DNA of 39,287 nucleotides from Terriglobia bacterium (GTDB taxonomy: Bacteria > Acidobacteriota > Terriglobia > Bryobacterales > Bryobacteraceae). The DNA lies in contig JANYJA010000054.1 in NCBI GenBank assembly GCA_025358575.1, positions 1-39,287 of the forward strand, given 5' to 3'. Of this stretch, positions 1 through 39,287 are shown piece by piece (the first letter of the stretch is position 1; each line of letters opens with the position of its first letter). Both the position numbers and the translations under genes were made by a program. The notes below the pieces were generated by a model. That model saw only the letters and a program-made list of their open reading frames with translations. It did no database searches and was not told where the DNA came from.

Positions 1-55
1 CGTACTGCTTCAAAGCCGTGATGATCTGCTCTTCGGTGTGTCGCTTCTTCGGCAT
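1..55 (-). CDS. IS3-family transposase OrfA, N-terminal part only
   Basis: The minus strand reads ATG at 55-53 and then MPKKRHTEEQIITALKQY before leaving the window. This is the usual opening of IS3-family OrfA, the helix-turn-helix subunit that is normally joined to the OrfB DDE integrase by programmed frameshifting. A strong ribosome binding site (GAGGAGG) sits a few bases upstream of the ATG. Only 18 codons are visible, so nothing can be said about OrfB or whether the element is intact. The call rests on recognising the N-terminal motif. Confidence 0.8.
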   Translation of the reverse strand, partial: MPKKRHTEEQIITALKQY

Positions 56-141
56 GTTGACCTCCTCGTTTCGTTTAGGAGGGCCTCAACCGACTACGAT
101 AACTCCAGTTTTAGTTGTTGCAGTTTTCGGGGTTTGGGTCA
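1..141 (-). mobile_element. Left end of an IS3-family insertion sequence, continuing outside the window
   Basis: OrfA starts at 55 on the minus strand. Behind it, the minus strand begins with TGACCCAAACCCC at 141, which resembles the TGA-type, C-rich ends of IS3/IS407-group elements. The boundary at 141 is inferred from that motif only. The other terminus and the target duplication are outside the window and cannot be compared. Confidence 0.5.
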
Positions 142-211
142 CCTGGATCTGGCTCGCGAACGTTCGTAGCTTTCCTTCCCGCTCATCTCAGTTTTCTTTA
201 GCAGAACGGGG

Positions 212-259
212 GCGGTGTCAAGGCCGATGCCCGTCGCCGTATTGAAGCCTTGACACCGC
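212..259. repeat. Perfect 13-bp inverted repeat with 22-bp spacer
   Basis: GCGGTGTCAAGGC at 212-224 is repeated as its exact reverse complement, GCCTTGACACCGC, at 247-259. The arms could form a strong hairpin, but no T-run follows on either strand, so a simple intrinsic terminator is not well supported. Each arm contains TTGACA pointing outward. That arrangement also occurs at IS ends, including the IS256 end at 3456-3461 in this window, so a collapsed IS remnant is an alternative. Confidence 0.6.
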
Positions 260-265
260 TCGCGT

Positions 266-680
266 TTGTTCGATGCTGACCTCACGCGGGCATGCCTCAA
301 CGATGCATCCCTAGTCGATGCGACGCTCCGCCGCGCGAAGCTCGTCGGTTGCGAACTCAGAGGGGCAACGCTCAGAAATGCAAATTTGGACGAGGCCGAT
401 TTGAGTCATGCGAATCTGAGCAATGTCGATCTGCATAGTGGCAGCTTTTGGCACGCCAACCTGACGGGAGCGCAGATTGGTCTCACTCTGTTTGGAAGTG
501 CGCAGTTGGCCGATGCCGTCGGACTTGAAACGCTCGTGCAGACGGGACCATCGACGCTTGGCGTCGGAACTATCTACCGCGACAATCTTCCAGCCGCTTT
601 CCTTCAAGGGTGCGGCGTGCCCGAAGCATAATCTCATACCTGCCGTCGTTGCGGGCCGTGGGCTGGAATTTTATTCATGC
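266..680 (+). pseudogene. Pentapeptide-repeat protein remnant, frameshifted, possibly once TIR-linked
   Basis: The first open stretch (266-631) encodes about 120 residues of tandem A(D/N)LxX pentapeptide repeats, such as LRNANLDEADLSHANLSNVDL, which fold as a right-handed beta helix. The only start available is TTG at 266 and an in-frame stop lies at 251-253, so the 5' end looks lost. The tail (TGPSTLGVGTIYR...FLQGCGVPE) is the conserved run that follows the repeats in a family I recall as pentapeptide plus TIR-type proteins. The expected continuation appears in shifted frames: ISYLPSL near 630-650 and LEFYSC ending at 680. Two single-base losses, near 627 and 655-665, would explain this. No TIR sequence follows 680, so the effector part is gone. 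The repeat identity is clear; the TIR link is recalled, not tested. Confidence 0.65.
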
Positions 681-881
681 CACCATGCTGCGATGCTGTT
701 TGTTTTCGAAGAACCAGTTGCCATTCCGCGCGGGTTCAAGCTTGTTGTTCGTCAGGATCTCGAAGGAAAGTGGAAACGCCGATAAAGCTCGTCCTGCCAC
801 CGTTCCGCCAGGCTGCCGGGACAGACTACGCCGCAAGCAATAGCTCGAAGTCGACCGCTGCTCAAGCGTTGGGCGGCCCGG
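681..881. other. Degraded stretch without a recognisable gene
   Basis: A short open run in the frame of the FYSC motif continues to a stop at 783-785. It looks coding-like but I do not recognise it, and it has no start of its own. The rest up to 881 has no supported gene on either strand. It reads as decayed DNA between the pentapeptide remnant and the convergent small pseudogene. Confidence 0.5.
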
Positions 882-1112
882 CTACTTCTTTTTCAGGCTA
901 ATTCGCGCAGTCTGGCCGGTGACTTTCTGGTCCTTGAAAAGCTTGCGGAACGCCTCTACGTCCGGCGCTCCCTCATCGAGATCCAAGCCCTCGACTTCGG
1001 CCGCGAGCAGACCGGGGTTCGGAATGAGTCAGGCGCTCATGCCGTGGGGCGCGCTCACCGCAATCAGCGATTCAACGCGTCCCGAACGGTTGTAATGCAC
1101 GATGTGTTTCAT
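882..1112 (-). pseudogene. Small conserved-looking gene interrupted by an in-frame TGA
   Basis: ATG at 1112 is preceded by a good ribosome binding site (GAAGGAG). Reading gives MKHIVHYNRSGRVESLIAVS, then a TGA at 1031-1029, after which the same frame continues for 48 more codons to TAG at 882-884, ending in a lysine-rich tail (ARISLKKK). The downstream part (EVEGLDLDEGAPDVEAFRKL) looks like real protein. TGA is one base from GGA, so a nonsense mutation of a Gly codon is the simplest reading. UGA recoding is possible but nothing supports it. The family is not recognised. Surrounding genes on this strand are also broken, which favours decay. Confidence 0.6.
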
Positions 1113-1123
1113 TTTGTTCTCCT

Positions 1124-1307
1124 TCATGCAGTCACTACGCTGAATCCCACAATGTACCCGAGGATGTAACTGCTGCCCACGTTTCTCACCGTGAACAACG
1201 CGGTCCGTACGCCGTCCGGGGGTGCAGGTCACAAGAATGCGGTGATCGCGCGCAACTGCATGCGCGGTGATCGCTACCGCGGACCCGAATGCGAAGGAAT
1301 TCGCCCA
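1124..1307 (-). pseudogene. C-terminal fragment of an unidentified protein with a frameshift in a C5 run
   Basis: The minus strand reads GSAVAITAHAVARDHRILVT, then meets a run of five C residues. Removing one C continues as PDGVRTALFTVRNVGSSYIL to a TGA at 1126-1124, eleven bases before the next small gene's ATG. Both parts have coding-like composition, and the end is positioned like the last gene of a two-gene operon. I cannot identify the family. The upstream limit is uncertain because it abuts the esterase remnant. Confidence 0.35.
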
Positions 1308-1320
1308 CTACGAATGGGCC

Positions 1321-1715
1321 TGTCCGGTCATTCAAGCCACCGGAAAGAAAGAACAACGTTGACTTCGGGCGAAATTGAATGGAATGCGACTTCACCCGCC
1401 GCGCAAAATCCGTTACCTGGTCCGCATCCCGACCCCAAGCAGCGCCTCGCCCACACGCGACCCCGTACCGCTCCCCGTCTGCGCGCCGCTTACCGCGAAA
1501 TCGATGCTTTTACGCGCGCCGTCGGGATCGTTCGACTTCGCCAGCGGGGTTCCCATCCGCTCGGCGAGATACGCTCCTGCCGTCGGCCCGTCGCCGTCCA
1601 AATAGCCCTCGCCTATGTCCGAATAGCTGTCCCCGAATACATACATCCTCTGGTAAGACGACGCGCCGGCACCGCCCCAGAGAACCGCTGGAATCATCCA
1701 CAATATTATTCGCAT
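1321..1715 (-). pseudogene. GDSL/SGNH-family esterase, truncated and frameshifted
   Basis: ATG at 1715 begins a signal peptide (MRIILWMIPAVLWGGAGASS) followed by YVFGDSYSD, block I of the SGNH hydrolases with the nucleophilic serine. The frame stops at 1413, but the neighbouring frame continues as VTDFARRVKSHSIQFRPKS and then LFFLSGGLND, which is block III (GxND). One base missing near 1418-1421 explains the break. Nothing after about 1321 matches the family, so block V (DxxH) and the catalytic His are absent. The gene starts 4 bases after the stop of the VCBS-repeat gene, so it was once the second gene of that operon. The product would have been a secreted esterase or lipase. Confidence 0.75.
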
Positions 1716-1719
1716 CGGA

Positions 1720-3399
1720 TTAGCTCGCGGATTCTTCGATCGTCAAAATTTGCCGGATCGCCGGATTGGCAATGGTCTGTTTGATTCCGCTGGGCCAGCG
1801 AATGAGGATTTCCTTCACGTGGTCTTCCGTGCCAATGCCGAAGAACAGGCGGCGGTCCTGAGAAGAAAGATAGCTGGCGGCGGCCGTGACCATCTTGTGC
1901 TGCGATTTGCCGGCAGCGGAAATGAGGGTGACCCGCGCGCCGATGCCATCGCGATTGCTTTTCTTCCCGCGGAGATTCAGGCCGATCCATGAGTTTCGAT
2001 TGCCGCCATCATTTCGCAAGATGTAAGCCGCGCCGCCGCTGTTGTTGACCACGATATCGAGATCGCCGTCGTTGTCGAGATCCGCGACCGCGGCACCCCG
2101 GCTGGCCCAATTGCGCTGGAACGCGGAGCCGCTGCGCGGCGAAACATCGTAGAATTTGCCGGACTCTTGTTTTAGTAATAGCGGCGGCTGCGCGTATTGA
2201 AGATGGGGCTGCGTGGCGTGGATGTTGTCCATGACGTGACCGTTGGCGAAAAACAGATCGTTCTCGCCGTCGTTGTCGTAGTCGAAGATGCGCACGCCCC
2301 ATCCGGCCAGCGAGCGCGTAATTTCGCCGAGGCGGGAACCGTTGGTCGCATAATCGAAAGTGCCGTCGCGATTGTTGCGGAAATACGCGTAGGATTCGTT
2401 CGAAAGCGCAGTGGTCACGATATCGGGGTAGCCATCGCCATCAATGTCGGCGGCGTCGGTACCCATACCCGCGAATACTTTCCCATCATCGGTGTATCCG
2501 GTGCCGGCGATGACGGCGGTTTCAGTGAAGGTGCCATTGCCGTTGTTCATGAAGAGGAACTGCTGGAACGAATCGTTGGCGACCGTGATATCCATCCAGC
2601 CATCCTGGTTGAAATCGGCGAAGGCGAGGCCGAGAGCTTTGCCGGCGCTGGCCTTGATGTGGCTGGATTCGCTGACGTCGGTGAAGGTGCCGTCGCCATT
2701 GTTGCGGAAGAGGTAATTGGAAATGGGCTTGTAGTTATCGGGGTGGCAGTAGGAGCGACCGCCGGCCTCGCGCAATCCGCAGAAGGTATTGGCCGCGAAA
2801 TTCCATTGGACGTAGCGGCAGATGAATAGATCGAGTTTGCCGTCATTGTTGTAGTCGAAGAATCCGGCACTGGTTTGCCAGCCTTCGGTGTGGAGGCCGG
2901 CTTTTTTGGTGACGTCGGTAAAGGTGCCGTCGCCGTTGTTGCGGTACAGAATGCAGCCGCCGTAGTTAGTGACGAGAAGATCGGGAAAGCCGTCATTGTC
3001 GTAGTCGGCGACGGCGGCGCCCATGCCGTATCCTTGGCCCTGCAAACCGGCCTTCACGGTGAAGTCGGTGAAAGTGCCGTCATGATTGTTGCGATAGAGG
3101 CGATTCCAGAATTCCGGACCGGTTTTCACGAGTGGCGCGTCGTCGCGCTGGGGGGTGTTCAATTGCGCTCCGTTGACGAAGAATAGGTCGGGCCAGCCGT
3201 CGTTATCGAAATCGATGATGGCGACGCCGCCGGTCATGGCTTCGAGCAGATACTTTTGGGAGGTGGGGGAATTGTGGTTGACGAAGTTTACGTGAGAGGA
3301 GAGGGTGATATCGGTGTAGTGGACGGGGGCGGGAGACGGGGCCGCGAGGGTGGTGAGGATGAAGATGGCGAGGATTGGCCGGGTGTAGGGGAACTGCAC
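1720..3399 (-). CDS. Secreted VCBS/FG-GAP repeat protein with C-terminal ASPIC/UnbV domain
   Basis: The 559-residue product starts with a signal peptide (about residues 1-24). At least seven Asp-rich loops follow, such as DFDNDGWPD, DYDNDGFPD and DLDNDGDLD, alternating with RNN-DGTFTD motifs. These are the calcium-binding blades of an integrin-alpha-like beta propeller. The last 80 or so residues (SWIGLNLRG, GIGARVTL, IRWPSG) form the ASPIC/UnbV (CRTAC1-like) domain. Such proteins are exported and common in Acidobacteriota and Planctomycetota; their molecular role is poorly known. The start is GTG at 3399, without an obvious ribosome binding site. A GDSL pseudogene follows after 4 bases. An IS256 element inserted 51 bp upstream has probably replaced the native promoter region. 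Confidence 0.9.
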   Translation of the reverse strand: MQFPYTRPILAIFILTTLAAPSPAPVHYTDITLSSHVNFVNHNSPTSQKYLLEAMTGGVAIIDFDNDGWPDLFFVNGAQLNTPQRDDAPLVKTGPEFWNRLYRNNHDGTFTDFTVKAGLQGQGYGMGAAVADYDNDGFPDLLVTNYGGCILYRNNGDGTFTDVTKKAGLHTEGWQTSAGFFDYNNDGKLDLFICRYVQWNFAANTFCGLREAGGRSYCHPDNYKPISNYLFRNNGDGTFTDVSESSHIKASAGKALGLAFADFNQDGWMDITVANDSFQQFLFMNNGNGTFTETAVIAGTGYTDDGKVFAGMGTDAADIDGDGYPDIVTTALSNESYAYFRNNRDGTFDYATNGSRLGEITRSLAGWGVRIFDYDNDGENDLFFANGHVMDNIHATQPHLQYAQPPLLLKQESGKFYDVSPRSGSAFQRNWASRGAAVADLDNDGDLDIVVNNSGGAAYILRNDGGNRNSWIGLNLRGKKSNRDGIGARVTLISAAGKSQHKMVTAAASYLSSQDRRLFFGIGTEDHVKEILIRWPSGIKQTIANPAIRQILTIEESAS

Positions 3400-3432
3400 G
3401 TCTTCAGTTTATGGCGGGTCTGCGTTGTGGGG

Positions 3433-3461
3433 AGTAGAATGTTGCATTGCGGTAGTGTCAA
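3433..3461 (-). promoter_or_regulatory. Candidate hybrid promoter formed by the IS256 end and flanking DNA
   Basis: On the minus strand, a perfect -35 box TTGACA (3461-3456) lies inside the IS terminus and points outward. Exactly 17 bp further is TCTACT (3438-3433) in the flanking DNA, a 4-of-6 match to TATAAT. The expected transcript would start near 3426, some 27 bp before the GTG of the VCBS gene. Outward -35 boxes in IS256 ends that form hybrid promoters are established for IS256. That this one is active is an inference. Confidence 0.5.
3443..3450. repeat. Target site duplication, left copy (TGCATTGC)
   Basis: The 8-bp sequence TGCATTGC directly abuts the outer end of the left IS terminus and recurs exactly at 4797-4804. 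A duplication of 8-9 bp is the signature of IS256-family insertion. Confidence 0.88.
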
Positions 3462-3482
3462 GAACTTTGTGTAAACGCGGTT
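3451..3482 (+). repeat. IS256 terminal inverted repeat, left
   Basis: The outer half contains GTGTCAAG, which supplies an outward TTGACA on the minus strand. The inner half, TTGTGTAAACGCGGTT at 3467-3482, is the exact reverse complement of 4765-4780. Confidence 0.88.
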
Positions 3483-3497
3483 CGTGCAGTTGCATTT

Positions 3498-3515
3498 GAC
3501 CTTCTTAGGAAGGTC
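3498..3515. terminator. Hairpin just behind the transposase stop inside the IS
   Basis: GACCTTC (3498-3504) and GAAGGTC (3509-3515) form a perfect 7-bp stem with a TTAG loop, six bases beyond the transposase stop. There is no T-run, so it is at best a weak terminator or pause. IS elements often carry such hairpins near their ends to limit readthrough. Confidence 0.4.
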
Positions 3516-3521
3516 TTGACT

Positions 3522-4734
3522 TTATGCCCCACGCGCCTGCTCAATGCGTTCGGGCCAGCGGATCGAAAACTGCCGTAGTGCCTCGCGCCAGTTCTGTACC
3601 GTGTGCCATTTCTTCGACACGTTTAGAAGCGCCAGATAGAGCAGTTTAATCGCCGCCTCCTGACTCGAAAATGACCCCCGGTTCTTCGTCACTTTACGCA
3701 AGGTCATGTGCAGCGATTCCACCGCGTTGGTCGTGTACACGATCCGGCGGATCTCTTCTGGAAACTCGAAAAACGGGATGACCCGCTGCCAACTGCGCGC
3801 CCACACGTCGGCGACCACCTGATGCTTCGGGTACTTGGCGCGGAATGCATGGAGTGCCAGTTCAGCCGTCTCGGCCGTGGCCGCGCGGTAGATCGGCTTC
3901 AGGTCCGCCGCGATGGCTTTGCGCTCCTTCCAATTCACGTAGTTCAGACTGGCGCGGATCAGATGCACGATGCACGTCTCCACCAGAGTTTCCGGGAACA
4001 CCGCTTCGATCGCTTCCGGAAAGCCTTTCAAACCATCGGTGCAGATCACAAACGCATCTTTCATCCCGCGGTTCTTCAGGTTCGTCAGTACGGCCATCCA
4101 GTACTTCGCCCCTTCATTACCGCTGACCCACAAGCCCAGCACGGCCTTCTCGCCCTCCATGTTGATACCAATTGCGGTGTAGACGGCACGGTTATCCACC
4201 TTGCCGTCCTGCCGCATCTTCACCATTAGCGCGTCCAGATAGACGATTGGATAAAGCGCTTCCAGCGGCCGGTCCTGCCAGGCTTTCACCTCATCCTGAA
4301 TGCTGTCGGTCACCTCCGAGATCAGCCCCGGGCTCACGTCAACACAATACATCTCGCGCAGATGGCTTTGAATGTCGCGCACCGTCATGCCCAGCGCATA
4401 CATCGAAAGGATCTTCGCGTCGAACCCTTCAAAGCGCGTCTGGTGCTTCTCTATCAACTGCGGCTCGAAGGTGCCGTTGCGATCGCGTGGGCACGTTGAC
4501 GGTCATCTCGCCGGCCTCTCCTTTCAACGTCTTAAGGCTTTTGCCATTGCGCGAGTTGCCGCTGCCGTACCCCTCCACATCATGCTTCTGATAGCCCAAA
4601 TGATGGTTCATCTCGCCGGCGAGCATGCGCTCCACCAGCGCTTTCGTCAGTTCCTTCACCAGCCCGTCGGGCCCGATCAGGCTCTTGCCGCTGCTCGCGA
4701 TCAGCTCGTCAATTAACTCGTTTGGGATTGCCAT
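3522..4734 (-). pseudogene. IS256-family (Mutator-type) transposase, single-base frameshift
   Basis: The N-terminal part starts at ATG 4734 (MAIPNELIDELIASSGKSLI) and runs to the conserved GEAGEMTVNVP. The rest continues in another frame from EKHQTRFEGFDAKILSMYAL to the stop at 3522. One extra base in the GGG run at 4489-4491 restores the expected VNVPRDRNGTFEPQL. The catalytic DDE residues are all present after the shift: Asp in VYLDALMVKM, Asp in ICTDGLKGF and Glu in NAVESLH. IS256 transposases come from one frame, so this is a disabling mutation or a sequencing error, not programmed frameshifting. The full-length protein would be about 400 residues, normal for the family. Confidence 0.9.
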
Positions 4735-4764
4735 GCGTTTCTCCTATCGTCGTCTCTCTTGGAA

Positions 4765-4796
4765 AACCGCGTTTACACAATTCTTTCTACACCCTC
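4765..4796 (-). repeat. IS256 terminal inverted repeat, right
   Basis: Read inward on the minus strand it begins GAGGGTGTAG and ends with the 16-bp core shared with the left end. Unlike the left end it has no clear outward TTGACA. Confidence 0.88.
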
Positions 4797-4804
4797 TGCA
4801 TTGC
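4797..4804. repeat. Target site duplication, right copy (TGCATTGC)
   Basis: Exact copy of 3443-3450, directly abutting the right IS terminus. Removing the IS plus one copy rejoins the VCBS upstream region to the tRNA-Lys 3' flank. Confidence 0.88.
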
Positions 4805-4826
4805 CGCGCCGAAACCTTTAATTTGC

Positions 4827-4902
4827 TGGTGAGCGCGGTGGGAATCGAACCTACAACCTAGTGATTAAGAGTCACTTGCTCTGCCAATTGAGCTACGCGC
4901 CC
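4827..4902 (-). tRNA. tRNA-Lys (anticodon CTT)
   Basis: The 76 bases fold as a complete cloverleaf. The acceptor stem GGGCGCG pairs with CGCGCTC with one G-U; the D stem is GCTC/GAGC; the anticodon stem is AGTGA/TCACT around loop CTCTTAA, giving anticodon CTT, which reads AAG (Lys). The variable loop is AGGTT and the T loop is TTCGATT. The T stem GTAGG/CCCAC has one A-C mismatch at its third pair. Discriminator A and a genome-encoded CCA (4829-4827) complete the 3' end. It is the only tRNA in the window. Confidence 0.95.
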
Positions 4903-5001
4903 CCGAGGTGAAACGGGTGTCGCTTGGCCTTCCCGCGACCTCCACATCATACCAGAAGTCGCGACCGATGCAGTACATTGGGAAATGCCCTCAGGGGCGG
5001 C

Positions 5002-6417
5002 ATGTTCAGTCGACAACATCGGAAAGCCAAGATCCTGTTCGGGCTCGCGGACGTCATTCTCACCGCCCTCGCCTTTGAAGCCGCTTACCTCACGCGTCTC
5101 TCGTTCAACCTCTCCCACAATTTCTATTACCAGGTCCCATTCAAAGCCCTGGTACTCGGGTTCTGCATCCTTACGTGGGTGCTAGTCGGCGCCTGGCTCG
5201 ATGTGTATGGCCGCCTCGGCATCGGCGAACCGCACGTCATTATCCGCGATTCCTTTCGACAGGCCGCGTATGGCGCCGTCTGCCTGGTGGTGCTCGAATA
5301 CATCCTGAGACTGGATCTCAGCCGTTTTTTCCTGCTGCTGTTCGCGGTCTATAGCTGGATCTTCCTGCTGGTATTCCGGCTTCTCGCGCGGCGCCTGGTG
5401 GGAATCGTGCGCCGCGAATTCGGCGCGCTTCGCTACGTTATGGTGGTTGGCACGGGACCGCGCGCGCGCAAGCTGGCCGAAGCGCTGGAACGGTCCGCCG
5501 ACCAGGGTGTGCGCCTCCGCGGCTTTCTCATTCCCACAGGCGAGGCGGGGCTTGAAGAGATTCAACTCGGTGCAGCTTATCCAGTCTATCCGGCGTCCAG
5601 GCTGCCGGATCTGCTTAGTCAGCACGTGATTGACGAGATTCTCTTTGCGGTTGAAAGCGAGAAACTCGCATCGCTAGAAGACGTCTTCCTGCTCTGCGAT
5701 GAAGAGGGGGTGCGCACACGCGTTGCGGTCGATTTCTTCCCGCACGTTAACAGTGAAATCTATCTGGAAAAGCTGGGCGCGACGCCGCTGCTGACTTTTT
5801 CCGCAGCGCCGGACGACGAAATTAGGCTTCTGGCTAAACGCATGATCGACATCTTGGTCGGGTCACTCGCGCTTATAGCTGCATTGCCGTTCATGGCGAT
5901 GATTGCACTGCTGATTCGCCTGACATCCCCGGGCCCGATCATTTTTCGACAGGAACGCTGCGGGTTGAACGGACGGCGCTTTCGCTTCTACAAATTTCGC
6001 TCCATGTGTTTTGACGCCGAGGCTCGTAAGGCCGAGGTGATGCACTTGAGCCATCGCGGAACGGCCACCAAAATTGCCAACGATCCCAGGCTGACGCCAG
6101 TCGGACGCTTTCTGCGGAAATTCTCCATCGATGAATGGCCGCAGTTCTTCAATGTAGTGAAAGGCGACATGTCTCTGGTGGGGCCGCGTCCGGCGATTCC
6201 GAGCGAAGTTGAACAATATCAGCGCTGGCAGCGGCGGCGGCTGCGGATGCGTCCGGGATTAACCTGTTTATGGGCGCTCAACGGGCGCGATGCCGTGGAT
6301 TTCGAAACGTGGATGAAAATGGATATGCAGTATATAGACAACTGGTCGCTCGGGCTGGATTGGAAGATTCTGATCCGGACCATTCCCCAGGTTTTGATCG
6401 GCAAAGGCGCAAACTGA
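5002..6417 (+). CDS. Polyprenyl-phosphate sugar-1-phosphate transferase (exopolysaccharide initiation)
   Basis: This membrane enzyme transfers a sugar-1-phosphate from a UDP-sugar to undecaprenyl phosphate, the first step of exopolysaccharide or lipid-linked glycan assembly. The 471-residue protein has about four N-terminal membrane segments (residues 10-130), a Rossmann-like CoA-binding_3 domain (about 140-260) with VVGTGPRARKLAEAL, one more membrane segment (about 283-308), and the C-terminal bacterial sugar transferase domain with KFRSM, DEWPQFFNV and LVGPRP. This is the WbaP/WcaJ-type layout. I chose ATG 5002 because it has an AGGGG-type ribosome binding site and the conserved basic N-terminus (MFSRQHRKAKILFG). 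The frame is open further upstream. The sugar is unknown. The next gene's ATG follows directly. Confidence 0.9.
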   Translation: MFSRQHRKAKILFGLADVILTALAFEAAYLTRLSFNLSHNFYYQVPFKALVLGFCILTWVLVGAWLDVYGRLGIGEPHVIIRDSFRQAAYGAVCLVVLEYILRLDLSRFFLLLFAVYSWIFLLVFRLLARRLVGIVRREFGALRYVMVVGTGPRARKLAEALERSADQGVRLRGFLIPTGEAGLEEIQLGAAYPVYPASRLPDLLSQHVIDEILFAVESEKLASLEDVFLLCDEEGVRTRVAVDFFPHVNSEIYLEKLGATPLLTFSAAPDDEIRLLAKRMIDILVGSLALIAALPFMAMIALLIRLTSPGPIIFRQERCGLNGRRFRFYKFRSMCFDAEARKAEVMHLSHRGTATKIANDPRLTPVGRFLRKFSIDEWPQFFNVVKGDMSLVGPRPAIPSEVEQYQRWQRRRLRMRPGLTCLWALNGRDAVDFETWMKMDMQYIDNWSLGLDWKILIRTIPQVLIGKGAN

Positions 6418-7032
6418 ATGCATCTTTTACCCACCCCCGAAGAAGTGGTTCGCGTGCTCCGCGATACTGGAGCGCTGCGCGATGGACATTTCCTTTATCC
6501 CAGCGGTTTCCACTCCAACGAGTATCTGCAAGTCCCCGTGGCAATGCGCCATTACCAGCATTCCCGAATGCTCAGTGTAGGATTGAGCCGGCTGCTGCGG
6601 TCGAATCCCGAGATACGGGCGAATATTCCGGAGCTTTCTATCGTCGCCCCGGCGACGGGAGGGCTGCCGGTGGCTTATGGAGTGTGCGAAGCCCTGCGGG
6701 CGAAGCAGGTCTACTGGGCGGAAATGGATGAAGCGACCCAGCGGATGCGTTTTCGGCAATTCATGGAACAGCATCCGGGCGAGCAGGTGGTGCTGGTAGA
6801 CGATCTATTGCGATCCGGCAAGAAACTGATGGAAATGAAAACGCTGTTGGAAGAGCGAGGAGCCACGGTGGTCGCGCTGGCGGTGGTAATCTACCAACCG
6901 ACACCCATTACCCATGACTTCGGGCCGCTTCCGCTCTACTACCTTGCCAAGCTGGATGCGAGCTACTATGCCGACGCTCCCAGTTGCGAACTTTGCCGCA
7001 AGAGTGTTCCCGTGCAAGAAGTCTGGGTGTGA
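6418..7032 (+). CDS. pyrE: Orotate phosphoribosyltransferase-like PRTase
   Basis: The product (204 residues) is a type I phosphoribosyltransferase related to PyrE, which joins orotate to PRPP to make OMP in pyrimidine synthesis. Visible features are the N-terminal hood (GHFLYPSGFHSNEYLQVP, which fits the OPRT hood), the substrate loop APATGGLPVAYGV, and the PRPP loop VVLVDDLLRSGKK near residues 122-134. The PRPP loop departs from the usual VxDDVxTTGxS: Arg and Lys replace small polar residues. The C-terminus has a CELC pair. The gene starts immediately after the TGA of the sugar transferase, suggesting translational coupling. The family is confident; strict orotate specificity is not, given the altered loop. 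Confidence 0.75.
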   Translation: MHLLPTPEEVVRVLRDTGALRDGHFLYPSGFHSNEYLQVPVAMRHYQHSRMLSVGLSRLLRSNPEIRANIPELSIVAPATGGLPVAYGVCEALRAKQVYWAEMDEATQRMRFRQFMEQHPGEQVVLVDDLLRSGKKLMEMKTLLEERGATVVALAVVIYQPTPITHDFGPLPLYYLAKLDASYYADAPSCELCRKSVPVQEVWV

Positions 7033-7077
7033 TAGGGCAAACCCTTGTGCCACTTAAGTGCAACGGAGGTAAACCCG

Positions 7078-7263
7078 TTGGATTTTCGGAATAAGCTCTC
7101 CCTTTTTATACACTTACAACACTCTGCGGCGTCATGCTTCATGAAAGTGCAATTTGTCACAGCATTATTACAGACTGGGCCAGAAGGCGTGGTTCGGGTG
7201 AGTTCTCCACAGATTTTTCCACGCCACCGGTGCAAAAGCGTGCGTGAAGGGAAGACCGTTTGA
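7078..7263 (+). CDS. Possible 61-codon leader ORF before the symporter
   Basis: A GGAGGT at 7065-7070 sits 7 bases before a TTG, and the frame stays open to a TGA that overlaps the symporter's TTG start (TTGA at 7260-7263). That geometry fits a translationally coupled leader. Against it, the product (MDFRNKLSLFIHLQHSAAS...) has unusual composition and matches nothing I recognise. The rest of the 227-bp gap between 7032 and 7260 shows no convincing promoter or structured RNA. Confidence 0.2.
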   Translation: MDFRNKLSLFIHLQHSAASCFMKVQFVTALLQTGPEGVVRVSSPQIFPRHRCKSVREGKTV

Positions 7264-9041
7264 AACTTACTTTCATAGATTGGTCCATTGTCGCCGCCTA
7301 TTTTCTCTTCAATTTGGCTATAGGATTTTACTACCGGGCGCGCGCGGGGAAGAACATGGGCGAGTTTTTCCTCGGCGGACGAAACATTCCATGGTGGCTC
7401 GCCGGGACGTCGATGGTGGCGACAACGTTCGCCGCGGACACACCACTGGCAGTCACCGGGATGGTGGCGCGAAACGGTGTTGCGGGAAATTGGCTTTGGT
7501 GGAATTTCGTCGCCAGCGGGATGCTGACAGTTTTTCTTTTCGCACGTTTGTGGCGCCGGTCGGGCGTGATGACCGACGTGGAGTTTGCCGAAATTCGTTA
7601 TTCCGGCAAACCCGCCGCGTTTCTCCGGGGATTTCGCGCGGTCTATCTGGGCATTCCGATCAACTGCATAATTCTAGGCTGGGTCAATCTGGCGATGGTC
7701 AAGATCCTGATGCTCATCCTGGGCATTACTAAGATCCAGGCGCTGGTGGTGGTGCTGGCGATGATCGCCGTTACGTCGCTGATTTCGACGCTGGCGGGCT
7801 TGTGGGGGGTGCTCGTCACCGATCTTTTTCAATTCGTAATCAAGATGAGCATGGTGATTGTGCTTGCCGTAGCAGCCGTAGGCGCGGTGGGCGGGATCGA
7901 TCAGATGAAGAACAAGCTGACGGCCATTGACCACGCCAAGGGGCTGGCCAGCGGGGGGGCGGGTTCGGTGCTGAGCTTCGTGCCCGACCTGAACTCAGCG
8001 TGGATGCCGATGATAACCTTCCTGGTTTACATTTCCGTGAACTGGTGGGCCACTTGGTATCCGGGCGCCGAACCGGGTGGCGGCGGCTTTATCGCGCAAC
8101 GCATGTTCAGCGCCAAGGACGAGCGGCACTCGCTGCTTGCGACTCTGTGGTTCAACATCGCGCACTATGCGCTGCGTCCATGGCCTTGGATTCTGGTCGG
8201 CCTCGCGTCGATCATTCTCTACCCCAACCTCGGCGATCCAGAAACCGGCTACATTCGCGTGATGATCGATTACCTTCCGCCCTCGTTGCGTGGCCTGATG
8301 GTTGCGGCGTTCGCGGCGGCCTTTATGTCCACCATTGGAACGCAGCTTAACTGGGGCGCAAGTTATCTGGTCAATGACGTGTATCGACGTTTTTTAAAGC
8401 CCAATGAGACGGATAAACACTATGTGTCCGTGTCGCAGTGGTCCACGGTTTTGCTGACCGTGATCTCGGCCGTTATCACTTTCTATATGACGTCGATTTC
8501 CGGCGCGTGGAAGCTGTTGATCATAACTGGCGCGGGCACCGGCACGGTGCTGATTCTGCGCTGGTATTGGTGGCGCATCAACGCCTGGAGCGAAGTTTCG
8601 GCCATGGCGACGGCCTTCGTGGTCTCAATCGCGCTCCAAACTTCGTTCGGACTTTCCAGCGACGATCCGGTGCAATTCGCGAAGATCATGCTGATCACGG
8701 TCGGTATCACCACGGTGGTTTGGCTCGCCGTAACACTCATTACCGGGCCGGAGCCGAATGAAATTTTGGTTTCGTTCTACCGCAAGGTGCGGCCGGCGGT
8801 CACCTTCTGGAAACCGATCGCGCGGTTGGCACCGGATGTTCCGGTTTCGCACGACTTCGGATGGAATCTGCTCGACTGGTTTTGCGGCTGCCTCCTCATT
8901 TACGGGTCGCTTTTCGGGATTGGGAAGCTGATTCTGAAGGAAAGTGAAACCGGAATCTTATTTCTGACAGTCGCACTAGTAGCAGGCGGTGTGATCTACT
9001 GGGATCTCTCTCGCCGGGGCTGGAGCTCGGTGATGGAGTAA
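7260..9041 (+). CDS. Sodium:solute symporter (SSS family)
   Basis: A 593-residue polytopic membrane protein with about 13 hydrophobic segments and the SSS signature region LGGRNIPWWLAGTSMVATTF near residues 38-57. These symporters use the sodium gradient to import sugars, amino acids or similar solutes; the substrate cannot be read from sequence. The TTG start at 7260 gives the expected MKLTFIDWSIV terminus and has a GAAGGGA ribosome binding site. The methyltransferase gene follows after 5 bases and further genes overlap, so this is the first clear gene of a four-gene operon ending in bshA. Confidence 0.88.
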   Translation: MKLTFIDWSIVAAYFLFNLAIGFYYRARAGKNMGEFFLGGRNIPWWLAGTSMVATTFAADTPLAVTGMVARNGVAGNWLWWNFVASGMLTVFLFARLWRRSGVMTDVEFAEIRYSGKPAAFLRGFRAVYLGIPINCIILGWVNLAMVKILMLILGITKIQALVVVLAMIAVTSLISTLAGLWGVLVTDLFQFVIKMSMVIVLAVAAVGAVGGIDQMKNKLTAIDHAKGLASGGAGSVLSFVPDLNSAWMPMITFLVYISVNWWATWYPGAEPGGGGFIAQRMFSAKDERHSLLATLWFNIAHYALRPWPWILVGLASIILYPNLGDPETGYIRVMIDYLPPSLRGLMVAAFAAAFMSTIGTQLNWGASYLVNDVYRRFLKPNETDKHYVSVSQWSTVLLTVISAVITFYMTSISGAWKLLIITGAGTGTVLILRWYWWRINAWSEVSAMATAFVVSIALQTSFGLSSDDPVQFAKIMLITVGITTVVWLAVTLITGPEPNEILVSFYRKVRPAVTFWKPIARLAPDVPVSHDFGWNLLDWFCGCLLIYGSLFGIGKLILKESETGILFLTVALVAGGVIYWDLSRRGWSSVME

Positions 9042-9046
9042 TTACG

Positions 9047-9583
9047 ATGCGAAAATTGGGGACGTTTTTGTTGTGCGCGGCCGGGTTGCTGGCGCAGGAG
9101 GGCAAAGAAACTGTTGAAAAACTCGCGCCCTACTATCCGACACCGGAAACGATCGTGGATAAAATGCTGCGTCTGGGTGGTTTGCGGGCCGGTGAAAAGA
9201 TGGTCGATCTGGGCAGCGGCGACGGGCGCATTGTAATCCTAGCCGCCAAGAAGTATCACGCCGACGCGACAGGCATTGAGTACGACCTGGATTTGTTCCG
9301 CAAGAGCGTTTCCAAGATTCGGAGCCTGGGATTGCAAAAGATCGCGCGGATTATTCCTGGCGACATCTTCAAGCAAAACTATAGTTCAGCGGATCTGGTC
9401 ACCGTCTATCTGATGACCGATTCAAATGAAAAAATTCGCCCTCTATTGGAACGGCAGCTTAGGAAAGGCACTCGTGTGGTTTCGCACGATTTCGAGTTTC
9501 GCGGCTGGAAGCCCATAAAGACGGAAAATATCGAAGATGATGGTTCCGGCCGCAGCCACACGCTTTTTCTTTATCAGCGTTAG
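9047..9583 (+). CDS. Class I SAM-dependent methyltransferase with an N-terminal signal peptide
   Basis: The 178-residue product has the glycine-rich SAM-binding motif MVDLGSGDGR at residues 52-61, the acidic end of strand beta-2 (ATGIEYDLDL) and PGDIF after it. The layout YYPTPETIVDKMLRL plus motif I resembles the FAM173/ATPSCKMT-like lysine methyltransferase group. It begins with MRKLGTFLLCAAGLLAQEG, which looks like a cleavable signal peptide with a site near LLA/Q. Export of a SAM enzyme would be odd because SAM is cytoplasmic, so the segment could instead anchor the protein. It sits 5 bases after the symporter gene and its 3' end overlaps the next gene by 47 bases. Confidence 0.8.
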   Translation: MRKLGTFLLCAAGLLAQEGKETVEKLAPYYPTPETIVDKMLRLGGLRAGEKMVDLGSGDGRIVILAAKKYHADATGIEYDLDLFRKSVSKIRSLGLQKIARIIPGDIFKQNYSSADLVTVYLMTDSNEKIRPLLERQLRKGTRVVSHDFEFRGWKPIKTENIEDDGSGRSHTLFLYQR

Positions 9584-10547
9584 CTCGTTCTTCCTTGGTG
9601 GTTGTGGCCGCTACGCGGATTTCACGCTTCCCCTGCTTCCTCAGGCGGAGCCCGCGCATCCCACATTCAAGATGGAACGGCAGCCGGTGTTGTCGCATGC
9701 GGCCGTGCCTGGAGCATGGGACTCGGTGGATGCGCTGAACCCTTCCGTGGTGATGCGCAGTGGTGTCTACTACAATCTCTACTCTGGATTTGACGGCACG
9801 GCCTGGCATACAGGCCTCGCGATGTCTTCGGATGGCGAGCATTGGACGAAGAAGGGGCGCGTGATTTCGCCGACTTCGGGCACCTGGGAAGGCAGCTACA
9901 TAGCCGCGAATGGATCGGCGCTCTATGAAGGCGGAGAATTTCTCTATTGGTATCAGGCGGGTGAAAAAGAGACGCCGCGCATCGCGTTTGCGCGCTCTGC
10001 CGACGGAATCACGTGGTCGAAAGAGCCGAAGCCGGTGCTGGATTTCGGCCCATCGGGAAGCTGGGACGAGCTCGGTCTCGGCGACCCTTACGTTTTGAAA
10101 CTCGCGGACTGGTTCTATCTTTACTATGTTGGCTTAAATCGCGCGCGGCAGCAGCACATTGGCTTGGCGCGTTCGCGCGATGGCGTTCGCTGGGAGAAGC
10201 TGCGCGGCAGTCCGGTGGTGGAACTGCCGGTGCCTGGGTCTGGCGCGATGGATGAAAATGGCGATGGCGAGCCGGCTGTGTGGAAGGCAAGCGGATCATA
10301 TTGGATGTTGTTCACGGGCCGCGATACAAATGAACACCGTTCGCTGGCGCTGGCGTGGTCGCGTGATGGCGTAGTCTGGCGACGGCTCGATACGTATCGT
10401 GGCGCGGCACCATGGAATGCGGCTGTGCTTTGCGATCCAACCGTGTTGCAAGTGAATGGGCTGACGCGCGTTTGGTTCGGAGGCGGCGACGCGGCTTCAC
10501 CGGATGAGAACTTGCACGGCCAGATTGGCATGGGAACGCTTCAATGA
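9537..10547 (+). CDS. Lipoprotein with five-bladed beta-propeller (GH43/GH32-like fold)
   Basis: The 336-residue product has a signal peptide ending in lipobox LGGC (Cys about residue 23), so it should be a lipid-anchored envelope protein. The body repeats an S-DG-W motif four times (SSDGEHWTKKG, SADGITWSKEP, SRDGVRWEKL, SRDGVVWRRL), typical of five-bladed propellers of the GH43/GH32/GH130 type. Aspartates such as DPYVL and EGSYI could serve in a glycosidase site, but I cannot assign catalysis. The start is one of two adjacent ATGs (9537/9540), inside the end of the methyltransferase gene. The stop overlaps the bshA start as ATGA. Confidence 0.75.
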   Translation: MMVPAAATRFFFISVSSFFLGGCGRYADFTLPLLPQAEPAHPTFKMERQPVLSHAAVPGAWDSVDALNPSVVMRSGVYYNLYSGFDGTAWHTGLAMSSDGEHWTKKGRVISPTSGTWEGSYIAANGSALYEGGEFLYWYQAGEKETPRIAFARSADGITWSKEPKPVLDFGPSGSWDELGLGDPYVLKLADWFYLYYVGLNRARQQHIGLARSRDGVRWEKLRGSPVVELPVPGSGAMDENGDGEPAVWKASGSYWMLFTGRDTNEHRSLALAWSRDGVVWRRLDTYRGAAPWNAAVLCDPTVLQVNGLTRVWFGGGDAASPDENLHGQIGMGTLQ

Positions 10548-11671
10548 AGATCGGAATCACGTGTTATCCGACGTATGGAGGCAGCGGCATCGTCGCTACT
10601 GAGCTGGGTCTGGAGCTCGCCAATCGCGGGCATGAAGTTCACTTCATTACTTACTCGAATCCCATCCGGCTCGATTCCGGAATTCCAAGGATCTTCTATC
10701 ACGAAGTGGAAGTGACGACGTACCCGCTGTTTCTCTATCCGCCCTACACATTGGCACTGGCGTCGCGCATGGCAGAGGTGGCCGAGACCTATGCGCTGGA
10801 TCTGCTGCACGTTCACTACGCGATTCCGCATTCCATCGCCGCGATGCTGGCGAAGCAGATGCTCGCGCCAAAGCGCCGACTGCCGTTTATTACGACTCTG
10901 CACGGCACTGATATCACGCTGGTTGGCACCGATCGATCTTACTTCCCGATCACCAAATTTTCGATTGAGCAATCGGATGGAGTGACTTCGATCAGCGACG
11001 ACCTACGCAAACACACCGCCGAAGTTTTCGGTATCGAGCGTGAGAATCGCGTGATCTACAACTTCGTCAACTGCGACACCTACCGGCCGGACCCCGAACG
11101 CGCGGGTGCCAGGCAGTTCGCGCCAAACGGCGAAAAGCTATTGATTCACCTGTCTAACTTCCGGCCCGTAAAGCGCGTGCTCGATTGCATTCGGATCCTG
11201 GCCGAAGTCCGCCGCCATACGCCCGCCCGCTTGCTCATGGCGGGCGATGGCCCGGACCGTGGACCCGCCGAATTTCTAGCCAGGGATCTGGGCGTTTCGG
11301 ATCATGTTATGTTTCTAGGAAAGCAGAATCATGTTGAGCGATTGATCCCGCTGGCGCATGTGTTGCTGATGCCGAGCGAAATGGAATCTTTCGGCTTGGC
11401 CGCGCTGGAAGCCATGGCATGCGGAGTGCCTCCGGTGGGGACGCGGGTGGGAGGAGTGCCGGAACTGATCACGCATGGCGTGGACGGTTTCACTGAGGCG
11501 GTTGGCGACATCGAAGCGCAAAGTGCGAGAGTAGTTGAGCTGTTGACCGACGAGAGTGCGTTCACGCGGATGGCTGCGGCGGCGCGGAATACGGCCGTGA
11601 GCCGCTTTGCGACTAAGAGCATTATTCCGCAGTACGAGGCTTACTACCGTGAGGTGTGCGCGAAGGAGTAA
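10544..11671 (+). CDS. bshA: N-acetyl-alpha-D-glucosaminyl L-malate synthase (bacillithiol pathway)
   Basis: BshA is a GT4 glycosyltransferase that joins UDP-GlcNAc to L-malate, the first step of bacillithiol synthesis. The 375-residue length is normal. Diagnostic parts are the N-terminus MKIGITCYPTYGGSGIVATE, the glycine-rich donor loop, HVHYAIPHS, LHGTDITLVG, and the C-terminal EX7E motif in SEMESFGLAALEAM that binds the nucleotide sugar. No bshB or bshC is present in the window. It is the last gene of the symporter operon, overlapping the lipoprotein gene by 4 bases and ending 1 base before the convergent ankyrin gene. Confidence 0.92.
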   Translation: MKIGITCYPTYGGSGIVATELGLELANRGHEVHFITYSNPIRLDSGIPRIFYHEVEVTTYPLFLYPPYTLALASRMAEVAETYALDLLHVHYAIPHSIAAMLAKQMLAPKRRLPFITTLHGTDITLVGTDRSYFPITKFSIEQSDGVTSISDDLRKHTAEVFGIERENRVIYNFVNCDTYRPDPERAGARQFAPNGEKLLIHLSNFRPVKRVLDCIRILAEVRRHTPARLLMAGDGPDRGPAEFLARDLGVSDHVMFLGKQNHVERLIPLAHVLLMPSEMESFGLAALEAMACGVPPVGTRVGGVPELITHGVDGFTEAVGDIEAQSARVVELLTDESAFTRMAAAARNTAVSRFATKSIIPQYEAYYREVCAKE

Positions 11672-11672
11672 G

Positions 11673-12560
11673 TTAATGAGCGCCTGTAAGCGCCTCGAAC
11701 ATCTTCGGGTCGCGGCGAACCTTTTCGTCAGTCAGCCAGTAAGGGTCGAGCTGTGCGCCGGCCGCAATCAAGAGTGAGACCACTTGATAGCAGCGATCGG
11801 GCGGCGCGTTGGGCTCGGTGCTCCACGCATAAAGCACCCAGCCGAGAGGCGTGGCCGAAAACCTTTCGTCCTTCGCATTGAGCGGAGCGTGATGGGATAG
11901 GAGTAACTGCACGATCTCCACATCCGCGCCATATGCCGCCCAGTGCAGTCCGAGACCGACCTCGATGCCGTGATCGAGAAAGAACTCAACTACTTCGGCG
12001 CGGCCAAATTCGCAAGCCCACGCCAACGCCTCTTTTGCCTGCCGCTTCGTGTCGTCATTGAATAGAGTTTTGACGATGTCGAGCCGGCCAACTCCCGCCG
12101 CGCCTTCCAGGTCCAGCCGACCGCCTCGCGCGGCCAAGAACTCGGCGGCGGCTCCACGCCCGTTGCGCAGGCAGGCATTGACGGCGCTGCTCCCGTCCGG
12201 ACCGTCGATCATGGCGCCACGGTCGAGCAACAACTCCATTAACGCGATCTGCACGCCGGCTTTTTCGGGATGCACACTTGTGGCGGTGAGGCCCAGGGTG
12301 GTCGAGCGGCCGCGATAGGCGTCCGACTCGGCGTTGACGTCGGCACCGGCATCAAGGATGAGTTTCGCAATCTCGACAATGTTTTTGGGTGTCTTCTGGC
12401 GAAAATCCTCCACGCCGTTTGCCGAGACGTAGTGCAACAGCGTCGAGCGATGCTCGCGGAGGGAGCGCTCTGTTACCAACGCCGGATTCTCGCTCAGCAG
12501 TTTCGCTAAGGCTGTTATATCGCCGCTGACGACGGCGTCCGCCGCCGCTTCGAAAAACAT
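11673..12560 (-). CDS. Ankyrin-repeat protein
   Basis: The 295-residue protein has roughly six to seven ankyrin-type helix pairs, seen as AKLILDAGADVNAESD, ALMELLLDRGAMIDGPDG, IVQLLLSHHAPLNAKDE and VSLLIAAGAQLDPYW. These mediate protein binding. There is no signal peptide or membrane segment, so it is probably cytoplasmic. The ATG at 12560 lies 3 bases after the TAG of the M1-like peptidase gene, so the two are probably translated from one message. What it binds is unknown. Confidence 0.88.
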   Translation of the reverse strand: MFFEAAADAVVSGDITALAKLLSENPALVTERSLREHRSTLLHYVSANGVEDFRQKTPKNIVEIAKLILDAGADVNAESDAYRGRSTTLGLTATSVHPEKAGVQIALMELLLDRGAMIDGPDGSSAVNACLRNGRGAAAEFLAARGGRLDLEGAAGVGRLDIVKTLFNDDTKRQAKEALAWACEFGRAEVVEFFLDHGIEVGLGLHWAAYGADVEIVQLLLSHHAPLNAKDERFSATPLGWVLYAWSTEPNAPPDRCYQVVSLLIAAGAQLDPYWLTDEKVRRDPKMFEALTGAH

Positions 12561-12563
12561 TCG

Positions 12564-15320
12564 CTACCTTCCCACCTCAGACACCGAAGATTCCAGCGCC
12601 AGCACGTCATGGTTGGCGTTCAGCAGAACCCGCTTCGGTTTTGACGGCAGCCGCAACTTGAATTCGGGTGAGGTGCTATTGCCTACCATCACAATCCGAG
12701 ATCCGCGTTGCGGAAAACCGTTGAACTCCAGGTAGACCGGAACCAGCATGGTGAACTTGTCGGACACTTCGCTTTGCGTAATCTTCCCGGTAAATAGCAC
12801 TTTTCCTCCGGGCTCATTGGTTAATGAATAATCCAGGTGATATTTGGGAAGATCGGTGCCGTAAACCCATTCCCGAAAAAACCAGTCCACCCGGCCATCG
12901 TTCGCGAGATTTAGGGAAGGCTTGATGTGCTTGCCGACAACGCCGACGAAATCTTCCGTGGACGCATTGCGCAAATAGTAGGTCTTGACGAAATCTTTCA
13001 TCATGTCGGAGAAATCCTTGTCACCGGTCTTGTCGTCGAACATGAGAAACCGCAGCATATTCAGAATGTAGCCGCCCTTTGGATAAACCAGCCGACGATA
13101 CGCGCCGGGGTTCTTAAACGTGTCGAGCCGCAAACCCATCCACAGCGGACCCGCGTCACCAGGCCGGTTACCAAACGAATTTTTCTCGACAATCAATTTG
13201 CGGCTCTGCTCCCAGAAACGCAAAAACTTATCCGGTTTTTCAGTCGCCTGCAGGAAGAGGCTGGCGGAGAAGTCGGCAAAACCTTCGGAAATCCACTGGT
13301 CGTGATAGGTCGACCATCCCACGGCATGTCCCCACCATTGATGGGCGACTTCGTGAGGCAACACTTCCTGAATAAAATCGTTGAAGCGGAATGCATTCCG
13401 GCCCAGCAGCATCCATCGCTGCGTCGCATCGAGAAAAGCGCTGATGGGGAGATAAACCAGCGTCGGCCAGGATTGCCCGAAATTGAATTGCGGCTGCTGG
13501 GTGATGGCAATCCTTCCATAGGGAATCTCTCCAAACCAGTAGTTGTAGCACCGGATGGAATTCTGCGCGTCCCCAATGGCACTTTTCGCCATGGCAACCG
13601 GGGAAAGGCTGGCAGACGAAGCCGCGGCGCGCAAATAGTTGGGAACTTCGCTGGTGGAATAGCTTTCAATTTCGTAGTGCGCCTGCGCATCGACGACCTG
13701 CTTTTTAATGAACAAACCATAGTTGAAGCCGGCCACGGAAAGCGGCACTTCGGACTTCCACTGGGATGCCGCGTAGTCGCCTTCGCGCCACTCCTTCACT
13801 AGCCTGCCGACGCCCACCACGGTGTACTGTTTAGGCACTTTAAAAGTGAGATCGAAAGTGGCGCGGTCGTTGAATGCGATCACGCTCGGATACCAACTGG
13901 TGCGGGCGCCTACCGCGAAATTGCCGCCCCCCTCGTCCTCCAGAACCTTGTTTCCCACATATTCCATGGTCAATTCATACGCACGGTCTTTGACGGTTCC
14001 GGCGGGAAGAATCACATAAAAGCCGCTGTCATTTTTGCGGCGCTCCTGCACGTACGACAGATCGACTTCCTGGCCGAGCCTGACGCGAGTCACCCGCAGC
14101 GCGGGCAGCAGCCCAAACTGGAGAACGCGATCCCCGTTGCGAAGCGCTTTGAAGCGCAACGTCGCACTTGCGGCTAAATGCCCATTGCGGGCGATTGCCG
14201 TCTCGATCACGTAGTGTTCGGTCGCGATCACGCGTTTGTCTTCGCTCGAGCTTGCGGAGTAGGCTTTCCATTCACTGCCGAGATGCGTCATGTACCAGAT
14301 TCCATCCTGGCTCCCGTTCGGATCCACATTCACCAGCGCCACCTCTTCAGGCGACAGGATCTGCGGAATGGCGCCGCGCGGGCGTATGAGGAACCGCAGA
14401 TCGCCATGCTTTTTGCCGTGAATAAACGCGCAAAACGAACCCATCGCCTGAGGGTTGTAAAGCTCGGCTAAAGTATCGGCATCGAGATTGCCAATCTCGT
14501 CACCCGCTAACAGGTACTCGGTCACGCTTCGCGGCGTGTCTTCACGATGCCGCACATGCTGCCGAAAGCCGCGCAAAAGATCGGGCGCCTTGCCTGGCTC
14601 GGCGCGAGTCTTTACACTTTTTTTGATTTCTTCCGCGGTGGCGTCGGTGAAACAAAGAATCAGGGATTCGAATTCCTCGTCGACAGTATCCTTTCCGATG
14701 GCCTGGACCAAGTGATCGGTCTCCAAAGGGATGGCTGGGGACAAATGAAACGAGCCGTCTCCCGAGAAGACCGCGATGACAGTCTTTCCCAGCACTGGAG
14801 CCGTGAAACTAATGGTGCCGGCGCGAAACGTTAAGGTGGCGGTGTCGCGCTTCAGGATGAGGTTCTCAACAACATAGGTCTCGGCAACGGGGGCATTTCG
14901 AAGCAGGATGTAGTTCGGATCGGAGTTGGCGAGCGATGAGAGTTTATCGTCCACCTCGACAACCGTTTCTATCTTTAAAACCGAAAGTTCGATGGACAGG
15001 TTGGTGTCGCTCAAGAGTTCCACCGATTTCTGGAATTTGGCGAAGCCTACCTTTTCGACGGAAACTATATATGTTCCAGGGTTAAGCTTGATTTCAAATC
15101 GTCCGGTTTCGGCGGTGGAGATCTCTCCGGGGAATGCACCCGTGACCTTGACTAGCGCGCCTCCGACCGGCGCGTGGCTGGGGTCGGTAACCGTGCCGGA
15201 GAGCACCGCTCCTCGGGCGGTTGGCGAACCAAGGAGAAACCCAAGTGAAAGCACCACCGCCGAGATTCGTGCTCTTCTTAACACTTCGATCACAGAGCAT
15301 AGTGGCGCGACTTCAGACAA
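12564..15320 (-). CDS. M1-family (gluzincin) peptidase-like protein with N-terminal CnaB-type domain
   Basis: The long form has 918 residues: signal peptide (LSLGFLLGSPTARG), a carboxypeptidase-regulatory/CnaB-like beta sandwich (SGTVTDPSHAPVGGALVKVT, about 39-120), a long extra N-terminal region, then an M1 catalytic region. HEVAHQWWGH at 656-665 and Glu679 form HExxH-18-E, the zinc site of gluzincins. The usual upstream GxMEN exopeptidase motif is not recognisable; FGQSWPTLVYL occupies that area. The TTG at 15320 is doubtful: a TTGACA box lies immediately upstream of it (15328-15323), so GTG at 15293 or 15284 may be the true start. It is followed by the ankyrin gene, and a relative lies at 18253. 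Confidence 0.85.
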   Translation of the reverse strand: MSEVAPLCSVIEVLRRARISAVVLSLGFLLGSPTARGAVLSGTVTDPSHAPVGGALVKVTGAFPGEISTAETGRFEIKLNPGTYIVSVEKVGFAKFQKSVELLSDTNLSIELSVLKIETVVEVDDKLSSLANSDPNYILLRNAPVAETYVVENLILKRDTATLTFRAGTISFTAPVLGKTVIAVFSGDGSFHLSPAIPLETDHLVQAIGKDTVDEEFESLILCFTDATAEEIKKSVKTRAEPGKAPDLLRGFRQHVRHREDTPRSVTEYLLAGDEIGNLDADTLAELYNPQAMGSFCAFIHGKKHGDLRFLIRPRGAIPQILSPEEVALVNVDPNGSQDGIWYMTHLGSEWKAYSASSSEDKRVIATEHYVIETAIARNGHLAASATLRFKALRNGDRVLQFGLLPALRVTRVRLGQEVDLSYVQERRKNDSGFYVILPAGTVKDRAYELTMEYVGNKVLEDEGGGNFAVGARTSWYPSVIAFNDRATFDLTFKVPKQYTVVGVGRLVKEWREGDYAASQWKSEVPLSVAGFNYGLFIKKQVVDAQAHYEIESYSTSEVPNYLRAAASSASLSPVAMAKSAIGDAQNSIRCYNYWFGEIPYGRIAITQQPQFNFGQSWPTLVYLPISAFLDATQRWMLLGRNAFRFNDFIQEVLPHEVAHQWWGHAVGWSTYHDQWISEGFADFSASLFLQATEKPDKFLRFWEQSRKLIVEKNSFGNRPGDAGPLWMGLRLDTFKNPGAYRRLVYPKGGYILNMLRFLMFDDKTGDKDFSDMMKDFVKTYYLRNASTEDFVGVVGKHIKPSLNLANDGRVDWFFREWVYGTDLPKYHLDYSLTNEPGGKVLFTGKITQSEVSDKFTMLVPVYLEFNGFPQRGSRIVMVGNSTSPEFKLRLPSKPKRVLLNANHDVLALESSVSEVGR

Positions 15321-15411
15321 AATGTCAAAAAACGGTAAGCAAAACGCGATAAAATATTTCAGGCCTCCAGGCGCAGGCTGCTAGACCGAGCAACCTTCGG
15401 GACAGACTTCT

Positions 15412-17031
15412 ATGCAAATCACTTCTCTGCCGCTGGCTTTCCTGGCTTCCTCCGCCACACAACGCTTTGTTAGTGGGTTGAAGGACGACACCTTTTCGGG
15501 CATCCATCAACTCGGCTGGTTTGATTGGGCGATGCTGATTCCGTACTTCACCATACTTGTAATTCTCTCGGTATACGGCCTGCATCGTTACGAAACCATT
15601 CGCACCTATTTCAAGCACCGCAAGAGGATTGTCGACCAGCCGCCGAAGCGCTTTGACGTGCTCCCTCCGGTTACCATCCAGCTTCCGCTTTTCAATGAGC
15701 GCTATGTGGTGGAGCGGCTGATCGACGAAACTACCAAGATGGAGTATCCGAAGCACCTGCTCCAGATTCAGGTGCTCGATGATTCCACCGACGACACCCA
15801 TCCATTCGCCGAAGCGCTGGTGGAACGGTATCAATCGCTCGGTTTCCCTATCGTATATAAGCACCGGACCAATCGTCATGGATACAAAGCGGGCGCGCTT
15901 CAGGAAGGGTTAGAAACGGCGACAGGCGAACTTGTCGCGATTTTTGACGCCGACTTTATTCCGCCGCCCGATTTCCTGATGCGCACCGTCGATCACTTCG
16001 TCGATCCGAAAGTGGGCGTGGTGCAGACGCGCTGGAGCTACCTGAACCGCGACTATAATTTCCTGACCGAAGTGGAGGCTATGCTGCTCGATGGCCACTT
16101 CATCCTTGAACATGGAGCACGTTCGCGTGCAGGGCTCTTCTTCAACTTTAACGGCACCGCCGGCATTCTTCGCAAGGCCATGATTGAGGACGCTGGGGGC
16201 TGGCAGCACGATACACTCACTGAAGATTCGGACCTCAGCTATCGCGCGCAACTCAAAGGGTGGAAGTTTGTTTACATGCCTGGGCTGCACTGCCCTTCTG
16301 AATTGCCGGTTGAGATGCACGGCTTCCAAGTGCAGCAATCGCGCTGGGCCAAGGGTCTCACGCAGGTCGCGAAAAAGCTGCTGGTCCCCATTCTCAAAGC
16401 CAAGCTGCCGTTCCGAGTCAAACTCGAAGCTTTTCTGCATCTCACGCCGAACATTTCGTATCCGCTGATGATCGTGGTCTCGGCGCTGATGCTGCCGGTG
16501 ATGATCGTGCGCTTCTACATGGGCGCGTTTCAGATTGTCTTTCTGGATCTGCCGCTGATTGTCGCGTCATTTTGGTCGATCTCGGCGTTTTACGTGATCG
16601 CCCAGCGCGAGCTTTATCCAAAGAGCTGGAAACGATCGATCCTGATGCTGCCGATGCTGATGGCGGTCGGCGTGGGTTTGACGTTAATCAACACGCGCGC
16701 TGTGCTGGAGGCTTTATTCGGGGTGCAGACCAGTTTTGTCCGCACGCCCAAGTTCGCGATCGAAGGCGGGCATCCGACGCGCCGGAAGTCTGAAGGCAAA
16801 GCATACCGCCGCCGTAGCGGATGGCTGCCCTACATCGAACTCGCTTGTGGTAGTTACTTCCTCTGGATAGTGTACTTCGCCATTACGACAAACAACTATC
16901 TCTCGATTCCGTTTCTCGCACTCTTCGTTGGTGGTTACTTCTGGGCCGGGTTATCGACGCTATACAGCGAACATCAGGACCGACTGCAATGGATGCGGCA
17001 ACGTAAGCTGGAACTGCAAACGTCTCGATGA
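15412..17031 (+). CDS. Processive family 2 glycosyltransferase (cellulose synthase/CslA-like)
   Basis: The 539-residue membrane enzyme has an N-terminal hydrophobic segment (about 34-56), a cytoplasmic GT-A domain and three or four C-terminal membrane segments. All signature residues are present: VLDDSTDD, the metal-binding DAD at 179-181, the catalytic TED with Asp272, and QQSRW at 308-312 (QxxRW). This fits beta-glycan synthases or related glucomannan and glycolipid transferases. No PilZ domain, BcsB or export partner lies nearby, so the product is unknown. The divergent peptidase gene is about 90 bp away. The 3' end overlaps the next gene as ATGA. Confidence 0.88.
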   Translation: MQITSLPLAFLASSATQRFVSGLKDDTFSGIHQLGWFDWAMLIPYFTILVILSVYGLHRYETIRTYFKHRKRIVDQPPKRFDVLPPVTIQLPLFNERYVVERLIDETTKMEYPKHLLQIQVLDDSTDDTHPFAEALVERYQSLGFPIVYKHRTNRHGYKAGALQEGLETATGELVAIFDADFIPPPDFLMRTVDHFVDPKVGVVQTRWSYLNRDYNFLTEVEAMLLDGHFILEHGARSRAGLFFNFNGTAGILRKAMIEDAGGWQHDTLTEDSDLSYRAQLKGWKFVYMPGLHCPSELPVEMHGFQVQQSRWAKGLTQVAKKLLVPILKAKLPFRVKLEAFLHLTPNISYPLMIVVSALMLPVMIVRFYMGAFQIVFLDLPLIVASFWSISAFYVIAQRELYPKSWKRSILMLPMLMAVGVGLTLINTRAVLEALFGVQTSFVRTPKFAIEGGHPTRRKSEGKAYRRRSGWLPYIELACGSYFLWIVYFAITTNNYLSIPFLALFVGGYFWAGLSTLYSEHQDRLQWMRQRKLELQTSR

Positions 17032-17981
17032 CGCCAGCGATGGTGCGCGAAGCGGCGCACCGAATCAAACCTCTTACAAAGCGCACTCCGGTACTCACTT
17101 CGCGGGGTGCCGATTCTCTGGCGGGAGCAAGCGTTTTTTTTAAGTGCGAAAATTTTCAGCGTGGCGGTTCGTTCAAGATTCGCGGTGCTTCTAACTTGAT
17201 CCTGTCGCTGGACAGGTCTCAATTGGAGCGCGGAGTGGTCGCGTTCTCTTCGGGAAATCACGCGCAGGCTACTGCGATTGCGGCGCGTCACGTGGGAACT
17301 CAAGCCACGATTGTTATGCCGCTAGACGCCCCGCGTTCCAAGGTAGCAGCAACCCGAGATTTCGGGGCCACCATCGTAACCTATGACCGATTGCGCGAAG
17401 ACCGGGAGCAGATCGCGGCCGGTATTCTGGCTGCGACCGGAGCGACGCTGGTGCCGCCGTACGATCACGAGCTCATTATTGCCGGGCAGGGAACTTGCGC
17501 GCTCGAGCTGCTGGAAGAAACGGGGCCGCTGGATGCGCTGGTAGTCTGCCTTGGGGGTGGGGGATTGTGTTCCGGCTCGGCGGTGATCGCCCACGATCTC
17601 TACCCAAGCCTCCCTATCTTCGGTGTGGAACCGGAGCGCGCGAACGATTGGCATCTTTCAATGCAAGCTGGCCACCGCGCTGAAATCGGGCCGCCGGACA
17701 CCATTGCCGATGGCCTGCGGTCGCCCATTCCGGGCAGACTGACTTTCCCAATCCTGCAGCATCAATTGGAGAAAGTTGTGCTGGTCACCGAGGAAGAAAT
17801 TCGCAGGGCCATGAGCTTTTTGTTAGGGCGAATGAAGATTTTAGTTGAGCCTAGCGGCGCCGTGGCAGCGGCAGCTTTGTTGTCGGGGAAAATTCCGCGG
17901 ACTTTCGCCAGAATCGGCGTTATCTTATCAGGCGGGAATGTAGACCTGAAACTTTTGGCAGACGGAATGCTTATAAGTTAG
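17028..17981 (+). CDS. PLP-dependent threonine/serine dehydratase or serine racemase-like enzyme
   Basis: This fold-type II PLP enzyme has 317 residues, close to serine racemase and L-threo-3-hydroxyaspartate ammonia-lyase and without the C-terminal ACT regulatory domain of biosynthetic IlvA. Lys50 in GGSFKIRGA forms the Schiff base, SSGNHAQ binds substrate, and the glycine loop GGGGLCSG (usually GGGGLxxG) holds the phosphate. Substrate choice (Thr, Ser, hydroxyaspartate) is not readable. It is coupled to the upstream glycosyltransferase by a 4-base overlap, although no shared pathway is evident. Confidence 0.85.
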   Translation: MTPAMVREAAHRIKPLTKRTPVLTSRGADSLAGASVFFKCENFQRGGSFKIRGASNLILSLDRSQLERGVVAFSSGNHAQATAIAARHVGTQATIVMPLDAPRSKVAATRDFGATIVTYDRLREDREQIAAGILAATGATLVPPYDHELIIAGQGTCALELLEETGPLDALVVCLGGGGLCSGSAVIAHDLYPSLPIFGVEPERANDWHLSMQAGHRAEIGPPDTIADGLRSPIPGRLTFPILQHQLEKVVLVTEEEIRRAMSFLLGRMKILVEPSGAVAAAALLSGKIPRTFARIGVILSGGNVDLKLLADGMLIS

Positions 17982-18019
17982 CGACCGGCGCAAACCGGGA
18001 ACTTAAGGAGGAAAAGAAA

Positions 18020-18169
18020 ATGCTAGCAATGCTTGGTGTTGTTTTTCTGGTAATTTGGCTTCTCGGTTTGACGGCTTTTCACGTAGCGGGTGGATTTATT
18101 CACCTGTTGCTGATCTTAGCTGTGATCTCGATCGTGATGCACTTCGTCCGCGGTCGTAGCGCGGTCTAG
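18020..18169 (+). CDS. Lmo0937-like mini membrane protein, 49 aa
   Basis: ATG at 18020 follows a strong ribosome binding site (AAGGAGG). The 49-residue product, MLAMLGVVFLVIWLLGLTAF followed by HVAGGFIHLLLILAVISIVM and a basic tail, has two short membrane segments around HxxGGFIH. This is the pattern of the Lmo0937 family (DUF5670), small inner-membrane proteins often seen in stress regulons. It lies 38 bases after the ammonia-lyase gene and is followed by a strong hairpin. It is short enough to be missed by length-filtered gene callers. Confidence 0.85.
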   Translation: MLAMLGVVFLVIWLLGLTAFHVAGGFIHLLLILAVISIVMHFVRGRSAV

Positions 18170-18191
18170 CAAATTGAACGTCAACTTGGCC

Positions 18192-18214
18192 GAAGCCGCC
18201 CACGCGGCGGCTTC
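18192..18214 (+). terminator. Strong hairpin after the Lmo0937-like gene
   Basis: GAAGCCGCC (18192-18200) pairs perfectly with GGCGGCTTC (18206-18214) around a 5-base loop. It lies 22 bases after the stop of the 49-aa gene and 38 bases before the next start. There is no T-run after it, so termination without Rho is uncertain; it may protect the 3' end of the mRNA. Confidence 0.55.
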
Positions 18215-18252
18215 CTGGCTCCAGACGATACCGCTGCCACTACACTGGTAGG

Positions 18253-20613
18253 GTGCGGAAACTGCTGTTCCTCTGTCTACTACCTCTTCCTCTCTTCTGT
18301 TCTATCAGTTACGATATCGCCACCACCATCCGTAAGACCGAACTAGATCCGCTTCAGTGCTACCGAGTCCGAGATCTCTCGATCATTCGCGACGAAGCTA
18401 AAATTTTTTTCACCGATGGCTACCTAATTTTCGGAAAGCCGGTCGGTGAACGCCGCATCTCCGCTGTGTTCACTGCGGAAGTCGAAGGGGGCGATGCGGA
18501 AGTTCTTCTCATTCCTCCGAATCGGGGTGAAAAAAAGTCACTCGCGTCATACGTTGGATCGCCCACTTTGAGTGAACACATAACGGCAGGCATCTTTCTA
18601 TTTGCGGATTCCACCTACGACGACCTCATGAGAGCCATTCATGCCAGCGAGTACATCAAAAAAGTGGATGAGATGGGCTCAGTGTTGGCGGAAAAATGGA
18701 CCCCCGTACTGCGAAACATTACTGCAAGCTTCGAAACACGCCTCACTCTCGATCTAGTCACGGATAATCCGAAGCGTCGCGGCTTTTTCGCAGCTACAGT
18801 GAGCGGCAAACAGCTCGGAAATTTCGACATCGTCTACGATCCGCGATCTTCCGAACAGTTGCTGATCGGTCAATTTGCCGCAAGAAATAACTCAAGCGTG
18901 CTCGATATCTGGACAAGCTTCCAATCGTCCGGCTTTCACAATGCGATCTATGAACCGGAATTCGCGGTCAGCGACTACCGAATTACGGCCACCCTAGACC
19001 CCGACCTTAGTTTGAAAGTTATCACGAGAGTGAAGGTCAGGGTGGCTGGATTGATTCCCGAGCGAGCCATTCCACTGGATATATCGCAACGAATGGAAGT
19101 CACCAGCGCACTGGTCGATGGCGAGCCGGCGGAACTCTTCCAGCGCGAATCCGTTCGCGAGAGCCTGTTTGGCACCGGGGCGAATGAGACCATCGTGGTA
19201 ATCGCATCAAAGCGGCTCGACCCTTCCGTGGAGCATGAAGTTGAGGTTCACCATTCCGGAAAAGTGGTGTTTGAAGCGGGGAATCACGTGTATTTCGTGG
19301 GGTCGCGTGGTAACTGGTATCCCGGAAGAGGGCAGCAGTTCGCGCGATTCGATCTTACCTTCCGGTATCCACGAAACCTGGATCTGGTTTCGGCGGGAGA
19401 AATCGTGGAAGACAAAGTTGAAGGCGATTGGAAGGTTACCCGAAGGGTGACCAGCACTCCTATCCGGTTGGCGGGCTTCAATTTGGGTGTGTACGAGAGA
19501 CAGAAGGTTGTGCGCGGTGAATTTACGATTGAAGTGTGCGCGAACCGTAGTGTTGAGGATGCGCTAAAACCTGTGCCAGAGGAGTCCAATCGACGCAGAA
19601 TAGGGCGCCTGGGTCAAGAAATCGAGCCGGCCTCGATCCCGGACCCCGTGGCGCGCCTCAAAGATCTGGCGGTTGAAATCGCCACGGCCATGGAGTTCTA
19701 CACGGCTCGGTTCGGTCCGCCCCCTTTGCGCTCCATCGAAGTGTCGCCGGTTCCGGGAACGTTCGGACAGGGATTTGCAGGCATGATTTACCTTTCGACT
19801 TTGTCATATTTGAAGCCGTCCGACCGTGTGTTCGAGAACCTGCCGGAGCACCAGAAAGTTTTCTTCGCGGAACTGCTTCATGCGCATGAGGCCGCGCACC
19901 AATGGTGGGGCAATATTGTGACATCGGCTGGGTATCGCGACGATTGGATCATGGAAGCACTGGCGAATTATTCAGCGATCCTTTACATCGAAAAGCGGAG
20001 AGGTTCCAAGATGTCGGACGCGGCGCTTGAGGAGTACCGCCGCGAGTTGCTCGTCAAGACCGACGGGGACGAGATCGTCGATTCTATCGGGCCGTTGGCG
20101 CATGGGTCGCGCCTTGAAAACTCGCAGCATCCAGGGGCTTGGACGTCCATTATTTACGGCAAGGGGACTTGGGTGATGCATATGCTCAGGCGGCGAATGG
20201 GCGACGATCGATTTCTGCAGATGCTGGCGCAGTTGCGGAAACGGTATGAATTCAAGCCGATCGGCACGACTCAGTTTCAAGCCTTGTGCGCCGAATTTAT
20301 CCCGCTGCATTCGCTCGATCCGAAGCTCGACTCTTTTTTTGAGCAGTGGGTTTACGGCACTGGAATTCCGGCGCTTCAAATGAAGTACGCCGTGGCGCGG
20401 CAGGGGGCGACGTCGAGGGTCACGGGGACACTAAGCCAGCATGGCGTTGACGACGATTTTTCGGCTGAGGTTCCGATTGAGATCCAATCTGGAAAAACGC
20501 GCACGGTTCGTACGGTTCGAACGTCTTCGGACCCGGTCAACTTTGCTTTTAGCGTGCCCGGGAACGTGACGAAGGTGGTTCTGGATCCGCAGAACGGCAT
20601 GCTGAAGCGCTGA
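18253..20613 (+). CDS. M1-family (gluzincin) peptidase-like protein, second copy
   Basis: A secreted or envelope protein of 786 residues with signal sequence RKLLFLCLLPLPLFCS. The zinc site is HEAAH at 545-549 plus Glu568, again HExxH-18-E (HEAAHQWWGN, WIMEALANYS). As in its relative at 12564-15320, the canonical GxMEN is not recognisable; FGQGFAGMIYLS stands in its place. The N-terminal 150 residues share a pattern with the relative (a motif like V-DL-I-RD-A---F--G---F--PV) but the CnaB-type domain is missing. GTG at 18253 is the start. comEC follows after 30 bases. Confidence 0.85.
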   Translation: MRKLLFLCLLPLPLFCSISYDIATTIRKTELDPLQCYRVRDLSIIRDEAKIFFTDGYLIFGKPVGERRISAVFTAEVEGGDAEVLLIPPNRGEKKSLASYVGSPTLSEHITAGIFLFADSTYDDLMRAIHASEYIKKVDEMGSVLAEKWTPVLRNITASFETRLTLDLVTDNPKRRGFFAATVSGKQLGNFDIVYDPRSSEQLLIGQFAARNNSSVLDIWTSFQSSGFHNAIYEPEFAVSDYRITATLDPDLSLKVITRVKVRVAGLIPERAIPLDISQRMEVTSALVDGEPAELFQRESVRESLFGTGANETIVVIASKRLDPSVEHEVEVHHSGKVVFEAGNHVYFVGSRGNWYPGRGQQFARFDLTFRYPRNLDLVSAGEIVEDKVEGDWKVTRRVTSTPIRLAGFNLGVYERQKVVRGEFTIEVCANRSVEDALKPVPEESNRRRIGRLGQEIEPASIPDPVARLKDLAVEIATAMEFYTARFGPPPLRSIEVSPVPGTFGQGFAGMIYLSTLSYLKPSDRVFENLPEHQKVFFAELLHAHEAAHQWWGNIVTSAGYRDDWIMEALANYSAILYIEKRRGSKMSDAALEEYRRELLVKTDGDEIVDSIGPLAHGSRLENSQHPGAWTSIIYGKGTWVMHMLRRRMGDDRFLQMLAQLRKRYEFKPIGTTQFQALCAEFIPLHSLDPKLDSFFEQWVYGTGIPALQMKYAVARQGATSRVTGTLSQHGVDDDFSAEVPIEIQSGKTRTVRTVRTSSDPVNFAFSVPGNVTKVVLDPQNGMLKR

Positions 20614-20643
20614 GGGGAGAAAATTGGGTTCGCGCCGCACTAC

Positions 20644-23187
20644 ATGTTGGTGCGGGAACCCTTCATTCTGCCGCTGGCAGGTCTCTGCACGGGCCTCCTG
20701 TTATCGCGCTTTGTGGCCTTTGGTTTAAGCGAGATTTTCGTTCTAATCGGACTGTTCGCTGGGCTGTGCGTCTTAGCCCTGCGGAGCCGCAGTGGAAGGG
20801 CGGCAAGGGCCACGTGCCTTTTCGCCTTCGTGGCTGCCGGCATTCTGGTCGATGTGACGCATCACCCGCCCGCACCGCCCGAACTCGATGCCGAGGATCG
20901 CGCGCCGGTGATCCTATCCGGGTGCGTGGTGGAACCGGCCGTGCTGAATCAAGACCGCGAACAATTTGTCTTGGAACTCGGACCCAAGGCGAGGGCGCGC
21001 GTGAACCTTTATGTGCGCGAGGGCGAACAGGCGCCGAATCTTCGCTACGGACAACTCATCGAGATTGACGCCAAAGTTCGGCGGCCGCACAATTTTCAGA
21101 ACCCCGGCGCTTTCGATTACGTGCATTTTTTGGCACGGCAGTATATCTACTGGAGCGCTTCGACGGCTCCGGGCTCGCAAGCGCGAGTGCTTCCAGGTGA
21201 ATGCGGCTCGCGCTTCATGAAAGCGATCTTCACAATCCGCACCGCTGCGCTGGATAGACTTGAAGAACTATATCGTGGAAATGCGTACAACATTGCCATG
21301 ATGCAAGCCCTTTTGATTGGTGAATCCACAAAGCTGGAGAAAGTGTGGACCGAGCAATATCGCTCCACGGGCACCTTTCATGCGCTGGTGATTTCAGGAA
21401 GCCACGTGGCCGTGCTAGCGGCCTTTTTCCTCTTTTTGCTGCGGCTGTGTTTCGTGCCGAGAGGCTGGGCGATGCTGTTGACGGTGCTCGCCGCATGGTT
21501 GTACGCATTGGTTACGGGATGGCAGGCACCGGTCATTCGATCCGCGGCGGGCATGACGCTATTTGCCATCTGCCGCTACTTTTATCGCCAGGGACGTATT
21601 CTCAACGTGGTTGCGGCGATCGCGTTCTTCTTTCTAATTCTCGACCCAGAGCAACTGCTGGATCCGAGCTTCCAGCTTTCTTTTCTGGCCATAGCGGTAA
21701 TTGGGGCTTTCGCGATTCCACTGATCGATCGCACCAGCGGGCCGCTAGCGTCGGGGCTTCGAGAATTAGAAGACAAAAATCGCGACATGCATTTGGAGCC
21801 GCGCGTGGCGCAATTTCGGATTGAAGTGCGGCTTCTGATCCAAACGCTGACATTGATGCGCTGGCCGAAACGCGCGGCCGCCGCCGCTGTGACATTTGCG
21901 ATTCGCGTTTCGCTGTTTCTTTATGAACTGATGCTGACATCGTTCATTGTGCAAGTGGGCTTGGCGCTGCCGATGGCGGTCTATTTCCACCGTGTTTCCT
22001 TCTCGGGTCTCTCGGCGAACGCGATTGTAGTGCCGCTGCTAGGGTTGGTTGTGCCGATCGGATTTGTCGCTGTTTTTACCGGTTGGCACCTGCCGGCTTT
22101 GGTCGCTGGGTGGCTTCTGGCGGCTTCGCAGGTCACGGTGAACTGGCACGCTAGGATGGAGCCCAACTGGCGCATTCCGGACCCACCCCTTTGGCTGGCA
22201 TGCGCATTCGTGGCAACCCTAATTCTGGCGGCAACTCGTTTCAAGGCCGGCTGGCTGCGCGTCGCGGCTGGAGCCGGTGTAATCGGCTGTCTTGTCCTCA
22301 TGGTATGGTCTCCGTTTCGTCCGCACGTATCGCCGGGTATTCTGGAGATGACCGAAATCGATGTGGGTCAGGGCGATAGCGTCCTTCTGGCGTTTCCGAA
22401 CGGCAAACTGATGCTGGTGGATGGCGGCGGCATCCCCAGTTTTGGCCGCAAAGTAAAGACGAAGATCGATGTGGGGGAAGACGTTGTGTCCCCATATCTT
22501 TGGAGCCGCGCCATTCGGCGCATCGACGTGGTAGCTCTCTCGCATGCGCATGAAGACCACATCGGTGGACTCCCCGCCATCTTGCAGAACTTTGAAGTGG
22601 GCGCGTTGTGGACTGGCGCGACGCCCGAGAGTCCGGCATGGGAGACGCTCCGCACCAGGGCGGCTGCCCGCCATGTCCCCGTGATGGAACTTCAACGTGG
22701 GCGATCCTTTGACTTCGGCGCGGCGCATGTCGAAATCATCGCGCCGTCCGCCGACTACATTCCGGGAGAAACGCCGAAGAATAATGACTCGCTGGCGTTT
22801 CGAATCACATTCGGGCGCAATTCATTTCTGCTTACAGGAGACATCGAAAAGCAGATTGAGGGCGATCTTGTCGCGTCACATCTACTACAAAGAACGGATG
22901 TGCTGAAAGTAGCCCACCATGGCAGCAAGACCTCGACCACGCCGGAGTTTCTGGAAGCGGTTAGGCCCGCCATCGCGGCCATTTCCGCGGGATTCGAAAA
23001 TTCTTATGGCCATCCCAACCCGCAGACCCTGCAGCATTTGCACGACGCTCATGCCGAGATCATTCGCACGGATGAACACGGCCTGATTTCGATTTGCAGC
23101 GATGGACGGCGAATCTGGATTGCGGAAATCGGGCCGGATGCAGCACCGCGATTACCGCTCTTCTTCGGAGGAACCGGATACTTCTGA
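20644..23187 (+). CDS. comEC: ComEC/Rec2-type DNA uptake channel
   Basis: ComEC carries single-stranded DNA across the inner membrane during natural transformation. The 847-residue product has the full three-part layout: an N-terminal DUF4131/OB-like region with membrane helices (about 1-180), the Competence domain with many helices (about 215-520, including TGTFHALVISGSHVAVLA), and a C-terminal metallo-beta-lactamase domain (about 565-847). The latter has DVGQGDSVLL, HAHEDH at 634-639, LLTGDIE and VAHHGSKTST, so nuclease metal ligands are retained. Other competence genes are not in the window. The last 36 bases overlap the convergent DUF2007 gene. Confidence 0.93.
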   Translation: MLVREPFILPLAGLCTGLLLSRFVAFGLSEIFVLIGLFAGLCVLALRSRSGRAARATCLFAFVAAGILVDVTHHPPAPPELDAEDRAPVILSGCVVEPAVLNQDREQFVLELGPKARARVNLYVREGEQAPNLRYGQLIEIDAKVRRPHNFQNPGAFDYVHFLARQYIYWSASTAPGSQARVLPGECGSRFMKAIFTIRTAALDRLEELYRGNAYNIAMMQALLIGESTKLEKVWTEQYRSTGTFHALVISGSHVAVLAAFFLFLLRLCFVPRGWAMLLTVLAAWLYALVTGWQAPVIRSAAGMTLFAICRYFYRQGRILNVVAAIAFFFLILDPEQLLDPSFQLSFLAIAVIGAFAIPLIDRTSGPLASGLRELEDKNRDMHLEPRVAQFRIEVRLLIQTLTLMRWPKRAAAAAVTFAIRVSLFLYELMLTSFIVQVGLALPMAVYFHRVSFSGLSANAIVVPLLGLVVPIGFVAVFTGWHLPALVAGWLLAASQVTVNWHARMEPNWRIPDPPLWLACAFVATLILAATRFKAGWLRVAAGAGVIGCLVLMVWSPFRPHVSPGILEMTEIDVGQGDSVLLAFPNGKLMLVDGGGIPSFGRKVKTKIDVGEDVVSPYLWSRAIRRIDVVALSHAHEDHIGGLPAILQNFEVGALWTGATPESPAWETLRTRAAARHVPVMELQRGRSFDFGAAHVEIIAPSADYIPGETPKNNDSLAFRITFGRNSFLLTGDIEKQIEGDLVASHLLQRTDVLKVAHHGSKTSTTPEFLEAVRPAIAAISAGFENSYGHPNPQTLQHLHDAHAEIIRTDEHGLISICSDGRRIWIAEIGPDAAPRLPLFFGGTGYF

Positions 23188-23466
23188 AAGGCCAGCGGCT
23201 TCCCCGGCGAGTTCGGCCTCGAGGGCAGCTTTAGGACCGGCTTCCCGCGCTTCCGCGATCACACGTTCGGCATCAGCCTGGCGCGACTGAGGCACTTGTA
23301 CCTGCACTTCCAGCGAAGGAATGCTGCTGGTCCCGATCACGACCGAAGGGATATCGTTCGCTTGCAGGATGCCGTGAATGGCCAGAGCTTCCATTTCACC
23401 ATCGGGACTCGAGGAGCTAAAAAAAGGGACTAGATCGAGCTCGTGGGAATCGTCTTCGTGCGCCAT
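23152..23466 (-). CDS. DUF2007-type small protein
   Basis: The 104-residue acidic product has a core LVPFFSSSSPDGEMEALAIH followed by GILQANDIPSVVIG and VQVPQSRQADAERVIAEA, the pattern of DUF2007, a small ACT-like fold annotated as putative signal transducing protein. The C-terminus is a low-complexity Glu/Ala/Ser tail encoded partly antisense to the end of comEC. It is conserved but without known function. It is transcribed toward comEC. Confidence 0.75.
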   Translation of the reverse strand: MAHEDDSHELDLVPFFSSSSPDGEMEALAIHGILQANDIPSVVIGTSSIPSLEVQVQVPQSRQADAERVIAEAREAGPKAALEAELAGEAAGLSEVSGSSEEER

Positions 23467-23537
23467 AATACCCCCAGCATATCGTAATGACGAAGCGCTG
23501 GACTAAAATGGAATTGCAAGTTCGTAAGGAGAAGAAC

Positions 23538-23801
23538 ATGGCTCAAAATGACGGCGTAAGTTGGAGCTGGTTTGTCGCGGGAGCGATTGTGGGAGCGGCT
23601 GTAGCGTTGCTATATGCGCCGCAGACCGGCCAGGAAACGCGGGACCTCATCAGTAAGAAGACCGATGAAGCCAGCGAAGCGTTAAGCGGCACCAGCCAGG
23701 ACGTGGTGGAAAAAGGCAAAGAGCTGTTCGATCGCGGCAAGCAGATTGCCGACGATGCCGCCGAACTGTTCGAGCGAGGACGCAAGCTGGTTCGAGGCTA
23801 A
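23538..23801 (+). CDS. YtxH-domain membrane-anchored protein
   Basis: The ATG at 23538 follows a clear AAGGAGA ribosome binding site and gives an 87-residue protein. It has one hydrophobic segment (WFVAGAIVGAAVALLYAPQT), ending in the YtxH signature LLYAPQTGxExR. An amphipathic, charged helical tail (SKKTDEASEALSG, KELFDRGKQIADDAAELFE) follows. YtxH proteins are often stress-induced. A longer reading from 23487 lacks a ribosome binding site. The next gene starts inside its 3' end. Confidence 0.85.
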   Translation: MAQNDGVSWSWFVAGAIVGAAVALLYAPQTGQETRDLISKKTDEASEALSGTSQDVVEKGKELFDRGKQIADDAAELFERGRKLVRG

Positions 23802-24633
23802 CCTGCTCGCGATCGGCGACTTCCAGATTCGCCTGATTCGCGCCGGAGTCTATTGGTGGGATGGGGGCGCGGTATTCGGGGTGGTTCCGAAGACCCTTTG
23901 GTGTAGTCGGCTGCCGAGCGATGAGTTGAATCGCGTCCCTCTCGGTTTCAATTGCTATCTCATCGAAACTGCGGAAACCGTAGTCCTGGTCGAGACCGGG
24001 GGCGGCGTCTCTTTCGACGCGCGAACACGCGACCGCATGTGCTTGCCGGAAACCGTGGTGCCGCTACGCGATTGGATCGCACGGATTGGCTTCGATCCCA
24101 GCCAGATCGACATGGTGGTCAATTCTCATCTCCACTGGGATCACTGTAGCGGGAATATGCAAGATGGCGCCGCGACATTTCCGCGTGCGACCTATTTCAC
24201 GCAGCGAGCGGAATGGGACTATGCACACACGCGGCATCCCCGCGACAGGGTAAGTTATCGCGATGAGAATTACGATTCGCTGGTGGCGTCGGGACAGATG
24301 CGGCTCATCAATGGGGACTGCGAGATTGCGCCAGGCATTGAACTGAAAGTAGCACCGGGGCACAATCGCGACATGATGATCGTGAAGGCGACATCGCGCG
24401 GGGAAACGTTTTGCTTCTTTTCAGATCTGATTCCGACCACGCAGCATGTGCAGCCAACCTGGGTCGCCGGTTTCGATTTGTTTCCGGTGACGTCCATCGA
24501 CACGAAAATCGCGCTGCTGGAGATGGCGAGCCGCGAACAATGGTGGTGCGGCTTTGGACACGACACCCAGGTGGAATTCGCCAAAATAAATGTGGAAAGA
24601 GGCAGGTATTATTCCCATGCGGAAATTAGCTGA
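23755..24633 (+). CDS. Metallo-beta-lactamase-fold hydrolase, lactonase-like
   Basis: The product has HLHWDH at residues 125-130 (HxHxDH), a downstream His in APGHNRD, Asp in FFSDLIPTTQH and a C-terminal GFGHDTQ, which together hold two metal ions. This is the pattern of AHL-lactonase-like MBL enzymes, but substrates vary widely in this group. The start is unclear: ATG 23755 and TTG 23746 both lie in the YtxH gene, yet homology-like sequence begins only at IGDFQIRLI (about 23812), just after the YtxH stop, where no standard start codon exists. The 3' end overlaps the P5C dehydrogenase gene. Confidence 0.8.
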   Translation: MPPNCSSEDASWFEANLLAIGDFQIRLIRAGVYWWDGGAVFGVVPKTLWCSRLPSDELNRVPLGFNCYLIETAETVVLVETGGGVSFDARTRDRMCLPETVVPLRDWIARIGFDPSQIDMVVNSHLHWDHCSGNMQDGAATFPRATYFTQRAEWDYAHTRHPRDRVSYRDENYDSLVASGQMRLINGDCEIAPGIELKVAPGHNRDMMIVKATSRGETFCFFSDLIPTTQHVQPTWVAGFDLFPVTSIDTKIALLEMASREQWWCGFGHDTQVEFAKINVERGRYYSHAEIS

Positions 24634-26173
24634 ATTCAAGAACGAGCCGTATACCGATTTTTCTCTACCGGAAAATCGCAAGCGGATGGAAGCGGCACAA
24701 GAAAAAGTTCGCGGCGAACTGGGCCTTGAATATGAGTTGCTGATTTCCGGCGAGCGCCGCAAGACGGAGGCGAAGGCGAAGTCTACGAACCCGGCGCGGC
24801 CTTCGGAAGTGGTCGGCGTTTTGCAGAAAGCATCGGCCCATATGGCTGCCGAAGCCGTGGAATCGGCCTTCGCATACTTTCCAGAGTGGTCGCGCACGAC
24901 AGCCGAGAGCCGCGTTGCGATGCTGCTGCGCACGGGTAAGCTGCTGCGCGAACGCAAATTGGAATACAACGCGTGGCTGGTGTTCGAAGCGGGTAAGACT
25001 TGGCCCGAGGCCGAAGCGGAAGTGGCCGAAGCGATCGATTTTTGCGAATATTACGCACGGGAGATGGTTCGGTTGCACGGTCCGCAACCCGTAGTGCAAC
25101 TGCCCGGCGAGAAGGACGAACTTCGCTATCTGCCGCTTGGTGTAGGCGTGGTTATTCCCCCATGGAATTTCGCGCTGGCGATTTTGGCGGGTATGACGGT
25201 GGCGGCGCTGGTCACGGGAAATACCGTGATCGTCAAGCCTTCGAGCGAAACTCCGACCATTGCGGCGAAGTTTGTGGACCTGCTGCTCGAAGCCGGGTTT
25301 CCTCCGAAATCTTTCTGCTTCCTGACCGGCAGCGGCGCGGCGATCGGCGATGTCTTGGTGGCCCATCCGAAGACGCGGTTCATCTCGTTCACTGGCTCGC
25401 GCGACGTAGGCTTGCACATCAATGAACTAGCCGCCAAGCACCAACCGGGCCAACTATGGATTAAGCGCGTGGTGGCGGAGATGGGTGGCAAAGACGCCAT
25501 CGTGGTGGACGCGGAAAGCGACCTGGAAAAAGCGGTGGACGGCGTTCTCTATTCCGCATTCGGGTATCAAGGGCAGAAGTGTTCGGCGTGTTCACGCGCG
25601 ATTGTGCACGAGAAGGTGTATGACGATTTTCTGGAGCGCTTGGAGTCCAAGGCGAAGACGCTGAAAGTCGGGGCGCCGGACGACCCGCAGAATTATATGG
25701 GGCCGGTGATTAGCGAAAACGCGCGCAAAACGATCTTGCGCTACATCGAAACCGGCAAGACTGAGGGGCGGCTGCTGACTGGGAGCGCGACTCCGGCGGG
25801 CGAAGGTTATTTCATTCCGCCCACGATTATCGCGGATGTCGATCCCAAGGCGCGCATATTTCAGGAAGAGATTTTCGGACCGGTGCTGGCGGTCACCAAG
25901 GCTCGCGATTTTGCGCAAGCGCTCGATATGGCCAACGATTCGCAGTACGGGCTGACCGGGGCGGTGTTCTCCACGAACGCCCAGCATATTGAGGCGGCGC
26001 GCGACAAATTCTTCGTGGGAAACCTTTATGTCAACCGCAAATGCACCGGGGCGATGGTGGGGGCGCACCCATTTGGCGGATTTAATATGTCGGGCACGGA
26101 TTCGAAGGCAGGCGGCCCGGATTATTTACTTTTGTTCCTCCAAGGCAAAAGCATTGCCGAAAAGATGGCGTGA
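24617..26173 (+). CDS. pruA: 1-pyrroline-5-carboxylate (L-glutamate gamma-semialdehyde) dehydrogenase
   Basis: This aldehyde dehydrogenase oxidises glutamate semialdehyde to glutamate with NAD, the last step of proline breakdown. The 518-residue length, the N-terminus LAEFKNEPYTDFSLPEN and the RocA-type body fit the monofunctional P5CDH. The catalytic pair is Glu288 in VAEMGGKD and Cys322 in GQKCSACSR; the NAD site shows PPWNFALAIL and FTGSRDVG. I chose ATG 24617 because it gives the family's usual N-terminus; an in-frame ATG at 24590 is the alternative. It overlaps the MBL gene by 17 bases. No proline dehydrogenase is in the window. Confidence 0.93.
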   Translation: MRKLAEFKNEPYTDFSLPENRKRMEAAQEKVRGELGLEYELLISGERRKTEAKAKSTNPARPSEVVGVLQKASAHMAAEAVESAFAYFPEWSRTTAESRVAMLLRTGKLLRERKLEYNAWLVFEAGKTWPEAEAEVAEAIDFCEYYAREMVRLHGPQPVVQLPGEKDELRYLPLGVGVVIPPWNFALAILAGMTVAALVTGNTVIVKPSSETPTIAAKFVDLLLEAGFPPKSFCFLTGSGAAIGDVLVAHPKTRFISFTGSRDVGLHINELAAKHQPGQLWIKRVVAEMGGKDAIVVDAESDLEKAVDGVLYSAFGYQGQKCSACSRAIVHEKVYDDFLERLESKAKTLKVGAPDDPQNYMGPVISENARKTILRYIETGKTEGRLLTGSATPAGEGYFIPPTIIADVDPKARIFQEEIFGPVLAVTKARDFAQALDMANDSQYGLTGAVFSTNAQHIEAARDKFFVGNLYVNRKCTGAMVGAHPFGGFNMSGTDSKAGGPDYLLLFLQGKSIAEKMA

Positions 26174-26340
26174 TGCTAGTCTAAAGTTGCCCCGATTTGA
26201 AGGGGACCAGCAAGTTAAAAGAATAGGGTCAACTCTGTTCGACGCGGCGCGATTTGGGCAGGCTTTCCTTGGGGATAGTCTGCCCGCCGCATTTCTGGGC
26301 ACGGAACCGGTCAAGAGTAAACTGATAAGTCGGGGAGCCT

Positions 26341-27465
26341 ATGAGAAGCCTTGGCTTATTGTTGCTTGTAGCTTGCAATGCAGCGCTTGCTTCGTCTCCG
26401 ATCGTCTCGCAAGATTTTGAGGGCGGCGAATCGGGGTGGATCACGATGGGGACAGCGGCATCCGTTCACACCACACACGACCCCGCGAATGTGAAAGGCG
26501 GGAAAGCGTCGCTCCAGTTTGACTACACCGCCGGGAAGGGTATGAGCATCGCGGTTTTTCCGCTTCGCGATGTCTCCCTGGCGGGTATGAAAACGCTGCG
26601 CTTCTGGCTCAAAACCGAATCGGCCACAGCGATTGCGGTACTGCTGAGCGAGAAGGACGACATGGGAGGGCGTTACTCCTCGATCGTCTGGTCGCCCAAA
26701 GGGCAATGGCAGCACGTGGAGCTGACTCCATCCGATTTCCATTTGGCGGAGGGGCCGAACGACCCGAAGGACGCGGATGGCAAGCTCGATTTGGATCAAC
26801 TTACGGCGGTGAGTCTGATCGATCTCAGCCAGATGTTGAACACCGACAAAGATGGGGAATCGGCGCCTATTTGGAGAGATTCGCATAGCGGCGCGCAGAA
26901 GCTGTGGATCGACGATTTCGAGGCGCTCGACACCGCTTCGGCCGCAGGACCCGTAAGCAAGGCCGATGGCACGTTGATCGACAACTTTGGCAGACCGCAA
27001 CTAGCATGGCTGACGCTTGGAGGGGTGGATTTGACTCTTGACGAGTCCGGCGGCCCGCTCAAGCAGCGCGCGATGAAAGCTTCGTATCAGCAAACGGAAG
27101 GCCGGTTCGTTTTGATCACGCGGCCGGGTCGTTTGGCTCTGGGCAAGGCCAACCGATTAGCCTTCGACATCGCCTCGGACGCTCCCGCGCATCTGGTTAT
27201 CTCGCTCGAAGAGCTTGCTCCGGGCGCGGATCAAGGGCCGCGGTACAACGTCGATATCGATGTGCCGGGCGGCAAGTCCGACCACCGCGAATTGGACTTG
27301 GCCGCCTTCCAGCTCGATGAGAACGGACTGAAAGATTCGAATGGCAAGCTCGACCTGGACCGGATCAAGGCTCTTTCGATTGTCGACGTGACGGCGGCGT
27401 ATACGCAGGAAACCGCGAAGAATACCTTGTGGATCGGCGATATCCGCGCGGTTTCGCGACCGTAG
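26341..27465 (+). CDS. Secreted protein with two tandem carbohydrate-binding-like domains
   Basis: The 374-residue product starts with a signal sequence (MRSLGLLLLVACNAALASS). It contains a possible lipobox LVAC, so it could be a lipoprotein, or be cut at ALA/S. Two similar beta-sandwich units follow (about 22-195 and 210-374). Each ends with a matching stretch: DGKLDLDQLTAVSLIDLSQM in the first and NGKLDLDRIKALSIVDVTAA in the second, followed by KLWIDDFEAL or TLWIGDIRAV. This resembles CIA30/galactose-binding-like domains. Binding of a glycan is inferred from fold only. The 167-bp gap upstream shows no gene. The stop lies 2 bases from the convergent oxidoreductase stop. Confidence 0.7.
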   Translation: MRSLGLLLLVACNAALASSPIVSQDFEGGESGWITMGTAASVHTTHDPANVKGGKASLQFDYTAGKGMSIAVFPLRDVSLAGMKTLRFWLKTESATAIAVLLSEKDDMGGRYSSIVWSPKGQWQHVELTPSDFHLAEGPNDPKDADGKLDLDQLTAVSLIDLSQMLNTDKDGESAPIWRDSHSGAQKLWIDDFEALDTASAAGPVSKADGTLIDNFGRPQLAWLTLGGVDLTLDESGGPLKQRAMKASYQQTEGRFVLITRPGRLALGKANRLAFDIASDAPAHLVISLEELAPGADQGPRYNVDIDVPGGKSDHRELDLAAFQLDENGLKDSNGKLDLDRIKALSIVDVTAAYTQETAKNTLWIGDIRAVSRP

Positions 27466-27467
27466 AC

Positions 27468-28610
27468 TTAGACATCGGCCCAAGCGTGTTTGCTCGAACT
27501 GTCTAAGACCTTGTCCAATATTTGCAGCTGACGCAAGCCGTCCGAAAACTGCGGATATTCCACCGCCGCCGACCGGTCCGCAACAGTTCGATAAAATCTT
27601 CGGAACAATTGTTTAAACGTGTCGTCGTAGCCTTCGCTATGGCCGCCGGGCAAATCGGCATAGGAGCGGGCTTCGGGCTGCATCAAAGACGGGTCTTTCA
27701 CGATAAACCGGTTTGGCTCATTGCGGTGCCCGATCCAAAGCTCATCGGGCTTCTCCTGATCCCATGTCACCGAAGCTTTGGAGCCGTAAATTTCCATGCA
27801 TAGCCGGTTCTTTCGTCCGCTCGAAACTTGGCTGACGGTGAATGCCCCGCGCGCGCGATCGCCCAATCGTAAAAGCACCGCGGCGAAATCTTCGGTATCG
27901 ATGGCGACCTCTTCAAACTCATCCGGCTGCGTATTCTTGCCGGCGAAAGTCTCGATTGAGCCTTTCGGCTTCTTGCGCGTCTTATGAAAGGTCTGCAGAT
28001 CGGCGCAAAGCGACGTAATTCTCAGACCCGTGAGGTGCTCCACCATATCGCACCAGTGCGTGCCGATGTCGGCGAAACAGCGGGACCGCCCATTAGCCGC
28101 GGGATCGATGCGCCAGTTCCAGTCGGTGTCGTAGAGCAGCCAATCCTGCGAATATGTGCCTTGCACGGCGTAAATCTCGCCGAGCTCCCCGGCCTCGCGC
28201 AGACGCCGAATGTTTTGCACTAAGGGGTAATAGCGGAGATTGTGAAATGTGCAATTTGCTAAATTCTTTTCTTTGGCCAGGGTGACCAACTGCTGGGCCT
28301 CGGCAACACTCGTAGCAAGCGGTTTCTCGCACAACACGTGTTTTCCAGCTTCCATCGCGGCCTTGGCCATGGGGAAGTGGAGGACGTTAGGGGTGCACAC
28401 ATGGACGGCGTCGATCGACGGGTCTTTCAGCAGTTCACGATAGTCCCCCGTGGTTCGCTCAACGCCAACTTCCTCGCCAAATTTGCGGGCTTTCTCGGCA
28501 TTGCTGGCGGCAATTCCGGCAACCTCCACGTTTCCTAATCGGCGAATCCCTTCGGTGTGAACCCGCCCCATAAATCCGGTGCCGAAAACGGCAGTTTTCA
28601 ATTTGCGCAT
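27468..28610 (-). CDS. Gfo/Idh/MocA-family NAD(P)-dependent oxidoreductase
   Basis: The 380-residue protein has the Rossmann start [20 protein letters not shown], the catalytic-lysine motif LCEKPLA and the dimerisation/active-site motif [13 protein letters not shown] in the second domain. Family members oxidise or epimerise sugars and inositols; the precise substrate cannot be read. There is no signal peptide, so it is cytoplasmic. The ATG at 28610 is divergent from the small membrane protein at 28665, with about 54 bp shared upstream. Confidence 0.9.
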
Positions 28611-28664
28611 AGACGTATCGCGTCCACTCTATCGCAATTGCTGGTACAGTGATAGTCAATCGAT

Positions 28665-29003
28665 ATGGTGGTGAGGATCCGTTTCCCGCGTGGCGCGATG
28701 GTGGAGCGGCGGCGCGGCAAAAATGGAGGAATCGCCTCTGCATTTGCGGGTTTTTTGACGCTGGTCTCGGTCACCTGCTTCATTCTCGCGGTGTGGCGGC
28801 TCGGAGCCGATTTAGACTGGTTCGGTCCATTCGTGATCTCCGATGGATTCTTCTCGCACGGGCAAGTTTGGTCGGCTACCGCAATTTTTGTGCAGTACGC
28901 TTCTTGGCGGCTAAAGCGATACGCCAAAGCGTTGCCTGCGGTCGAAACCCCGGAAGCCGTGGCGGAATCCGAGGCGCGGAAAAGTCGCGCCGTGAGTTTC
29001 TGA
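28665..29003 (+). CDS. Small two-segment membrane protein, unknown
   Basis: The 112-residue product has a basic start, one strong membrane segment (IASAFAGFLTLVSVTCFILA), a second hydrophobic region around FVISDGFFSHGQVWSATAIF, and a charged C-terminal tail. I recognise no family. ATG 28665 has no strong ribosome binding site; ATG 28698 is an alternative that would keep the membrane segments. It lies 26 bases before the rhomboid gene and is probably co-transcribed with it. Confidence 0.6.
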   Translation: MVVRIRFPRGAMVERRRGKNGGIASAFAGFLTLVSVTCFILAVWRLGADLDWFGPFVISDGFFSHGQVWSATAIFVQYASWRLKRYAKALPAVETPEAVAESEARKSRAVSF

Positions 29004-29029
29004 TATCCTAAGCGTTAGGAATTCACTTC

Positions 29030-29776
29030 ATGCGATACGATACGCGGTATCGATCCAGCGGTTCCCGTTTTTCCGGCTTCTTTCCAGCGGGGGTCAAGTG
29101 GCTGTTGATCTCCAACATCGCCCTTTTCATTCTCTATTTTTTTGCCGAACGCAGCGATTACGGGCAATATTTCCGCTTGTTTGCGCTGGTTCCCAGAACG
29201 ATACTGCAAGGGTATATTTTCCAGCTGTTCACCTACATGTTCCTCCACGATCCAGGAGGGTTTGGGCATATTCTCTTCAACATGTTGACGCTTTGGATGT
29301 TTGGCGCGGACCTGGAGAGAACATGGGGGACGCGCCGCTTCCTGAGTTACTACATGGCGTGCGGCGTCTTCGCCGGGATCTGCGTGGTTATCGCCAGCCT
29401 GATTTTTGGAGGGCTGGACACGCGCACCATCGGCGCCTCGGGCGCGATTTACGGATTGCTGCTGGCTTTCGGAATGTTGTATCCGGATCGCACTATTTTG
29501 TTCAGTTTCCTCTTCCCGATCAAGGCGAAGTACTTCGTGATGATTCTGGGCGCGATCGCGTTCCTTAGTTCGTTCAATGTGAACAGCAAAGTCAGCAATA
29601 TCGCGCATCTGGGCGGAATGCTCTTTGGGTACGCCTACCTAAAGATGCGGTTCGCGAGCGTGGATTTCAATTTCCTTGGCAAGCAGTATCAGCAGTGGAA
29701 ACTGCAGCGCGCGAAAAGGAAGTTTCAAGTTTACATGCGCAAGCACGAGTCCGACCGCGAACCGCGAGTTCACTAG
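29030..29776 (+). CDS. Rhomboid-family intramembrane serine protease
   Basis: Rhomboids cut membrane proteins within the lipid bilayer. This 248-residue protein has about six membrane segments and the catalytic dyad: Ser137 in GASGAIYGLL and His193 in HLGGMLFGY. The loop after the first segment contains TYMFLHDPGGFGHILFNML, matching the conserved region with His and Asn that forms the oxyanion site. The C-terminus is a basic cytoplasmic tail. Its substrate is unknown. Confidence 0.92.
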   Translation: MRYDTRYRSSGSRFSGFFPAGVKWLLISNIALFILYFFAERSDYGQYFRLFALVPRTILQGYIFQLFTYMFLHDPGGFGHILFNMLTLWMFGADLERTWGTRRFLSYYMACGVFAGICVVIASLIFGGLDTRTIGASGAIYGLLLAFGMLYPDRTILFSFLFPIKAKYFVMILGAIAFLSSFNVNSKVSNIAHLGGMLFGYAYLKMRFASVDFNFLGKQYQQWKLQRAKRKFQVYMRKHESDREPRVH

Positions 29777-29835
29777 AAACCTCTAAACCGGTCAGTCCGT
29801 CTTTAGAATACGATAGTGTCTGAAGGACTCCTCCC

Positions 29836-30945
29836 ATGAAAATCTGGTTTGTTTTGAGTAGCGCCGTATTTTTTATCGGTACGGGAATTTGGGCGCAGGA
29901 AGGTCCCACGACCACGGGCCAGACGGTAGCAAAGCCTCGGAAGAAAGACGCCGGCGAAACCGATCTTCCGAAAATTCCGTCCAAATTGAAAAATAAGGGC
30001 GATATTCCGGAAGGCCTACCTAGCTTCAAAGTCGACACCAATGTCGTCAGCCTCGACGTTGCCGTGCTCGACAACAAAGGGCATTTCATTCCGGGCATTC
30101 CACGCGGGAATTTTCGAGTGCTGGAAGATGGTGTGCCCCAGCAGATTTCGAATTTCGGACTGACCGAAGCTCCCATGACGGTGGCGCTGGTGATCGAATT
30201 CAGCAATCTTTTCCAGCAATATTACTCCGAAGGCTGGTATCAGACGCTGGTAGCCGCCTACGGCTTTGTGGAAATGCTGAAGCCGGAGGATTACGTGGCT
30301 GTGGTGGCGTACGACATGCGTCCCGAGATTCTTTCGGACTTTAGCACGGACCGCCGCAAGACGAGCGAGGCCTTGCAGCGGCTGCGAATCGCTTCATTCT
30401 CCGAATCGAATATGTTCGATGCGCTCGTCGACATGGAGGACCGCATGTCCAGCATTGAGGGGCGCAAGGCTATCGTGCTGATTGGGTCGGGGCTCGACAC
30501 TTTCAGCAAACTCACTTTCGACAAGACTCGCCGCAAACTTCAAGACGATGCGGTGCCGATTTACGCCCTGGGCACGCTGCAGGCCATGCGCGAGCGGGCC
30601 GACGCTTCGGGCCGGATGGGCGCTATTCAGCGGATGGACTTTCTTCAGGCCGATAACCAGATGCGCACGTTCGCCAAGGAAACTGGCGGCATGGCGTTCT
30701 TCCCCCGCTTTATTGGCGAGCTGCCGAGCATCTTTCAAAACATCCAACAGGCTTTGCGCAATCAATATTCACTGGGATATCAGCCATCGAACCAGGCTAA
30801 GGACGGCAAATTCCGAAAGATCAAGGTGGTGCTGGTGGACCCGCGCACCAATGAGCCGCTTCCGGTCAAGGACGAGAAGGGCAAGCCGATTAAGTACCAG
30901 ATTATCGCGAAGGCCGGCTATACGGCACCGAGAGAAGTTGAGTGA
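29836..30945 (+). CDS. Exported VWFA-related protein of acidobacterial type
   Basis: The 369-residue product has a signal peptide ending at IWA/QEG, then the family's N-terminal run (FKVDTNVVSLDVAVLDNKGH, FRVLEDGVPQQISNF) and a von Willebrand A-like domain (about 115-320), ending in NQYSLGYQPSNQ. This is the layout of the acidobacterial VWFA-related domain (TIGR03436), present in many copies in Solibacter-like genomes. The metal-site motif DxSxS is altered here to EFSNL (in VALVIEFSNLFQQYY), so metal-dependent binding may be weakened or lost. Function is unknown. Confidence 0.88.
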   Translation: MKIWFVLSSAVFFIGTGIWAQEGPTTTGQTVAKPRKKDAGETDLPKIPSKLKNKGDIPEGLPSFKVDTNVVSLDVAVLDNKGHFIPGIPRGNFRVLEDGVPQQISNFGLTEAPMTVALVIEFSNLFQQYYSEGWYQTLVAAYGFVEMLKPEDYVAVVAYDMRPEILSDFSTDRRKTSEALQRLRIASFSESNMFDALVDMEDRMSSIEGRKAIVLIGSGLDTFSKLTFDKTRRKLQDDAVPIYALGTLQAMRERADASGRMGAIQRMDFLQADNQMRTFAKETGGMAFFPRFIGELPSIFQNIQQALRNQYSLGYQPSNQAKDGKFRKIKVVLVDPRTNEPLPVKDEKGKPIKYQIIAKAGYTAPREVE

Positions 30946-31017
30946 CACTTCGGCGCGGAAGTCAAGAACTCGATTTGGTTGTTTTTGAAGCTGATGCGAA
31001 TGCGTTGACTCGCTGTC

Positions 31018-31500
31018 ATGGGTCTGTTACCTTTGCTCGGTCTCATGAAGAAATCGGATCGCCATTTTTCCCAGCCACAAAAAATTTTACTCGTCGATGA
31101 TAATCGGCTTGGTCTTGCAGCGCGTCGCCAAGTGCTGGAAGAATTGGGTTACGAAATCGTAACCACAACCAGCGCGGAAGCGGCGCTCGAAATTGTTTCG
31201 TCGCAGCACTTCGACCTGGTAGTCACCGACTACAAGATGTATGAAATGAACGGCCTGCAGTTGATTGCGCGGCTGCGGGTGACCGCGCCGAACCTGCCCA
31301 CGATTCTTTTGTCCGGGTTCGTGGAGCCTCTTGGCTTGACGGAAGAATCGACTGGAGCCAGTGCGGTAATCTCAAAGAGCGCGGGAGAAGTGGGCCATCT
31401 AACGCGCACGGTGCGCAGCTTGCTGGCATCGCGAATCAATCGGAAGCCAGCGTCTTCGCAGCGGTCCTCGTCGGCGGCGGCGGCGGTCCGAAAAGACTAA
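31018..31500 (+). CDS. Stand-alone response regulator receiver domain
   Basis: The 160-residue protein is a single CheY-like receiver without an output domain. The acidic pair is Asp27-Asp28 (LLVDDN), the phosphoacceptor is Asp71 (VVTDYKM), the switch Ser is Ser99 (LLSGF) and the conserved Lys is Lys120 (ISKS). The C-terminal tail is Ser/Ala/Arg-rich and probably disordered. No histidine kinase is nearby. ATG 31018 is used; ATG 31045 (MKKSDRHFSQ) is equally possible, as neither has a good ribosome binding site. Confidence 0.85.
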   Translation: MGLLPLLGLMKKSDRHFSQPQKILLVDDNRLGLAARRQVLEELGYEIVTTTSAEAALEIVSSQHFDLVVTDYKMYEMNGLQLIARLRVTAPNLPTILLSGFVEPLGLTEESTGASAVISKSAGEVGHLTRTVRSLLASRINRKPASSQRSSSAAAAVRKD

Positions 31501-31526
31501 GGGACGCGGACGGGTCCATTCAAAAG

Positions 31527-33353
31527 GTGTTTTTTTCACGGGCGAGGATCGGGATTTTGGCCGGAATCTTTGCCGTTTTGGTCGCGCGAAATGCGCTTGC
31601 AGTCTCCCATCCGCCCAGCCGCGGACGCGCGCGCTCTCCTTTACGCGCTTCGTCGGGAAAACAAATTTCTCCGGATCGACGCATCGCTGCCCACTGGATG
31701 AAATCGCTGAAGTTACGCGACCAGATCGCGCAACTGGTGGTGATCCCGTTCAGCGGTCAAGCGCTGAATCTGAAGTCAAAACTGGATCGAGATTTCATAA
31801 ACCTCGTGAAGAAGACTCACGTCGGTGGCTTGATTCTGGTAAATGTTTCGCAAGGCCACTTGGTGCAGCGCGCCGACCCGGCCACGGTCGCCGGTATCGT
31901 CAATCGGATTCAGAAGTATGCGCGCGTCCCGCTCATCGTTTCGGGCGACCTGGAGCGCGGCGCCTCGATGCGTTTCAACGACACTACAATATTTCCGCAC
32001 GCGATGGCGTTTGCGGCGGCTCACGATCCCGCGGCGGCGCGCTATGAAGGCGAAATCACAGCGCGCGAGGCGCGGGCCATCGGTTTGCAGTGGGTCTTTT
32101 ACCCGGTGGCGGATGTCAATAACAATCCCGATAACCCCATCATCAATATCCGGTCGTTCGGTGAAAACCCCGCCGACGTTTCGGAGTACGTGAAAGCGTT
32201 CATTCAAGGCGCGAATCAGGACCCGAGACACCGTTTGCTCACAACGGCCAAGCATTTTCCCGGGCATGGCGATACTTCGGTGGATTCGCATTTGAATCTC
32301 GCCACGATTACCGGGGATAAGAAGCGGCTTTCCGAAGTGGAGCTGGTGCCGTTTCGCGCTGCAATTGCCGCGGGGGTGGATTCGGTGATGACGGCGCATA
32401 TTGCCGTGCCGGCGCTCGATTCCGCGGAAACTCCGGCCACGCTTTCGCGGGCGATCATTACGGATCTTCTTCGCGATGAGCTGAACTTTCACGGCTTGGT
32501 GGTGACGGACGCGCTTGAAATGGGCGGCATCGCGAAAGGTTTCGGGGGGGGCGAGGCGGCCGTTAAGGCTCTGGAAGCGGGGGCTGACGTGCTGCTAATG
32601 CCAACCGATCCCGTGGAGGCAATTGATGCGGTCTACGGCGCGGTAAAGAGCGGACGTATCACCCGCGAGCGAATCTTGCAGAGCGTGTCGCGCTTACTTG
32701 CCGCCAAGGCTCGCGTCGGATTAGGCGCTCAGAAACTGGTGAACGTGAAGGCGATTCCGAAGCTTGTGAATACGCCGGAAGCCAACGCGCGCGCACAGCA
32801 GATTGCCGAGCGCGCCGTGACTTTGGTTAAGAACGAGCGGCAACTGGTTCCTCTGCGAGACGCCGCGAAGGCATGTTTCGTCGTGTTGAAGGAGGGCAAT
32901 GCTTCGGTGCAAGGTCAGGCGTTCACCCAGGAACTGCAGGCGCGCGTGCCTGCCGCAAAGTTCATGACGCTCGATTCGCATATGGAAGATGCGGAGCTAA
33001 GTTCTTATGAACAGCAGTTGCAGCCTTGCGAAGCTCTGGTGGTGTCGGCGTTTGCCAGCGTCGCCGCGTATCGGGGAAATGTAGCGTTGGGCGGCGGATT
33101 CCCGGCGCTAGTCGATCGTTTGATCGCGACCAGGAAGCCGCTGGTCTTCGTGGCCTTGGGGAACCCTTACCTGCTGCGCAATTTTCCGGGCGTCTCGGCG
33201 TATTTGACGACATTTAGCACGGTGCCGCCTTCGGAGATAGCAGCGGTCCGCGCATTAATCGGCGTTACTGCGATTACGGGGAAGCTGCCGATCACGATCC
33301 CTGGCCTCGCGCAATACGGCGACGGCATTCAGGTTCCGCTGGCCGAGCGATAG
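31527..33353 (+). CDS. Exported glycoside hydrolase family 3, beta-N-acetylhexosaminidase (NagZ-like)
   Basis: A GTG start gives a 608-residue protein with signal peptide (IGILAGIFAVLVARNALA). The GH3 barrel carries KHFPGHGDTSVDSH, the NagZ-type loop whose His255 acts as acid/base, and the nucleophile Asp328 in VVTDALEMGGI. A C-terminal GH3 alpha/beta sandwich (about 420-608) extends it beyond single-domain NagZ, as in some Bacteroidetes and Acidobacteriota enzymes. The likely role is release of N-acetylhexosamine from peptidoglycan fragments or other glycans outside the cytoplasm. The convergent peptidase stop lies 18 bases downstream. Confidence 0.88.
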   Translation: MFFSRARIGILAGIFAVLVARNALAVSHPPSRGRARSPLRASSGKQISPDRRIAAHWMKSLKLRDQIAQLVVIPFSGQALNLKSKLDRDFINLVKKTHVGGLILVNVSQGHLVQRADPATVAGIVNRIQKYARVPLIVSGDLERGASMRFNDTTIFPHAMAFAAAHDPAAARYEGEITAREARAIGLQWVFYPVADVNNNPDNPIINIRSFGENPADVSEYVKAFIQGANQDPRHRLLTTAKHFPGHGDTSVDSHLNLATITGDKKRLSEVELVPFRAAIAAGVDSVMTAHIAVPALDSAETPATLSRAIITDLLRDELNFHGLVVTDALEMGGIAKGFGGGEAAVKALEAGADVLLMPTDPVEAIDAVYGAVKSGRITRERILQSVSRLLAAKARVGLGAQKLVNVKAIPKLVNTPEANARAQQIAERAVTLVKNERQLVPLRDAAKACFVVLKEGNASVQGQAFTQELQARVPAAKFMTLDSHMEDAELSSYEQQLQPCEALVVSAFASVAAYRGNVALGGGFPALVDRLIATRKPLVFVALGNPYLLRNFPGVSAYLTTFSTVPPSEIAAVRALIGVTAITGKLPITIPGLAQYGDGIQVPLAER

Positions 33354-33371
33354 CGTCTCGTGAGTCGCCAT

Positions 33372-34706
33372 TCATCGAATCAAATGAAACGCGCTCTGCC
33401 GATTCAGCACCCACGATATGTGTCCCCGCTCATCGATCGCCGCATCCTCTTCGAGTCCCATGAACAAGGGTTTATTGTTCCACTCGGGGACCGACGTGGT
33501 CGCTTGCAGTTCAATCGAAAACCAGCTACCGGGAAGCAGCAGCACGTCGCCTCGGCCGGGGACGCCCTCCTGACGGTCCCATAGCCCGATCAGCGGGCCA
33601 GCCGCATGTCCGTGATCGCCGATGGGGTGGGAATATATTGTTCCGTCGATGTGCTCGGAGCGCATCCGCTCAATGGCTTCCGCTAGAACCTGATTACCGG
33701 TAAGCCCCGGCTTCATCTTTGCGAGCATGATGTCCTGAAGCCGCTGTGCATTGGCCAGCGCCGCTTTGAGGCCGGGCGGCGCGTCGGTTTCGCCGGGCTT
33801 TAACACGTAGCCCATGTGCTGCGTATCGGTGTTGAGACGCATGGCGGTGATCCCGAAATCGACGTGCAGCACGTCGCCTCGCTGAATCACTACGGCGTCC
33901 TCTTCGTTCATCATCACGACGCCCGTTTTCGTCAGCGACTGCACGCGCACACTCGGCTGGAACCACGTGCCGAGGCCCTGGTCGTTCACTTTTTGACGCA
34001 GCCACCATACCACGTCGAGATTGGTTGTCACGCCGGGGTGGATCACCTCATCCGAGAAAGCTCGCGCGATAAGCGAGTGCGCGATTTCCATCATCTGGCG
34101 GTACGCGGGCAGCATTTCAGGCACGCGCAGCTCCTGATACTCCAAAGCCAGATTTTCGGCGCGAACTACGCGGCGCATCAGCTCCGGGCCCAATGTGGCT
34201 TCCAGTTTGTCGCGCTCGCCGGAAGTGAGGCCATCGGAAAACGCGTGCGTTGAAGAGACATCAATGGCTATGGTGGCGGGATTTCGGGCCAAAATCAGGC
34301 TCTTGAGCAGGGCCCATTGCTCTTCGCCATAAATTTCGCGCTTTTCGACATTGGGGTCGCGATACACCGTGTAGAGGCCGCCGTTGGAGCCGCCGCCGAG
34401 CGCGAGACGCTCGACGCCGCGCTCGGGCCCGAGGTCGTTAAAGACATACATGGTGCGGCGGCGCGCGGAAAACACGGTGGGCGAAACGAGCGAGAAAAAC
34501 GCGGGGTCTTCGGCGTATTCGCGGCACACAACAAGCCACATGCCAACGCCGTGGCGGCGCATAAGCGCGGGCAGATTGCGTTCCAGCCTGAATCTGAGCC
34601 ACTGCTGCTCCTGCTCCGCCTGTTCTCGAAGTGGTGGAAGCGGTGCGGGTTTGGCCGCTCCCAGTAACGATGCCACAGTCAAAACCAGCACGAGCGTCGC
34701 GCGCAT
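33372..34706 (-). CDS. Exported M24-family aminopeptidase (Xaa-Pro/methionine aminopeptidase fold)
   Basis: I start it at ATG 34706, where MRATLVLVLTVASLLGAAKP forms a good signal peptide; the frame is open further upstream but that would run antisense through groES. The 444-residue protein has an N-terminal creatinase-like domain (about 25-210) and a pita-bread domain. Metal ligands appear as Asp in HVDFG, Asp in NTDTQHMGY, His in GDHGHAAGP, Glu in FSIELQAT and Glu in MGLEED. These fit M24 dinuclear peptidases that remove N-terminal residues next to proline. It is divergent from groES with 58 bp between the starts. Confidence 0.88.
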   Translation of the reverse strand: MRATLVLVLTVASLLGAAKPAPLPPLREQAEQEQQWLRFRLERNLPALMRRHGVGMWLVVCREYAEDPAFFSLVSPTVFSARRRTMYVFNDLGPERGVERLALGGGSNGGLYTVYRDPNVEKREIYGEEQWALLKSLILARNPATIAIDVSSTHAFSDGLTSGERDKLEATLGPELMRRVVRAENLALEYQELRVPEMLPAYRQMMEIAHSLIARAFSDEVIHPGVTTNLDVVWWLRQKVNDQGLGTWFQPSVRVQSLTKTGVVMMNEEDAVVIQRGDVLHVDFGITAMRLNTDTQHMGYVLKPGETDAPPGLKAALANAQRLQDIMLAKMKPGLTGNQVLAEAIERMRSEHIDGTIYSHPIGDHGHAAGPLIGLWDRQEGVPGRGDVLLLPGSWFSIELQATTSVPEWNNKPLFMGLEEDAAIDERGHISWVLNRQSAFHLIR

Positions 34707-34714
34707 AGTAAACC

Positions 34715-34743
34715 ATGATATTCGAGCGGCGGCACGATAGAAT
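34715..34743 (+). promoter_or_regulatory. Candidate sigma-70-type promoter for groES
   Basis: ATGATA (34715-34720, 4 of 6 to TTGACA) and TAGAAT (34738-34743, 5 of 6 to TATAAT) are 17 bp apart, placing a start near 34750, about 15 bases before the ATG. No CIRCE inverted repeat for HrcA is visible upstream. Confidence 0.3.
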
Positions 34744-34764
34744 AGAGGGTTAGGAGAACAATCT

Positions 34765-35052
34765 ATGAACATTCGTCCATTGCACGACCGCGTTTTGATT
34801 ACGCGCGTAGAAGAGAGCGAGAACAAAATTGGGAGCATCATCATCCCGGACAGCGCCAAGGAGAAGCCGCAGCAAGGTGAAGTGCGCGGAGTCGGAAGCG
34901 GCAAGCTGTCTGAAAAAGGCGAGCGCATCACGCCGCAAGTGAAGACCGGCGACCGTATTCTCTTCGGCAAGTACTCAGGCGCCGAGATTAAGGTGGATGG
35001 CGAACAGTATCTGATCTTACGCGAAGATGAAATTTTGGGCGTAATCGAATAG
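34765..35052 (+). CDS. groES: Co-chaperonin GroES
   Basis: The 95-residue protein matches GroES throughout: [18 protein letters not shown], the mobile loop [20 protein letters not shown] that docks to GroEL, and the C-terminal EYLILRE-like [23 protein letters not shown] ribosome binding site precedes the ATG. No groEL follows; a weak terminator and ompH come next, so the partner is encoded elsewhere or this is an extra copy. The loop sequence is SIIIPD where GGIVLP-type hydrophobic triplets are usual. Confidence 0.95.
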
Positions 35053-35063
35053 CACCCAAGACG

Positions 35064-35101
35064 GCACAGGTGCCGCAAGGCCCTGTGCTACGCTGGTTTT
35101 T
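35064..35101 (+). terminator. Weak intrinsic terminator after groES
   Basis: GCACAGG (35064-35070) pairs with CCTGTGC (35082-35088), and a TTTTT run lies at 35097-35101, eight bases beyond the stem. The spacing is longer than ideal, so partial termination is likely. It separates groES from ompH. Confidence 0.45.
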
Positions 35102-35120
35102 CAACATTTCAAGGAGTTTT

Positions 35121-35648
35121 ATGTTTGGAATTAGGGCAGTGCGGATAAGCGTGCTTTGCGCCGGGTTGTGCGCCATGGCGAGTGTAGTGTCCGCCCAGAC
35201 GAAGGTCGCGATCATCAATATGCAGCGCGCCGTTCTGGAATCGGACGAGATCAAGAAAGCTTCGGCGGAGCTGGAGGCGAAGTTCCGCCCTCGTCAGGCG
35301 GAAGTGCAGAAGGTCGAGAGGGAGTTGCAGGGAATTCAGCAACAGTTGACCCAGAATGCGGGTAAGTTGAGCCCGCAACAAGAGGGCGACCTTCAGGCGA
35401 CCGGCACCCGGCGCCAGCGCGACTACAAGCGCATGACGGACGACTTGCAGGCGGACGTAGACTCTGAGCGAAACGAAGTTCTGGGCAAGAGCCAACAGCA
35501 GATGATTCAGGTAGTGAAGCAAGTCGCCGAGGCGAAGGGCTACGACGTTGTGGTGGACGTGCAGACCACGGTGTACTTCAAGACTGCGCTGGACATCACG
35601 CCGGATGCGATCGCGGCTTACAACAAAGCTTATCCCGCAGCGAAGTAG
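35121..35648 (+). CDS. OmpH/Skp-family periplasmic chaperone
   Basis: ATG 35121 follows AAGGAG and starts a 175-residue protein with a signal peptide cleaved at VSA/QTK. The mature part begins TKVAIINMQRAVLESDEIKK, the typical OmpH/Skp start, and continues as a long charged coiled coil (about 50-125) ending in GYDVVVDVQTTVYFK. Skp trimers hold unfolded outer membrane proteins in the periplasm. The family usually lies beside bamA/lpxD; here it lies between groES and a one-TM unknown. Confidence 0.9.
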   Translation: MFGIRAVRISVLCAGLCAMASVVSAQTKVAIINMQRAVLESDEIKKASAELEAKFRPRQAEVQKVERELQGIQQQLTQNAGKLSPQQEGDLQATGTRRQRDYKRMTDDLQADVDSERNEVLGKSQQQMIQVVKQVAEAKGYDVVVDVQTTVYFKTALDITPDAIAAYNKAYPAAK

Positions 35649-35662
35649 TAGACTGGGCGCCT

Positions 35663-36163
35663 ATGCCGGGGTACCTGGATCAATACGGCGCGGGTGACGA
35701 GCAGCGCGAATCGCTGGTCAAGCGTGCGATCGCCACCGTGGTGCTGGTGATTGTGATCGGCGGCCTGGGATATTACCTTTTCAAGAATCATTCGCAGGAA
35801 AAAATTGGCAAGCAATTCATTAGTCTGGTTCGCAGTCAGAGTTATCCGGCCGCATATCAGCTTTGGGGTTGCTCCGAGGCTAAGCCATGCAGCGGTTACG
35901 AATACGACAAGTTTCTAGAGGATTGGGGAGCGAAGGCTTCCGGTGCCGACCCTGCCGTTCTCGGGATCGAAGACAGTGAGTCCTGCGGAACCGGCGTGAT
36001 CCTGACCATGGCGGTGAACCGGAGCCGTCAGGAAAAGTTATGGATTGAGAAAAGCAATCCGGTGCTCAGTTTTTCGCCCGTGCCCGCGTGCCCCGGCAAA
36101 AGCCCCTTCTCGATCATGATTCATCGAACCGTTGGAAAACTTCGCAAGCCATTCTTGAAATAA
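35663..36163 (+). CDS. Single-TM protein of unknown function
   Basis: The 166-residue product has one membrane segment (IATVVLVIVIGGLGYYLFKN, about 22-41) and a C-terminal domain with four cysteines (WGCSEAKPCSGY, ESCGTG, PACPGK) that could form disulfides outside the cytoplasm. I recognise no named family. It lies 14 bases after ompH and 13 bases before citrate synthase, so it is probably co-transcribed with both. Confidence 0.7.
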   Translation: MPGYLDQYGAGDEQRESLVKRAIATVVLVIVIGGLGYYLFKNHSQEKIGKQFISLVRSQSYPAAYQLWGCSEAKPCSGYEYDKFLEDWGAKASGADPAVLGIEDSESCGTGVILTMAVNRSRQEKLWIEKSNPVLSFSPVPACPGKSPFSIMIHRTVGKLRKPFLK

Positions 36164-36176
36164 GATAAAGGGGAAA

Positions 36177-37313
36177 ATGAGCACCTCCACCACAACCACT
36201 GGCGCGGGACTCGAAGGCGTGATTGCCGGCGAATCCGAGATTTGCTACATAGACGGCAATGCGGGAATTCTGAGCTATCGCGGCTACAACATTCACACGT
36301 TGGCCGACAACGCAAAATTTGAGGAAGTGATCTACCTGTTGTGGCACGGAACACTTCCCAAGCCGGACGAACTGGCTAAGTTGAAAAGAGCCCTGGCGTC
36401 GAATCACGCGATTCCCTTTGAGGTGGTGGCATTTCTGAAAGGCGTCCCGCCGGGGGCAGCGCCGATGGATGTCCTTCGGACGGCCGTCTCGATGTTGAGC
36501 TTGTACGATCCGCTGGCGCGCGACATGTCGCCCGATGCCAATGCGACCAAAGCAACCAAGCTGATGGCTCAAACCGCCACCATCGTGGCAACGTTCGACC
36601 ATCTGCGAAAGGGAACTGAAGTGGTGGCACCCGACCCGAGCCTCGGCTTCGCGGCCAGCTTCCTGCATATCCTGACCGGAAAGAAGCCCGATGATGTGAT
36701 GGAGCATGCGTTCGATGTGGCGCTGACCCTGCATGCGGATCATGAGCTGAATGCTTCCACATTCGCGGCGCGCGTGACGGCCGCGACTCTTTCCGATATT
36801 TACTCCTGCGCCACTTCGGCGATTGGCGCTCTAAAAGGCCCGCTGCACGGAGGCGCGAACGAGGATGTGATTAAACTTTTGCTGGAAGTGGGCGAAGCCG
36901 ATAAGGCCGTGGAACGCGCCAAGGATATGCTGGCGCGCAAGATCAAAATTCCGGGCTTTGGCCATCGTGTGTATCGAACCGAAGATCCGCGGGCAACGCA
37001 TCTGCGTGTGATGTCGGAAGAGCTTGGCAAACGCACCGGGCATGAGAATTTGTTTTTGATGTCGCAGCGCGTCGAGAAGACCGTGAGCGAGGCGAAGAAG
37101 CTGAATCCGAATGTGGACTTCTATTCGGCATCTACGTATTACTCGCTCGGAATTCCGATCGATCTCTTCACGTCGGTGTTTGCGATCAGCCGAATGTCCG
37201 GGTGGACCGCGCATATTTTGGAACAGTACAAAAACAACCGCCTGATTCGTCCGCGAGCCGAGTATAAGGGCAATCCGGATGGAATGCCTTGGATTCCCAT
37301 GGAGAAGCGGTAA
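36177..37313 (+). CDS. gltA: Citrate synthase (possibly 2-methylcitrate synthase)
   Basis: The enzyme condenses acetyl-CoA and oxaloacetate. The 378-residue protein has the catalytic triad His224 (PLHGGANED), His263 (GFGHRVYR) and Asp314 (DFYSAS), and the start NAGILSYRGYNIHTLADNAK. Its length fits the short citrate/2-methylcitrate synthase group, lacking the N-terminal NADH-binding extension of Gram-negative type II enzymes; no prpB or prpD is nearby, so ordinary citrate synthase is preferred. The next gene starts at the base after its TAA. Confidence 0.92.
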   Translation: MSTSTTTTGAGLEGVIAGESEICYIDGNAGILSYRGYNIHTLADNAKFEEVIYLLWHGTLPKPDELAKLKRALASNHAIPFEVVAFLKGVPPGAAPMDVLRTAVSMLSLYDPLARDMSPDANATKATKLMAQTATIVATFDHLRKGTEVVAPDPSLGFAASFLHILTGKKPDDVMEHAFDVALTLHADHELNASTFAARVTAATLSDIYSCATSAIGALKGPLHGGANEDVIKLLLEVGEADKAVERAKDMLARKIKIPGFGHRVYRTEDPRATHLRVMSEELGKRTGHENLFLMSQRVEKTVSEAKKLNPNVDFYSASTYYSLGIPIDLFTSVFAISRMSGWTAHILEQYKNNRLIRPRAEYKGNPDGMPWIPMEKR

Positions 37314-37586
37314 GTGGACGAGCGGGCGTATTACTCTGAATCGCCAACCACGAAACCAGCCAACCTAAACTGCCCTCATTGCCGGACGCAGAACGATTAC
37401 GAACTGCGCTGGCTGATGCGAAAGAAAAAGGACCGGCTGCCATCCGGCGGCGATGAGCGGGATAGAGCCAAGTTCGCGAAGGCCCAGAGTTACATGCTGC
37501 TGCTGGATGATAAAGTGAGCTGCAAGAATCCGCGGTGCCGCCGGCCATTTGAAGTCTCGGGCGTCAAGACCGTAGCTTTTATTTAG
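37314..37586 (+). CDS. Small zinc-ribbon protein
   Basis: The GTG start directly follows the citrate synthase stop, giving a 90-residue protein. It has CPHC near residue 20 and CKNPRC near residue 70, a spaced four-cysteine set likely to bind one zinc. The middle is very basic (RWLMRKKKDRLPSGGDERDR). No family is recognised; a role in nucleic acid or protein contact is only a guess. Zero spacing suggests coupled translation with gltA. Confidence 0.7.
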   Translation: MDERAYYSESPTTKPANLNCPHCRTQNDYELRWLMRKKKDRLPSGGDERDRAKFAKAQSYMLLLDDKVSCKNPRCRRPFEVSGVKTVAFI

Positions 37587-37670
37587 TGAATTCCTCTTAG
37601 CAATATTTCATTGCAGCGCGGTGAACGCGTCGAGCGGCATCTCGCATCGGGATGATAATAAAAGGGACCC

Positions 37671-39071
37671 ATGCCGTCTACCTCCACCAAAACTCCGCCC
37701 ACTAATAGATTCGTCGAGCAGAATAAAACCAGGCTTCTCGATGAATTGAAGGAGTTTCTTCGAATTCCCAGCGTCAGCACGCTGCCCGAGCATAAGCGGG
37801 ATGTGCAGCGGGCGGCCGAGTTCGTCGGCAACGCGCTGCGGAAATCCGGAATGGAAAACGTGGAGGTGATTCAGACGGAACGGCACCCGCTGGTGTATGC
37901 CGATTGGCTGCACGCGCCGGGCAAGCCGACGGTGCTGTGTTACGGCCATTACGACGTGCAGCCAGCCGACCCTCTGGAATTGTGGCTGACCCCTCCGTTT
38001 GAACCTACCGTGCGCGATGGCAACCTGTATGCGCGGGGATCGGCCGACGACAAAGGCCAGATGTACATGCACATTAAAGCAGTGGAGGCGCTCCGGGCGG
38101 TTAACGGGACGCTGCCATTGAACTTGAAATTCCTGATCGAGGGCGAAGAAGAAATCGGTGGAGTTTCGGTCGCGAAGTATGTCGAAGAAAATGCGATGAA
38201 GCTAAAGGCGGACGTCGCGTTGGTATCCGATACAAACATGTACGCACCAGGCCTCCCGACACTTAATGTGGGTCTTCGCGGCTTGGTGTACATGGAAGTG
38301 GAGGCCACCGGGCCCGCCCGCGATCTGCATTCCGGGAGTTACGGCGGGGCGGCACCGAACGCAGTTTTCGGGCTGATTGAGCTACTGGCTAAAGCGAAAA
38401 ATAGCGATGGCCAGATTCAAATTCCCGGAATCTACGACGATATCGTTCCCCCTACTGCCGAGGAAAGAGTGAGTTGGGCGAGCCTGCCCTTCAGTGAGGC
38501 CGAGTTCCTGAAGACCGAAGTGGGATCCACCGAGCTGACCGGTGAGCAAAAATATTCTGTCTTCGAGCGCACTTGGGCCAGGCCGACATTCGAAGTGCAC
38601 GGCATTGGAGGCGGATTCACGGGCACCGGGAGCAAGACGGTGATTCCCGCAAAAGCCGTGGCAAAAATCAGTATTCGCCTTGTGCCAAAGCAAATCCCGT
38701 CGAAAGTGATCGCAGCATTCCACGAGTTCGTCCGGCAGAACACCCCGAAAGGCATTCAGATTGAGGTGCGGGTGCTCGGATCGGGTCCAGGCCTGATGGT
38801 GGATACAGGCCATCAAGCGATTCAAGTTGCTGCCAAAGCGTTTAGCGACATCTTCAACAAACCCACGGTTTTCACGCGCTCGGGCGGTTCCATTCCGATT
38901 GTCGGCGATTTCGCGACACACCTGGGCATTCCCACCATCTTGATGGGATTCGGTTTGCCAGACGATGGTCTACATTCCCCCAACGAAAAGTACAATATCG
39001 ACAACTATTACAAGGGAATCATGACAATTGCGCACTTCTTCGAGCAATATGGCAACGAGGACGCCGGGTGA
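37671..39071 (+). CDS. M20-family dipeptidase (carnosinase/PepV-like)
   Basis: The 466-residue zinc peptidase has all the dinuclear-site motifs: His93 in GHYDVQP, the bridging Asp in SADDKGQM (126-127), the general base and ligand Glu in EGEEEIGG (157-161), Asp in VSDTNM and a final His in DDGLHSPNEKY. A dimerisation lid with ARDLHSGSYGG lies between. There is no signal peptide, so it is cytoplasmic. The family cleaves di- and tripeptides. It starts 84 bases after the zinc-ribbon gene; that gap shows nothing notable. Confidence 0.93.
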   Translation: MPSTSTKTPPTNRFVEQNKTRLLDELKEFLRIPSVSTLPEHKRDVQRAAEFVGNALRKSGMENVEVIQTERHPLVYADWLHAPGKPTVLCYGHYDVQPADPLELWLTPPFEPTVRDGNLYARGSADDKGQMYMHIKAVEALRAVNGTLPLNLKFLIEGEEEIGGVSVAKYVEENAMKLKADVALVSDTNMYAPGLPTLNVGLRGLVYMEVEATGPARDLHSGSYGGAAPNAVFGLIELLAKAKNSDGQIQIPGIYDDIVPPTAEERVSWASLPFSEAEFLKTEVGSTELTGEQKYSVFERTWARPTFEVHGIGGGFTGTGSKTVIPAKAVAKISIRLVPKQIPSKVIAAFHEFVRQNTPKGIQIEVRVLGSGPGLMVDTGHQAIQVAAKAFSDIFNKPTVFTRSGGSIPIVGDFATHLGIPTILMGFGLPDDGLHSPNEKYNIDNYYKGIMTIAHFFEQYGNEDAG

Positions 39072-39114
39072 GAATCGCGAAACCTTTTTCACCTGGCAAA
39101 CGCCTTATTTACCT

Positions 39115-39287
39115 ATGAGGCACCGGTTAACGATTGGTTTTTTGGCAGCCGCATTGTGCCTCATAGCGCAGGGCGCCCTATCGGTGGACCAGCTGGTTTC
39201 TTTTGTCCGTTCTTCGATGAAACTTCAATTGCCGGATAAGCAAGTGGCTCAGTATTTAACCAAGATCAAGTTGTCGCAGGCTATTTC
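39115..39287 (+). CDS. Start of a secreted protein, truncated by the window edge
   Basis: ATG 39115 starts a clear signal peptide (HRLTIGFLAAALCLIAQGAL) followed by SVDQLVSFVRSSMKLQLPDK and a further charged helical stretch. Fifty-seven codons are visible. Similar short N-termini occur in Solibacter-type secreted proteins of unknown function, but this is recalled, not tested. Confidence 0.65.
   Translation, partial: MRHRLTIGFLAAALCLIAQGALSVDQLVSFVRSSMKLQLPDKQVAQYLTKIKLSQAI

What the first reader, a model, noticed from the sequence alone, without database searches (positions are those of the whole stretch)
3433..3461. IS256 insertion appears to have built a hybrid promoter for the VCBS-repeat gene
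The inserted element supplies a perfect outward TTGACA (3461-3456, minus strand). The flanking host DNA supplies TCTACT exactly 17 bp away, with the GTG of the VCBS gene 34 bp further. The exact 8-bp duplication shows where host DNA ends. IS256 is known to make such hybrid promoters. Here it would control a secreted repeat protein whose native upstream region was displaced.
Basis: partly seen in the sequence, partly recalled or inferred. Interest (0 to 1): 0.6.

Follow-up and report, generated by a model that had tools for sequence, protein, structure and literature searches.

The report
Insertion sequence beside an intact promoter
A jumping gene landed in front of a secreted-type repeat protein gene of a soil bacterium and carries half a promoter at its edge, but the gene most likely still uses its own native promoter, so the apparent hybrid switch is probably a coincidence.

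Summary
The letters are as described: an IS256-family element (3451-4796, exact 8-bp duplications) ends in an outward TTGACA (3461-3456), host TCTACT (3438-3433) follows after 17 bp, and the GTG is at 3399. The hybrid-promoter reading is weak.

(1) TTGACA is bp 6-11 of the element's 3' end, with TAGAAA at bp 8-13 of its 5' end: the places published for the circle-junction promoter halves of ISCth4. It belongs to the element, not to this site.

(2) TCTACT has C at -11. A 4/6 match at 17 bp arises at 1.9% of window positions. At 68 held-out insertion sites it occurred in 1 of 68 (1.27 expected).

(3) In 840 kb of this genome TAnnnT boxes are enriched fourfold (66 versus 16) 5-9 nt before start codons; TCnnnT boxes are not (4 versus 5). 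This is the leaderless signature already reported for Acidobacteria.

(4) The gene has such a box, TAAACT (3411-3406), 6 nt before its GTG, wholly in host DNA.

Most likely the native leaderless promoter survived and the hybrid is incidental. RNA 5' ends could not be examined, and no relative with an empty site was found.

The parts
3451..4796 (-). IS256-family insertion sequence, 1346 bp, the only full-length copy in the assembly
   Evidence: ends and duplications; transposase family; own-genome search (one other match, 95 bp at 72%)
3443..3450 (.). target-site duplication, left copy, TGCATTGC
4797..4804 (.). target-site duplication, right copy, TGCATTGC
3451..3480 (-). terminal inverted repeat downstream of the transposase (3' end)
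4767..4796 (-). terminal inverted repeat upstream of the transposase (5' end)
3456..3461 (-). outward TTGACA, bp 6-11 of the 3' end: -35 half of the putative circle-junction promoter
   Evidence: placement as in ISCth4 (PMC7780238)
4784..4789 (-). TAGAAA, bp 8-13 of the 5' end: -10 half of the putative circle-junction promoter
3433..3438 (-). host TCTACT, the proposed hybrid -10; 4/6 with C at -11
3406..3411 (-). host TAAACT, candidate native leaderless -10, 6 nt before the GTG
1720..3399 (-). FG-GAP (VCBS-type) repeat protein with UnbV_ASPIC domain, CRTAC1-like, GTG start
4429..4734 (-). transposase, N-terminal fragment
3522..4457 (-). transposase, main fragment in another frame
4827..4902 (-). 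tRNA-Lys (CTT) on the other side of the element, same strand
4946..4951 (-). TATGAT with TG one base before it, candidate promoter of tRNA-Lys

Best explanation
An IS256-family element inserted between a tRNA-Lys gene and a CRTAC1-like FG-GAP gene. Its outward TTGACA is the element's own -35 half, which would pair with the -10-like TAGAAA of its other end when the element forms a circle and so drive the transposase. Its pairing with host TCTACT is incidental. The gene keeps its native leaderless promoter (-10 TAAACT at 3411-3406, RNA start at or next to the GTG at 3399), which lies wholly in the 51 bp of host DNA between element and gene. Shown: the anatomy, the place of the half promoters, the lack of -10 enrichment at insertion sites, and enrichment of TAnnnT but not TCnnnT boxes before starts in this genome. 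Inferred: where RNA polymerase starts, and that the junction promoter works.
For: TTGACA at bp 6-11 and TAGAAA at bp 8-13 match the ISCth4 halves (PMC7780238, passages). Of 20 entries taken by transposase similarity, 12 showed a 3' end, 7 of 12 with TTGACA, and 12 showed a 5' end, 0 of 12 with it. Held-out sites: 1 of 68 with at least 4/6 at 17 bp (1.27 expected), 2 of 68 at 16-18 bp (3.74 expected). Own genome, 570 first starts: TAnnnT 66 versus 16.1, TCnnnT 4 versus 5.25 at 5-9 nt. TAAACT stands 6 nt before the GTG, which is the first in-frame start after a stop, the next ATG/GTG/TTG being codon 55. 8 of 65 boxed starts have a Shine-Dalgarno-like word, against 124 of all 570. Homologues L007, L008 and L010 have TATAGT, TATAAT and TATAAT 6 nt before one of their in-frame starts, and 6 of 33 homologues have a box at 5-9 nt against 2.0 expected. 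Acidobacteria are reported to have leaderless genes with TANNNT about 12 bp before the start (PMC3160421, passages).
Against: TAAACT is itself only a 4/6 match and has no -35; TAAACT alone is barely above background before starts (3 versus 1.4). About a quarter of boxes at that distance are background (16 of 66). Boxes of at least 4/6 lacking A at -11 or T at -7 also rise at 5-9 nt (65 versus 39.4), so the host is not strictly bound to TAnnnT, although those with T at -7 but no A at -11 hardly rise (26 versus 21.9). The closest homologue, L006, has no such box. No RNA data. 3' ends without TTGACA exist among relatives (5 of 12).
Confidence: 0.62

Rival explanations
1. Hybrid promoter: the element's TTGACA and host TCTACT together start transcription near 3426 and drive the gene, alone or beside the native promoter.
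For: Consensus -35, 17-bp spacing and T at -12 and -7; best-scoring pair in the window. Precedents in PMC9330008 and PMC3281130 (passages).
Against: C at -11; in E. coli RNA polymerase -11T lowered binding of longer probes about 200- to nearly 1000-fold (PMC3753650, passages; C was not in the passages seen). TCnnnT not enriched before starts in this genome. Chance rate 1.9% at 17 bp, and no enrichment at 68 held-out sites.
Confidence: 0.18
2. Read-through: transcription from the tRNA-Lys promoter, or from the transposase region, runs through the element into the gene.
For: tRNA-Lys, transposase and gene lie on one strand; TATGAT with TG before it stands upstream of the tRNA; no terminator-like site on that strand in 3380-5050. 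Before the insertion the tRNA end was 73 nt from the GTG.
Against: 1.3 kb of a frameshifted, largely untranslated reading frame would lie between, which often favours termination (general knowledge). tRNA-Lys next to a CRTAC1-like gene was not seen in 20 tRNA-Lys regions of relatives, three of them with almost no DNA beyond the tRNA.
Confidence: 0.15
3. Elements of this group prefer insertion sites that supply a -10 box, so that hybrid promoters are a regular product.
For: Of the first seven sites looked at, 4 of 7 had at least 4/6 at 17 bp and 5 of 7 at 16-18 bp. A mixed set of 24 sites, which contains those seven, gave 7 of 24 at 17 bp against 1.33 expected.
Against: 68 further sites: 1 of 68 at 17 bp (1.27 expected), 2 of 68 at 16-18 bp (3.74 expected). 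With 11 sites first left out added: 1 of 79 (1.66) and 3 of 79 (4.92). Without the five sites that raised the idea the mixed set gave 3 of 19 against 1.22.
Confidence: 0.03

Closest known systems
IS256-family insertion sequences (ISCth4, IS256, ISPaes3)
   Same: Mutator-type transposase, 8-bp duplication, ends with TGTGTAAA, -35 half at bp 6-11 of one end and -10-like half at bp 8-13 of the other
   Different: transposase split by a frameshift; one full-length copy in the assembly; activity not shown
IS256 hybrid promoters (llm in S. aureus, mecA homologue in S. sciuri, tetA trap with ISPaes3), known here through PMC9330008 and PMC3281130
   Same: outward -35 half at the element's end and a gene just outside it
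   Different: host -10 candidate has C at -11; no expression data; a native promoter candidate lies between element and gene
Leaderless genes with a TANNNT box about 12 bp before the start (PMC3160421)
   Same: first T of TAAACT is 12 nt before the GTG, no Shine-Dalgarno-like word directly before the start, phylum with reported leaderless genes
   Different: 4/6 match only; RNA start not mapped

Membership tests
IS256 family insertion sequence | IS256/Mutator-type transposase | tested here: met
   Pfam PF00872 in both fragments; NCBIfam NF033543 at 350 bits in the main fragment (cut-off 150); the N-terminal fragment scores 18 bits, below the cut-off
IS256 family insertion sequence | 8- or 9-bp target duplication and terminal inverted repeats with TGTGTAAA | tested here: met
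IS256 family insertion sequence | promoter halves split between the two ends | tested here: met
   bp 6-11 and bp 8-13 as in ISCth4; function not tested
IS256 family insertion sequence | one intact transposase reading frame | tested here: not met
   two fragments in different frames; a decayed member or an assembly error, which does not change the family
IS256-type hybrid promoter | outward -35 half in the element's end | tested here: met
   TTGACA 3461-3456
IS256-type hybrid promoter | functional -10 in host DNA at the right spacing | tested here: inconclusive
   17 bp but C at -11; class not enriched before starts in this genome
IS256-type hybrid promoter | RNA start or changed expression that depends on the insertion | not testable with these tools
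   no RNA data, no empty-site relative
Leaderless promoter | TAnnnT box about 12 nt before the start codon | tested here: met
   TAAACT, first T 12 nt before the GTG
Leaderless promoter | signal enriched in the same genome | tested here: met
   66 versus 16.1 at 5-9 nt before 570 first starts
Leaderless promoter | RNA 5' end at the start codon | not testable with these tools
   no RNA data

The most novel reading that the evidence does not exclude
The insertion gives the gene a second promoter: the element's consensus -35 rescues a poor host -10, so that the gene is made both as a leaderless message from TAAACT and as a message with a leader of roughly 27 nt from the hybrid. A mobile element would then have changed the kind of message, not only its amount.
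Probability: 0.13. Interest if true: 0.4.

Novelty: new member of a known kind. Interest (0 to 1): 0.15.

Why it matters
It shows how a convincing hybrid promoter can arise from a fixed half promoter in an element's end plus chance host DNA, and it gives a base rate (about 2% at 17 bp) and a held-out set of insertion sites against which such claims can be judged. It also suggests that in bacteria rich in leaderless genes, where the -10 lies about 12 nt from the start codon, an insertion a few dozen bases upstream can leave the core promoter whole.

Tried and rejected
Empty site: I found no relative with the uninterrupted junction. 20 tRNA-Lys regions of relatives held no CRTAC1-like hit; three of them (L094, L107, L111) have almost no DNA beyond the tRNA, and ARAGORN found no tRNA in two (L109, L110). 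29 loci of CRTAC1 homologues in relatives (L006-L034, mostly 1.5 kb of flank each) held no tRNA-Lys. The exact junction pattern had 0 matches in viral contigs.

Other copies: none full-length in the own genome, one 95-bp match at 72%. In a draw of 297 genomes of the phylum 14 had any DNA match, the window's own included. The end pattern had 0 matches in 369 genomes of the class of the L085 genome.

Preference for sites with a -10 box: suggested by the first seven sites, not borne out by 68 held-out ones. Of the 89 sites, 9 repeats and 5 sites with another end type (L259, L262, L275, L293, L305) were dropped before that count. Six sites (L112-L114, L116, L117, L119), with no or weak transposase similarity, were not given to it. 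Adding all 11 gives 1 of 79 at 17 bp (1.66 expected) and 3 of 79 at 16-18 bp (4.92 expected). L300 and L303 have nearly the same flank in opposite orientations and both count as misses. Of the viral-contig pattern matches (120 stretches, scan stopped at its limit, 80 loci held) only those with a transposase match upstream were used.

Promoter maps of Acidobacteria: one search, nothing usable in the 12 of 66 papers listed. Maki and Murakami 1997 and Prudhomme 2002 are not held and are known here only through citing papers.

Full report
Observation. The reported letters are present and correctly placed. The element spans 3451-4796 between exact TGCATTGC duplications (3443-3450 and 4797-4804) and belongs to the IS256 family by transposase, ends and duplication. 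It is the only full-length copy found in an assembly of 4.77 Mb in 261 contigs. Its transposase is split into fragments 4734-4429 and 4457-3522 in different frames; the closest copy found, L082 (83% protein identity), is also frameshifted, at another place. The gene downstream encodes FG-GAP (VCBS-type) repeats with an UnbV_ASPIC domain. That it is secreted rests on a signal-peptide-like start read by eye.

What TTGACA is. PMC7780238 (passages) describes copy-out/paste-in elements, IS256 family included, whose ends carry the -35 and -10 halves of a promoter that forms when the ends are joined in the circular intermediate. In ISCth4 these are bp 6-11 of the right end and bp 8-13 of the left end, to be joined by a 5- or 6-bp spacer. 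In the window element TTGACA is bp 6-11 of the end downstream of the transposase and TAGAAA bp 8-13 of the end upstream of it, and a 5-bp linker sets them 17 bp apart. All six elements with both ends read give a box of at least 4/6 at 16-18 bp with a linker of 5 or 6 bp; in four of six (window, L082, L083, L090) it is bp 8-13. That test is loose (several spacings and linkers) and has no control. Of 20 entries taken by transposase similarity, 12 showed a 3' end and 7 of these carry TTGACA; 12 showed a 5' end and 0 of 12 carry it. L067 and L078 among the seven are the same element in one genome, and a 3' end of L088, seen only, lacks TTGACA. So TTGACA is a feature of one end of many, not all, of these elements.

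Is the host match more than chance? Placing this end at every position of both strands of the window gives at least 4/6 at 17 bp in 1.9% of 78,494 positions and at 16-18 bp in 5.6%; with A at -11 and T at -7 the figures are 0.9% and 2.6%. The observed box belongs only to the looser class. Among the first seven copies looked at, 4 of 7 had such a box at 17 bp, which looked like a preference. The end pattern was then sought in the own order (31 of 257 genomes) and the phylum (8 of 396). The 68 further sites gave 1 of 68 at 17 bp against 1.27 expected from the same flanks, and 2 of 68 at 16-18 bp against 3.74. Adding the 11 sites first left out gave 1 of 79 and 3 of 79 (1.66 and 4.92 expected). 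I conclude that there is no preference large enough to matter here.

What the host uses. A at -11 is the key base for promoter melting: with E. coli RNA polymerase, -11T lowered binding of longer probes about 200- to nearly 1000-fold (PMC3753650, passages). To see whether this host differs, 60 stretches of the own genome and the window were profiled: 839,884 bases, 578 ORFs, 570 first starts. TAnnnT boxes of at least 4/6 number 66 at 5-9 nt before starts against 16.1 expected from 20-59 nt. TCnnnT (4 versus 5.25) and TGnnnT (4 versus 5.88) do not rise, and TTnnnT hardly does (9 versus 6.38). TCTACT itself occurs 0 times there (0.6 expected). Against a strict reading, boxes of at least 4/6 that lack A at -11 or T at -7 also rise, 65 versus 39.4, though those with T at -7 but no A at -11 hardly do, 26 versus 21.9. 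Start codons were taken as the first in each frame, so the counts are diluted by wrong starts. Boxed starts have a Shine-Dalgarno-like word in 8 of 65 cases, against 124 of all 570. PMC3160421 (passages) reports the same signature, TANNNT about 12 bp before the start, and predicts leaderless genes in three of three Acidobacteria (9.7-19.4% of genes). The phenomenon is therefore known in the phylum.

The gene's own promoter. TAAACT (3411-3406) lies 6 nt before the GTG, with A at -11 and T at -7, and its first T is 12 nt before the start. The in-frame stop TAA is part of this box, and the next ATG, GTG or TTG in frame is codon 55, so the GTG is the only start that keeps the signal-like stretch. 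L007, L008 and L010, three of the six closest homologues, have TATAGT, TATAAT and TATAAT 6 nt before one of their several in-frame starts. Of 33 homologues, 6 have a box at 5-9 nt against 2.0 expected. The closest, L006, has none. About three quarters of such boxes in this genome exceed background (50 of 66), which sets the weight given here. No -35 stands before TAAACT, but -35 matches are not above control for such boxes in this genome either (2.45 versus 2.36).

Before the insertion. The joined flanks put the end of tRNA-Lys 73 nt upstream of the GTG. The tRNA has a TATGAT with TG before it. Read-through into the gene is possible, then and now, since all genes point the same way and no terminator-like site was found on that strand in 3380-5050. 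I could not find the old arrangement in relatives.

Verdict. The parts are real, but the hybrid promoter is most likely a chance pairing of an element's half promoter with a poor host box. The native leaderless promoter, left intact, is the better candidate. RNA 5' ends, which would decide, were not available.

Noticed in passing
L322-L381 and window (own genome, 839,884 bases): TAnnnT boxes are enriched fourfold 5-9 nt before first start codons, with no rise of -35 matches: a leaderless-promoter signature in this genome.
   Followed up: partly
own genome G000: 32 matches to the CRTAC1-like protein were counted in this genome, and 60 of 61 genomes searched have at least one: a large paralogous family in this order.
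   Followed up: no
window 1-60: By eye, the minus strand at the contig's edge reads like the start of an IS3-type transposase; such an element may end the contig. Recalled resemblance, not tested.
   Followed up: no
window 266-631: A 121-aa frame with pentapeptide repeats (Pfam PF00805, 60 bits).
   Followed up: partly
L314 (G974 contig C316): Two element ends of this kind lie 34 bp apart in the same direction, as if one copy had inserted at the end of another.
   Followed up: no
window 4429-4502 and L082: The window element and its nearest relative are both frameshifted in the early part of the transposase, at different places: decay or assembly errors.
   Followed up: partly
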